Origin: Takashimella koratensis
Lineage: Eukaryota; Basidiomycota; Tremellomycetes; Trichosporonales; Tetragoniomycetaceae
Direction: 5' to 3'
Length of the DNA: 64,000 nucleotides
NCBI GenBank assembly: GCA_003116875.1
Contig: BCKT01000001.1
Coordinates: forward strand, 1,545,486 to 1,609,485
Shown here: piece after piece, positions 1 through 64,000 of the stretch
Layout of the letters: every line of letters begins with the position of its first letter
Numbering within the stretch: the stretch's first letter is position 1
Translations under genes and position numbers: made by a program
Notes under the pieces: generated by a model
Told to the model about the DNA's origin: nothing
Databases searched by the model: none
What the model saw: only the letters and a program-made list of their open reading frames with translations

Positions 1-1689
1 CCTCTACTTGCTCCTCAGACCCTCGTCGGATTCCTCCATCCTCTCACAACAATCACCTCTCCGTTACAACCAACCTTTGCCAACACTCACCAATCTCAAT
101 CTCGCGGTCAAACCTTCCCGGTCTTCGAAGTGCCGGGTCAATACTATTCGGCCGATTCGTCGCTGCAACGACCAACACCTTCTCCCCTTGATCCGCGCTC
201 ATCCCATCCATCAGCGTCAACAGCATCGCCACCACTCTCCTCTCTACTTCCCCACCTTCCCCTCCATCTCTTCTCGGACACAGTGCGTCTACTTCATCCA
301 GTACCACAATGCACGGACTCCTTTTCCTCGCATGTTCAAAGACGCCTCTGAGCCTTTCCTCTGTCTCGCCATGGTACGCCGAACTGAGCTCGGGCCCATT
401 CACAACGATACAGCTACAACCAGGTGTGGCCGAAGCGATGGCTCGAGCGAGAGCGGTCTTGCCTGTCCCCGGGGGACCATGCAGGAGGATCCCACGAGGA
501 GGAACGAGGTTGAATCGAGTGTAGAGTTCAGGTTGGAGAAGTGGGAGTTCAAGTAGCGTTCGAATTTGAGTGATTTGGGAGTCCATACCGCCAAGAAGAG
601 AGTAAGAGGCAGGGGAAGGGTCAGAGGGAGTAAAGAGGTTGATATATGATGGGACAGGGTCGTGACTCGTTGTTGTAGGCTTGGTTTGAGCCAAGGTCTT
701 GGAAGAGGTGGGGCCGGGGGTAGGAGCAGAGGCGGAGGTAGCGTCGGAATCGGTGGAGAGAATGATCTTGGTACGCCAGTCCATCTCGTAGATCGCCGCG
801 TCGAGGCTGAGACAATTAACACCGTCGGCTAGGTCACGGACGGCCTTGGTAGATATTTGGAAAGAAGTGATGGCGTAGTCGGACCCGTTGGAGAGAGAGA
901 GTCTGTGCGCGGCGGAGATGTACTTCGATCCGACTGCAGTGGGATCAGTATTCGTTAGGACCAAGCTGTGTGGTGGGTAGGTGGCAACGAGAAGTTGAGA
1001 GAAGCAGGCAGCTGGGAAAGGGAAAGGGAATGCAGAGGTGAAGTTGGAATTCTACACAAAACTCACCAAGAGACTCTTTCACCGCCGCCCGAACCCACTC
1101 TGACTCCCGCTTGGCCCCTTCATTTTCCCCACTTTTTTTTGCCTCAGAACCGACCGGTCCCACGAGCTCCACCGAAACGCTCTTGAGGACCCCGCTCGTG
1201 TGCTTGTCAGGGAGATATTTACGAAGCTCGACGTCGCTTGTTTCGCCGAGGTTGGATACGTGGATCGGACTGAGAACGATGACTAGGTGTGGCAATAGTT
1301 CAGATGAGGGTTAGTTGTGACATTTGAATCAGTGAAGTCCGAGTTAGATAAGAAGGTGGATAAGAGTAGAGGGAAGAGCGAAGTTACTTACCGTCATCTT
1401 CGAGGCCTGCTCGAGGCCACAGCTGAACGACAACGACTCGCGCTGCCTCACTTGCTGCCTCTGCAGTCTTAGAGGACGGAGGAGGTATCGAGGCCGATGG
1501 AGGTAAAGTCACTACGCCCCAATCACCAGCGACGAGCCGGTGCGTCCGCAACACGTCGGGAGAGAGGTAACCCCGCCGATTCAGTCGGGCATTCGAGGGA
1601 TCGTAAATTGTTGCGGACCCCGTTCCCGATCCCGAGGCGGTGGAAGGATCAGGAGAGAAGACGCGAAGGGGGATTGGATTGTGCGACAT
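1..1689 (-). CDS. AFG2: AFG2/Drg1-type AAA ATPase, 5' part (runs off the window)
   Basis: Hexameric AAA ATPase that in yeast strips shuttling factors from cytoplasmic pre-60S ribosomes. Three exons on the minus strand (1689-1392, 1282-1067, 933-91) join in frame to 452 residues. A fourth exon should begin near base 3, after the donor at 90. The N-domain is followed by the D1 ATPase: Walker A GPPGTGKT near residues 324-331, Walker B with DEVDAL near 385, then sensor 1 (ATNRP) and the arginine-finger region (RRPGRFDREIEIG). DEVDALCPRR followed by LLTLMDGM is typical of the AFG2/SPATA5 branch rather than CDC48. The D2 domain and C-terminus lie outside the window, so the gene is cut by the window edge, not broken. 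The start is the first ATG of exon 1 (MSHNPIPL). It is transcribed divergently from the CHFR-like gene. Family assignment is secure; exon 4 is not. Confidence 0.88.
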
Positions 1690-2351
1690 GGGTACTTATC
1701 CCAGGTCGACCTGTTGCTATGAATGTTGTGGACGGTTTTGTTGATTGCTTCTACAACCAAAGCTGGTATATTTTTCTACAGTCACGTGATTGGGCTCGTT
1801 GCCACGTGGAAGAATTCCCTGATTCCCTGGACCGGCTATCACCGTGGGAACGGGCCCAACGGGCCAGTGCAGATCTCTCTCCGCGGTCGGGATAGAGACC
1901 TTGGGGCAGTGAGGAAGGGGGGAGAACAGTGAATGCTTGCGTTGAGTTATGCGTGGCTAGTGAGAGGGGGAATGGGGTAGGTGAAGAGGTGAAGAGGTGG
2001 TTGAGTCAAGGGATTTGGAGAGAGAGGGAGATGGGTCGAAAGGTGACCGGTGGTAAGGGGTACGGTGGCGAATGGACGATTGAAGGGAGATAACGCTAGG
2101 GAGAGGGTCAAAGGAGGGGGGCCAGGTTTCGCCACTGTCACGCCAACAGACACAGACAAGAGCCTGGTCCCTTTCTGAATCTACGCAGATACTGTACACT
2201 CGCCATTGTCCTCGTCTCATCTCACTTCACCCTCACCACCACCCTCACCCCTCACCCCTCACCCCTCACCACCCCATCGTACACCACCGTCACCCCTCTT
2301 CACCTCTTCACCTCCCCTCTCACCTCCTCACCACCACCTCACCCACCTCCC
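1690..2351. promoter_or_regulatory. Divergent promoter region, AFG2 / CHFR-like gene
   Basis: 662 bases between two divergent start codons. Pyrimidine-rich CT/CAC tracts at about 2225-2345 precede the rightward gene, as expected for a fungal 5' leader. No clear TATA box or further gene is seen. Reading frames here are low-complexity shadows. Confidence 0.5.
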
Positions 2352-5300
2352 ATGTCCGCAACCGACCCGGGCCCTTCGGTCCCTTTCCCCACCCCTTCCT
2401 CTCCCTCCTTCTCCCAGCTTCCCGCCGACCTTCTCCCCCCTTCCTCGCCAACATCCACCAGCCCCACCCGGCCGCGAGAGGACGACGAGTACGCCGACTA
2501 CGATTCTTATCGCCGCTTTGATAACATGGGACCGAACGATATCGGCTCCGGCACCGGCACCAGCAACAGCAACGGCAACGGGATCGGGAACGGGAACGGA
2601 GAAGAAGGAAGTGAGACCACGCCGACACCGTCGAGGTCGCCTCGACCGACCAAGGTCCCGAGGATGTCAGAGACAGACACACCGGCCGCTCGGTCAGAGG
2701 ATTCGGACGTGGCCATGGCTGAGAGTGAGTAACCACCGTCCCCGCCGGGCTTTCGGCCACCCTTCCATCCTGTACCCTTTCGCACCGAAGCAGCCGCACC
2801 AGAGCTAGGATCTGAACCTTGCTGAATCTTGTTCAATCTTATTCAATCTTGTTTTTCCTAGGCGAAGATGGAGGTGAAGGGGAAGGAAACCATGCAATGT
2901 CTGCGCTGGAGGACGAGCTGCAGTGCGGAATGTGCTCGGCGGTCTTCATCAACGTGAGTCATGCATGAAGCATTGTGTCCCCACCTTTCTAACGATACCA
3001 GCCCGTGGTACTCGACGGTTGCGGACACGTTTTCTGCGGTAGCTGCGTAATGCTATGGATCAAGGTAAGTTGGCCTCGCGCCCTCCCATCCTCCATCCAC
3101 GCTCACAAACGCTGACCTGCCCAGTCCATGCCGCCGTACCCAACCTCCCTCGTTCCGGGTGACCCCGTTCCCAACCCCGTATCATGCCCGCACTGCCGCT
3201 ACTCCCCTATCAAACAGGCCAGCCCATCCCGCTTCGCCCGTACAATGGTCGACTTCCTCGTCGCTGCTTGCCCCCACGCCGCGAGGTCCGAGAGTGAGCG
3301 TAGACAAGCGGAAGAAGTTTACTCGACTGCCAACGGCAAGGTCATCACTGTGAGTGGGGATATACCCCTTCCTTGACCTGTATTCAGCTACGAGAACGAT
3401 AATAGCTAGTAGCTGACAGAAGCAGTTCCCGACACCCCCACCACCCCCGAGACCGCTCAACAACAGCGAATTCTGGAGACCATGCAAGTCCTGTTACCCC
3501 ACAGAAGAGGGTGCGTGGCGCTGTCCTGTGCCAGTGAGTCTCAGTTGAGAACCTATTGTTCGAGTAAAGCTGACGGACTCGAGCAGGTGCCGCGGTTCGA
3601 GGTGCCTGCGGAACGTGCGCTGTGTCTCCGCACAGATGGAATCTGTCCCGACGGGCATCGGCTCTGCGCCGCGTGGTAGGTCCAGCTGCCCACTTAAGCT
3701 GGATAGCTGACACCTTTGCAGTAACCGCTTGTCGCCCAACGAGAGCCCCACGAGCGCCAACTGTGCTCTTTGTGGGGAGGGATTTTGCGGCAACAAGGAC
3801 GTGAGCAGTGACTGAGCTGCCTTGCATGGATGACCAAAGCTGATCCACCGTGTTAGGCTCGAGGGTGCGAGTGCATGCCCCTCGCGCAGTGCCGGCCAGG
3901 ACCATGTTGGGAATCAATGCACATGGCCGTTGAAGAGTGCTCCAATGATTCTCTCGCCACTGCCTTCCGGTAAGCCCAGACCTTCTCTCCAAAGGCGCAT
4001 TCTCACCGGCGTCCAGGGACAACTGGGTCGAACTGGGGTATCTCGGCGACTACCTGAGCCAGGACCGAGATTCGACCGAGGTCGAAGCAGAGACTATCCT
4101 ACGCTCGATTGTCACTTGGCTCTCGTCACCTGAATCGGTCCAGTCCGGCGGACTGTTGGGAATGATGACTCGCGCAGAGAGCCATCTTCGCATCCGGCAC
4201 GCGTCGACCTCGGGAGACGTCCTGGCCCAGCCGAGATTCTTTGATAGTGGAGAAGAAGGAGAGACTCGGCCAATGGCGTTGGTGTGTGGCGGATGCGTGG
4301 ACGATGTCATGGGCGTAAGTTGCTGCATTGCCTTAACATATCGTCCAAGATTCGTGTTTGAGGCAAGACGACGATCGCGGCTTGTCGTGAAGATTATGGG
4401 AGAAAAGACAGGGCTGAACTGTTCTAGGCGGGGCTGTTCGAGTGGTGGATGCGGGAAATGAACAAGCCCGAGGTTCAGGCGAAACTGCCCGAGGCGATGA
4501 AGAACCGTACCAACTGCAAACACGGACGAAAGTGAGTACTGTCTTCATGGCGTTGGGTGAGAGTAGAGCTGACGTGACTAGGTGCCACAAGCAAGAGCTT
4601 GGCAATCACGCCAAGAAGTGTGAGTCCATTGGATGGAAGACTAGTGAGAAGAGTACATGGCTGACTCGGTACAGACAATCACATTTGCGAGCCGTTGCCC
4701 GCTGCCGAGGCGGATCAGATCGAGCAAGACGACTCGTTGCCTACGACTACGAACGGCGCTGCTATCCCTGTCGAACCGGCCACGTCGTCTCCCCCTCCCG
4801 AAGGCGACGACGACGAGAACGACGAGGACGAGGACGACGAAGATGACGACGACAACGAAGCTGAGAACGAGAACACCGCTGGACCCGAGGTTGTTCCCAG
4901 TGGCCGGACGTTTGCCGACGTCGGAGTCCAGTATGACGAGATTCTCGGCGAAGGGAAAATCATCTACGCGTCTAAATGTGTCCCGTCGCTTGGATCGGGA
5001 TCCGAGCCCCTCGCATACCCTCAGCCGGGGTTCAGCCAAGCAAACGGTACCAGCACCGGATACCAACCTTTACCTGGGTCTTTATTAATCCAGAACATCA
5101 ACTCCACTTCGGCCCACTCTCTCCGCCTTCCCGGAGCTTCCACTTCCAGTTCTACGCCATTGCTCCTCCCTCGTCCTGGCTCAAGAACAGGTTCGAGGCC
5201 CAGCTCCCCGCTGCGTGCATCGTCACCTACCGCTTTCTTAATCCGCACCAACGCCATCTCGGGAGGGGTCGGCGGAAACGGAAGCGGAAGTGGAGGTGGG

Positions 5301-5627
5301 AGTATCAGCGGGCTAGGGTCTGCGGGATACGCCCCAATCCCGAGGCCTGGGTCGCCGTTGGTTAGGGCCGGGTCTCCGACGGTTATACGAGCCGCACAGA
5401 CTCCGCCGCCACAGCCACTGGGGATGTCAATGCTCCTTGCGAACATCGATACGAATGCCCCGGGAGGGAGCGGCGATGAAGCGGGGAGTGCAGGGGCTGG
5501 GGTGATGGGTGCGAATGGACATGGGCACGGGCATGGGCACGGGCATGGGACACAGAGCAAGGGTGGACCGGTTGCAGTTGTGGAGACAATTGAAGTTGGG
5601 TCGTCCACGATACAGGTCGGGCTCTAG
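2352..5627 (+). CDS. CHFR-like RING / PBZ E3 ubiquitin ligase
   Basis: Predicted nuclear ubiquitin ligase. Twelve exons (2352-2724, 2862-2953, 3002-3064, 3125-3349, 3426-3533, 3587-3675, 3722-3800, 3857-3969, 4017-4314, 4428-4531, 4582-4619, 4675-5627) give 844 residues. A C3HC4 RING starts at the C-x2-C near residue 146, includes C-x-H-x2-C-x2-C and closes with CPHCR near 197-201. A cysteine-rich region follows. Near 510-533 is a PBZ-type zinc finger (C-x5-C-x7-H-x5-H, ending NHICEP) very like that of animal CHFR, which binds poly(ADP-ribose). An acidic stretch and a Ser/Gly/Pro-rich tail with a GH repeat end the protein. I see no FHA domain: the 124 residues before the RING are low-complexity, whereas CHFR carries FHA there. 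RING and PBZ are direct readings; the checkpoint role is inferred from the family. Confidence 0.82.
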
Positions 5628-7473
5628 GCAAGGGATTCTGTATGAGTAGTGGTGAGCTACCGATTCACGACAAGGACGATGATGTGTGTATACATACACC
5701 CATGATTGTGGAATATGATCGCTCTTCTCCCTTCGCTTCATGGTTTTGTTTCTGTATTCGCTGTATTATACGTAGAGTTGTGGAGTGGTGACTCTTTCGC
5801 CCGTCTCTTCCACGATTTGTTTCGAGGTGGGTTTGTTCATATTGTTTTGTGACTCTGATGAGAAAGCGGATCGGTCCATATTGATGATGGTTTGAATCGA
5901 GGACAGAGAACAGAGGGCGGGAGTTCAGATGTACTGTATGATACACCTTTGTATGCTGGGCACGGTTGGAGGGAGTCGTTCAAGTGAAATCATGACGAAA
6001 CGTCGATCTCTTTCCGCCACCTGCGCCCTCTTTCCTCGTACGCGGTGATCCGCAGTGAGAACTATCTCTCTGTCGTCTCTTTGTCCCTCGTCACCTGTTC
6101 CTGTCTGACTCCCTCCAACACCTACACTTCGCACCCCCTACCCCTCTCTCTCTCTCTCCTTGCTCGTCTCTTCCCTTCCTCCCCTCACACAGCGTCCTGA
6201 CTAGCATCTCCGAATTATATTGCTCCTAATTACTTTCCTTTGATTTCATTTTTTATTTTTTTAATTATATATTAATTTTCTACCTCGCTCGCTACTTGGC
6301 TGTTCCCCGACCCAGCCTTTATTCGTCGACGCCACTGGCTGGCTAGCCCTGGCATCACTCACTCACTCTCTGTCCAGCCAGCAGCAACGACCAGCATCAC
6401 ATCCATCCACTCGGTTCTCACATCTCGTCCCCTCTAGTCTCTATCCTCTCCCCACAACACCTTCGTTCATCGATTCACCTGTCCCAGGCGCAACGTTTCT
6501 TTGATAAAACATCGCGTAGCCGATACAAAAGGGGGTCTGTGCGTCTGTGAGTCCCTCCTCGCCATCGGCTTGCTTGACTCCATTGCACTTGTCTTGCCTT
6601 CGTCCCTATGACCATGCTCTTCCTTCATCGTCTTACTGACTCTTTCATTCTTTCTTCTTCTCCTATCCTGATACCCAAACCTCATTGTGCTGCCTCCTTT
6701 ACCTCCACGCCCGAAACACGCCGTTGTCAACGTGATTCGTGGTTGCATTGTTCTCCACAACGTATTTGATCGATGACGCCTCGCCGATCACTGCTCATTG
6801 TTTTCCATCTCACCCACCTAAAAAAAATAATCATCATCACCTCGGTCATCGCTTCGTTCAAACTTCTCCTCTCTCAAATCTCTCTCCACCTCTCCACCTC
6901 ATCTGCTTTCTACCCTTCCCCTTCATCGTGTTCATCCAGAAACACCGTCCAGTCCACCTGGTTGCTTCACCCCGACGCGACCCGTGCTCGGCCGCCGTTT
7001 TTGATTCAAAAAAGGGAGGAAGGGCGTCACCTACACCAACCTGGGAAAGTTTTGCGTGGATGGATTCGTGACGAGCTTTGAAACGCTCCTGTCGGTGAGT
7101 AACAATGCGCCTGGACCATCGACAAGAGTCAACGTCGAACCGTCTTCCCTCTTCCCTCTTCATTCCCTTGCACGCTGCCGCTATCTCGCCAACTCTTCCT
7201 CAAGCAATCGTACTCTTTCGGTTCTGTTCCTCTCTCCCGTTGCTAACACCTTCCAGCCCGTGGCTCATCGTAGCAGCGCGCTACTCCTCGCTCTGTTGCG
7301 ACCCCACTTCCGTGTCTTTCTTCACCTTACTCGAATTGATTCCTCGATTTACTTCAGCGCCAAGCTCGATCCGGGGCTGAGCGGCTGAAGCCCTCCCATC
7401 TCTCTCTTCCCACTCTCATCTCTCTCCTCCTTGAACCTTCCCAACCATCGCCTCTACCTCTACACCTAGCGCG
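5628..7473. other. Intergenic region and leader of the next gene
   Basis: 1.85 kb without a supported gene. The first part is the 3' flank of the CHFR-like gene. An AT-rich patch lies at about 6225-6285 in otherwise CT-rich DNA and may mark the promoter of the rightward gene at 7474. The rest is pyrimidine-rich leader-like sequence. Confidence 0.5.
7095..7256 (+). other. Probable 5'-leader intron
   Basis: A full set of splice signals lies upstream of the ATG at 7474: donor GTGAGT at 7095, branch-like GCTAAC near 7242 and acceptor TTCCAG ending at 7256. The reading frames around it are not convincing coding sequence, so it is best read as an intron in the untranslated leader. Confidence 0.5.
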
Positions 7474-10400
7474 ATGTCTGCGACGTCTCCGCCGCAACCG
7501 CCGAAGAAGGGGGGCTTCTTCCGTCGCCTCTCCCTCTCCGCAAGCGCGAGCGCCAACGTCAATCGGGCGTCGGTCGTGCCGTCCCAACCCCACCCTCATC
7601 CCCAGCCCCACGCGAACGGAACCAGCTCGCCCGCGCCGCCACCGTTACCCCATGCCCGATCGAGCCGGGCGGTGTCTGGTCCCGCGCTGCTTCGGAGGGA
7701 CAAGACTGATAACGGAACGCTCGCAGGTCCAGCATACGAGTCGCTCCCTCCTTCTCACCCGCCATTACCTCCTCTCCCGGCGCAGCTGCCGGCGCAGACA
7801 AAGTCCAACCCGTCGCTCGCACAGGACTACGGACTGCTTCAACACCAACAACTGGGTAAGGGACAACATCCGCAACCCCAGCAACCGCCGATGCCAGCGA
7901 ACCGGCTGAGAAAGGCGTCACGAGATAAAGCGTTTGAGAGGGACAGCCATACACCTCCGCAGGTATCGACCAACATCAATATCTCCCCTCTCATGTCACA
8001 TACGACTCGATCACCACCTCCCAATATCCCTTCCCTCCCGTCTCCTCCACCTGCTGTCCCCCCTCTCCCCGCGCTCGCACACCAATCCAGCTTCAACCCC
8101 TCAACACCGACTACAAGCCGGCCAGCGTCGACCGCGGCACCTGGATCCTACACGCCTAGACAAGTATCACAGCGGAACCCCATCGCACCGATGCTCGCGT
8201 CCCCGCCAACGTCCCCGCCTTTGGCAGACTACGAGGTCCCATCAATGCCGACAGCGGTGACGATGGACGGCGGGCGGTTCCCGACTCCAGCGCATTCGTC
8301 GGCACAGTCGTATTCGAGACCGCCTTTGCTGGGGATGGAGCTTCCAGCAAGAACATCGTCAGCTGCCGCGGCCGCTCGCGTGAACGGAGAATCTCGTAGG
8401 CAGTCGACACGTGAGTCATAAACAGCCTTGTCCATCACCTTTTTGCTGCTTCTTTTGACGACCGTCTCCATTCGATACACCTGTTAACACCTACCAGTCC
8501 CACCAGGCGCTGCACCGACGTTTGAGATCATCGCCTCGTCGTCTGGTCGACGCCAACCCCAGTCTCCACCAGCAGCACAAACCTCACTCCCATCCCCTCC
8601 ACCTGTAATGCCTGCTCTGCCGCGACTCGCATCCCAGCGCGCCTCGCTCCCGACTTCCACCAGCTACGGACGCTTCGACGACGCCGACCTCCCAACGGGC
8701 AGCAGTAGTGCAGGTCCACCTGCTCAGCCTTTCCCAGATACCTTCCCGACCCTCCCGAGCGGTGCTCAGGCTCCTGTCATTCCTCCTTTAGCCGCGGTCG
8801 CACCCTCGCCAAACGCCCAAGCTCGAGCCGGCGTGAGCTCGAGTACGCGAAGATCGTCGTCCCAGAACCGAGGGCAAAGGGCCGTCGTCTCCACCCCGGA
8901 GGTGAAACGGCAGTCGAGCCAAGTGCTCGTCGAGACCCTCGACGGGGATTCCAATCTCGGACACAAGTCGTCTTCACCATCACTACTAAGAGGCAGCTCC
9001 CCGCCATCTAGCTTCGTCGCGCCGTCACCTACAGGTGCAAGAAGCACGGATATCCCTTTCCCAACCCGCCAATCGATGGCCTCACCACCACCGTTGACTC
9101 CAGAGAAACGAAGAGATTCTGCAATGTTCAACAATATTCAACAGGCGCAGCAGACCCGGACCCCGCCGTCGGCACGGACAAGCATGGCAGAAGGAGCCAA
9201 ACCATTTCCACAGATATCCCCAACAACATCTCGTCCAGAACGCCGCTTGTCGCGACCTTTACCCCGCCCACCATCCCAGCTCGGTCCTGTTCAGACTCCC
9301 CCACGGCCGTCGGTCACGACTGGGGTTCAGGCAAACACGCAACACCAGGGCTCGCCACAGACGTCGACGGCGACGCCGCGCAAGTCGATCTCACCGACCA
9401 CGTCGAGGGCGACGATGCATGTGATCGCAAGCAGCAATGGGATGGGGCGCCGCGACTCGGCATTCTCAGTCACGTCGACCGACTCACGAGGCAATGCTGC
9501 CAGTCCCGCACCAGCGGGATCGCCTGCTCCAGTCCCGGGACAGAATGCCACGGGACCCATACTTTTCACCCAGACCCAATCGGCTCAACCATCTTCGTCA
9601 CCGTCGGCGTTCCTCCCTCCAAAGCCCGAGAAGAGTAAACGGAGATCGATGAGTCCCATGCGGCCCAAGATCATCATCCCGAACAGCAACGCCATCCCCT
9701 CGGTCGTGGCCACGCAACCGACTCCATCAAAGCCCAAATCCATTGCCACGGCGCCACCGCCTACACAGCCACAATCAATCGGCGCAGTACAGCCAGGAGC
9801 AGCTGGTGGCATCCCAGGATCGGTGGCCATGTCTGACCCCTTCATGACCAAGAGTAATGGTGAAAACGTCGTCTCCTTAGACCTCGATTTTGATTTCCCA
9901 AACTCGCCTTCACTCGTGCCCCTAGTGGACCCGCGGAGCCTGACGGACAAACGGCAGTCAGCGTCGTCGTCTTCAACATCGGCGATGGGGATGTCGACAT
10001 CGACGTCGAATCGTCAAATGTCGGTGGAGTCGGAGAGCTACGAGTCGGCGCGAGGGTCCAGCCCGACAGCGGGGCAGCAGTACCACCAACAACAGTACCC
10101 GCAGCAGCAACCGCCTCCCCAACCACAATGGCCACGGCGAAGCACGTCGACAAAGCCCGGCGTCAACGGGCTGTCCCCCCTCCTCCCTTCTCCCATGTCC
10201 AACACCAACACCAACGGTCAACTGTCTCCCGTCCTCAGCTCGACACAGCTCCCGCCCCGTGTCTCGTCGGCACAGGGTCGTCGTGTCGCTTCGTCCCCAC
10301 TTGCCAGCCCCGTTTTCTCCTCTCCTGGGCAGATGAGCGGTACCACACACACCCTGTTCCAAGCGTATTCACCACAACAACCTACAGCCCCGCTTCAGGC

Positions 10401-12802
10401 TCGCGCAGCGTCGGCGTCATTTCCTTCCCCATCATCATCGAGGCCCGTCTCACAGTCAAACCAGGGCGCGCGAATCGGACTGGGTATTGAGAGTCTGGGG
10501 GGAACTAGCGCTTCCGGAAGCGCTACCAATAGCCGCCGGGGCAGCCTCGCCGCCGACGTCGCTATCCGTCAATCGACTCTTCCTTCCTCTGGGATCCACC
10601 CAAACCTCTTACGCCCACCACGACGTCGCCCAGCCCACCTCTCGTTGCGTTTCTTGCTCGGTGAACCGGCAGTGGCTAATTCGTTGTTGCCGAATATGTC
10701 AATCAATATGTTCCTTAACTTGCTAGGGTCGGACGACGCGCTAAGGAAGGTGTTGACGGGTGATATGATTGGGAGATGGGTGTTCAAAGAGTGGGGGATC
10801 ATTTGGGATCCAGAGAGGTCCAGGAGCCGGCCTGGGTTGACTGTCTGGGAGGGATTTCGTAAGTAGAGAGATTCCCATCTGTACTAGTGATCAGAGACGA
10901 GGAGCTGACTGACACTTTCCACAGTCGAGTCACTGCTCCACGACCCTGCGGTATACTGCACCTACCCGCCGCAGTACCACTCGTTGCTACAGCACCTCAG
11001 CCTGTCCCACACCCTCATCGTCCTTCACCTCCGGGGTCTACCACCGTCCTCGTTCCCGTACTCTGCGCCTCCTCCATTCGACGACGAGCTTGGCCTCCCG
11101 CCTGCTCTCTCCAGCTCAGTCGGAAGCTTCTCTGGCGGTCTCCGTTCGCGGTCACGTATGGGTAGCGCGGCTGGTTCCGACGCCGGGAGTATTGCTCAAG
11201 GAAGTGTCGCTTCTGGCAAGATGCCGCGCCAAGAACGAGTAGTCGAGATCATCATGCCTGAACCCCTGGCGCCACAGACCAAAGTTGAGTCGAGTGGGCC
11301 TTCCGAGGAACTTGTGTCCGACGTCTCAGGTGGAGGAGTGACTGGGGCGTTGCGAAAAGTCCGACGACGAGGGTCAGTCAGTTCGATGACTTCCACGACA
11401 TCATCGTTTGCTTTTGGACGACGACGAGCGAATAGTACCGCTTCTGCGATCCGGGCGGACCTCGCGACGACAGTGGCGGGTCCTGCGGCGCAACACGGTG
11501 CCGCGCTCATGTTGCAGGGGAAACAAGACCTCCCGCCGGTCAGTTACCCTTCGGCCAAGCGATACGGGTTCCGCCGTCACGGCGGGGACTCGATTCCTAT
11601 CCCCCGATCGCGGACTTCCTCTGAATCCGGCCGACCAGGATCCATCATGAGTGTTCAGAGCAGTCCGTCAATGTCGCATCACCCTCGGATGTCGGCGTCT
11701 TACTCTCGCAGTTCGATGGGGATCGACCGTTACTCGTTTGCAGTTGACCGAAATGCCCCGCCTGTTCCCGGCTTACCTCCACATTTGCCTGTGCCCCCGA
11801 CTATCGGATCAGCAGGCGGCCACCGCGCGAGCTTTGCGTCGAGCGAAGCTGGTCGTTCTTCTCGCCGCTCTGACCAAGGCGGAGGGGGTAACTCCCCGAT
11901 CGGGAGGCGGTGGGGTGAACACTCGCCCAATCACTCAGCGAGGGATTTGGTTATTGGTGGACAACAGCAACGGCCCGAACCTGCTTTCGATAGACCGCCG
12001 CCGTATACCCTAGGCAGAGCACCGATTTTGAGAGTTTTCGTGCCCACGGGGAACGAGAAGGTGCCCAAGTGGCCGTCCAAGGAAGGAGCGGCAGCGTGTT
12101 GGCATCAGCTAGAGAAGTGCGGGGCGTCTAAGCGGCTTAAATTGGGTGACCTTGTGGTGAGTTGGAGGTGGAAAAGGATTATGCCTCTGCGTAACGTGGT
12201 AGCGGCTTCTGAATAGTATCCTGGATTTGTAGATGAAAGTTGCTGACTATTGGGTTTTCTTTCATAACCAGGTGAACACGGCATTACGACACCCTACGAA
12301 CACTGAGCATGTTCTCGTTTTTGTCCCATTCGTTAAACATCTTCTCGTGCCGTTGCAATACACCCACAGTCTCACCGGTCACCTTCCTCACTACGTTGAC
12401 GGACTTTCTCTACCACCATCCTACTACTACCCTTTCCTTCCTGCTCCTCAGATCATCTACCTCGACTTGTCACCCTTTGCATCGCGATCGATCGGGTCTA
12501 TCCGGCTCGCTTACGATAGGCGGGACGTGACGGTGGCCTCGGGGGCCCGGCTCAGTGCGAAACGGTACCTCCACGTCGCGGGGTTGGAGGTTCGACCGGG
12601 GGACAGGGTTGCCGAAGGTTGGGCAGGGATGGTAAGCCTAGAGGCAGAGGGAACGGCAGAAGGGAAAGCGGATATAGAGGCCAGGTTGGGATGGGGAGAT
12701 CCAGCAAAGGCAGTGATGGGACCGTGGGAGGTGGTTAGGGAAAAGTCCATGTTGGGGACCGTTTGGTTGAGGTTGATCAAGGAGCAACCGGGTAGGGGGT
12801 AG
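7474..12802 (+). CDS. Large, mostly disordered hypothetical protein with a conserved-looking C-terminal part
   Basis: Four exons (7474-8410, 8498-10858, 10925-12156, 12233-12802) join to 1699 residues. About the first 1000 residues are rich in Pro, Ser, Gln and Thr with short basic and SP/TP-type patches, as in scaffold or regulatory proteins with many phosphorylation sites. Order appears from about base 10610: hydrophobic, Trp-containing sequence runs across the second intron (residues around SINMFLNLLGSD to HTLIVLHLRG). After another disordered stretch, a compact C-terminal region spans the last exon (about 11990-12802) with several aromatic and beta-strand-like runs. I do not recognise a family. 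The final intron could alternatively end at the CAG before 12273, which would remove 13 residues in frame. The ATG follows a CT-rich leader. It converges on the PIG-F gene. Confidence 0.75.
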
Positions 12803-13425
12803 GGATAGAGGCGGGGAGGAAGGAGGTATGAGAAAGGAGGTGGTGGTGGTGGTGGTGGTGGATATGGAGGACGTTACTCGTTGATCGAGGAGTGGAAAAT
12901 GTGAAGCTAGGTGGTATCGGACAGTGTCTTGACAGTCTAGGTTGAGATCATTGTCGGTACCATCCCGTCTCTTCTCTCTTTCTCGCCATCGTTTCCCCTC
13001 CTCTCACCTTTTCGCTTTTCACTTCTCGCATCAACGTTTCATTCATACTCTTTTTTTCTTTCTCTAACGCAAAACATAAACATGAAGATTCGGAAACGGA
13101 ACCCAAACGACGCATATATAGCCCAACTAGCTTCTACCCAAGCAGTTTTGTTTTTTTCTTCTCGCATTGATACAGCCAATTCACAAAGACAAAACACTCA
13201 TGCAATGATCATCCACATCTACATTCTCATTCAGTTTTCCCACATGATCTTAACATCTCAATGGAAGACGAGGGCGGGACGGGGTTCACTTGACTTTATT
13301 TGTTGTTGGTATCATTGCAAATTGCAATTCGTGACATTTGCGTCAAGTCTATCAAACTTCTTCCCACTTCTTCGAGATCTACCTACCATCGCTTTCATCT
13401 TCATCATGAGACCAAAGACCAAGAC
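12803..13425. repeat. Convergent 3' region with a GGT trinucleotide run (about 12839-12861)
   Basis: 623 bases between the stops of two convergent genes. It holds a run of about eight GGT units just after the upstream gene and AT-rich sequence suited to 3' ends. A 158-codon frame at 13082-13558 overlaps the end of the PIG-F gene on the other strand and is not supported. Confidence 0.55.
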
Positions 13426-14639
13426 CTACGCGGTCTTCCCTTTCTTACCCTTCTTTTTCTTCTCATTCACACTGACCGCCCCACCTGCTCCAGCCTTCTG
13501 TTCCTCGGCCACGTCTCGACGCAAGACGTCCAGTGCCGAATGGGCAAAGCTCGCGTAGTTGCCAATGATGAAACCGAGGACGGAAGTGACGGTGGGTGTA
13601 AGTGGCCAACTCTGGGTGATATTAGTGTTTTCGATCAAGATACGATTAATGGATGGATAGGAAGATGGAAAGATGTAGAGAATTTGAACGTACCTGCCAT
13701 GGTCGATCCCAGTCGAGTGGGATCGGGAACGCTCCCAACCACGCGCCAACGAGGGTTCCTATCACAGGATACACAATCGTCCTCTCCAGAGGGTTCTCGG
13801 CGCTATCCATCCTCTCGTTAGCCAAAATCCTATCAATCTAAACTTTTCACCCTGTTCTCAACCGCAGAGACTCACCGCATCTCACAGAGCAATTTGCTCA
13901 GTCTGTATCGATCAAAGATACCTGCGTCGTAGATGGATGGAATGCCGAGGATGTAGACGACAGGCCAAGCGAGGAGGATGGAGAGGTGTAACGCCAGAAG
14001 GTAGGTATGGGCGATGTACCTAGGGAAAGTAAGTGGTCAGTGATGATGTTGATTGGGAACAGAGCATAGAGCGCAGGGAGAGGGATGGAGGAGTAGGGAG
14101 TTGACGTACTCGTGGATAGGTGCGCCGAGGGCGATGATGAGGAACGTAAGCAACACCGAGGTCCCCAAAGTCGCGATCGCTGTGTCCCTTGTTCTCTATC
14201 GTATACCCAACCCACCAAACCATCAGTAACTCGTCCTTTTCCGTCACTCCTTTTCCCTCTCTTTACCGACGTTTACTTATTCACTCACCACCAAAGCCGA
14301 GAGAGGGGCTTTGACCACTGCGGCGTTGACCCACTCTCTCCCCAATTTCCTGCCCCACCAAACCAGAACCACCGCAGCTCCTGCTACTTCCCACCCCATC
14401 GTACCTAGCGGGCTGGCCGTGAGGGGGTTGAGGAAAGGGTGTTCCGGTCGGTCCACGGACGAGCGCTGGACTGGCGCCGAGGGGGATGGGAAGAAGTACG
14501 AGGTTGAGCGCGGGAGGAAGAAGAGTGTAGAGAGGAGGAGGAAGGAAAGGTAGCCGAGGGAAGAGAAGTAGGTCGCTAAGGGAAGAGAAGGGAGAGAGTT
14601 GCCGCCCCCAGAAGAAGTCGTCGAGCCGGCCGTGGGCAT
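13426..14639 (-). CDS. GPI11: PIG-F / GPI11-like GPI-anchor biosynthesis membrane protein
   Basis: Multi-spanning ER membrane protein. In the family it works with the ethanolamine-phosphate transferases that decorate the second and third mannose of the GPI precursor. Five exons (14639-14289, 14195-14110, 14019-13876, 13829-13694, 13611-13426) give 300 residues. Hydrophobic segments occur in exon 1 ([13 protein letters not shown]), exon 2 (a [18 protein letters not shown] run), exon 3 ([18 protein letters not shown]) and exons 4-5. The PIG-F hallmark, a PLDWDRPWQ run followed by WPLTP, spans the last intron. The basic C-terminus ([10 protein letters not shown]) resembles an ER-retrieval tail. 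The start is the ATG before PTAGSTTS, which is short and Ser/Gly-rich. It lies head-to-tail with the Aurora gene. Function is from family knowledge; the domain match is clear. Confidence 0.85.
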
Positions 14640-15043
14640 GGTGTGGGCGATAAAAGTGAGAGGAGATAGACTCAAGATAGAAGAGAGGTAAAAGGTAGAG
14701 GCAGAGTGAGGGGTGAAGACAAGACACAAGCCGACCGAAGGCGCCAACCACAGGAACGTGTCGGAATTTACACCCACGTAGCCTTGCAACGACCCGGTCC
14801 ATTCATTATTACCTTGGTCAAATACATCACGACAGATCCTATGCAAACAAAGCCAAAGACACGGACCACAATCCCATGCTGCTTTGGACGGCCAAGTAGC
14901 ACTAAACCACAACTAAGGTGGTACACAACACTGCCGAGAGAGAGAGAGAATATAACCCGTAAGCGACACGAGAGAGACCTTCAACGTCCATTGAGAACCA
15001 ATAACGAGTTCCTAATCACTTTTGTGGTGAGATTTGAGACCAA
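14640..15043. other. Spacer between PIG-F start and Aurora stop
   Basis: 404 bases between two leftward genes, holding the 3' flank of the Aurora gene and the promoter of PIG-F. No gene or clear element is seen. Confidence 0.5.
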
Positions 15044-16881
15044 TTAGGATTCACGAGAAGAGCCCGCGGTCATTCGTTTCTTCTCGTATTTCTTGATCCA
15101 AGGGTGTTGCAGCACCTCGGTGAGGGGCAACCGGTCTTCTGGGTTATACCGAAGAAGCTTTATCTCATATCAGCAATTATCACGTTGTTTCGCCCGCCTA
15201 TCTGCTCACCCTAGTGATCAAGTCGTTGGCCTCGGGAGAGACAAAGTCAGGAATATGGAGATCGACATTACGGATACGTCGGTACGTTGCCGAATGTCCA
15301 GCGAGGTCCTTGTAACGGTCAAGAATCAGCCCAAGCCCCAAGTCACCGCCATCGCATTTTCTAGTGTGTACATAACACGTCAACTCACCTCGAAGGGGGG
15401 TCCGCCTACGATGAACTCGTACGCAAGTACACCGAGCGCCCAGTAATCGACCTTCGCATTGTGTTCTTTCCCCTCGACCATCTCAGGTGGGAGGTAGTCG
15501 AGGGTACCGCAGAGCGTCTGCCGCCGGTCACTTGGTGCGTGCTGGGCAGATCAGCGAAACGATACAATGGTCCCAGACAGGCCACAACAACGACTTTGTT
15601 CGGGATACAGCACTCACCACGCTCCATCCAAAGTCACCAATCTTGAGCTCGCCTCTCAGACCAATAAGCAAGTTCTCAGGCTTGATATCGCGGTGGATAA
15701 CGTGCTTCCTGTGGAGGTAGATGAGGGCGTCCGCCATCTGCGCGATATACTGAGAACAGATATCAGCATATTTCAGATTTGACCCCGGCGGCCCTGGTGC
15801 GGTTGAATCTACACTCACCCGACTGCTACGTTTCTCGTCGAATCGGCCGACCTTGGAGAGCTGCTTGTACAGCTCGCCCTTGGCCGCAAACTCCAGCACG
15901 AGGAAGATTCGCTTCGAGTCGTCAAAATATCCGTACAATCGGAGAATGTTGGGATGCCTACACAAGTATTTGGAGAAACCACGTCAGCTCGCAGAATATG
16001 ATTACCCATGGTCGTGAACACATCTCATGAATCATGACTCACCTGAGGTTCTGCTGGATTTCAATCTCCCGTCTGACCTGCTTCTCGACTTTACCGTTGA
16101 TAATCTCGTCTTTGTGCAAACACTTGAGTGCGACGATAAAGTGGGGAGGAGCCTTAGTTCGAGCGAGGTAAACGCGGCCGAATTTGCCTTTACCCAGGGG
16201 GCGACCGATTTGGAACGCCGGGAGGGAGAGTGCAACAGCGCTGGGGTGTGTCAGTAAGTTTCTTTCGCTTCGGAGAAGCCCCAAGCTCAGAACACACCTT
16301 GACGCCGGCGCATCCATCTCCAACACTTTGGCCGCCTCGCCAGAGACCGCCTCTCGACCCGCTTCGTCGGCCTCAAACCCCCCATCGTACTTTCCGATAT
16401 CGACCTTGCGGGCTGCGCTGGTGACTGTCGGGTGAGTCTGCTGGTGTGGGTTGATCGAAGCTGACATAGCTCTCGACGTTGTCGAGTGTGCGGGCCCATG
16501 GATCCCGTGTGCGGTGTGCTGGATCACTCCGTGTTTACTCATCTTCGAAGGCGAGAAGGTCTGTGCTGCTGCTGCTGCTTTGGACCCCGAGGCGGAAGCG
16601 GAGGCAGCGGCGGAGGCTTGAGAAGCAGCTGAACCAGGGACGTTGGCGCCTGCGAGGTTGAGGAGGGCTCCGCGCTGGGCGTCGGCGTGGGCGGAGAGAC
16701 CAGTGTTGGCCGGTCGAGAGAGACCAGGGTGCATGTATTTCTTCATTAAAGGTGGGAGCCGATTCCCCCCTGCTGCAGAAGAGGACAAGGGGTGGGCACT
16801 GCGTGGGTCGGGGGATGGGGAGGCAGGTGCTCCGCCGCTGAGCGAGAGGCTCGCCATGAGGTTGGAGATTGGTTGGGCCAT
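15044..16881 (-). CDS. IPL1: Aurora family serine/threonine kinase (Ipl1 type)
   Basis: Mitotic kinase that corrects kinetochore-microtubule attachment as part of the chromosomal passenger complex. Seven exons (16881-16298, 16240-16043, 15957-15819, 15749-15618, 15541-15389, 15308-15210, 15157-15044) give 472 residues. An N-terminal extension of about 195 residues, rich in Ala, Ser and His, precedes the kinase domain. Visible motifs: glycine loop GKGKFG (about 210-215), catalytic lysine in [12 protein letters not shown] (from 326), DFGWSV (from 346), and the Aurora activation loop [16 protein letters not shown] with the activating Thr near 360. The C-lobe ends [20 protein letters not shown]. 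All catalytic residues are present. Only one Aurora is visible here; most fungi have a single gene covering both the A and B roles. Confidence 0.93.
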
Positions 16882-18152
16882 GGTGTGGACTATGTTGATG
16901 ATGACCAAGAGTTGCCAGTTTCAACAGCAAACGGTGCATTGAAAAGCAGGCGCGAGATCATAACAAATAAACAGCGGAAGTAAATTTATCAGCCCTTGTT
17001 TGTGTAGCATCCGAGTGATTTTAACCCCACGTCATGGTCTGTGCCTGGTCCTCTACAGTGGCAATTGGCACATAGGCAAGGCAAACATAACCCTCGCATG
17101 AAAGCTAAAACATCCTTGTCTTCTTTTCTCAACAACTCGCTGGCCGCACGAGCACAGGTCAGAGCCCACCCTGATATCAAATCGTAGCTGGGCATTATCA
17201 CATCCGCTCCTATCGGCTCTGTCGTGATTGATCGACCTCTCCCTCTTCCTCTTCCATCCCAACGGACCAACAGGAAAATATCGCTCACCGAGTTCATCGA
17301 GCTGTCTGTCCCATCGAACACATCGCTGACTGATACTGATCCGGTGCTTGTTCCGATCTGATTCGTCTTAGTATCTTCGTTTTGTCCGGCGGTAACGGGG
17401 CTGAGAAGGGTGAGACATGGGTAAAGCGGTGATATCGGGCCTGTGCAAGAGTTACGATCAGAGTGATTGGGCACTGCCCTGCGCCCTTGCCGATTGACGA
17501 CCAGTGGGGTCCTTTGGGCAAGGAACAGACCGAAAGAGATACACTGGTCACCGGGTTCCTGTATGCGCCACCCGAAGTGGTCCAATCACCTCTTGTCCCT
17601 CCCATCACCCCCTTCCGCCGTCTTCCCCTTCCCTTCCCCCTCCTGCCTCCACCTTCCTCCCCCTTCCACTCCGTTCCAGTCCCACAAGCGGTGTCCGGTG
17701 TTCTCATCGGCGAGCGAGCGGCAATACCCAATGACCATGACATCACTCCCTTGTGTTGTTGTTCTCACACGACCTGGTGTCCGCTGAGGGCGGCTGGTAT
17801 AGCCAATCACCCTCCGTCACCACCCGTCACCCATCACCGGAGATGCCGTACGGCGGTGGATCTTTTCACTGGCCCGACCCATTATCACGCGTCATCGCCT
17901 CTTGCTTACCCCTCGTGCTCGACTCCCCTTCCCCTCTTGTCAGGTCGCTAGGAGAGCCAGTGGGAGGCGCGTGGACGAAACGTGCTGCGTCGGAGGCAGT
18001 GGTCCCCCTACCCCGTCAGCCAGTGCAGCCAGCGAGCTAAGCCTGGTGAGGGAATTTCCATTCGCCATTTGCCACCCCCTTCCCCCTCCCTTCCCTTCCT
18101 TTGTAGGTGGTATAGCTGCCCGATTGAGTCAGCGGCAAGGACTGGCGGGGTG

Positions 18153-18158
18153 TATATA
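18153..18158 (+). promoter_or_regulatory. TATA box upstream of the small Gly/Tyr-rich protein gene
   Basis: TATATA within GGTGTATATAACC, about 525 bases before the ATG at 18680. If used, it predicts a leader of about 490 bases, with or without an intron. Confidence 0.45.
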
Positions 18159-18218
18159 ACCCCCCCTTGGTCGACTCCACTTCTTCCCCTTTCGTCACCT
18201 CATCTCAACCCGCTCGCT

Positions 18219-18248
18219 CACCACCACCACCACCACCACCACCACCAC
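18219..18248 (+). repeat. (CAC)n trinucleotide run in the predicted leader
   Basis: About ten CAC units between the TATA box and the ATG at 18680. It is a simple repeat in probable untranslated RNA. Confidence 0.7.
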
Positions 18249-18679
18249 TCACTTTGACAACACTTCACTCACCACTCATCCCCACACCGGTCAATCACCA
18301 CTCAACCAAACTCCTCCCTCACCTCGTCGCGTCCTCCCGGGCTCAAAACTAAGCCACATCAAACCTTCATCGCATCACCTCTTTTACACGTTCCACGTAC
18401 GTCCTTTTTCCCGGATCACAGTTTCCATTGCGCACCCCCTTTCTGCCTCACCACAACCACGTTGCCACCGGGTCTCTCACTTCGACCCGTGCTTCTCCCT
18501 CCCTCTCCTCCTCTGCCAGTTCGTCCCGCTAACCTCTTGCTTGCATCAGTACACGAGGCAAAGCGCACACGATCGTCGTCGTTCCGACCACCCGGGTCGA
18601 GCATCACCTTCCCTGACCTCGGGTCCGCCGATCCCCACTCACCCCGATCCCAGCCTCTACCTCACCCACTCCACGCACA

Positions 18680-19045
18680 ATGGGGATGTACTTCTCCTTC
18701 GGCCGCCGTCGCGCTCAACCCGTATCCTCCGACCCTTCTTACCCCAAATACTGGCCCGACCAGAACTCGACCTACCCTTCACTCCCTCGTTACTCTGGAC
18801 CCACTTACGGCCGCCGTTCTCGTCCTCAGTACTATGCCCCTCAACCTACCGTCTACGCTCCCCAGTACTCCAACACAGGCTACACGGGCTACACGGGGTA
18901 TAACGGGTACACTTACGCCCAGCAGCAAGGGTACTACGCCACTCCCCAGCCCCAGCAGGTCGCGTTCGGTGGGGTTGGGGTCCGCACCTTTGGCGAACCT
19001 AAGCGAAAAGTCAGGTTCGGAAAGGTCTCGGTCAAGAAGTTCTGA
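18680..19045 (+). CDS. Small Gly/Tyr-rich hypothetical protein
   Basis: A single-exon frame of 121 residues with a good Kozak context (CACAATGG). The N-terminus MGMYFSFGRRRAQ is followed by a Pro/Tyr/Ser-rich middle. Next come short GYTGYTGYNGYTY repeats, a Gln-rich patch, and a basic end (FGEPKRKVRFGKVSVKKF). It has no signal peptide or membrane segment. The long pyrimidine-rich leader and TATA box suggest high or inducible expression. I do not recognise a family. G-Y repeat proteins of this size can be low-complexity RNA- or wall-associated proteins, but nothing here decides that. It is accepted as real because codon use looks biased, the start context is good and the 3' region is free of other genes. 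Confidence 0.62.
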   Translation: MGMYFSFGRRRAQPVSSDPSYPKYWPDQNSTYPSLPRYSGPTYGRRSRPQYYAPQPTVYAPQYSNTGYTGYTGYNGYTYAQQQGYYATPQPQQVAFGGVGVRTFGEPKRKVRFGKVSVKKF

Positions 19046-20173
19046 GTCTCGACTCGACTTGTGAAATCTCGAATCGTATCCTGACTACGTCCTCGGCTAC
19101 TCGGTACCCAACATCAAACGCACTCGCCAGGTCGGACGAGGTCCCGACCAGGCTTTACAAGGCGCGACTCGTCTCAACATGCCTTGACTTCCCTCGTAGC
19201 GAGGTTCCGGCTCAGCTACGTCTCGACGGTTCGTTACGATTCATGATAGCTCTTGACGACTCGTGACGACCAATGCCATCACAGCGGCGCTCGGAGACGC
19301 TCCACACCCGGTACTACAGACCTCGAGAGTTCCAAGGGTAGGCTGTGTTGGGCTGGATCTGGACGATGCACAGGAAACAAGGCGGCGGGGCGGTGAGGCA
19401 GCGGCTCTCCAACGAGCACGGCGTTCCACCGAGCTCATCATCGACCATCCGATCAAAGACTCTCTTGCTCTCTCCTCACTCGACGTCATCGCTCGCACCT
19501 TCCTCACCCGCTTTACCAATCTCACAACCTCATGACCTCGCGACCTGACAACTCGCGACCTCACTCTCCGCTCTCATCAGTGTCCGTTCGTCCCCTCGAA
19601 CTAATGTCCATCTCCTCGTCGACTCGAAAATTGATTCAGACAATCTTTTCGAATATTCAAGATATCCACAGTTACATCACCTACTTCGTTACGACGTCCC
19701 ATCAAACGAGATTCGAGTATAAATTAGTGAAAAGGGAGAAAGGAAAGTTTGGGGTATTGTAGTTTTCCTATGTCCTATGCTGTAAAACTTCATGCTACTG
19801 TCGTCCTCGTTGTCTTTCTTCGTATGTGCACAAGTGGAAAGAACTCGAATCAAATAGTGTATGTACAAGAGAAATGAATGGACAAGTGGACAAAGTGGTC
19901 GTAGATCGCGAGGTGGGTCGTTAAAATTGCCATCATTGTTGTTGCTATGCACGGGGTATCGTCGAGATTGTCAAGTTCGTCCACGACGTTCACTTCGTTC
20001 ACATCGTTCACTTCGTTCACATCGTTCCGGTCAGACATGTCTTTCTTGAATCGTTTCGTTCTTTGTATCGTCCACGTCCTCGTCCTCGTCGTTGTTCTCG
20101 TCCTCGTCCTCGTTTCTGCCATTTCGTTTCATCCACGCAAACGTTTGCACAGTCATCGCTCCCTTGATCGGGC
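19046..20173. other. Convergent intergenic region
   Basis: 1.1 kb between convergent stops. It includes short imperfect repeats of TCGTTCAC (about 19985-20030) and CGTCCTCGTC-type repeats (about 20070-20115). No supported gene is seen. Confidence 0.5.
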
Positions 20174-23100
20174 CTAAACCTCCGTGTCATGCGATCTTTC
20201 GTCAAGCGTATCGCGCGTATCGACATCACTGTGTGAATTGACGGTATCTACACTATCCTTACTCGGTTCCAACTCTGACGGGAGGTCCTCGCTCGTGTGG
20301 GCGACTTGGCTATGCTGAACTGGCTCGGAATCGGAAACCGCCACGGGGACAGAAGACGCAATGGACGAAGGTATCGGTGGGAGTGACGAAGGGACCGATT
20401 GGATACCGCTTCCTTCCTCTTCCTCCTCCCCCTCCTCCACCTCATCCTCGTCCATATCGTCGAAACCATCTTCTTCGGGCTCGTCATCCCCCGTTCCTGT
20501 GGCCGAAGCACTTGGCGCGCTCATTCGAGTGATCATAACGACTTCAGTCCCATCAGATCCGTGGGTCGTCGTCGTCGTCGTTGTCGACTCTGCACTCGGC
20601 TGGACTTGATCGGATTCGTCCTCCTCATCTTCGTCTTCGTCGTGTGGTTCGTGGATCGCCGCGGTCTCGGGTACGGGCTGTTCCGATACCTCTGGTTCCT
20701 CTTCGGCCTCTTCGACTTTTGCTTCCGGTTCCGGTTCCGGTTCCATCTCGACCTCAGGCTGGGGCTCCGGGATAATGTGTACAGGCTGCTGGACCGTAGG
20801 ACTAGGCTCTTCTCCATCCTCATCCTCATCCTCACCCTCTCCCAGGTCTTCGACAGTTCGCCTTTCAGGCTCAATGTGCTCCTGCCCCTGCTCCCGCTCC
20901 CGCTCCTCTTCCTCTCCCGCTTCCCCCGCCTCCTTGGCAGGCGTCACCGGTAAAACCGGAGTCGCTGGGGCTTCCGCTTCCTCATCTTCATCCTCATCCT
21001 CCGGCACGTCTCCCTCAACAGGAGCTACGGGAGTCACGGGCGTAACCGGAGTCGCGGGTGTTGCAGCTGCCTCAGGCTCAGGCGGCGCCACTGGCGATTG
21101 GCCATCCTCGACCTTCTCCACGACGTCGTTCTCCGTCTCCTTGGCAGGGTTCGGCTCGACTTCCTTGTTTACCTCGGCGTGTGCGCCCGTCTGCTCCGGC
21201 TGCTTTTCATTCTCTTCAACTTCGTCTTCCGAAGCTTCGAGATCCCCTTCGTCAGCCTTTGAGCCTGGCTCTCCGTCCTTCTCAGGCTCTTTTTCCGCCT
21301 CCACCTCAGGAACCGCTCCCTCCTCCGCCGGCTCAACGAGATGCGCCGAGGCAGTCTCGTTCTCAGGCACAACTTCGTCCTCCGCCTCCGCCTCCTCTGC
21401 CTCCACCGGCGCCTCCTCATGAGCCGATTCGGACGCTTCGTCTACTACTTCAGGCTCCACCTTGTCGACGGTCGCTACATGCGCCTCGCGTTTCGGTTCG
21501 CCGACCGGTTCTGGCTCTTGCTCAAGCTCTTGCTCTTGCTCGGGTTCGACTTGTTCAGCTTCTTGTGGCTCATCTACCGCCTCCCCGGCTTCCTGGTCTT
21601 GAGCATCGCCTTCGACTTCCCTCTCTTGCTCATCCTCTTCCTCTTCCTCGTCACGGGACGAGAACACTCCCCCGAGTTGGTTGATTTTCTCGTCGACGTT
21701 GACACCGGACTCGCCAAGGTTTGGGTCAGTGGCGGGAGCGTTGTCGCTGATCATGCCGGTAGACTCGGTTGACGGGAAGAGTTGAGTTTCGGGCTCAGAG
21801 GCGTCGATAGCGACTGGGTGAGAGATGTCCAAGGGCTGTGTGGGTTCGACAAGGTCGAAGGCCGGTTCAGGCTCCTCAACCGCCTGCTCTGCCTCAGGGA
21901 CGTGGATGGCCGATTCGATTTCGGGAACGTCGATGGCGGGCTCCGGTTCGATAACATCAAGCGCAGCTGCTGGTTCCGGAAAGTCGATGGCGGATTCAGG
22001 CTCGTCCTCAATCGCGGGTTTAGGCTCGGGCACGTCGATGGTCGATTCGGGCTCGGGAACTTCGATCGCGGACTCGGGCTCAATCTCGTGCTCAGGTTCC
22101 GGCACGTCGATCGGCTCGGGCACCTCGGGCGTCTCGATAGCTTCGATCGGTTCAATCGGCACAGCCGCCTCCATTGCCTCTGTCGTCTCAAATGCCTCGA
22201 CAGGCTCGACAGGCTCAATTGGAGCGATGAGCTCGGAAGACTCGACAGCTTCAGCTGGCGTGGCAGTTGGAGCGGTGAAAAAGCCCTCGGAATCCTCGTT
22301 CCTCATCGCAAACGCTTGAAGTCCTGGGGTCGCAAAGTCCTCTAGAGCGAACTCCAACGGCTGGCTATCCAATTCAGTAGGGGCCTCACGTTCAACTTCG
22401 TAATCGGGGGTTGCGAATACGTCTTCGGTTGGAGGTTGGACTACAGGTTCCAGGTGAGCGATAGCCTCAGTAGACGAAGTTGGGGCGATTGGGTCATCTT
22501 CGAGGGTGGGGATATGTCCTTGCTCCGGCTGAGTAGGCTGGACAAGACCGACAGCATGTGAGACCTCGTCCGTTTCCCCCTCGGGTCCCGCAGATTCGAA
22601 TACGGTCGATTCGAGCGTAGGGGCCTTGGGTACAGTAAATGCTGAATCGGCGTCGAGTGCGGAATCGGGCTCGGTGAGAGGGGTCTCGACTGCCTCTGCT
22701 GTGGCCAACTCGGCGGAGTCGTGGATCCTCTCGTCGAGGACTTGTGGCTCGTGTATATCCTCGAGTTCTTCTTCCTGTCCCTGTTCGTGAATCTCCTCGT
22801 GGGCGTCGTCGAGTACCTCGTCTTGCTTTCCTTGCACTGCAGCCTTCGCAGGTAATTCTTCCGCCTCAACCTCGTGATGAACCTCAGGCTCCAGCTCTGG
22901 GTATGACTTTGACCGCGACTGCGGGTCCGAATCCGGTTCCGACGCCTGTTGATCCGGCAACACGGAAGCCACGAGTCTCGGCGAAGGCGAGGGCGCAAGT
23001 GACCTCTGCGTCCTCCCTTCTATATCTTCCTCTTCCACACCTGTGAACATCTCCCTCTCCCCTTCTTTTCCTTCTTCGATTCGAGGCTGGATCTCGGTGT

Positions 23101-26100
23101 TCAGTTCAAGGAGCCCAGTCGACGCGGGAGTATAAGTATCGAGTCCGGCGAGCTGGTCGAAGGTCTCGACGTGTTCGGGAGGCGGAGTAGCTTCGTGTTC
23201 TTTGATCTCTGGAACCTCTTCTTCCTCGACAGCCTCTTTTGCCTCGCCTTTATCCTCGTTTCGGACCAAGGTCTGCTCCTCCTCGACGTGCTCTTTCTCC
23301 ACCACGGTCTCCTCCTCATCCTCTGACTTTCCAGACAGAGCAGATATCGCCGCCCCTGCTGCACCAGCTATCAGACCCGCCGCAGCGACCGTCGCCGCCG
23401 CGGTTGCTGCCGCAGCCGCTGTTGTCGCCGAAACCAATGGTGTCTCAAATTCCATCGGCCTGCCTTCGGACATTGGTGATTCCGATCGCTCGACCGACTC
23501 CAGGTGTTCACCGGCTTGACGCTCGGGCTCGCCTTGGTCGCCATGTTCATCGTCCGACATTGCCAGCGCATCGGCAAGGGACATGTGTCGCCCTCCGACA
23601 GTGTACCCTTCTTCCTCGACTTCTTCGACATCGCCACCGCTACCGGGCTCGGGTGATCCGAGCATGGACGCAGGGACAACGCGGACGGTTCCGAGTCGCG
23701 TAGGGGTAGCGAGGCTCGAAGAATCGGTGGAGACGTCAGCAGCGGTGATTTCTTCAGTTGCGTCGGCATCGTCGATGGCGTTGAAAGAGGCTTGAGCAGG
23801 GGTCGCGGGGGCCGGAGAAGGCGCAAGGGATTCGTTTTGGAAGATGGCACGGGTAGAGAGATCGTCGACGTCGTGGCGTGGGCTCGGGTCGGGGATCTGC
23901 ATCGCGATAGCGGTGGCTGCTGTCGCTGCGGTGACACCGGCAGCCAAGGTGACTACTTCTTCCCCACTAACGTTCCCACCAGTTTTGTGGTCATCGTGGG
24001 TGCCGTAGAGGTCTTGCGGTACCTGCTCTACCTGTGGCGCCGGTTTTGTCTCCGCCCAATGACGCCAAATCTTCTCATCGAGGTCGTACCACTTCTTCAA
24101 CGACTTGAGTGGTTTCAAATCTAGGTCGATCACTTTAACCTCGCTCAGTTCTTCGTTGAGGATATACTCTCCTTCGTATTCTGGATGCTGGGCCAGGACC
24201 GCCCGAACGAATACCGAGCAGTCCTTGAAGATCGCCGAGAGAGCGTAGGCGATCATCGTTGTCCTCAAGGTCCACGCTTCGGCTCCCTCGGCGGCGTCAG
24301 TGGCTGAGTAACCCTCGCCAGAGGAGAGATAGGAGTTGTAGGAGTCGATGAAAGCGGTGAGCTCGGTAGCGGTGGGCTCAGGGCAGAGGTCGGGAGAGAA
24401 GAGCGGGGAGTCGGGGTGGGCTGTAGCGAAACGGGCAGCGAGGCGGGAGATATCGGCGGGGTCGAGGCGGCTCTGGAGTCGAGCAAGGGCAGGAAGGACG
24501 TGTGTGGATAGAAGAAGAGGGATGAGGAAATTCTTGGTGCCTCCTGCAATGTCTTGTCCAGGCTGGGCAGTAGGGATCTTTTCGACCTGCTCGACGAGTC
24601 AGTCAGCTCGCCTTCTTGTCATACAGTTGATTCTCGTCATAGCTTCCACCTTGAACTCACCTCAATCGGTCCAACCCTCTCGCCATCCACAAAGACGCGT
24701 AGATTGTTCTTCTCTCCCGCACTAACCTCCCACCCTTCCCACAGTCCCTCGATCGCTTTCCCCATCCGCGCTTTGTCGCCCGAATACAGATCAAGTGGGC
24801 AATACACGTGGTCCCGCCCGTCAAGCTGGCCACGGAGATGCTGGTGCATACAGAACCGGCAATTGGTGGTTTTGATCGCGACAGATTCAGGAGGTGAGAG
24901 TGTTGTTGAAGGAGGTAAGAATCCCCATTTAGGCTAGAGGGATGGGTATTTGTAAGCTCAGGTTTGAACGGGGGTGGGTTGGAGTGGTGGCGAAACAAAC
25001 TCGATATCAGATGAAAGGAAGGGATACGGAGCGAGGAGGTGGGGGGGGGGGGGGGGGGGGAAGAGTCGAGACTGTCGCAAAGTCAAGCGGGCATCACGAC
25101 TTGACTCGACAAAGGAAGGGGCTGGAGCACTATGATAAGACTACACTGCCCCATCACCACCACAATCCGACGCCTTCCACCACCTTCCAGTGTTTGAAAA
25201 TTGGGAAGCAAATCTGGGAAGAGCGCCACAGAGAGCTCTGTCACTCACCTTGATCTCAAATGTGACGACTCTGTGGCCCTCAATCGCACCAGTGAGTGTC
25301 GGCATGATCTGTGCGTTTGCCGAGACAAGTTGTACCAGGGTCGAACCGGCGTCCACCGGTGTCCAAGGTTCCGACCCCACGGTTGACGCCGAGTTCGGCT
25401 GCGACTCTTCCCCTCTTTCACCTGATCCCTTGGCCCCTTCCTTCCTATGCAATGGCCGAGAATCCTCTGCGGCTTCGAGAAGGCGGTGCAGCCATGTCTC
25501 GTCACTCAACCTCACAGTCGAGGCAGGGACGAGCAAATCGGGATCTAGCAAACGCGGGAGGATCTTGTGTTCCCAAGCGTCTTGAGCGGCACTTGCCGTT
25601 TTCGCAGACTTGATGAATCGCAGTACCCGGCCGATGAAGGTCGGGTTCGAGCCGGTGTAGGCAAAGACGACGTGAAGCCCGCCTTCAGAGAAGTACGTCC
25701 AATCTTCCGGTGCAGTCTCAGTCGTCAGGCCGTCGTACGGGGTAGGTGTCTTCGGGATCGCAGGGGTATCGGAGACTGGACCGGCAAGTTGAGGGGTAAT
25801 TTCCGTGCCACTTGGCCCGACGACCGTCGCTTCGTCGGCGTCGGCGATTGGAGCAACTTTGACCACCTCGCCCATTTCTCCAGTCGTGTACTCTGTTGGC
25901 GCGGCAGACCCCACGGGACTCGCATCTTTCGCCTTGTCCCCCTCCGATCCGGCCACACCCTTGTCTTTCCCCTCTTCCGGTGTCGCCACTAACGGGGTTG
26001 TCGACCCGTTCCCCGCTACCTTCTGCTTGGCGTTCACGTTCTTACTCGAGCCGAACAAGCTCTTCCTGAACCCCGTTCCCGGCCGCGCCGAAGCAGTCGA

Positions 26101-28828
26101 CGACGAGCGCTTGAATGTGTTGGCCGCGAGATCGCGAAGCCCAAACGAGGATCCAAATTTAGATGTGGTGGAGTGTGCGCCAGGTGAAGGAGATCGTTCG
26201 AGTTCGGAAAGAGTGTCGTAGGATGAGAAGGTCTTGATTCGGAGCTCGACAGTGATGAGTAGCCACTCGGGGCGACTCTCGCCGGTGATGACGTTCGCGT
26301 TCCCGCCGTTTTCCTCGCTGGAAGCTGCGGTTGCAGAGGACTGGTTGAGACGAACGAGAGCAAATGATGGCCACTGGGACGCTGTCGAGTCCACTTGTCC
26401 ATCCTCAGTGAACGCGAGGAAACTGTCATCGATCACCGTCGCGGTCTCCGAAACAACCGCCAGCCCCGGGTACTTGTTCAACTTGAGTACTGGTACCGTC
26501 GCCTTGGGTGGAGTAACTGGGGCTCTCACCGTTGAAGCCTTCGCCTCAGTCTTCTTCGGGTCGAACTGCAGGGTGAGATCCGCATAGTCTGCAGGTGTCT
26601 CGCTGAACCCAAGTTTCTCAAAGTCCGCCCAGCCTGGTCCTGAGGATGGAGTAGGGTCCGTAGTCGTTCGGAGATGATTCAGGGACGCGCGTTTACCCAG
26701 GACAGAGACCTTGGCGAGCGACGAAGACGACGACTCTTCAGCAAGGGGTTCGAGAGTCGCTTTGACCGGACTGGTCCCTGAAAGCTCGAGGCCGCCGCTC
26801 CCGCTCCGTGTCAGCTCGCCGTAGGACCTTGACCGACGTCGAGTGTGTCGACGCGTGAATGCTTGATTCTGGACAGACGATGCCAAGTCGAGATCGTGAG
26901 ATGCAAATGATCTTGCGAGCTCAGAAGTGACCAAGTCCGAAGCAAGCGCTGTGTCCGATGTGTCGCGGAGGTACAATCTCGATTCGTCGTCGAGCAATTC
27001 CAAGCCGTTAGAGTCTTTGCCAACTGCCCCACGCAGAGCTGCCCACTGGTCGACTTCGCCTTCGATCTCGCACGTCGTCGCTCCCTCGACCAGCTGGAAA
27101 GGGGAGAGTGAGAGGGTGGTGATGTCCTTGGCTGACCCGAGGACGACGTGGAGCGTTCTGCGGGAGAAAGAGGAAGGTGGAGGAAGAGGAAGATGATCCG
27201 ACGAGGCAGACGAGACGCCGAATGGGTACTTGTCCACCATCTGTTGCAATCGAAGCGGGATACGCTGAAGAGTTGACTGCCACCTGTATCCCAATAGCTG
27301 TTTAGCATACGTCTCCTTTCGTAGCTATCAGACTTACCTGATGCGAGCGTAGAACAAATGTTCCAGTCTCTTTCCTGCAAGTTTCCACCCATCGTACAGA
27401 TCCTGCCAACACAATACTGGCGCCGACGCTGCTTTACCAAGCAGCCACCAGCCAAGCAAATGACACACCTTGCCAGCGCTCATCAAGTTCACGTCCGCGT
27501 GCAAGGCGATGGCCGCAACCACATCGAGGACCTGGTTCAACAGGCTCGCTGCCTCGGGCTGGATCGTGGAGACGAAGAGCTCGGCGTACGCATCGAGCGG
27601 ATACGACCTCGCGTGCTCGGCTTTGACAAATGAGACGTAATTATCCAAGTCACCGATGACCCACGCTGCCGAGATAGGCGAGGTGGGCTCGCTGAATGGC
27701 GGGTTGGAAGTGGGCCGAGCGGGTGCGGGGTCGATACGGCGAACAATCCACTTGAATGCCTCTGCGAGGTCAACAGGCGACGCGTCCTTGGCAGCAGCGA
27801 CGAATCGGGAGTTCCAGTCGCTCGTCGAGGCCGTGAGTGTGACCGAGGGGAACGAGGTTGAGAGCGTTGGTCGGATGGTCAGGGAGAATAGGGTTAGGAC
27901 GTAGCGCTGAATATCCAGGTCCGCCTGCGTACGGCGGGGTAACATGATCCCGATGGTGTCTCCGCCTGCGCATAAGGTTGGGGGACGGGGACGGGGTCGA
28001 GGGGACGGGCACGGGCACGTCGAACAAAGGAGAGGTGAAATGTGGTGGGGACATGAGTAGGGCGATAGTAGGAGGTAGTGAAGAGGTCCAAGCGTTAGTG
28101 CAGTCCAATAATGTTGTGTGACATGGATTTTTTTCGTCGTCGAGGAGGAGGGATATGAAAAGTACGATGGACTCACCTTGTTGGCTCAACTCTTCGCCTA
28201 AGACCTGAATGCCCCTGCTTGCCTCTGCGACGGTAAACCTCTGCGCTCCTAGCTCTTTCCGCTCATTGTCGCCGAGTCTCGGCGTCCTTCCTACGTTCTC
28301 GAGACCAAGGACCTCGGCGCCAACTCTATCCCCTGCTCCATCTTCAGCCGCATCTGCATCGCCCGTTACGTTGGCGTCTGTGGGCTGAGCCGGCGCACGG
28401 GCCTCGAACGCGAACCGATCAAGGGGCTGGAACGGTTTGACCCGGGATGTTGGGGCAGCTGCGGCACGTTTGGAGGATCTGCGAATGGGCGCGTATTCGA
28501 TGCTGGATCGCTTGTTGGCGACTTCGGTAGAGTATCGAGGAGCTGCGCGTTTCTGACGAAGAGAGAGGAAACGAGTGGTTGAGCCGCCTGCTCGGGGTGG
28601 GCTCGGCTGGGTCGTCGAGGCTGGAGCAGGTGGGTTGCTAGGTTGAGCGGGAGCGGAAGGGGCGGTGGATGAGGTCGGCGGAGCAGAGTCAGGCGGGTCG
28701 GTGGTGGTGGTGGTGGTGGTGGTGGTGGCGGTGGTAGTGGTTGACGGAAGAGGTTGGGACTGCTTAGGTGGAGACTGGGTGACCCGGCGTGAGTTTTTCT
28801 TGGAGAAGAAGGAGAAGATGGAGACCAT
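20174..28828 (-). CDS. IPK1: Msb1/Mug8-like region joined to inositol-pentakisphosphate 2-kinase (IPK1), with a giant acidic tail
   Basis: Five exons (28828-28177, 27965-27338, 27283-25249, 24933-24661, 24586-20174) give 2666 residues. Residues 1-220 are disordered with a poly-Thr run. About 220-800 resemble the fungal Msb1/Mug8 (RhoGAP-like fold) morphogenesis family: helical AFKWIVRRID and LLGWWLLGKA runs in exon 2, and a WPSFALVRL-type segment in exon 3. About 950-1374 is IPK1, which phosphorylates the 2-position of InsP5 to make InsP6: EGGLHVVFAYTG, RVLRFIK, FEIKPKWGFLP, CRFCMHQH, YCPLDLYSG, KDCSVFV and DLDLKP. Exon 3 is one open frame from the Msb1-like part into IPK1, so a fusion is the direct reading. 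About 1375-2666 is Glu/Pro/Val-rich and acidic, with two Ala-rich hydrophobic stretches near 1410 and 1600. A separate internal promoter for IPK1 cannot be excluded. Confidence 0.8.
25041..25060 (+). repeat. Homopolymer G20 tract inside an intron of the IPK1 gene
   Basis: Twenty consecutive G on the + strand (C in the transcript), within the 315-nt intron 25248-24934, which is the longest intron of this gene. Such a tract can vary in length by slippage or through sequencing. Confidence 0.85.
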
Positions 28829-29133
28829 GGTGAGGATGATGGTGGAGAAGGAGAGGGAGGATGACGAGATGGATACGATGCGATGATATGGTCAAGTGTC
28901 TATGCGGTCGTGACTGTCGTGAGAGGGAGTGAGGTGGAGAGGGAGAGGGAGGGGAGAGAGATGGAGGGAGGAGTCAAGACAGACCTGGAATGCGATTCAA
29001 AGGAGAGCGCTCAGACCTCGCTCGAATTCAACTCTTGTCGTCACGTGACACCTTCACCCAGGGCACCCAGGGCGCAGGGCGCGAACAAGGGGCAAAGGAA
29101 GGGGCGTAGCCAATCTGAAACGCCAAACACACA

Positions 29134-29166
<33 letters not shown>

Positions 29167-29497
29167 GCCCAGGGATCACCCCAGCTCCATCTGGGCATAC
29201 AGCCTATGGCCCATTCCTCATTCATCTATCCTCTGACGGTATATCCCACTCTCATTGCATGCTATCATCCAGTTCGAACAAGAAACTCACTCGCAGACGT
29301 ATTCGATACGTAAAAGATAGGTAAAAGACCATGATATGAAAGAAAATGTAACCAAAATATTGATCCAATCAACCTCGTTCCTCGACTCCTCTGTTTTACT
29401 GTCTTTTCGTCTCTCTTCCCGTGATCGATATGCTTATATGCTCTCAACAATCGCCTCATGTCCTGCTGCCCATCACGATCACCCCATGTACTGCTCG
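28829..29497. other. Spacer between two leftward genes, with a CA dinucleotide repeat
   Basis: 669 bases holding the promoter of the Msb1-IPK1 gene and the 3' flank of the GT90 gene. A (CA)n microsatellite with one interruption lies at about 29126-29166. No gene is supported. Confidence 0.55.
29126..29166 (+). repeat. (CA)n microsatellite
   Basis: About twenty CA units, interrupted once by T. It is a simple repeat in intergenic DNA. Confidence 0.85.
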
Positions 29498-32400
29498 TCA
29501 CTCATCATCTCCCACTTCTTCCTCTTCATGCAATATCACCTGCCCTACCCCAGCTCCATCTTCGTCATCCTTCAACCGACTCTTTCCCCCAACGACCTCC
29601 TCCATGACGCCCTCATCCCGCTTCGCGAGCTCGACTACGCCCTCGTCCTCAGGGTCCACAACCAGCGGGTCTTGCGCGCCGCCGTCCCCGCTCAAGCCGG
29701 ACAACAAGCCCCCGCCGGCTGATTCCCGGTTCACAAGTTCGGGAATGCTCTCACCCGCGTCGGTCGCGTTTTTCGTGGACGAGTTGCGGGTATCGCCAAA
29801 CAGCTCGTCCTCAATATCGTAGACGTCATCTTCGTAATAAAAGTCCTATCATCGTGGATCAGACTGGCTCCTATTACTTTGACTCCAAAGCCTTGACTCA
29901 CCATGTCCACTCCTTCCTCTGCTGCCAAGCGCTATCACAAAATCAGCATACCGTACTTACTCTCACATGTGCTTCATCTCCAACCGTCGACCCAACTCAC
30001 CGCATACTCAAGGAAGAGACGCATCATATACGCTTGCAGATCCTCCATCCTAAACATGCGTTGAACAAAACACTGTCCGTTCCTCCCGAGCGCTTTGGCC
30101 GTCTCGTCAAACCCGAGGTCTGGGTGAGACGGCGACCCAGTGAAAAACGCCATGATATCTGTCAAATCTGAAAAATCCAATTTGGCTGGGACGTAGTGAA
30201 ACCAAGGGATGAGATGGGGTTGGAACCATTCGGTGAAGATGCCGGTTTTGATGACTACCGAGGAGGTACTCATCAATCGTCGGAATCGACCACTGTACGG
30301 ATGTCAGCTAATCCAACGTCTAGCCCTTCTCTGTGTCGAACGCCGACCAGATCCTATCCCTTTAAGAAGCAATTGCCGCTCCAAAATGCAACGATCACCA
30401 CTCACCTCCATCCGTTCCCATCGATATCAAGCAAGAATTTGTGGTTGTTGAGCTTCCCCGACGGCTGGTACCCCGCCCAATCGATCTCTCGTCTAATCCC
30501 ACCGAATTTAATCAGCTCTTTACTCAACTCATATCCACCTTAACCAGCGCTGACTCACCTGAGATCATCACAAGTCCCATCTTCTTCCGAACATTGGATC
30601 GGTTCTCCTGCCAACTTCATATCAAAGAAATACTCATGGGCATCTTTGACCGTGGTTCGCTCCGTCTTAAACCTGAGTGGGGCATTCACTCGATACCTAT
30701 GATGTGCCGCTTCTTCCGCCTCCAGTTGATCGTAGAGTTCTCGCTCTCCTGGGTCGCCTAGGTCTTGCCCAAAGTCGGGAACAAGGAAAGAGGTCGGGGA
30801 CGTGGATTGGTTGTTTGAGAATGTGTGAAGTCGGATACGGTGGGATTGACGCCATGGTAGGTCTTTGGTCATTACAGAGATACCCGTAGGACTGCCGCGC
30901 TATTCTGTGTCAACTAGGTACGGAGACAAATGGTCTTTGAAAACCTACCCAAGCAAGCTTGGAGCTCTTCTTGTCCTCCCATTTGATATCGTAGCCTGGG
31001 TTCTGGCCAAACTGGTCCAGCGGTGTGATTAAGATATCCGAGCTGGTGATGTTAGCTGAAGCATGGGTACCCCACGAAGACTATCCTGGATAGTTCAACA
31101 CTAACTTGATGGATGTTTTGGCGAGGCTGAACAAGGGAAGGAGCTGGGTGTGAGGTCGAGGATGCGAGTCGGGGTCATGTGGTTCAATCGTGAGACCATG
31201 CAGAGGAATGAGGTATGGATCTGTTTTGCGTCAACACTAGCTCCCCTCCCTATCCCACGCTCATGCTATCACGACGGCTGATCACTCACTTTGACAGAAG
31301 TCGCCCGACTCTTGGCTGTCGTAGATGAACGACTTGCCTGTTTATCATTAGTGTCTGCTTCACGCGTCGAGCAGCTGAAAGCAGCAACTCACCGTCGTCG
31401 CCCTCATGAAGGTTCTCGTTGGTCCGGTAATTTGAAGTTGGCGAACAACTCCTTGACAGCCGAACGTGTGCGTCGTCAATCTCATCCAAATGTTCCGTAT
31501 CTATGTGAGCAACAATCACCAGTCAGTGAGTCTTCTCCACCAATCTTCTGCTGCCTTGACCCAAAAGCGCTGGATACAGCGAAGCAAGCGCTACTCACGT
31601 TCACCCCGGAGACCAAGATCGATAAGCGAGTGCCTTCTCGCCCAAGAGAGGTAGATCTGAGGCTGGTCAAAGATGGAGAAAGTCGCGCGCATATCGGGCA
31701 GTATGTGTGCGAACGAGTGGATGAGGCTGGGATTGGCTTTAGCTAACTGATCACCTGTGTAAAATTTGTCATAACTCCGCACTCACGATGCTGCGTCTAG
31801 CGCTCTTGGCCACGTCCCACCCCACTTGAGTCCACCTTCGTCCAAGATCTAAACCCAGAAGTTTACCCATCTCGTCAGCGTCTTCCTAATCAAACCCACC
31901 ATGACCACCAGTCCCAACTCACCTCAATCAAGACCTCTTTATCCTCTACCACGATGGTGAACGTCTCATTCATCTCCTCCACCCAATCCATCCTCTTCTG
32001 CATTTCCTTCTTCGGCAATGCCCAGAACGGTGCTAGGTCGAGGTTGATCCTATCGTATTCGTCGGGTAGTACCAAACTGTTATTCATTGCGAATTCCCAC
32101 CATATATCGAAACCCTTGGGCGGGCGACGGCCGTATCGCCGCATGTACTCGCGGACAGCCTCGCCTAGGGAGCGGGATTGGCGGGATAGGAGCTCTTCCC
32201 ATCTCTTTTCGCCGAGAGAGAGGAGGTGTGGGATCGGGTGCGGCGACAAGGGGGCGTTGGTCACGAGCAAGTGCCCTGTCGGGGAGTAGAGGTGGTGAGT
32301 GTGTTGGTGTGCGTGTGCGTGGAGATTTGCAGTCGACCCAGTGGTGTAGTTTGCAGAAGCAGGAGCGTACGTAGCTCGAAGGCGAGCAAGGTCGCGGCGG

Positions 32401-33017
32401 TATGCTTCGACAGGTGAGACGAATCGACATAACCCGTCGTTCTCATCATCCTCATTCGAGACTGCACTCTTCCCTCCCGCGGCAGCTGCGACCCAGCCCA
32501 GCCCGGACCCAATCCGACGTCCAAGCTTGTCTATCCGCTTGAACGTGACTGTTGGCCGTCGGAGAAGAGCTGTCCTCACTACGACCGTGAGCAAGAGCGA
32601 TATCGCAATCAAGTAAATCACTCGACGTGGGGACGAGCACACCCGTGGTAAGCCCGGACCGATCCCGAATCGTCCATTGTTGCTCCCGCTTCCACCACCG
32701 CTACCGTTCCCGCTCCCCCACCAAGCTTTTCGGCGCCGCGGCGGGCTGGTGAGGTTGAATGGCTGCGGGGGAGGCGGCCGGAGATGGGGCGATAGCGGCT
32801 CGAGCTTGCGCCGGATCGGACTCGTCGGTGACTCGGGGTACTCGTTGTCGGCCGGGCGTGTAAGGGAGCGCGCAGCAGAGTGGGGAGAGCGGTGGGAAGG
32901 CTGAGGAGAGGAGGAACGGAAGTAGCTGTTTCGTGAAGGGTAGTCGAGACGCTGTGGGGTGGTCGGGGGAGTCCCGACGGAGGTGTATGGCGTTCGAGGT
33001 TGAACGGGGCTCTGCAT
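29498..33017 (-). CDS. CAP10-type glycosyltransferase, family GT90
   Basis: Golgi type II membrane protein of the CAP10/GT90 family, whose studied fungal members add xylose or build capsule and wall glycans. Twelve exons (33017-31923, 31848-31787, 31726-31599, 31500-31393, 31337-31290, 31220-31106, 31042-30949, 30899-30559, 30492-30406, 30292-30001, 29931-29902, 29845-29498) give 915 residues. A Ser/Pro-rich cytoplasmic tail of about 130 residues precedes one membrane segment (about 133-152, VIYLIAISLLLTVVV). The luminal part carries family signatures: PPKGFDIWWEFA, INLDLAPFWALP, LPDMRATFSIFDQPQ, NPYLIPLHGLTIEP, WRGSPTG and HKFLLDIDGNGWSGRF. The start MQSPVQ is preferred over an in-frame ATG 34 codons upstream because membrane topology is the same and the leader is otherwise low-complexity. 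The acceptor of exon 3 was chosen among three candidates because only it keeps frame. The exact sugar donor is unknown. Confidence 0.87.
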
Positions 33018-34290
33018 CGTGTCGGTGTTGGTGGGGGGTAGGGGGAAGGCACAAGGTGTGAAGGGGAGGGGGAATGTCGAGGAAGTGGACGGGGGTAGAT
33101 AGAGGAAGAGGAGAAGCAAGAAAGCGAGAAGAAGGGAGGGTGAAAGGGGTCGTTAGATTTTAGGAGATGAATACAGGTCAAGTCTGCGTATGAGCTAGGT
33201 CGTCGTTGTTGCACACAAGGCAAAGCGAAGCTGGTCACCGCGTGGTGGAATCGTGGTGGAGCTCCTGATGAAGAGAGATGTGACCTCGCGGCGCAGTCGC
33301 GTGGGCTCCTCGATGCGGTGTTGAAACTGTTCTTGTAGATGTGCGTGTCGCGCGTGAATCAAAGCGGGCGTCTAGTTGAAAAGTGTGGACGACGAGACGG
33401 GTCAAGACCAGCACGGCGCGGTCATTGACGGGTCATGATGGGTAGAGGTGGTAGTCGAGTGTTTGTCGTGTCGAGGACCGCTGGTCGAGGGTCGAGGGTC
33501 GGGGGTCGCGAAGTGAGTCTTGGAGCTTGGAGCTTGGGGCTCGGAGGAGAGATCGCTAGTAACCGAAAGGACGGTGCTGCGGCCAGGGTTGTGCGGGGGA
33601 TGGGATCTGGGTCTCTATAATCTCAATTCTCAACCAAATCCGATGTCGAGAAGAGGAAACGAGGTGGAGGCGATGAAGTGCTGTTAAACAGACGGAGGAC
33701 TAACAGACAGACACGTAGAGATGAGAAGAGACAAGGACAGAGAAACGAAACGAGACGAGACGAGGTGCACCATCCGTTGGAATGATTCAGGGCAAAAACT
33801 TGTCCCACGTGAGAGTCGCGTGGGTTCAACCGCGTTAAACTCAGTCAAGCTTGTCCCCCCCCCTCTCCCGTCCCAGCAGTCTGGTACTTTAACAACTTCC
33901 AAACGACACACGGACTGACAGATGATTTTGGGTGATATCAAGAGAATCTGATAGTCTCTACTTCCTTAGAGAGCCACCAGACCACCCATGTGGTGGGAAA
34001 AGGCCGGTGGGATGGCTGAGCCGGCTGAGACAGCTGAGACTGCTGAGACATTGGCTTCCCGCTGAACGACGTGTCCAAACGCTCGGGTGCCTGGGTGTTT
34101 GCAAGTTGACTTTTTCGGCTCACCGTATCGTACAAGTATACAAGGACCGTGTCGTCGGAAGAGAAGCTTAAAGAGGTAGGAGTGGTGATCTTGTCGTGCC
34201 AAGTACATGGGGCGTAGACGTCGGGACACTCCAGGCCGACTCGATAGAAGAAGGATCCGTCTCAGGTACTAACATCCAGGACGAGGCGCT

Positions 34291-34322
<32 letters not shown>

Positions 34323-34325
34323 AGG
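34291..34325 (+). repeat. GAGGGT hexamer minisatellite
   Basis: About six head-to-tail copies of a GAGGGT unit. The unit differs from common telomeric repeats and lies mid-window, so I read it as a simple repeat. Confidence 0.75.
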
Positions 34326-35394
34326 AAGGAGTCAAAGGCGGTGTGAGAATGAAAAGACAGAGTGGACGGAGGAACACCGTGGATAAAAGAGTAGCAGGTG
34401 TTGCAGAAGGCGTGATTGTGTCCATGCTGCTGTTGGGATAGACCTAAAATGTACAGGTCTACTCCTCGCTTGCAACTCTTGGCTGGTTAAAAGACAAATG
34501 GCGACTTCAACCAGAAACGCGAAACGCGTACAGTAGGACTACACCTCCTTGTCGTGTCCACCATCCGCGGCCCAAACAAGCGATCGAGAACACCCTTCCT
34601 AACGCCCATCACACCTCGTCACGTCTCACCTCGTCTCACCTTGTCGGCATTTACCTCCCGCACTGTTATCCCGCACCCACTCCTCACACACACGCGCTGA
34701 AACCACGACGTATCCGCGCTGTAGCCTATCAGGCTCACTTTAATTGGTGAGACGCAATACCGAGGTGTTCTGTACAGCGCAAAGAACGTGCTTCATGATT
34801 TGATTCGGTGTTCTAGAGGACAATTGGAAGAGACAAACGTTGTCCGTTTCCACATGGGTCAACAGCCACGACCTGACCGGACCGACGACGCACGCCCGGT
34901 GCCTTGCCTCGCGCCGTCTATCCCCTCTTCTACAACTCCACGGGGATACGAGGTACTCCCCCAGGCTCATAGACAGACGGTCAGATGTTACACTTACCAA
35001 GACGAACGAACGTGGTCGGAAGATTGATATAGCGCTTCGTTAAACGGCGCTAACGAGATTAATTACCTTCCTTCATTCACCCTTTCCTCTAATCTCGGCG
35101 ACTCGCTGAACCCTCTCAAAAAACTGTGTCGAGACCTCTCTGTCCCAATGAAGGTGACCGACCACTCCGTGCAGCGGACTGCGGGAGCTGGCCTTTGCCT
35201 CCTCGGCACACGCGGCACAGCTGATGGTGTAGGTCGTTGGGTGGAGAAACAATGGGCAAAGAGCGTTGTGATCAATCTGATCTGATCGAGATAGCGCCAG
35301 GGGCCGTGCCTGAATTCTACAGCATGTCGGCTTCGGCTTTGACGTTGATATCCGCAACCTCACACACCTTACCAGATTCCCCGTGATCACTGCT

Positions 35395-35436
35395 CACGAC
35401 CCACGACCCACGACCCACGACCCACGACCCACGACC
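35395..35436 (+). repeat. CACGACC heptamer repeat
   Basis: Six near-perfect head-to-tail copies of a 7-nt CACGACC unit, about 65 bases before the C81 run. Confidence 0.8.
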
Positions 35437-35498
35437 TACTCACGGCGGCCGCTGAGCTCGGCCCAAGCCTCATCCGGGCTATATCCTCCTTCTCTTCT

Positions 35499-35499
<1 letters not shown>

Positions 35500-35580
<81 letters not shown>
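35500..35580 (+). repeat. Uninterrupted run of 81 cytosines
   Basis: Every base from 35500 to 35580 is C. The run sits 185 bases upstream of the TATA box of the phosphoesterase gene. Its true length is uncertain, because such a run slips in replication and is hard to sequence. Confidence 0.9.
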
Positions 35581-35764
35581 ATCACGCACGTTTCCCCGAC
35601 CTTCTTGGCCTAGATCTATTCTTGTCCCTCGTCCTCGTCCTCGTCCTCGTCCGCATTCCCGGCCTCTCCCTCTGTCCGTCCTCTTGGCTGTTTCCGTTTG
35701 TTTACACTCCTGTCCCTCACCGCCCTCGAACCAGTCCACCTGTCCTCCCCTCCGCGGCTGTGGA

Positions 35765-35772
35765 TATATAAA
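35765..35772 (+). promoter_or_regulatory. TATA box of the metallophosphoesterase gene
   Basis: TATATAAA 62 bases before the ATG at 35834, in GC-rich surroundings. The spacing suits a short leader. Confidence 0.65.
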
Positions 35773-35833
35773 GCCTGCCAAGGCCCCCGCAGCCGTCGTC
35801 TTCTCCACCACTCCACCCTCCAACTCAGCCCTA

Positions 35834-38049
35834 ATGCTCGCTCCTCTCGTCCTCCTTGCTGGCGTCGTGGCCGCTGCCCCGCTGGCGAAGCGCGACTCGA
35901 CCCTCCTCGGTCTGTTGGGTGTCAAGAAGCGCCTGACGTTCAACTCTAACGGCACCTTCAAGGTGAGCGAGTCGAAACTAACTGCTGGCTACTGGTTGCT
36001 GGCGGGCTTCGTGAACATGATCAAACTCCTGCTGACACTGACCACAGGTTGTCAGCTTCTCCGACATGCACTTTGGCGAGCGTAACGGCGACGGAACTTG
36101 GGCATCTTGGGGTCCAGAGAACGTACCTACTCTTTCCTCCTTCCCTATCCCATGTGCCTACCTCACCTCCCCTACGTGCCCCAACACTTCGGGCTGTGGT
36201 TCACCAAGAGGACTCGGTTCGAACGCTGACTTGTAGACAGGACGCCAATACCCAGCGGGTGCATGGTGTGGTTTTAGATCAGGAGAAGCCGGACTACGTG
36301 TATGTTTTCCCTTTAGGAAGTGAAGAACTGAGATCGTGAATTAGAGCTGACGATGTTCGTCTTCACTGCCGGTAGCGTCTTCAACGGTGACATGATGACT
36401 GGTCAGTTAGACTCCTCTCCTTAACCTTTGTACCATCCCGAGATTTGTAGCAGTTGTGCTGACACCATCTATCTAGGCGAGAACGTCTTCGCCGACAACG
36501 CTACTGGCTACCTTGACCAGTGCTTTGCACCAACTGTCCAGCGCAAGATCCCCTTCAGCTGCACGCACGGTGAGTGGAGATCTCTTCATCGGCTGTGACT
36601 TCGGTCTGGAACGGGCAAAGCTGACGCCAACTGAGGCAACCACGACAACGCCGTATGTCCAGTCTTCCTGTTCCTGCATGCTTTCCTGAACTACCATACG
36701 GCCACGATCCACGCTGACCCCCTTCCCGCTTGCAGAACAACATCAACCATCAGAAAGAGATCGAGTACGAGCAGGCTCACTACAGTGACCTCTCTTACAC
36801 CCGTTCCGACGTTGGTCCCAAGCCCTACGGCAGTGGCAACTACTGTAAGCGTGGACCTTCTCACTTTCCCTTCCGCCGTTTCTTCCCATCCCATCATTGC
36901 CGAACTCGGTCTCTGCTCGCAAGACAGCTGACGCATGTTCCTTGCCATCGCTCAGGGGTCCCCGTGTACGCCAACGAGTTCGACTGGGCACCGGCCGTAA
37001 TCATGTGGTTCTTCGACTCGCGATCATTCGTCTCGGGAACCGGAAACGGTCCGGGTCCCGTCCCTGACGCTGCCAACTACTACTGGGTGGACGAGAACAC
37101 GGTCCCTGCCTATATCGAGGAACAGGCGTTGTTGATGCGTCTTGCTGTGAGTGGGAGCAGGAGGTAGTGGTTAGTCTAAAGGACTCCCGGCTGACTCTGT
37201 TTCTCAATCAGTGGGGATCGCTTCCTCCGTCCCTTGTCTTTGTCCACATCCCCGTAAGTCGCGCATTGTCTTTTCACGAGATGGTACGATGTTAGGGTTC
37301 GTCACTAACATGCCGGCAGTTTGAGCACTCTGATGAGCTCTCGACTCTGTAAGCTTTACCACCTTCATACAAAGCTTCGATTCCATCATATCCCTTGACT
37401 GATCTAAAACGCTCAGGCCGAGCCAGGGCGACCACGACGACGAGCCAGACCCGGCTACTCAGGGTTTCCTCAACAACACCTACACTGGCAAAGACCTCCC
37501 CAGTAAGCATTGTCTCTCCCTTTACCTCTTAGTTGCCATAACATCTAAGTAGAACGGCGTTGCGCTGATAAGATTATTCCCTTAGCGTTCAAGGCCATCT
37601 ACGACCTCTCCGAGGGGAAGAACAAGGTCCTCGCCATCACCTCGGGCCACGACCACGGCGAGTCTTGGTGTGCCCGATCCACCGTTTCCCAGGGTCTTTC
37701 CCTCTGGTAAGTCGCGAAATCTAGGTCGTAAACTCGGGACTAGAGGCCGGGGGAAAGCTGGAATGCTGACTTCTGTCTCAACTCAGCTTTGACGGTCACA
37801 GCGGTTACGGTGGATACGTCACTACTAACTCGGAGGTCCGTAACGCCCGTGTCTTCGAGCTCAGCCTTTCGGCGCTTCGCCAGACCTACCCTACCGTTGA
37901 CACTTGGAACTCTTGTACGTTCTCACCCCGACCCCCTCTCACAGAGGAAAAAGCAAGAAGATATCGGGCTGACGTACGGTACAGATGAGAACAAAACGAT
38001 CAACGACAAAGTCACGCTTGGCGTCAACTACATGAAGGAGTACAACTAA
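35834..38049 (+). CDS. Secreted calcineurin-like metallophosphoesterase (acid phosphatase type)
   Basis: Dinuclear-metal phosphohydrolase, predicted secreted. Fourteen small exons (35834-35962, 36048-36122, 36241-36299, 36376-36401, 36477-36569, 36636-36652, 36736-36844, 36956-37146, 37212-37253, 37320-37348, 37417-37502, 37586-37706, 37787-37914, 37985-38049) give 389 residues. The N-terminus MLAPLVLLAGVVAAAPLAKR is a signal peptide followed by a KR (Kex2-type) site. Metal-binding motifs are all present: D-x-H in SFSDMHFG (D49, H51), GD in FNGDMMTG (D93), GNHD (128-131) and GHDHGE (306-311). It resembles fungal PAP29/Dcr2-like phosphoesterases. N-x-S/T sites suggest glycosylation. The promoter has a TATA box and the C81 tract, so regulated expression (for example by phosphate) is possible but not shown. 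One exon is only 17 nt. Confidence 0.88.
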
Positions 38050-38300
38050 GCAGTTACCTGTTTCCCTCCACTCCACATCCCCCTCTTTGTGCATTGGTCA
38101 AACACCTCAACCTGCGCGTGAAAAGTAGATTTCGCCCCAATCCCACCTGAGAGTCTGGGAGCTCTACACTGTCTCATTCTATCTCCTCGCTAAGACTGCT
38201 GCTTAGTTAGTACCTTGGACAATGTCTCGTTTCCCCTTATTTCGGTAAAGTCAAGAGTACCAATATACGATGATGAATAGTATCCTCAAGCAATCTCTTT
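38050..38300. other. Short convergent 3' region
   Basis: 251 bases between the stops of the phosphoesterase and LAS1. It must hold both 3' ends. No other element is visible. Confidence 0.5.
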
Positions 38301-40131
38301 CTACCCACTGATCCACATTCCAATAGGAACGGGGCGAACCATCTCCACTCTGACCCAGCCTTCTACCTCCTCCTTATCTACCCTCCGTCCTTTCCCACCA
38401 GTCTCAACTAGTTTGGTCCTCGCTGATGTCCCTCGATTACCCATCTTGTCGAGCGCACGGAGGTGCGCCTCCATCTTCGCTAGCATCGCGTCTGCTTCTA
38501 CCCCCATACCCTCCTTTTCCTCCGCCATAGTGACATCGTCAGTGGGATCCGCAGGGTCGGACACTGAATCGACGTTGACGAGGCGATCTAGGTCGGTTGG
38601 GCCCACGGGGTCTATCGAGACCATTGCGCGATACAGGCGCTGGGTTCTGGGTCTATCAGCACATTTTCAAAAATATCAAAGGCAAGCAAACATCCCCAAA
38701 AGGTAGGATGTGGAGAGGCTGAAAGGGCCACTTACAACGGATCAGAGTGGACGAGTTGTCTCGATACCGTTCGCCAGATCTCCATCTTATCCGATCGTCC
38801 CAAGACAAGGGCATCGTCTACAATTATCCCATCTGATTCTATCCCACCTCCCCAGACCCAGATCAACCAAGTCGCCAACGTCCATCGCCACGACTCGACT
38901 TCCACGTCGACTCCGGTACCTCCAGAACCTCCAGAACCTCCACTGACGGGAGCGGTGGCGATGGCGGTAGATGCTGTGCTTGAGAAGGCGCGAGGTGTAG
39001 AGATGTTGGAGATAGAAGAGAAGAGCGAGGTCGCGAATGTAGCTGAGAGGGTGGGAGCAAACGTAGAGAGATGAACCAAGAGCGGAGCCCAGATTTGGAT
39101 CGATTCCTCAGATGGTCGTTTAGATTTACTGCTTGGTCGTTTTCTTAAGTTGAAAGGTCGCGTCAACACGTAGTCAAATGCCTTTCGTGGGATCCGCGGT
39201 GTGACTTACTTCCTTGCGACGGGTACTAGCCCGATCCTAACAATCGCATCCACCACTTCATCGACGTCGAGGTCTTCCACCTCTCTCTTTAACCGCTTCA
39301 CTTCTCGTCCACTCTCCGATTCGACCGATACGTCCCTCGCTCTTACCCGGGCCTTGACCACCTTCTTCCACCGATTCACCAGTGCCTCTGCCCTGGTTTC
39401 TCCCACTCCTGCTCTTCCACCGATCCCACTCACACCTACGCCGCCGACCGAGCTGGGGCCCGCGCTCGTTGATGGAGCAGAGAGGAGTGGGAGGAGCGAG
39501 TAACGCTGGATGTACTCTATGCAACGGAATACCGCGGTTAATAGGGTAGAAAGAGGGGGTAAGTCCTCGTGAGTTGCTCGATGACGCAAGGAAATGAGGG
39601 ACTGTGGGATGCCGAGCGTCGCAGCAAGGTGGGCAATAGGTCGAGCGTAGGGTCCTGTGGACGTGATTAATTGGTGAAGCAGACACGGAGCAGAGATAAC
39701 CAGTAGGTGGAGGCCAAGAGAAGAGGAGACGTGGTACTCACCAGTCTGAAGCGGGTCAACCATGCCATTGACGAATCGCACGACGGCCATCGCGCAGGCT
39801 AACCGCGCGGCAGCACCTTGTTCGGATGTTTGAGTAGGCAGGAGGGAAGCCGAGACAAGGTCTTGCAGAATGTGCATGAACGCGGGACACGAAGGGGATG
39901 CGGTATAGATGCCCATCTAGGACGCAGTTAGGACATGACAAGGTAAAGGTAGACGACACATGAGAGCATGGGTCGAGTAAGGATGAGGAGGGAGACGAGG
40001 TTGGAGGATTGACATACCCTAGACAAAGCTTGTCGGCGGGATAGGGCATCAGAGATTGGCGAAAAGAGCATCTCGTACAGCTCTGCCAACTCGGATAGAC
40101 CCGACCACGGAGTCCTTCGAGGCGCGCGCAT
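38301..40131 (-). CDS. LAS1: LAS1-like pre-rRNA endonuclease (HEPN family)
   Basis: Nuclear endoribonuclease that, with the Grc3 kinase, cuts ITS2 during 60S ribosome formation. Five exons (40131-40018, 39916-39742, 39654-39210, 39143-38736, 38646-38301) give 495 residues. The N-terminus MRAPRRTPWSGLSELAELYE is a typical LAS1 start, followed by LACAMAVVRFVNGMVDPLQ. The HEPN catalytic motif R-H-x-x-T-H lies at residues 120-125 (RHRATHE), preceded by GPYARPIAHLAATLGIP. The C-terminal half is less conserved, with a long Ser/Thr/Gly-rich loop and a WRTVSRQLVHSDPL helix. The last acceptor choices follow frame: an earlier AG near 39155 would leave a 28-nt intron and a stop. The gene pairs divergently with the CBP4-like gene. 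The window thus holds two 60S-biogenesis genes (AFG2 and LAS1), far apart. Confidence 0.88.
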
Positions 40132-40372
40132 CGTCAGTGTGTGAGATAAGCTGCGTGAAGTGGGGTAAATATAGAGGTGGTTTGTGGAATTGGAGAAGTT
40201 GTGATCAAAAATTCCAAAGACCTGGTTGGTGGTGGTCGATTCAGGCACCGGCATCGGCGCTGAACCCAGAGTCACCAGCCAAAGGAAGACTCTGGCTTCG
40301 ATCGAGTTGCCGCATCTCACAACATTACTTCATCTTTACTTCACTCCATCTCCATCTACATTCTCAATCATC
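40132..40372. promoter_or_regulatory. Compact bidirectional promoter, LAS1 / CBP4-like gene
   Basis: Only 241 bases separate two divergent ATGs, so both genes probably share it. No TATA box is evident. Confidence 0.5.
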
Positions 40373-41192
40373 ATGTCTGGCCAAATCATGTGGGGGCGGT
40401 ACGTCGCACTCTGACCCTGGCTGCAACCATGAGCTCCCTCCTTTTACCCGTTCCGCCGAATGTGTCCTGCTCCACTGCATCTCCCGCTCGCCGCTTCCGA
40501 CGTCAATTCCTCCCCCTTGCCATCTCGAACGACCCAGCTAACCTGATTTCTCTCGGCTCATAGATTCTTCGCCATGACAGCACTGAGTACGTCCATGGAT
40601 CCTAGTACCGCCCACGATCGGGCAGATCGGATCCAGTGCTCGAATTCGAAATGAGAGATAAATGGTGGAGTCTTGTGCTGACAGGTTTCGATCTAGTCAT
40701 GACGGCCGGATACGGGATCATGTATGGTGAGTCTTTGTAATCCTACTCGCAGGATGCTCGTGACCTGCCTCATTTCTCAACCTCGATTTCGCCCATCCTC
40801 CATTGTTCAAATTCGCTAACACTTGCTGTTTCACCAGTTACCACCCCATCTGAGGAGGCTCTGTACGAGGTACGCAACGATTCTGTATCCTCATCTCCTG
40901 TATACATCCACCTTGTGCACGCTATGAACGCTCGCTGACAATCTTCAGCGCCTCTCGCCGGACCTCAAGCGCAAAGTAGACGAGATTCGGGCGAAGCGAG
41001 AGACCTCTGGCGGGATTCGTGACACCCTTGCTGTGAGTCTTGTCATTCTCGTCTTTAGCCGCTTAGTGAGACCGAGTCCGCCGCTGGTCTGCAGCTGACA
41101 TGACGTCGGTCTGGCGTGAACAGAGCGCAGGGGCAAAGGATCAGATCGTGTGGGCCGAGGAGCTTGGCAAGTCTGGGTCAAAGAAGGTCTAA
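40373..41192 (+). CDS. CBP4: CBP4-like mitochondrial complex III assembly factor
   Basis: Six tiny exons (40373-40398, 40564-40586, 40685-40726, 40838-40869, 40949-41032, 41124-41192) give 91 residues in perfect frame. The short N-terminus (MSGQIMWGR) leads into one membrane segment (about 10-32, FFAMTALSFDLVMTAGYGIMY). Then comes TTPSEEALYERLSPDLKRKV and a charged helical tail. The TTP-S/T-E-E-x-L-Y-x-R-L-S-P-D/E-L segment after a single membrane helix is what I know from CBP4, an inner-membrane protein for cytochrome b/bc1 assembly. Other single-helix mitochondrial assembly factors are possible, so the name is moderate confidence. Existence of the gene is well supported by the consistent splicing. 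It shares a short promoter with LAS1. Confidence 0.7.
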
Positions 41193-42029
41193 GCCTGTCG
41201 ATCCCGCCGGTCTTCCATCTCCTGACCTTCGAATTCCACCGCTCTATCGCACATCCTCGCTGTCCCATCGTCATACATTTGCACTAGCCATGTACCACCA
41301 CCGGCTCTACCAATGCAGTTCCATTGTCCCCTCATCCCTGTAGCCAAAGCCGGCGCCGCTGGCAGGCGGTCCTTTCACCGGGCATCCCATTGAGCACCAG
41401 TTCGTCGGATCCATTGATTACTCCCACTCAGCTCCCTCCGGCCTCCATTGTCTTCTGGCCCCCTAGGATCCCTCCCGATCTACCCCCGTTGACCGCTCAA
41501 TGCTTCCGCTTTCTCCTGTCCGCGGCGATCACAAATCCCAGCCCCTTGCTTCATGATGGAATGGGCGGAAAAGGATTGGACGGCGAATGCAACGACCCAG
41601 TCCATTCCGCTGGTGACACTCCGCAGTCATCAACAAACGAGCGCAGCTGTCTCCGACATGTCACTCGCTGCATCCTCTGTTCTCCTTTGACTCTCCCCTT
41701 CTCACCACGTCTTTTATCACGGGCACCCCTCCTTGTCCCGTACCCTCCCTCGTCGCTTCCCCTAGATCCCTCGTGCTCAGCTCCTTTGCGCTCACCGACT
41801 ATGCGACCCGGCATCTCTACCTTACAACCGCTTCGTTGACGGTCCTCGACAACTGATCATCTTTTGACTGCGTCGCATCGCATCCCCTCTCGACTGCGGT
41901 CCAAGCTGTTGAGCGCATTTACGCCCAACCTCATCTCCACATCTATACATCAGCATCGCTCGATCAGTGCTCCTTCACTCAACTCACCGTCTCGTCTTTC
42001 ACCCCTTCTCTTCTTAGACCTTACGCACC
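41193..42029. other. Spacer upstream of the OCH1-like gene
   Basis: 837 bases with the 3' end of the CBP4-like gene and a CT-rich leader before 42030. No gene is supported. Confidence 0.5.
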
Positions 42030-43660
42030 ATGGTTGGGTGGTCACGATCCCGCGTCTACCTCCTCCTCACCATCGTTCTCTTCCTCGTCCTAGTCCACCG
42101 CCTCTTCGCCCCTTCCTACCCCACCTATACCGGCCGTCTCACCGTCTTCGACTCTTCCGCTCCCCCGGGCGCCGTCAACATCGCCGAGCAATCCATCACC
42201 GTCTCAACTATTCTTGAAGACATCGCAGCGACCGTCAACGCCCGTGTCCATCACTACGATGCGTCCTCTGCCGCTGAGCTGGGTATCAACCTCGGCCACC
42301 GGTCTACCCTCGACATGACTCAATACGTCCACTCCTTGCAGTCCGCATACGAAATACTCTACCCCTCCCCTTCCCCATCGACCACTGGCCAGACCATCCT
42401 CGACCTCGCACTTAGCAGGCTCAGTCTCCTCCCGATCGCTCCTCCGTCCCCACCTATCCCAAAAAACATATACACGACGGACCTCCGACCTCCCTCGGAG
42501 GCGCCGGAACAGTTCGCTTCGTGGGCGAGTATGAACCCGGACTGGGAGACCCGGTTCGTTGACGACGACCAGATGGACGAGTGGTTCCGGACCGTCTTTG
42601 ATGAGGAGGTCGCAGATGAGTTGGCAAGTCTGCAAGGTGTGGTCCGCGCGGACTTGTTCCGGTAAGTGCAGTGAAGTGCAGTGTAGATCGTGAAGATCGT
42701 TTAAGAGAATCAGTCCAAAGGGGGTATGTTGAAGACTAACGTAATATGTTTCCCCTTTTCTCTTTGCTGCACAGATATCTCGTGCTTCTTTTGAACGGCG
42801 GCGTGTACACCGACACCGACACCGCCTGTGTCCGTTCCATTTCCGACTGGGCGCAATGGCCCGAGATGCGCCATGTCTCCCAGCTCGCTGCTGCTCTTCC
42901 GGACCTCCTCCGAGTCGTCGGCGGTCCCCAACCTCCCGTTGGTGACGACGGGCCCGGTCTGATTGTCGCGCTCGAGATCGACGCGCCGCTGAATGGGTTG
43001 GATTGGCGCTCGCAAAGCTTTGTCCGTGGAATCCAGTTTGTTCAGTGGACGATATTGGCCAAACCGGGTCATCCGGTGTTGCTGGATGTGGTAGGGCATG
43101 CGTTACGGACAACTCGGGCGACGAGGGAAGCAAAAGAGAAGGGCGAGGAAGTAGAGGACGCGGACATTGTGAGTGCTGCTACATCGATCGATGACTCGCG
43201 TATAATCCGTGCTACAGTCTTTTAGGTCCAAGCTGACTTGACTCCCCTCGCCCCGACTGCATCGCCCAGCTCAACTTGTCCGGACCTGGCGCATTGTGAG
43301 TGATAGCGACTGAAAAAATGTATGCCAAGCTGACAAACCCTCCTCCCTTCACCATATCCAGCACCGACGCTGTCCTTCGTTTTCTTCTCCTCCGACACGG
43401 CGTGCATCCTTACGATTTGTCCGGTCTCCAACAACCTGTTCGATACGGCGACGTCGTAATCATGCCTGAACACTCTTTCCGCGCTGACGCGTCTGAGGGG
43501 TACCAAGGCGATTTCCGTGTAGTCTGGCATGGGTGAGTTATACTTTACTTCGGGACCGTATCGCAGTCGTTGACTCGTTTGTAGTTTCTTTGGGCGATGG
43601 AAGGAAGAAGAGGCAAAGAAGAAGAGAAGACGATCCATGTCCAGTTTGAGAGAGTACTAG
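42030..43660 (+). CDS. OCH1-like GT32 mannosyltransferase
   Basis: Golgi type II membrane glycosyltransferase; OCH1 relatives add alpha-1,6-mannose to N-glycans. Five exons (42030-42661, 42775-43168, 43270-43295, 43362-43532, 43585-43660) give 432 residues. The cytoplasmic tail is short (MVGWSRSR), with a membrane anchor at about 9-27 (VYLLLTIVLFLVLVHRLF). GT32 features are visible: IPKNIYTTDLRPPSE, then a WASMNPDWETRFVDD segment, QGVVRADLFRYLVLLLNGGVY and the DXD metal/nucleotide-sugar site (D224-T-D226 in YTDTDTA). WRSQSFVRGIQFVQWTILAKPGHP and GDVVIMPEHSF follow. The basic C-terminus (RWKEEEAKKKRRR) is unusual. Whether it is the true OCH1 or a paralogue cannot be told here. It borders the tandem array. 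Confidence 0.85.
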
Positions 43661-43953
43661 ACTAGGGGTAACTACGGGTGGGAAAGGAGCAGGCTGAGTT
43701 TCGTCCGAGTGTATTTTTAAGAGTAGAGGCGGTGGAACTGAGATGAGTAAGTAGAGAGTCGGCCAAGGCGGGTTAGGCCGTCCACCAAACATAATGTTCA
43801 TTACCTCCATCACGACGACATGGGTCTGTGACCTTCAGGTTTCTTCATCAATGCATTCTGGCTTTCTAAGCAACATCTGGGAGAACTGTGGAAGTGAATA
43901 CATCTTGGTGGTACATCGAGTTGAGAACTTCAATCAACACTAAAATTCAAAGC
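43661..43953. other. Spacer between the OCH1-like gene and array copy A
   Basis: 293 bases. This is the left edge of the tandem array. Base composition shifts visibly towards A/T from about 43800 on. No clear TATA box is seen. Confidence 0.4.
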
Positions 43954-44464
43954 ATGGATGGCACCGACACGTCTTCCGACACCTTCAACGTGCCCAAAAA
44001 TTGCCGAGAGGCGGCTCGACGTCATATCGCTTTACACCTTCAGGACAAGGCTTCATTGACATCTACGTTGTCCGATCGATCAAATTTCATTCAAATGGTG
44101 GTAGCGATGAGCGCGTGAGTTTCGATGAGTGATTCCTCAAACAGGATCCTACAACCGCCCTTGTCAACGCTTCCGCCCGCCGGTTATGTATTTTGGTATT
44201 CACTGCACTCTCGCAGTCCAGTAAATCTGACGTCGACACCGTTTTCGGATTGCTCAAGGAACAGAATAGCAGAATACAAACGTCGGAACAACTTGGCCAG
44301 TTTTATATTGAGCACAAAGAGTTTATCGATTCAACAAAGCACTCGTGTTTTAATTGCACTACAAAACTCAACAAGAGTTATGTCATCGGATCGTTGATGT
44401 GTTTAATTCGGCTTTGAAATACGCTCCAGAGATACGAGATGTTGGCTCTTTTGGGGAGAAGTGA
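43954..44464 (+). pseudogene. Array copy A: two-exon family member with a C-terminal frameshift
   Basis: The start ATG lies in AGCATGG. Exon 1 is 43954-44114 (DTFNVPKNC... to FIQMVVAMS). The intron is 44115-44221: donor GTGAGT, acceptor TCCAG. The other nearby acceptor, CGCAG, breaks frame. Exon 2 starts at 44222 (KSDVDTVFGLLKEQ) and reaches CFNCTTKLNKSYV. In this frame it then ends with IGSLMCLIRL and a stop at 44417. The family-like helix (IVDVFNSALKYA, ending at a TGA at 44462) continues in the neighbouring frame from about 44385. A one-base indel near 44380-44390 is therefore the simplest reading. As written, the product would be about 119 residues and lack the terminal H-C. It may be a pseudogene or a sequencing error. 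Confidence 0.6.
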
Positions 44465-45251
44465 GAGTTGCCCACCCAGTGCGGCTCACGTTGCTCCGAC
44501 GACGACCCCTGAGTTTTTGGAGCAGTCTTAAGTAGCTCTCGTCATGTTCTATTTATCGACTCCTTCGCATGCACACTTTCTGATGACTGTCTGACCGAGA
44601 CTCAATATGATATCGTTGCCGAACTCACTCATAATCAATTTGGTCAGAGCGTGAAATTGGGAGAGATTTGAGCTCAGGCTGAGTTAATCGCTCTGTTCTT
44701 CGTTTGACCGGCGCTACCAGCAGCTATTGTCCGTGACAACTGCGGTGTAGCATTTCCCGCGAGCCGCAAGCCTTACAATGCCAGGAGATGAGACATCGTT
44801 CGGGCTACACACGTTCCCTTGTTGCCTTTGGTGGTTGCCGTTTTGACACTACTTTCACCTCTTTTGCAATACCCATAGTCCGCTGATAAGAGTGAGATAG
44901 AGTGAAAGGAGAAACACAAATTTGACCGTGCAAGCCTGGACTCCAAGCAGACTCTCTTTTGTCGTGGTCGCCATCATCTCACCTTTCAGAAAGAGAGTCG
45001 ACCGCCATGCTCAAAGGACGGACTGTACTCTTTGTACTTTCGACCTCCTTTGCATCCTTGCTTGGGATTTCCTTTCGCCCCAACACTGCCAATCAGACCG
45101 TGCAAGACCATACTGTATGGTATCTTGAGGGATGACGAGCTGATTCAACATTTTAACCAATTTAGCGCTCTACCTGTTGGATTTGGTCGCTTCGCTTTTC
45201 TACTCGTCTTCCAATTTCTTTTTAGCGATATCTACTCCTGCGACTAGCACC
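44465..45251. other. Spacer between array copies A and B
   Basis: 787 bases, AT-richer than the window average by eye. One short frame (about 44579-44670, including TETQYDIVAELTHNQFG) looks protein-like but matches nothing I can name. No other feature is seen. Confidence 0.4.
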
Positions 45252-45782
45252 ATGGCAACTTCAAACGTCTTCACTGTTCCGGACAACTGGTCCACTCTCA
45301 CCGACACCTTCATAAAGTTGTCCGAAGACCGAGACGAGCTAGGTATCATAGTAAACGACCCGTCAAAGTGAATTCAGCTGCTCGCAATCAATGGTGTGAA
45401 GCTTCTCGATACACAGAAAGCCTTACCGGGTGTGGATTTTGTATCTCTAACCGGCATGGAGTCAACTCAAGACGAGTTCAAGCTGATCCAGTCCGCCCTT
45501 ACCCAGACCAATAATGGTGACTCAGAAGCGACGCTCGCTCAGCTCAAGAAGCAAGACCCAGACCTTGAACATCATATAGAATTCCTTAGGCTGGCATCAG
45601 AGTCCCTTCAGACCCTTTATCATGACCAAGGCTCTGGGTTCTTTTGTTCCAATTGCGGTACGAGGACTGTCATGACTGCGGTTGACCTGGCGCTTGAACA
45701 CGCATATTGTCTAATGAAGAAACAGGATGTACCTTCGCTCGTGCTACCCTCTCATTGCAGCAATAATGAGGAGTCCGCTTAG
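45252..45782 (+). pseudogene. Array copy B: family member with one in-frame TGA
   Basis: The ATG is at 45252 in CACCATGG. The frame runs 39 codons (FTVPDNW near the start) to a TGA at 45369, then continues in the same frame to a stop at 45780. The whole is 176 codons plus stop if the TGA is passed. The TGA falls inside the conserved central motif (DPSK-stop-IQLLAINGV), where copy D has DKASSVQLLMI. The second part carries KKQDPDLEHHIEFL, C-x2-C (FFCSNCGT), AVDLALEHAY and the terminal PSHCSNN. A 51-nt in-frame intron (GTAAAC at about 45353 to the AAG before 45402) would remove the stop, but also the conserved motif. A nonsense mutation is therefore more likely. Confidence 0.62.
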
Positions 45783-46156
45783 TTCTTTGTTAGTGTTCTG
45801 TCTTGTTTTGAGGGGGACGTTGCATGCAGCTACTGTTCCGCTTGCATCAATACCAAATACCCATTCGAGGCTAAGATCAATATTGGCTCGAAACTGAGCC
45901 CCCCTTCTCCTCCCAAGCAGATAGCTTTTCTGACCAGCTACTCCGGGATACCATGCTTTCCAACACATCAGCCAAATGAAGACTGGCGAGGGGACATTGG
46001 AAGACTGAAGGCGTCAAAGGAAAGTCTGCGAGCCCGATCTTCCGCATTTTCCTGTTCAAAACACGGTGAGAGAGGATGCACCATACAAAAGAAGAAACTT
46101 CAGTGCGGTGGATCGTCTCGCCCAACTTCCTACAGCTTTCTACTCCATAGACCGCC
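45783..46156. other. Spacer between array copies B and C
   Basis: 374 bases between the copy B stop and the copy C start. No gene, TATA box or repeat is seen. Confidence 0.35.
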
Positions 46157-46746
46157 ATGAACAACCACAACAGCTCAATCTCAGATACTGCTGCTCAAGT
46201 GCCTTTATCTTGGGACGAGCTAGCAGAGCAGGTATGGAACTCGACTACTCAAGCGAGTGTTCTGAAGACATCATGTCGGACATTTCTAAAACCGCCCAGC
46301 TCCTCGCCGCTCACGCAACCGCAGAGCTTGACGAGGAAAAGAAACTAGTTCAGCGCCCTCGAGCCATTCGACCAAGCAAACAAGCTCGAGCACACGTCAA
46401 GATCGCAATCCGAGGCAAAAAGGACTGGATCGACATACAAACTGAGCTCATGTCGAAATCCGACGACGAAGGCGGTGATAGCGTGTTCAAGGAGTTTGAC
46501 GAATCTTCATTCAGAATTCTTAGTGGCAATTATGTCAAACGAAGTTGCATCAACTTGCAGACTATCTATAAGACCAACCGAGCAGCTTTCTACGACCAGC
46601 AGTTCACTTGTCCAAATTGCAAGCAGACGTTTTACCCAAACAGTTCACTTCCAGCTGCGATAGACTTGTGCTTCGAATACACAATGGCGCAAGAGGAGGG
46701 ACGCTACCTGCCGTCATTAGACCTGCGTTCACATCATTCCAAGTAG
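46157..46746 (+). pseudogene. Array copy C: family member with a one-base frameshift or an internal intron
   Basis: From the ATG at 46157 the first 25 codons give the family N-terminus (AAQVPLSWDELAEQ). After about 46228 the family-like frame is the next one (SEDIMSDISKTAQLLAAHA, ..., QFTCPNCKQTF, PAAIDLCFEY, LPSLDLRSHHSK). Spacing to the central motif equals that of copy B if one base is shifted here. An alternative is an intron from GTATGG (about 46228) to CGCCCAG (about 46298), phase 0 at both ends with a CTAAAA branch. It would restore one protein but delete the conserved central segment. A third option is translation from the in-frame ATG at 46231. The terminal H-H is present. Confidence 0.6.
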
Positions 46747-47168
46747 TCTCCTGCTACGATCCCCCCCCCCCCCCCCTTCCCCGCGGCCCCCTTTAGCGAT
46801 CGTACTGAAAATACATAGCGTCGCGCTCAAAAGATCCAGCCTACCCTTGATCTGAGACTGAATGTGCGAGCTCGGAAATCTCGCCGGTCTTTTTGAAGGG
46901 AGTAGTCTATCGCCGGAATGGTACACAAAGGGAGAAAGACAGCTGGGCTGCCAGCCATCGCTTGACACTATCCTTTGCGGTGCGGAGTTGAATGGGCATT
47001 TCTAGCAAAGCCCCCAGGCTGTATATACATATACAGTGTTTCCCTCCATGTTGTGATATTCCCGTATTCCCCAAACATCGTAAAAAACCTCAAATATAGC
47101 AAGCGCCTATACTCCACATCTCGGATATTTCTGTGGAGACGACCAATAGGACTGGTCCATGGAAGGAC
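46747..47168. promoter_or_regulatory. Spacer and promoter of array copy D
   Basis: 422 bases. A C16 run lies at 46761 and a TATATA at 47022-47027 (within a GTATATACATATAC palindrome-like stretch), about 145 bases before the ATG used for copy D. Confidence 0.4.
46761..46776 (+). repeat. C16 homopolymer
   Basis: Sixteen consecutive C immediately after the stop of copy C. Confidence 0.85.
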
Positions 47169-47768
47169 ATGGTCTCTCGCACCTGGCGGACAGTTTCAAG
47201 GGTTCTGCTACCAGATCGAACACGGAGTGCATGGGCAGAGTCAGGGGTTCAACTCTTGACTGCAACCGAGAACGGAGAAGCCTTGAAAAAGATCTTGGCT
47301 GACAAAGCGTCTTCCGTCCAACTCCTGATGATTGGTGATTTTTTGAACCTTCAACAATCGCGGTCGTTCACGACGAAAAGAGGTGAACACCAGGAGGGGA
47401 TCACAGATGAACAGCACTTGTGCGTTGATATTCTCAACATACTACAAAATGCTCCTAAGGACAGCGATGATGAGACAGCCCAATCCCCCACAAGTCTCAC
47501 TGACATGGACAACTGGAATGTTGAGTTGGCTTCACATGCCGATATGCTCAATGATGCGTATGACATCTTGATAAGTCTCTACAAGGGCAGTCCTGACTAC
47601 TTTCCCATGGTACCGACCAAGTCAACTCTTGATGGCAAAATAATCAAGCCGAATACGTATCTGTTAGAAACAATCGACCTTGCCCTCTGGCGTGCCAAAT
47701 TGAAAGCGGGAGGTCATGAAGATCCGATGACGGATTTAGAGACATATCTGACCTTTGAGAATGCTTGA
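47169..47768 (+). CDS. Array copy D: open family member without the C-x2-C
   Basis: A single open frame of 199 residues from the first in-frame ATG (47169). The frame is also open upstream to 47133, but without an ATG. It has the central motif (ILADKASSVQLLMIGDFL), the helix equivalent to the last third of the family (MLNDAYDILISLYKG), and NTYLLETIDLALWRA aligned with the post-zinc helix of the other copies. The C-x2-C is replaced by a segment around PMVPTKSTLDG, and the terminal H-C by LETYLTFENA. The predicted metal site is therefore lost although the frame is intact. No signal peptide or membrane segment is seen. Function unknown. Confidence 0.62.
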   Translation: MVSRTWRTVSRVLLPDRTRSAWAESGVQLLTATENGEALKKILADKASSVQLLMIGDFLNLQQSRSFTTKRGEHQEGITDEQHLCVDILNILQNAPKDSDDETAQSPTSLTDMDNWNVELASHADMLNDAYDILISLYKGSPDYFPMVPTKSTLDGKIIKPNTYLLETIDLALWRAKLKAGGHEDPMTDLETYLTFENA

Positions 47769-49450
47769 TAGTGCTTTGGAGGAAATACTTGACGGAATAG
47801 GCGATGGCTTAAATTGGGCTTTCTGATCGGTAGTCAGACAACATGAATGAATGCTTTAGCCTTGCAAAGGGGGGGACTTGACAAGTGGTTGATATCCAGT
47901 CTTTCGTCCGTGTAGTCTTTTGGTGAGATACGCTCTCGGAGTTATTCATGGCTTTGGTTGTATGCCGAATGGAATGACCAAGTGTAGGCTGTTGCTACTA
48001 CCCGACCTAAAAGGTAGCTTACCATATAGATTATAGCTCAATTCGTCGAGATCTTTGATATCGGAGCAGAGACATGACTTCGAGAGCTCTGGCAGGGGCA
48101 GAGCAAAGAGCTTCCTCATGGCTCTCCAACTATAGCGACACGAAAATGAGCTCTCCGTGTTCTGCTGGAATGCCGCTTCTGTCCATCTTGCCACTATCGT
48201 TAGGGAAACTTCGTATACCTCCCCCGATGAGCTAACTCTGTAACCATCAGACTTGACTCGTGGAAGGACATCCTTTCCCTGGCACTATATCAAGGCTAGA
48301 CTGCGCAACTACCCAAACATTCAGAAAGGTAAGCACATACCTGGAGCGGCCGTTCCAATCCAATTGCTTCTCATACCGATTGCATCCAGCCCGTAGCGCT
48401 GACCGGGTTCACATTCTCATTGGGTCGAGCTTTGTTACACCTTTGTCTTGTCAACGAGTGCAAAAAATACGTGAAACTCTTCAAGCCCGGTTACTCCGTT
48501 AGCCTCTAGGATCAAAAGAGGGATCGACAAGGACTCGGCATCTATGCGGTCTCTTTTCAACATGATCTCAAAGTAATGCTTCAAACTCACCCGGACTTAC
48601 ATCAAAGAAGAGGCGTTGACGTGTTGCCAGTCTGAAATTTGATGATCGGCAGTGTCCTTTGTTGCCCGGGGCTGTAGGCAACTGAGAGTCAACAGAAGAG
48701 CCGCAACAGGATATCAGGCAGCCAAGTGTAGAGCGTGAGTCGGAAAAATATATAAAGAGCGCAAAGGCGACAGACGCATGGTAGAGAACCAGCTGTTTAG
48801 TCCAATGCTTTTCATAAACTTCACACAATTATCTTTTGACACCTCATACATCCTGAGCTCAATCACACTGCGATCTCTTCCCTCTCGCCTCCCTCAGATC
48901 AGTTAGTGATAACGTTAAAGCCATCCTACAGTCCACTATTCAGCGGCCGGTGCTGTTGCCAGAGCGCCTTCTGTTGTACTACATGCACCATGTGCGACAT
49001 CCAGCCTTGTGGTTGAGCTGTTCGATGGCCACTTTCCTTTGATCATTTCAACCTTTCAGCCTACGTTGGGGACATCTCGTTTGCTCCCGTGACTCCTTAC
49101 AGCACTTTATGCCTCCGAACAAGTCCAGACCCGGCTACTGGGGTGCGTACGGGAGGTATAAAGGAGCTACGCTCTGCTTACTGGACAGCCGGTGGACTCT
49201 CTGAGACTTCAACCTTTCAATGTCTCTCGGCAGTCAGTGCATTGCTGGACGAGGAGTTAAAAGGAAGCTTCGGACGCTATTGAGCCGCCTTTGATTCCGA
49301 ATTCAGCATTGCTCTAGGAGTTGTGGCCCACTCGACTCTTGGACATATAAAAGTTGCGTATCTCCCAGTCCGAATGCTCTTTGTCTCATGACAGAACACT
49401 TTCTGTCCACGATATTGCAACACAAGTGAACCACTATCACTTCACCCAAC
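47769..49450. other. Long spacer between array copies D and E
   Basis: 1.7 kb without a supported gene. A TATATAAA at 48749-48756, followed by GAGCG, resembles the promoter of the possible copy G (TATAAAAGAGCG). A lost family copy may once have followed, but no family motif is recognisable there. A second TATA (TATAAAA at 49346-49352) lies about 100 bases before copy E and probably serves it. Confidence 0.4.
49346..49352 (+). promoter_or_regulatory. TATA box of array copy E
   Basis: TATAAAA in GGACATATAAAAGTTGCG, 99 bases before the last base preceding the ATG at 49451. Confidence 0.6.
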
Positions 49451-50080
49451 ATGAGCCATGGCATCTACGCGTTTAACGCCCCCTCGAAAGAGTGGCATCA
49501 GCGTGCTCTGAACGCCCGGGAGCTCACCACCGACACTACAATGCTCGGCACAATGCTGTCTAACAAATCGTGGTGCTATCTTCTACTGTCCGGGGAGTGC
49601 TTCAAGAAGGCTACTGGTACCATACTTGAAGCCGGTCGGAACATTTCGATAGCAGGCAAATCGGGCATACTTTTATCCAACTCTAGCGGTCACACTGAGA
49701 CCGTCAAACGGTGGGAGGCTTTCCCGAGAATATCGACTAAGGTCTTAGGTTTGAAGACCGATCAGGAGGTAGACACGGCAATTGAAGCCCTCAAACAGGA
49801 GCAGCCCGATCTTGCCGAACACTGCAACACGCTTGAAAATGCTTACGGCATTTTTAAATCGATTCAAACGTATCACGCTGATAAGCTTCCTAATACCACG
49901 GTGGGTACGTGCTCTTATTGCGGCGAGGAATTGGGTCCAGGATCGTATGTTACCCTAGCTTTGAACATGGCCTTGGATGGAGCCGTTGCTGGGAAGTCTG
50001 CCGATCAACTCTCGCTGGACACATTTTTACACTGCGACTCAGCGCGTTCAGCAGTCAATACCGGAATAGCTAGCGTTTGA
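49451..50080 (+). CDS. Array copy E: intact family member with C-x2-C and H-C
   Basis: A single open frame of 209 residues from the ATG at 49451 (CAACATGAGCC), with a TATA box about 100 bases upstream. It has the N-terminal YAFNAPSKEW, a central MLSNKSWCYLLLSGECF that aligns with the VQLL motif of copy D, and an insertion of about 40 residues. Then come LKQEQPDLAEHCNTLENAYG (compare KKQDPDLEHH in copy B), GTCSYCGEELGPGSYV, a hydrophobic helix (TLALNMALDGAVAG) and FLHCDS near the end. The spacing C-x2-C-x36-H-C fits the other copies. No signal peptide or membrane segment is seen. This is the best copy for testing whether the family makes a protein. Function unknown. Confidence 0.68.
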   Translation: MSHGIYAFNAPSKEWHQRALNARELTTDTTMLGTMLSNKSWCYLLLSGECFKKATGTILEAGRNISIAGKSGILLSNSSGHTETVKRWEAFPRISTKVLGLKTDQEVDTAIEALKQEQPDLAEHCNTLENAYGIFKSIQTYHADKLPNTTVGTCSYCGEELGPGSYVTLALNMALDGAVAGKSADQLSLDTFLHCDSARSAVNTGIASV

Positions 50081-50297
50081 GATCTCATCATGTAGAGACT
50101 GCGCCGGTTGATTCGTTTCACTTCCCTAGTTGATCAGCTGGACCGATGCACACGGTTTCGTCGGCAATACGCCCAGTCAATGCGTGAAAGCTGTAGAACG
50201 GCAAATGTCTTAATCCGAGCAACAAGTAAGAGACCTCAGTTGACCCCCCTGTTGTTCTGGTCTTTCTCACAAACTGTATCCTATCTCTGGTCCATGT

Positions 50298-50757
50298 TTG
50301 ATGGAGATCAGTGAGTGCATTCAGTGTGGTCGAAATTGGGCGGTGTGCGCAAACAGCCAACTAGTAAGACATGTTCAGCAAAATACCGACACAGTGACAA
50401 CCATTAATGCACTCTATAACATGCCAACTCTTCCCATCAAATCTGATCATGTGCAACTGCGGACGACAATGGACAGTTCGCTTTCAGCCGTTTCAGAGTG
50501 AGTAGATCATCTCACATAGGCTTATGCACAATGAGAAAAACAGAAGGTGTTTTACCAGTCGAGCCAACGTTGACCTGCCCCGACTGTTTGGTCACGCTTG
50601 TACCGAGCACTTATCTATGCAATGGTACAAAGTTTAGCGTTGCAAATGCTCGTAGAAGTGGACAGGCTGAGTCTCCGTTTCGGGTGCTCTCACACTGCCA
50701 TCCGTCAGAAATTCCGAAGTCTCAAACCAAAGATGCCAACCCCCGTAACTCGTAATT
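50298..50757 (+). pseudogene. Array copy F: shortened, decayed family member
   Basis: The first part (to about 50497) encodes CIQCGRNWAVC and then a central-motif relict (KSDHVQLRTTMDSS). A GTGAGT at 50498 is at the same place as the intron donor of copy A relative to the central motif. After a possible AAACAG acceptor near 50543 comes the family C-terminus (TLTCPDCLVTLVPSTYL, FRVLSHCHPSE) with spacing C-x2-C-x35-H-C. The two parts do not join in phase at these sites, and the middle of the protein is missing. It is probably a relict. Confidence 0.5.
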
Positions 50758-50981
50758 AGAAGAATTGGTCATAATTTTGAATGCATTAAGTGTAGTTGCC
50801 ACAGGGCGGAACATGCGTATATGAAGGGGTAGAAAGAACTACAAACTACGTAACAGACCTGACCTTCACCGACTTGTGAATTCGGGTCTTGCAGCCGAGT
50901 CGCAACATTATAAAAGAGCGTCACGACTCAACCGATACAGTGCCACTTCCACACGCACTGATCTACTGCTCTCCTCAACCA
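50758..50981. promoter_or_regulatory. Spacer with a TATA box before possible copy G
   Basis: TATAAAA at 50909-50915, followed by GAGCG, about 70 bases before an ATG at 50982. Confidence 0.35.
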
Positions 50982-51098
50982 ATGTCTACGTGTATCGCGT
51001 TCGACTCGTCTGCGATATCTTGCCGAAACGGCTGCTACAGTGCCCACCCAGAGAAAGAGACTGTCCATGCTCGAGTAGTGAGCGAAAGTGGAAAATAG
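50982..51098 (+). other. Possible truncated array copy G, 38 codons
   Basis: A short frame (MSTCIAFDSSAISCRNGCYS...) with a well-placed TATA box similar to the one at 48749. It contains a C-x3-C but none of the diagnostic family motifs. It may be the 5' remnant of a further copy whose body was lost next to the deacetylase gene, or chance. Confidence 0.25.
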
Positions 51099-51207
51099 AA
51101 GGAGTATGAAACAGACGGAACAATGTCCAATGTTATGTTGGGTTGTTTTGTGATTTTTATGGTGGGTTTGTTGTTTTCATCGTCCGTGAGGTGTAGGGAC
51201 GGGAGGG

Positions 51208-53081
51208 TTACAACGCGAGAGCGGCGGCGACGATGGTAACGACACTGGCGATCCACGATTTGGGGACGATGGCGACGACGCCCTCGGCGGCAGACGAGGA
51301 GGGCTTGGACGAAGCGGCGAGACCAACACCGCTGACCGAGGACACGGCGTCGGCCGAGGACGAGCTAGACGCGACAACGACGGTGGTGGTCACGGCCGAG
51401 GAGCTGGCGGGCGCAGAGCTGGTCGAGACAACAGCGGTCGAAGTGTTGGTAGCGACGGTGGCGGTGGCGGTAACGGTGCCGTTGGGGTAGACGCTGATCG
51501 CGCTACCCGTGGCGGTGGATCCAGCAGTCACGGAGACAGTGCCGGCCGCCGCGGTTCCGCCAATCGCCATCGAGGTGGCGTCACCACTGTTACCCGCGGC
51601 GTTCTGGTACCATGCCTTGCCGAAGGCGTCGGGGACAGACAGAACGGTCCAGCCGTTCTGAACCATGACGGGGTACTCGGTCTCGAAGACGGTGACGGTG
51701 TTCGAGTTGAGTTCGTGCTCGAGGGCGAGGATGCCCGGCGACTTGGAACCGGTCAACCACGAAGTCATGGAGCTCTCGACACCGGGAATGGTGTAGGTCG
51801 AGCTGGTCCCAATCGCCCAGTCGGCCGAGTCATGGTTCCAGACAACGGTCTCGAGGCCGAAGACACCCTTGGCGATGGCGCGGACTCGGTTGTCGACGTC
51901 ACCGTAAGGCGGGCGCCAGAAGAGAGGGACACGGCCACCAGTCAGGTCGGCAATGATTTGCAAGGTCCAGCCGAGCTCAGAGACGACCTGTTCGTTGGTG
52001 AGCGTGGTCACTGCAAAGGGTCAGCTTGTTTTGCCACTGGTGCGTTGTGGATAAGGGACTCACTGTATGGGTGGGACCAGGTGTGGCACGCAATGTGGCC
52101 ACCGTTGTCAAAGGCTGTGACGACATCGGTTGGGGTGTAGACAATGTTGGTACCGATCATGAAGTGGGTCGCCTTGTCCGAGATGCCGTTCGACTCGAGG
52201 AAGGTGTAGAGACCTGCGCTCACATCGGTTGGGCCGTCGTCAAACGTCAACTGCGAGGGGTAGGGGTCAGCATGGGTTGCACCCGAGGTAAACGCCGGCC
52301 GCGAATGCCAAGGAAGGGGGTGATCATCGGGGTCGGTGAAAGTGACCTTTGATGGTCCCTTCAAACCAACCCCCTGACCAACGTCGCCGTGTTCCATCAC
52401 AACCTGGCAACACCGCCACCGCTCTGATCCCTTGCCTCGAACTCCTTCCCTCTCCTAAACCTCCGTTCTCTCCCTTCTCTGGTTTGGCTCGGCACGGAAC
52501 GGAAAGGCAGTCGCAACTCACGGCAAAGGTGTTGTCTGGCGGGTTGTACAGGTCGTCCGAGGCAACGCAGCCGTAGGTGAACGAGCAGATGGTCGAGTCA
52601 CCGCCGGACTCTCCGCCCGCGTAGGTCGGGTACCCATTGTTCTGCGTTGACGGCTGGATGTTGGGCAACGTCAATGCGTTGAGCGCAGCGAGCCATGCAG
52701 CTGGGATGTTGGTCGGGGTACCTGCACCAGCAGCCGGGTAGTAGGATGCGAAGTCTAGGTAGGGGGTTGGAATGTTAGCTTGGGTTATTTCTGGCAGCAC
52801 CGCAGTGAGGAAGGTGGATTGGTCGCTGCGGATGGGATACGAAGAGGTAGATGGGTAAAGATAGAAAATGGTACGGGTCTCAATGCGAGAGGATCGTCGA
52901 AAGGGCGATGTCGCTCTTGGCATGCAAAGACTGGACAGGTCCACTCACTAGGGTCGGTCGCAGAGGGAGGGTCCCGCTTCAACAGCATGGCAGCTTTCGA
53001 ATCGGCAGGCTGAGCCCAATGAGCTGGTGCGGCAAACACCAAGGGAAGCGCGAGCGCGAGGGCAAACAATCGAGCGGCCAT
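51208..53081 (-). CDS. GPI-anchored chitin/polysaccharide deacetylase (CE4, NodB domain)
   Basis: Cell-wall enzyme that removes acetyl groups from chitin to give chitosan. Four exons (53081-52949, 52754-52522, 52250-52064, 52010-51208) give 451 residues. There is a signal peptide (MAARLFALALALPLVFAAPA). The CE4 catalytic motifs are present: TFDDG at 124-128 (D126-D127), the metal motif H-T-x-x-H in CHTWSHP (H178, H182) and RPPYGDVD. W and D/H residues in ETVVWNHDSADW match motifs 4-5. A Ser/Thr/Ala/Val-rich spacer follows. The hydrophobic C-terminus (SWIASVVTIVAAALAL), after small residues, is a GPI-attachment signal. The third intron boundary leaves a long 271-nt intron (52521-52251). Substrate choice between chitin and another polymer is inferred. 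Basidiomycetes usually have several such paralogues. Confidence 0.9.
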
Positions 53082-56000
53082 GGTTGAAGGATTTGGGTGA
53101 AGAGTAGAGGAGAGAAAGAGGGGAGGGGGAGGTCAAGAATAGACACAAGTGTCGAGGAGGTATTTGTAGACGAGAGGAGAGAAGGTGGACAATAGACCGA
53201 GGTAGTTTGGCTGTTCGGCTTGTTCGAGGAGGGAGTGATGGGTGGTGCGGAGGAGGAAGGTGGCTGGAGGGTAGCTGCCAAAGGCCGGCGGTGCGATGGG
53301 CAGTTGCTAGTGGGCGGGGCGCGGGGGCGGGCGCAGATGTCGGAGAAGCGAGGAGGAGGGATGAGCGAGCTAAGAAGGGCGCAAGGGCGTGCGCGACGTG
53401 TGATGTGTCTATTTAAAGGAATGTGGGGGGAGACAAAGAGGCGAGGTGACAAGAGGAGAGGAGAGCGGAGGGGAGAGTCGGAGTTGGGTGAGGTGCGGGT
53501 GAGGAGGGGGCGGTGTTGATGAGGGGGAGAGAAGATGATGGCGGTGATGGCGGTGATGGTGATATTGTATGATAAGGTCTGCTTTCGTTGACTGTCCTGT
53601 CCTCGCCCCGTTGTCTCTGTTTGTGTCTCATCTCGCTACATCCATCCGTGCCATGCTCCCTGACTCTGACACCGGCCATGATTGCATCCCAAAGCAGGCA
53701 CGTTGCGCCTTCCGGTGTCGGGTCGGGTGTACCAGGCTGGCGGATCCTCGGTGCGGGGTGGGGGGGCGGCTCAACGGCCAGGGGTCCATGCATCATCGCA
53801 CAAGGGGTAAGAAAGGGAATGGCGCGCTGTCAACGTCCCCCCCCACCTGCACGGGTCTAACGACCACCTTTCCCCGCCGCCTCCAACCCGTCGGGTAGCC
53901 CCCCCCCCCCACCCAGGCATGCATCGACCGGGATTTGAATGCAAACAATGGCTCATGATGATGACTGTTGAGGTCGTTATGAGCCTCTGCTCTGGTTGAA
54001 TTCTCCTCGTACTCTGGGTCATGTCGGATGGGCGGAATGGGAATGCATGTCTTGTCCGTTGGTCGTCCGAGTTTGTTTACACAGTCCGCACCATGATACC
54101 GTCTCCAGGGTCCATTCCCCCCCATCCTGGGCGCCACCTATTCGACAGGACACGATGCCACCTGGCACCAGTGACACTACTCAAACTGCAACAGCCCGGC
54201 GGCGTCGGCCAGCGGGTGCGAACTGTGCGCCACCAGAAATAGGATAATTACAGCGGCAGCAGCATGAGGCGCAAGGATTGAGGCTTTACACAGCAAAAGC
54301 GAACCTCTGCATACGTTGAATCTCTCCGCTAGCTGGATCATGCCGTACCTCCGTTGCACAGCATTTGGTGTCAACGTGGTCGGAGACCCTTACATGACAC
54401 GGTCACATTAAAGCAAGAGTTCCGAGCAACAAGCCGAACAAGGCGTGACACAGCCCACATATATAAAGCGAGCAGACCCCGATGCAAGCAGGAAATCGCC
54501 CACACCCGCAAAGAAATCGCGAATCGGATGCAAATCCATCACACCAAACAACGCTAGTCAACCGACAGGCCATCGCTCAACAACAACGACCAAGCGAAAG
54601 GAGGTGACCAAACCCAGCCAGCCAGCCCATCGTCTTGACATGGTCAATTGTTCCAACCAACAATGCATGCTTACAGCTCGTACCTCGACTAATCGACAAC
54701 TAGCGCTGGCTAGGTGTGACTGTGTTGCATGGCTGACTGTGTGAGCTATTCTCGGTCGGCCGAGCGGGGTCTTCTCACACGGCCGTTGTTTCAGCAACCA
54801 CCCAGTAGTGCATATGCTTCCGCTTGCTACCGAGATCTCAGTGCTGCGTCTGCTTTCCCACGATAGACCTCGCAACGGCGATCAACTGCATGTTCCCACG
54901 GCAGAGACCTCGGGGATCCGGTGGTTGGTCTCTTCCGAAACCCTGTTTCGCGCTAAGAAGGAGGCCGACAACCCCGGTGACCGCGGGGCTCACGGGGGAG
55001 AGTAAGCAGCGTGTGTGGGAAGGGAGCAAGGGGGGGCAGGGCCAGTCCAGAGGGCAATACAAAATGTCAGCTGAAATTTCAAACCCAATACCCTCGCGGT
55101 ACCGCTACCATCGGGAGACGAGCCAGACGAGGAGAGATGAGGATGTCAGGTAAGCAAGGTACATGCATACACCATCCCAAAAATGAAAACAGGGTTGGGT
55201 ACACAACCGGGTGAGGTGGAAGGGTGAGATGCGAGCCGTTTTCGATCGATCGCCAACTCGTCGACTCACTCGGCCTTGACCGAAACGACACACGACGACG
55301 TGTCTGATTTTCTTGGCTGGGCAGGGGGAGCTGAGTAGTTTCGGTTTTCTTGCCTCGCTTGGTGCTGCGTCCATATTTAGACGGAAGCAGACGAGACGGA
55401 GGAGTAATTCAACCAGGTCCCACTGCGCACGCGGAGCTGCGTCGGCCGCCGGGTCCAATGTAAGCGTTACTCTAATGCGAGACTACCCAAGGACTAGGAC
55501 AGGTTGCGTGGTAAAATGCAGCCAAATCTCTGCACCACCCAGCGGCGAGAGTCGCCAAGGGGAGGCAAAGTCTGGGCCTGGGGACAAGGGAGCAGAAGTA
55601 GGAAGCGAGTGGGCACCGCTTCCCAGACTTCTACCTACGAGTACAAAGAAAGGAACAGACGTCGCAGGCACACCAAGAGAATGGGGGAAACTGGTTTGAT
55701 GAATGGCGAGGCGAGGGCGGTAGCGGTTGCTACCTTTGCCGAGTCGACGTCTGTCTCTTGTCTGCCGCTGCCGCTGCACTAGCGCCAGCTGGTCGATCGC
55801 ATGTAGGTTTTCCACCATCTTCTGTTCATAGAACAACCCACCCGGCCGCCGTGCTTGACTTTGTTGTTGTCTCTCGTGTCATCGTGTTCTTTCCCGAGCA
55901 CACTACACCCACCCAGTCCGCCCAACATCTTTAGTCGGAAAAGCCCCGTCGGCACCCCCGAAAGGTGGAACTCCCGGCCAAGCTTTCGTTCTCGGCATCA

Positions 56001-57122
56001 CGCAGCGCACAGCAGCGTCGTCGACTGTAAAGGGTCACCACTATAACGGGACCCCAATCAATCAAACCCCACGCTGCTCCCCACGTCAACCACCAACACC
56101 TTTACATTCCATCGAACGACCTGGAAATCTCCTCAACAGTCATATATACCCTTGTCTCAGCCGCGAACTCGACTGTATTGTATCTCCTCCCTGAGTCCCG
56201 GCCCTACGATCCCTCCCTGCACCTTTGCCCCCCGGCAAACAATCACGATCGGCGAGGGAAGAGCGAGGCAAAGAGCGTGGTTGCAAGAACGTAGCACCAA
56301 GCGCCGCACCGCAAGCAATCGCATCAACGGCAGCAGCGCCGATCAGTATCGAGAAGCGAGGCAGATCCAGTCAACCCCAGGTTACACGCGGTGTCAAGAG
56401 AAGCTGTCGTGTATAGTTACCAGTGAGGCTACCTTCGCTTCGTCCCTTGCCGCCCCTGCCCTGGTCTTTGCTTCTCAATCGTGATTGAAACGCTCCCCTT
56501 GCCTTTCATCTCCCGTCGCATCGCGACCATCAGAGGTAGAGGTTGACTGATAGCCTCTTCCAGGCGGTATCACCGAACTTGCTCGCTTCCGAGGGCCAGG
56601 AAAGATTACTGCCGCCTCGATTTTAGCCGCCGAGTCGTTCGATACGATACTCGATTTGTTCGGTCCCAGAGGGATTGAGTGATCGGCCTTTCTTTCGGCA
56701 GGTAGGTCGAGATCCCACTCTCTAGCCCTGGATCCTTGCCCTGGAAGTCGAACAGACTTGAGTCGGAAACCTGCGACCTGGGATCTGACGGTCTCAAGTC
56801 TCCAGGCAAGCCAGCCGGCCGCGGTGCTTGCCCTGTCCTCCCCGTCCCCGAGTCAAACTCGTGGCACCCACCGCGGGTCGGACTAATCGCGCATTGTCAT
56901 TGTAATCCAATCCCAATCCCGGATTTCAATTTCGATTTGAATTTTCTTATTTTGTCTATTTATTTTTAACACCCACGTCGTTCGTTAGTGCCTGCTGCCC
57001 ACTCCTCCCAGGCCGTGTCCCCGTCGACGACCCAGTACCCCGATTCTCACATCCTACCTCTTTCATCTCACACTACCCATACCACCACCTCTTCTCCGTC
57101 CTTCTCCCGCTCGACACACACG
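53082..57122. other. 4-kb gene-poor region between the deacetylase and histidine-kinase genes
   Basis: No supported protein gene. The left part is the deacetylase promoter (purine-rich on the + strand). A TATA box at 54460 has no convincing frame after it. A TATATA at 56143 may belong to the histidine-kinase gene, giving a leader of nearly 1 kb, perhaps with introns. C-runs occur near 53840 and 53900. Confidence 0.5.
54460..54467 (+). promoter_or_regulatory. Orphan TATA box
   Basis: TATATAAA in CCCACATATATAAAGCGAGC. Downstream ATGs open only short frames (for example 34 codons at 54640). It could drive a non-coding transcript or be unused. Confidence 0.35.
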
Positions 57123-60100
57123 ATGCAGGCGCCCGTCCTGACAAAGTGCTCGCCCACTATCGTGCGGTACGAGACCGCCCCGGCCACCGACGCCGAGTGG
57201 CTCGAGGCGCTCAAACTGTATGTCCCTCTATAGTGGCCGATTGAATTGGTCATCTTTCCGCCCATCTCATCGCATCTGCACCTACCCGAGCCAAAGCTGA
57301 CCAACAACCAATTCCTACCTGCTCACAACTTCACTCCCACGTCCCATATCTCCCACTCCCGCCTGGACCTCCCTTCCCCCCGCTCTCTCCCCTGCATGCT
57401 CCCCTCCACAGGTACGGGCGAGACCGCGAGTCTCGGCCAAACGACCACTCGGCACTCCTCATGGGTCCTGACCCGGGCACCGACAGCGTCTGTCCAGCAG
57501 CAGGGCCCTCTCGACTCCTCGTCCACTCTGAACACCTAGGCAGCCCTCCCAAACGGCAGTCTATCCCCCACCCCGAAGGCGAGGACGGAGAGGGCAGGTC
57601 AACAACGCCTCCGCCAATGGCAACGCCTTGGGGTGTCGCCGTTGAGAAGTCGATTCAGGATCAGGTCAGTCTTCATTTCCGAGCTCGCTCTCTTTCCTCT
57701 TATCCACGTTTCATCCCTCACCAGCGCTGACATGTCTTCAACCTCCTTACATTTACCATGCATCGTTCCCGGATTCCCCCCTTGACTATTGCCGCTCTCC
57801 TTTTGCAGATGGTCGAGGAAGGCCTGGAGCCCAACAGCTACACATGGACTCTTGGCATGCCGCGTGCTCGCAGTCCCGCGGTCGGCGACGAGGACTCGGC
57901 CGAGATCGAGCGCCTACGACTTCGCGAATACTTTGAGGCCAAAGGCTATTTGTGTGCTTCCAGACCGTCCCGTGCGACGCGCGTTCACCGCAATCGCGCA
58001 ATCAGGCGGCTAGGTCTGTTGACGGGTGAAAAGGAGGAGGCAGAGCGTCGAGCTGTGATTGCAAAGTATGCAGAAATGGCACAACAGGCAAGTCGTCGTA
58101 TCCGCTCTCCCATCTCTTTTGCGCTCTTTTCTCATCGTGCCCTCGTGGTCCATTCAATGACGACTCTATACAAACATCCTTCTTTTGTCTGAATCCAAGC
58201 TGACGACTCTTCCTTTTCCCTCGGCTATCGGGCTTGCAGATCTTCCAAACGTCCAAAGCAACCGTATCTATCCTCCAAGAAGATGCACACCACATTTACG
58301 GCCCGGATCCCGAAGTACCGTTCCACAGCGTCGAACTAGGCGAGATGGCATGCAGCCATGTTGTTGCGCAATCAGAAGATTCGTGCTTCATTATCGCCGA
58401 CCTTTCACTAGACTGGCGGTTCACGGGCAACCCAATGAGAAAGAAGTTTGGCAACAAGGTATGTCGCACAACTTTCTATCTTTATCCCAATCTGACTATT
58501 CAATGTCTTGGCTCACCGCGTGGTATAGTTTTACGCAGCTGCCCCATTGAGATACCGACGCCCAGGTTTCCCTCCCGTCGATATCGGCACACTAGCATTG
58601 TTTGACGTCAACCCAAGAGAGACCTTTGACATGCGTGATCGCATGATCTTGCTCAATCTCGCCAACATGCTTGTTTTCCAACTCGCCACTCTGGTGAGCG
58701 ACGCCTCTTCTCTCTCTTATCGGTTAATACGCTGACTCTGAATGCAGCAATCTGAGATCACGGCGAAGAAGTCGTCGGCGATGCACGAAGCGACCATCTC
58801 GTTCCTTCGACGTTCGGTAATCCCAGATCACCTCAAACCATCACTCAATCGCGAGAAGAATAGGGAGAAGGAGAGGAAGCGCGCAAGTGACAAGTCGACA
58901 AAACACAATCTATCCAAGAGCACCGTCAAGAAAAATGGCGAGGTCGATGGTGCACAAAAGTCGGGTGAAAGTGGCGCCGAGGATGGGTTGTCTGCCCTTC
59001 CAAGCTCTCTTGATGTACCGGGCAGTCACGATGTCAAGTTGAGGCGACCATCTTCGGCGAAACCGATCAAGCGGCCGCCTCTGCATGCGACGAAGACTGG
59101 GCCGAAAGACACGAAGAATGCAAAAATGCAGGAGAGCGTCGCGGAGAAGCAAATGTAGGTTTGATCAACGACAAGAGGGGATCAAGCTCACCACCTGCTA
59201 CAGCTTTACCGATGCCGCTGCCACACTACGTCAAATCCTTCAAGCCGACGCCGTAGCCATGGTTGACACGCACGAGTTCCAGTTGTTCATCCGCAAATCC
59301 GATGCGACATCAAACGGGGTGCGCGACTTGAACACGAAAGAAGGCATCGTCAGCGATTTCTTACAAGGTAAAGCGTGGCCTGCCAATATCGAGCCCGTCG
59401 TCAACTACGTCCGCAAGAGTACCAGCCCAGGTGTCGCGATTCTCGGCAGTGATGCCGCCCCTGGTTCCGAGTTCCACTTTGACCGACCCGACGTACCCGA
59501 CACGATGACCCAGTTCATCAAGACATATCTGACGACGCGTCACTTCTGGTGGGACCGCGAGGAGCAGGATGGATTTGGATCAAGTATCATGGGACTCATG
59601 CCCGACTCGAGTCAGACAGTTCTCGCGGTGCTCTTCATGGCCTTTGACGGAACGGTCAAGTACGCGACGTTTGCCTCGTGGAATACACCACCCTCGGCCT
59701 TCGGGGACGGTAACCGGACCGCGCTGCCGTTCGTCTGGATCCTGGGTAGCACCTTGCTCGCTTCCATGGCGATTAGGAAGATTCGGATGATGGAGCAGAG
59801 CCAAATTTCGTACTCCAATCTCCAGGCGCACGAGCTGCGTACACCTTTGCACCAGATCCTCGCGATCACGCAGTTACTTCGTTCCGCCATGTCCGACCTT
59901 GCCGACCAACCCGCCGCCAGTGCCGAATCATCCCTCACGACCGTGCAGCAGATCCGCGACCTGCTGCCCTTCCTTGACGCGATCGACACCAGCGGTAAAA
60001 CGCTCCACGGGATTGTCGATAACATTCTCTCTTTCCTCGACCTAAAAGCTAAGGACGGGCGAGCGGACAACCCCGGTATCATCTCGAGCCCCTCGGGTGC

Positions 60101-62242
60101 ACCGCAGACATTCGAGTCCATGTTCGAGGAGCTTATCCATGAGGCTTGCGAGGAGGACAAGCGCGGACGCAGGGCCAACGGGCAACCAGCGAGTCGAATC
60201 GAAACCGTCTTCGAGATCATCCCGCCCTTGCTAGGAGAGCAAGTAACCGAGGATGCCGGAGGAGCATTGAGGAAGGCACTGGGCAAAATCATCTCGAACG
60301 CGTACAAGTATATCGAGAACGAGGGTTGTGTTGAGATCTACGTCGATGATGTGCCGAGCATGCTCCCCCCGTCTGGATACGAAGATGTGAGCGAGTTGTC
60401 TCAAGTGATGAGTTGTGTCAACTGACAAATTTGCAGCTCTCACTCCAGCAATGGGTGAGCATCAAAATCGTTGATAACGGCCGAGGCATGTCGGTCGACT
60501 TTGTGCGTGATAAGCTTGGCGAGCCATGGGCCAAGGAGGACCTGTACGCAACGGGCTCGGGATTGTCGGTCCACCTCGCGTACCGTATCATCGACCTTAT
60601 GGGTGGGCGGATGGAGATCTCGTCTGCTCCCGGTGCTGGCTGCACGGTCACGCTCGAGGTGCCTGTCCCACGCAGACCCGTGTCTCTTCCCTCCTCGCCG
60701 TCTCTCATTGAGAGCGCCGCGCACCTCGCGTCTCACCCAGACGACCTTCACGTCGGACGCAAGGTAGCGCTCTTTGGGTTTGACGCCAACGAGGAACGAC
60801 CCGAGAATGGTCTCAGTCGCCTCGGAGCCTGCCTCGAGCGCCAGTACACCAAGCTCGGGTGCAAATTCGTTCCTCTCATCGAGGCCGAGCTCGTTGTTGC
60901 CGATGCCAGCATCGAGGAGAAACTCAACGCCGCGGGACTGTACGATTTGTTGCATTCGGGCGTGGAGGTGGTTTATCTGGTTGGAGAAGAGCACGAGGCG
61001 TGTCCTGTGGCAGTGAAGCGAGCGCACGAGAAGGGGATCCGAGTGAGGCGGTTCAGAAAACCTGCGACGCCAAGCCACCTCCGCGAAACACTGTACCCGG
61101 GTCAAGCCAAGGCTCTTCGTCACCCTGGTCGAGGCGCCGTCCCGGTGAGCGCACCTGAATCGGTCGACTCGCACGGAAACCCGGCGTCCAACCCGGACGT
61201 CCCGCCCGCTGCGGCCGAGCGCAGGACGCACTTTGCTTCGAAAGCCCTCACGCGGTCGGAAGAGGAAGCGGCGAGTGCGGGAGGACTCGGATCGGCTCTC
61301 GTTGCGTCAGGAGGTGGGTCGTCGCCTGCTGGGTTCATGCCGACAGCGTTGTCGTGGAAGCCCAAGGGTATCTGTGTGGAAGAAGCGGTCGCGTCATTGT
61401 GCCTTGGAGACTACTTTTCGTCACGCAGGAGGTCGAGTCGACCCAGTTATAACAGCCTGCAGAGGACGCCGTCGAATGGGTCATCAGCGAGGGAGTCGGG
61501 TACAGGTACGGGAACTTCAGCGTCAGGGGGTTACGTATCGTACGAGACGACTCCACCGAGGTCGGACGGAACGCCAGCCACCGAGTCGAGTGAGCGCTTC
61601 GATGATGGACACCACAATCATCACCACAGACACCGTCGTTCGGATTCGAGTCCCAACGGTGTATTCGACGACGAGCACGATGACGAATCCGAAGACGAGC
61701 CGACTACACCGGAGACGGTCAAAGTCCTAGTTGTCGAGGACAACATGATCAACCGCAAGATCCTAGTCAAGATCCTCTCGTCCAAACTCGCTATCGAAGT
61801 CTGCGAAGCCGAAGATGGTCAAGCGGCTGTCGATATGTTTAAAGACTTTACATCCCCCGCCATCGTCTTGCTCGATATCAATATGCCGAGGATGGACGGG
61901 TACACTGCCGCTTCGGAGATGCGGGCGATCGAGAAAACGAGGTTATCGAGCCTCGCGTCGATCTCGACAGATTCGAACGGGACAGGGTCGGGGTCGTCGG
62001 CCCCAACGCCGTCGACGGCAGCGAGCAGTGCAGGGCCAGAGACACCGCCAATGGCGTCCCCGCTGAGCCCGTTCGCCACTCGTCCGTCAAGGATCATTGC
62101 GGTCACCGCGCTCGGAAGCGAGTCAGAGAAGAGGAGGGGACTGGTAGAGTGTGGGATCGATGATTGGTTGGTCAAGCCTTGCGCAAAGGCGACAATCACG
62201 AAGGTGGTTGAAGAGGCAAGGCTCGAATTGTTGAGCCCGTGA
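57123..62242 (+). CDS. Hybrid histidine kinase with GAF-like sensor and two receiver-like regions
   Basis: Two-component phosphorelay sensor, probably soluble since no membrane segment is evident. Eight exons (57123-57217, 57412-57664, 57809-58087, 58240-58458, 58529-58693, 58748-59154, 59204-60386, 60437-62242) give 1468 residues. A GAF-like sensor region spans about 210-660, interrupted by a Lys/Ser-rich loop (58840-59150). The phospho-acceptor His is near 682 in AHELRTPLHQ. The ATPase domain has an N box (KIISNAYKYIE), G1 (DNGRGM) and G2 (TGSGLSVHLAYRI). After it, KVALFGFD... (about 975-1080) resembles a receiver without its Asp. The C-terminal receiver is intact: VVEDNMINRK, the phospho-Asp near 1347 (LLDINMPRMDG) and KPC. 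A Ser/Gly/Pro loop of about 55 residues interrupts it. Intron 3 begins with GC instead of GT (CAG|GCAAGT at 58088). Confidence 0.9.
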
Positions 62243-62589
62243 GAAGGCCGGGGTAGGGGAAGGGGAGCGGCGGCTGGACCGTAACTCGATAATGATGTGG
62301 GCACCTTGAGGCTAGCCGTGATTGATTCTGATTCAAATGCTTCATGTCGTGTGGCTTTGTCTCTGCTTTGCTTTCTTCTTTTCGGGCTTTTAGGTGTGAA
62401 GTAATGTAGGTAGGAAGGGATCGATTGTATGCCCGATGAGCTTGAGGCTCGATGTATGTCTCTGTACCTCTTTTGTAAATAGGTGGAAGACGATGTGGAA
62501 TATGCAACGAATGATGGGATACATGCAGTCTCATAACATTGCTACCTCCCCTTTCTTCATCGGCGCAATGGCAAGTACTTTACATTATA
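62243..62589. other. Convergent 3' region
   Basis: 347 bases between convergent stops. It is AT-richer, as expected for 3' ends. No gene is seen. Confidence 0.5.
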
Positions 62590-63791
62590 TCATCTAAAGC
62601 GCTGGCTGAGATAACTAAAATTGATCGCGTACTTTAACCCCAATTCCTTTTCCTCCAACTCATCTACCCATTCCTCATTACTAGCCGAGTTTATAAGGTT
62701 CATCTCGTCCTTGAGTCGCTTCATCGGAAAACCCGGGATATGGATTTTGTATTTGGTTTCCTGGACGAAGAGTTCGCTGACAGAGACGTGAATAGGAGAC
62801 GGCGTGTTGGGTGGAGTTGCCTTATCGTCATAGTTGATGGTGACTCCGAACATGTAAGTTGTCGGCGCATGAGCCCCACCCCGATTCGACATACTGACTT
62901 GGACCACACGTCGAGCTTCGTCTGCCACGAAAGCTCGAAAGGTGATAATCTTGCGAGAAGACCAATCGCTGTCTTTTTCAGAACTCAATGAACTTGCTTG
63001 ATCCGCGCGCTCGTCCGTCGTAGCTGCCTCAAAATGCTGCTGCTCTTCGGACCAAACTAGATGTTGAGTGTTTGACGGATTGATGTTGACGACGGACATC
63101 GACTGGACGTTCTGAGGGTTTTCAGGAGCGAAAACCAGCCTCAAGCTGAATCCGTCTGTTTCATCAGCATAGTAAATGGAAAAGGATGTGTTACATACAA
63201 ATCTTCTTGTTGGTCATCAGGTCAATCTCGAATACCATCTTTGCCATTACAGTGGTTGGAGAAGCGTTTGGAATCGCAGGAGTTGTGTCCGTAGCGGGAG
63301 TGAGAAAAGCATCAGGAGTTGTAGTGGTGTGAGTATGGGAGACATGAGTAGACGGGGCGGAAGGAGTTGGGGCCTCGGACCTGAATGATGTTGCAAGGAG
63401 CCTGAAAGATATTTTTTTGGAGGAAGGCTGCAGGAGTTGACCGACAGCTGAGAATGGCGGTCAATACTAGGGTCAGGAGAAGTGTTGACTTCAATACTCA
63501 CGCCGAGACAAGAACGTCTGTAAGAGCAGATCTCAGCAAAGTCTACTCCTGTTGAGCTTGTCTGAAAATGACACCTACTGCCGCTCCACTCAAGCTCAAC
63601 CTCCCTCCAAGTATATTCATCGCCGCTTCTTCATTTGGCAGCTCTGCATAATCGTCAAGCTCTTCTTCCATGACTATTGGATGCGGATCTCGGAGAGACA
63701 TATCGGCAAGGTCGGCCCCGATCTCACTCAGAGAGAGTGCTTGGTTATCGTAGTCGTCGATGATACTGGCAGGAAGATGTATCGGCTGCAT
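62590..63791 (-). CDS. Hypothetical protein, unrecognised
   Basis: The well-supported coding parts are 63791-63579 (71 codons: MQPIHLPASIIDDYD..., acidic, ending SLSGAA before a GTAGGT donor) and the last two exons, ending at 63199 (PTPSAPSTHVSHTH, then MVFEIDLMTNKKI) and spanning 63155-62590 (YGFSLRLVFAPENPQ to the stop). The C-terminal 190 residues alternate hydrophobic and polar residues like a beta-sandwich. Landmarks are VVNINPSNTQHLVW, RKIITFRAFVADEARRVVQV, YMFGVTINYDD and PIHVSVSELFVQETKYKIHI. Between them a mini-exon near 63517-63498 and an acceptor at 63402 (CTTTCAG) keep frame, but this joint is uncertain. No signal peptide or membrane segment is seen. No family recognised. Confidence 0.6.
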
Positions 63792-64000
63792 GACTGGGGC
63801 TGGGGGTCGGTGGTATGTGATCGGTAGTCTGTGGTATGCAGTCCGCAATCTGTGGTTTGTAGTCTGTAGTCTGTGGGCTGTGCTCTGTGATCGGCGGTCC
63901 TTAGTGAGTGTTCGGTCTGGGTGGTCAGTTGTTGGTGGTCGGGAGTAGTCAGAGGTAGAGGCAAGTGCTCAATTCATCACCGCCGTTGGCCGAACCTACT
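63792..64000. repeat. Degenerate GTAGTCTGTG-type repeats upstream of the last gene
   Basis: Between about 63805 and 63915 imperfect, closely spaced copies of a unit like (C/G)TGTGGT(A/T)TG or GTAGTCTGTG follow each other. They lie in the presumed promoter of the leftward hypothetical gene. Confidence 0.5.

What the first reader, a model, noticed from the sequence alone, without database searches (positions are those of the whole stretch)
43954..51098. Undescribed tandem family of small putative zinc-binding proteins
At least six + strand copies occur in 7 kb. They look unrelated to the flanking genes but share an ordered set of motifs: F-x-V-P-x-x-W near the start, a central V-Q-L-L-like core, a P-D-L-x-x-H/E helix, and C-x2-C followed by H-C or H-H. 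The spacing between C-x2-C and the final His is 32, 37, 36 and 35 residues in copies B, C, E and F, which argues against chance. High divergence, mixed intact and broken copies and a local A/T shift fit a fast-evolving lineage-specific family of the birth-and-death kind. I cannot connect it to any named family. Roles in self/non-self or host interaction are open speculation.
Basis: partly seen in the sequence, partly recalled or inferred. Interest (0 to 1): 0.88.

Follow-up and report, generated by a model that had tools for sequence, protein, structure and literature searches.

The report
Divergent fungal gene array, zinc-like motif
A 7-kb stretch of a tremella-type yeast chromosome holds a real but very divergent cluster of related small genes, two of them open and the rest damaged, whose proteins look helical and carry a probable metal-binding clamp, and for which no convincing known relative was found.

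Summary
Copies B, C, D and E are true, collinear relatives: each, left out of the profile, is the best remaining hit in 264 kb of six-frame translation (E 2e-4 to 3e-9). A and F are weaker, but F shares the C-x2-C-x30-40-H-[CH] signature, found four times in this 7.3 kb and three times in the other 257 kb. D and E are open (199, 209 aa); B has an in-frame stop, C a frame change, A and F are relics. D lacks the putative ligands. A further relative, G1, lies on another contig, with C-x2-C-x38-C-x2-C, so the family is not limited to this array and a four-ligand site is likelier. Nothing passed a Pfam cut-off, and protein and fold searches were empty, while a neighbouring gene found 299 relatives. 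A weak profile match to coatomer epsilon (E down to 9e-5) is set aside, not excluded. 'Lineage-specific' and 'fast-evolving' stay unproven: consensus queries lacking one copy did not recover it. Most likely: small helical binding proteins with structural zinc, kept by duplication and decay. The biological role is open.

The parts
43954..44118 (+). Copy A, N-terminal block (F-N-V-P start), 54 codons; a GTGAGT sits at its end
   Evidence: ORF; shuffle test A-B z 4.1, 0 of 500; A against C, D, E and F at chance
44193..44396 (+). Copy A, second block in another frame with C-F-N-C (44346-44357); frame lost after it, no C-terminal H-C
   Evidence: 0.34 with B as query; E 0.053 with D left out
45252..45782 (+). 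Copy B, 176 codons with one in-frame TGA (45369-45371); C-S-N-C then x32 then H-C
46157..46270 (+). Copy C, N-terminal part in a first frame (A-Q-V-P-L-S-W)
   Evidence: (in the profile by construction)
46264..46746 (+). Copy C, remainder in the next frame; C-P-N-C then x37 then H-H
47169..47768 (+). Copy D, open frame of 199 aa, aligned along its length but without the Cys/His set
49346..49353 (+). TATAAAAG, 105 nt before the ATG of copy E (another ATG, closed by a stop, lies between)
   Evidence: 4 of the 6 + strand TATAAA[AG] of the window lie in the array, which is also richer in A/T
49451..50080 (+). Copy E, open frame of 209 aa; C-S-Y-C (residues 154, 157) then x36 then H-C (194, 195)
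   Evidence: fold model
50510..50755 (+). Copy F, C-terminal remnant; C-P-D-C then x35 then H-C
   Evidence: E 0.8, 0.013 when G1 is in the profile

Best explanation
This is a real multigene family of a tremellomycete yeast. Shown: at least four homologous copies plus two weaker remnants in tandem on one strand, two of them open, and a further relative on another contig; silent sites near saturation while a protein pattern persists. Inferred: each intact gene makes a soluble protein of about 200 residues, mostly helices, without a recognisable Pfam enzyme domain, whose C-terminal hairpin (C-x2-C) and last segment (H-C, or C-x2-C in G1) clamp one structural zinc ion. It most likely works as a small non-enzymatic binding module for another protein or a nucleic acid, made from TATA-type promoters. 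The array grows by local duplication and shrinks by stops, frame changes and deletions; D has probably changed its role after losing the metal site.
For: Homology and order. Protein-level pattern: second codon positions agree, third hardly (the alignment was made on proteins, which favours positions 1 and 2). D and E stay open although only short 71-88% DNA matches remain in the region; three ORFs of 170 aa or more, as observed, occurred in 0 of 300 simulated regions. Metal site: signature 4 times in 7.3 kb against 3 in the other 257 kb; the set is gone in D; G1 keeps C-x2-C and has a second C-x2-C 38 residues on. Fold: helical model, mean pLDDT 71.4, pTM 0.70, with two short strands on either side of C-x2-C, again in the C-terminal part alone. 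Promoters: TATA boxes 105 nt before the ATG of E and 86 nt before that of G1.
Against: No direct evidence of expression, zinc, solubility or function. The models rest on 5 or 6 sequences, and the H-C of E lies in blocks with mean pLDDT 55 and 48. A and F are near chance in many comparisons, and as tblastn queries they do not find the other copies first. Only 2 of 6 array copies are open, so the locus might be dying. One ORF of 199 aa or more arose in 4 of 300 simulated regions. No TATAAA[AG] was found before A, B, C or D; a TATATA at 47022 lies upstream of D.
Confidence: 0.5

Rival explanations
1. The copies are far-diverged members of a known, widespread fungal family whose link lies below the detection limit of the searches here.
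For: Other copies share only 14-26% identity with E, and consensus queries lacking a copy did not find it in its own genome, so relatives elsewhere could easily be missed. A profile match to coatomer epsilon recurs (best chain E 3e-4, 9e-5 and 0.019).
Against: No Pfam match over cut-off for the 4 array proteins, no PHROG match better than E 0.02, no Foldseek match with E <= 0.001 in PDB or viral models. A locus of this genome that Pfam labels coatomer epsilon scores below 0 bits with the family profiles, but that label is itself weak.
Confidence: 0.25
2. The array is a graveyard of a mobile-element or viral gene, for example a Gag-like or nucleocapsid-like helical protein with a zinc knuckle, captured and now decaying.
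For: Helical model with a zinc-type motif, several broken copies, low-GC island, two separate loci. Copy C had below-cut-off matches to HTH_Tnp_Mu_2 (E 0.027 and 0.011), weak.
Against: Pfam found no transposon domain in 10 ORFs of the rest of the window (one AAA protein there also rang Parvo_NS1 just below its cut-off, which its AAA domain explains) nor any match better than E 0.079 in 10 small ORFs of the array; direct and inverted repeats in the region are only short and imperfect; BFVD gave no match with E <= 0.001. The motif is not the C-x2-C-x4-H-x4-C knuckle of Gag (recalled).
Confidence: 0.12
3. Chance ORFs and chance motifs in an A/T-richer intergenic region.
For: A and F alone are near chance; single long ORFs can arise by chance (4 of 300).
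Against: Leave-one-out profiles succeed in 4 of 4 cases, G1 scores 22.3 bits against a best of 10.0 among 2000 shuffles, 1658 of them reported, signature enrichment.
Confidence: 0.02

Closest known systems
Fungal multicopy conflict genes, e.g. wtf genes of Schizosaccharomyces pombe and Spok genes of Podospora (search listing and starts of abstracts only)
   Same: Divergent multicopy family in a fungal genome; open and broken copies (for wtf recalled)
   Different: No sequence relation was tested; wtf proteins have membrane-spanning segments (recalled) and two transcription start sites (abstract start of PMC9762604); nothing here points to killing or drive
Zinc-ribbon type proteins (weak Pfam matches Zn_ribbon_NUD, ADK_lid; below cut-off)
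   Same: A C-x2-C between two short strands
   Different: Second ligand pair is an adjacent H-C about 35 residues on and follows a helix; no profile reaches its cut-off
Coatomer subunit epsilon (PDB 3mkr, 5a1v, 6tzt)
   Same: Profile similarity over about 90 positions, E down to 9e-5
   Different: Match leaves out the metal motif; the three chains align to the same stretch and look like close relatives of one another; E and D alone do not find it; a locus labelled coatomer epsilon in this genome does not match

Membership tests
Tandem birth-and-death gene family | Adjacent homologous copies on one strand | tested here: met
   B, C, D, E, with A and F weaker
Tandem birth-and-death gene family | Mixture of open and disrupted copies | tested here: met
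   D and E open; stop in B, frame change in C, A and F relics
Tandem birth-and-death gene family | Copy number differs between related species or strains | not testable with these tools
   no relatives of this genome are held
Zinc-binding protein (structural site) | Conserved set of four Cys/His at corresponding places | tested here: met
   B, C, E and F have the signature, G1 a variant with C-x2-C twice; A has the first pair and is broken after it; D has none of the set
Zinc-binding protein (structural site) | Ligands meet in space and bind zinc | tested here: inconclusive
   models give no coordinates here and the H-C end is of low confidence; metal binding needs a bench test
Coatomer epsilon / TPR proteins | Profile match extends to the genome's own family member | tested here: inconclusive
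   locus L034 scores below 0 bits, but its own label rests on 19.1 bits (26.8 with neighbours; cut-off 21) and that Pfam query also rang in 6 of 14 control genomes, prokaryotes
Any Pfam-A family | Score over the curated cut-off | tested here: not met
   0 of 4 array proteins, 0 of 2 for G1 and partial G2, 0 of 10 small ORFs of the array; for the 6 members of A4 the best E was 0.011, cut-offs shown for one member only
wtf/Spok-type killer genes | Meiotic drive or killing activity | not testable with these tools
   needs crosses

The most novel reading that the evidence does not exclude
An undescribed protein family with its own fold: a helical bundle closed by a C-x2-C / H-C zinc clamp whose second half can be swapped for a second C-x2-C, spread over at least two chromosomes of a tremellomycete yeast and turning over fast enough to suggest an intracellular arms race (against mobile elements, mycoviruses or rival alleles).
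Probability: 0.2. Interest if true: 0.7.

Novelty: new member of a known kind. Interest (0 to 1): 0.45.

Why it matters
If it is expressed and binds zinc, it is a small-protein family that annotation by similarity could easily miss, because its copies are only about 14-26% identical to copy E. It also shows how a family can be recognised inside one genome from motif order and leave-one-out profiles although single copies do not find one another. A role in conflict or recognition would make it more important, but nothing here shows that.

Tried and rejected
Rejected by eye: an intron over the stop in B (the in-frame GT-AG stretch I saw is 27 nt and would remove part of the conserved core). Left open: a GT-AG stretch in C that would splice in frame across the frame change; its donor is poor and it would remove a homologous helix. 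For A: an intron from 44115; the peptide just before the possible acceptor is itself similar to B, so a disrupted frame seems likelier.

In some searches the query called B1 was cut one base off its frame; its hits mean nothing and were ignored. One search failed on a file name and was repeated.

Limit found: single copies do not find one another in the genome search, and leave-one-out consensus queries did not find E or B, so absence of further copies is not shown. My own profile scan covered the window and 200 kb of sampled chromosome 1, about 1% of the genome.
Full report
WHAT WAS CHECKED. The finding names at least six related small genes on the + strand between 43954 and 51098. The window is part of contig C1 (1545486-1609485) of a 25.1-Mb genome in 24 contigs. 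The gene to the right, 51208 onward on the - strand, matches Polysacc_deac_1, a chitin deacetylase; its best protein relative is from Cryptotrichosporon argae, 59% identity over 74% of the query, and at least 30 of the 120 listed relatives are named tremellomycetes. So the host is most likely a tremellomycete yeast; the species is not known. The gene to the left matches Gly_transf_sug.

THE COPIES ARE REAL RELATIVES. A tblastn of the pieces against the whole window put another copy first among non-self places for B (C, E 0.002, then E, 0.007), C (B, 0.002), D (E, 0.009) and E (D, 0.010); for F the first non-self places lay outside the array, and A did not find the other copies. Of 21 piece pairs, 4 were reached by 0 of 500 shuffles (A-B, B-C, B-E, D-E), 5 by 2 to 7 of 500 (A2-D, B-D, C-E, C-F, D-F) and 12 by 51 to 460; 11 of those 12 involve pieces of A or F (one, A-A2, lies within copy A), the other is C-D (64 of 500). 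Profiles built from three of B, C, D and E and run over 264 kb in six frames (window plus 20 sampled 10-kb stretches) ranked the left-out copy first in 4 of 4 runs, E 2.8e-7, 2.2e-4, 3.4e-9 and 4.4e-7; A or F came next in all four, at E between 0.053 and 6.1, which is not significant alone. At aligned codons, second positions agree well above chance in 6 of 6 pairs (z 5.2-7.9); third positions have z -0.8 to 2.7, above 2 in two pairs with D. The alignment was made on proteins, which favours positions 1 and 2, so this shows near-saturation of silent sites more than it proves selection. Only short 71-88% direct and 73-88% inverted DNA matches are left in the region.

STATE OF EACH COPY. D (199 aa) and E (209 aa) are open. 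Three ORFs of 170 aa or more, as here, arose in 0 of 300 simulated regions, one of 199 or more in 4 of 300. B is open but for one TGA at 45369-45371. C changes frame near 46264. A has its N-terminal and its C-x2-C blocks in different frames and loses the frame after the C-x2-C. F is a C-terminal remnant. GC at codon position 3 is 0.51-0.56 in B to E and 0.57-0.80 in the seven other exons or ORFs of the window that were measured, in line with the low GC of the array (the 20 sampled stretches have 0.527-0.571).

THE METAL-TYPE SIGNATURE. The pattern C-x2-C, 30-40 residues without a stop, H-C or H-H occurs 7 times in 264 kb in six frames; 4 of these are B, C, E and F, with spacings 32, 37, 36 and 35. 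Elsewhere it occurs about 0.12 times per 10 kb, so about 0.09 would be expected in the array; the copies are related, so the four are not independent, but for F, the weakest, it is separate support. In D the set is missing although the rest aligns; its only Cys is residue 85. The strict start motif F-x-V-P-x-x-W is only in B; a looser pattern covers C, D and E but occurs 58 times in the window and so says little.

A SECOND LOCUS. Consensus queries of the family found the array copies and, near noise level, places on C8 (E 1.28) and C2 (401646, E 0.14). The C8 place did not hold up. The C2 place scores 17.6 and 21.4 bits with two family profiles; with X at its frame change the protein, G1, scores 22.3 bits against a best of 10.0 among 2000 shuffles of itself, 1658 of them reported. 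Scaling from the 264-kb scans I expect about 0.001 such scores by chance in the genome (my estimate). G1 starts M-S-A-N, has M-K-L-L-A at the Q-L-L core, C-K-D-C where the copies have C-x2-C, and a second C-K-D-C 38 residues on, at or next to the place of H-C. Its frame changes at a run of T, either a true break or a read error. A TATAAATA lies 86 nt before its ATG, as a TATAAAAG lies 105 nt before that of E. When G1 joins the profile, F rises from E 0.8 to 0.013. The neighbour G2, in an open frame of 228 codons, is not significantly related in the part seen.

HOW COMPLETE IS THIS. It is not. A consensus made without E did not find E in its own genome, and one without B did not find B. The genome search therefore cannot exclude more copies, and the searches of 5.8 billion proteins with E alone (106 candidates scored, none at E <= 10) and with the four-copy alignment (2312 candidates, none at E <= 1) cannot exclude relatives in other fungi, although the database holds many tremellomycete proteins.

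STRUCTURE. The model of E (5 sequences) has mean pLDDT 71.4 and pTM 0.70, eight helices of four or more residues, and a two-residue strand on each side of C-x2-C; the C-terminal part alone (6 sequences) gives the same order with pLDDT 72.0 and pTM 0.63. Foldseek found no match with E <= 0.001 in PDB or viral models; VIA-align gave only middling Z, best 5.6 (rmsd 3.5, 83 residues) and 3.8 (rmsd 3.0, 46 residues). The H-C (residues 194-195) lies in blocks of mean pLDDT 55 and 48, and no coordinates are given, so whether the ligands meet was not tested.

OTHER KINSHIPS TESTED. Pfam gave only matches below cut-off where cut-offs were shown. A profile match to coatomer epsilon (best chain E 3e-4, 9e-5, 0.019) is the strongest outside hit. 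It comes from three chains of one protein that align to the same stretch, leaves out the metal motif, is not found by E or D alone, and is not seen for a locus of this genome labelled coatomer epsilon; but that label is weak and its Pfam query also rang in 6 of 14 control genomes. I set it aside as chance or shared helical pattern; it is not excluded.

VERDICT. A real, divergent gene family, undescribed as far as these searches reach, with a likely structural zinc site; two open copies and relics in this array, one relative elsewhere. Steps shown: homology, order, disruption, shared signature, second locus. Steps inferred: zinc, soluble binding role, promoter-driven expression, birth and death. 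Not shown: speed of evolution, restriction to one lineage, any role in recognition.

Noticed in passing
window 48751, 49157, 50909: Three further + strand TATAAA[AG] boxes in the array with no recognisable family gene behind them; 49157 and 50909 are followed 63 and 73 nt on by ATGs that read M-S-L-G-S and M-S-T-C-I-A-F (for the distances). They may be promoters of lost copies; the five-copy profile reported nothing there.
   Followed up: partly
L047 2887-3285 (C2:403031-403429 and beyond): Open gene G2, same strand and about 1 kb after G1, with W-K-N-F-L-D-D-D-A-S-A-K-A-Q-T-L-F that resembles the Q-L-L core by eye; not significant in the part seen.
   Followed up: partly
L047 1-700, - strand: G1 lies beside a stretch that reads like a tRNA isopentenyltransferase (G-T-T-G-V-G-K-S and S-A-D-S-M-Q-L-Y-K-G-L-D; label recalled, no family search made).
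   Followed up: no
G000 C1:2176657-2176932, - strand: Weak hit of the G1 query (E 1.18, two TAG inside); its letters were not available.
   Followed up: no
window 46761-46776: Run of 16 C bases directly after copy C.
   Followed up: no
window 20174-24598, - strand: Single open frame of 1474 codons, acidic and repetitive (glutamate/proline rich).
   Followed up: no
window 59043-62239, + strand: Hybrid histidine kinase (HisKA, HATPase_c, Response_reg) in two frames.
   Followed up: no
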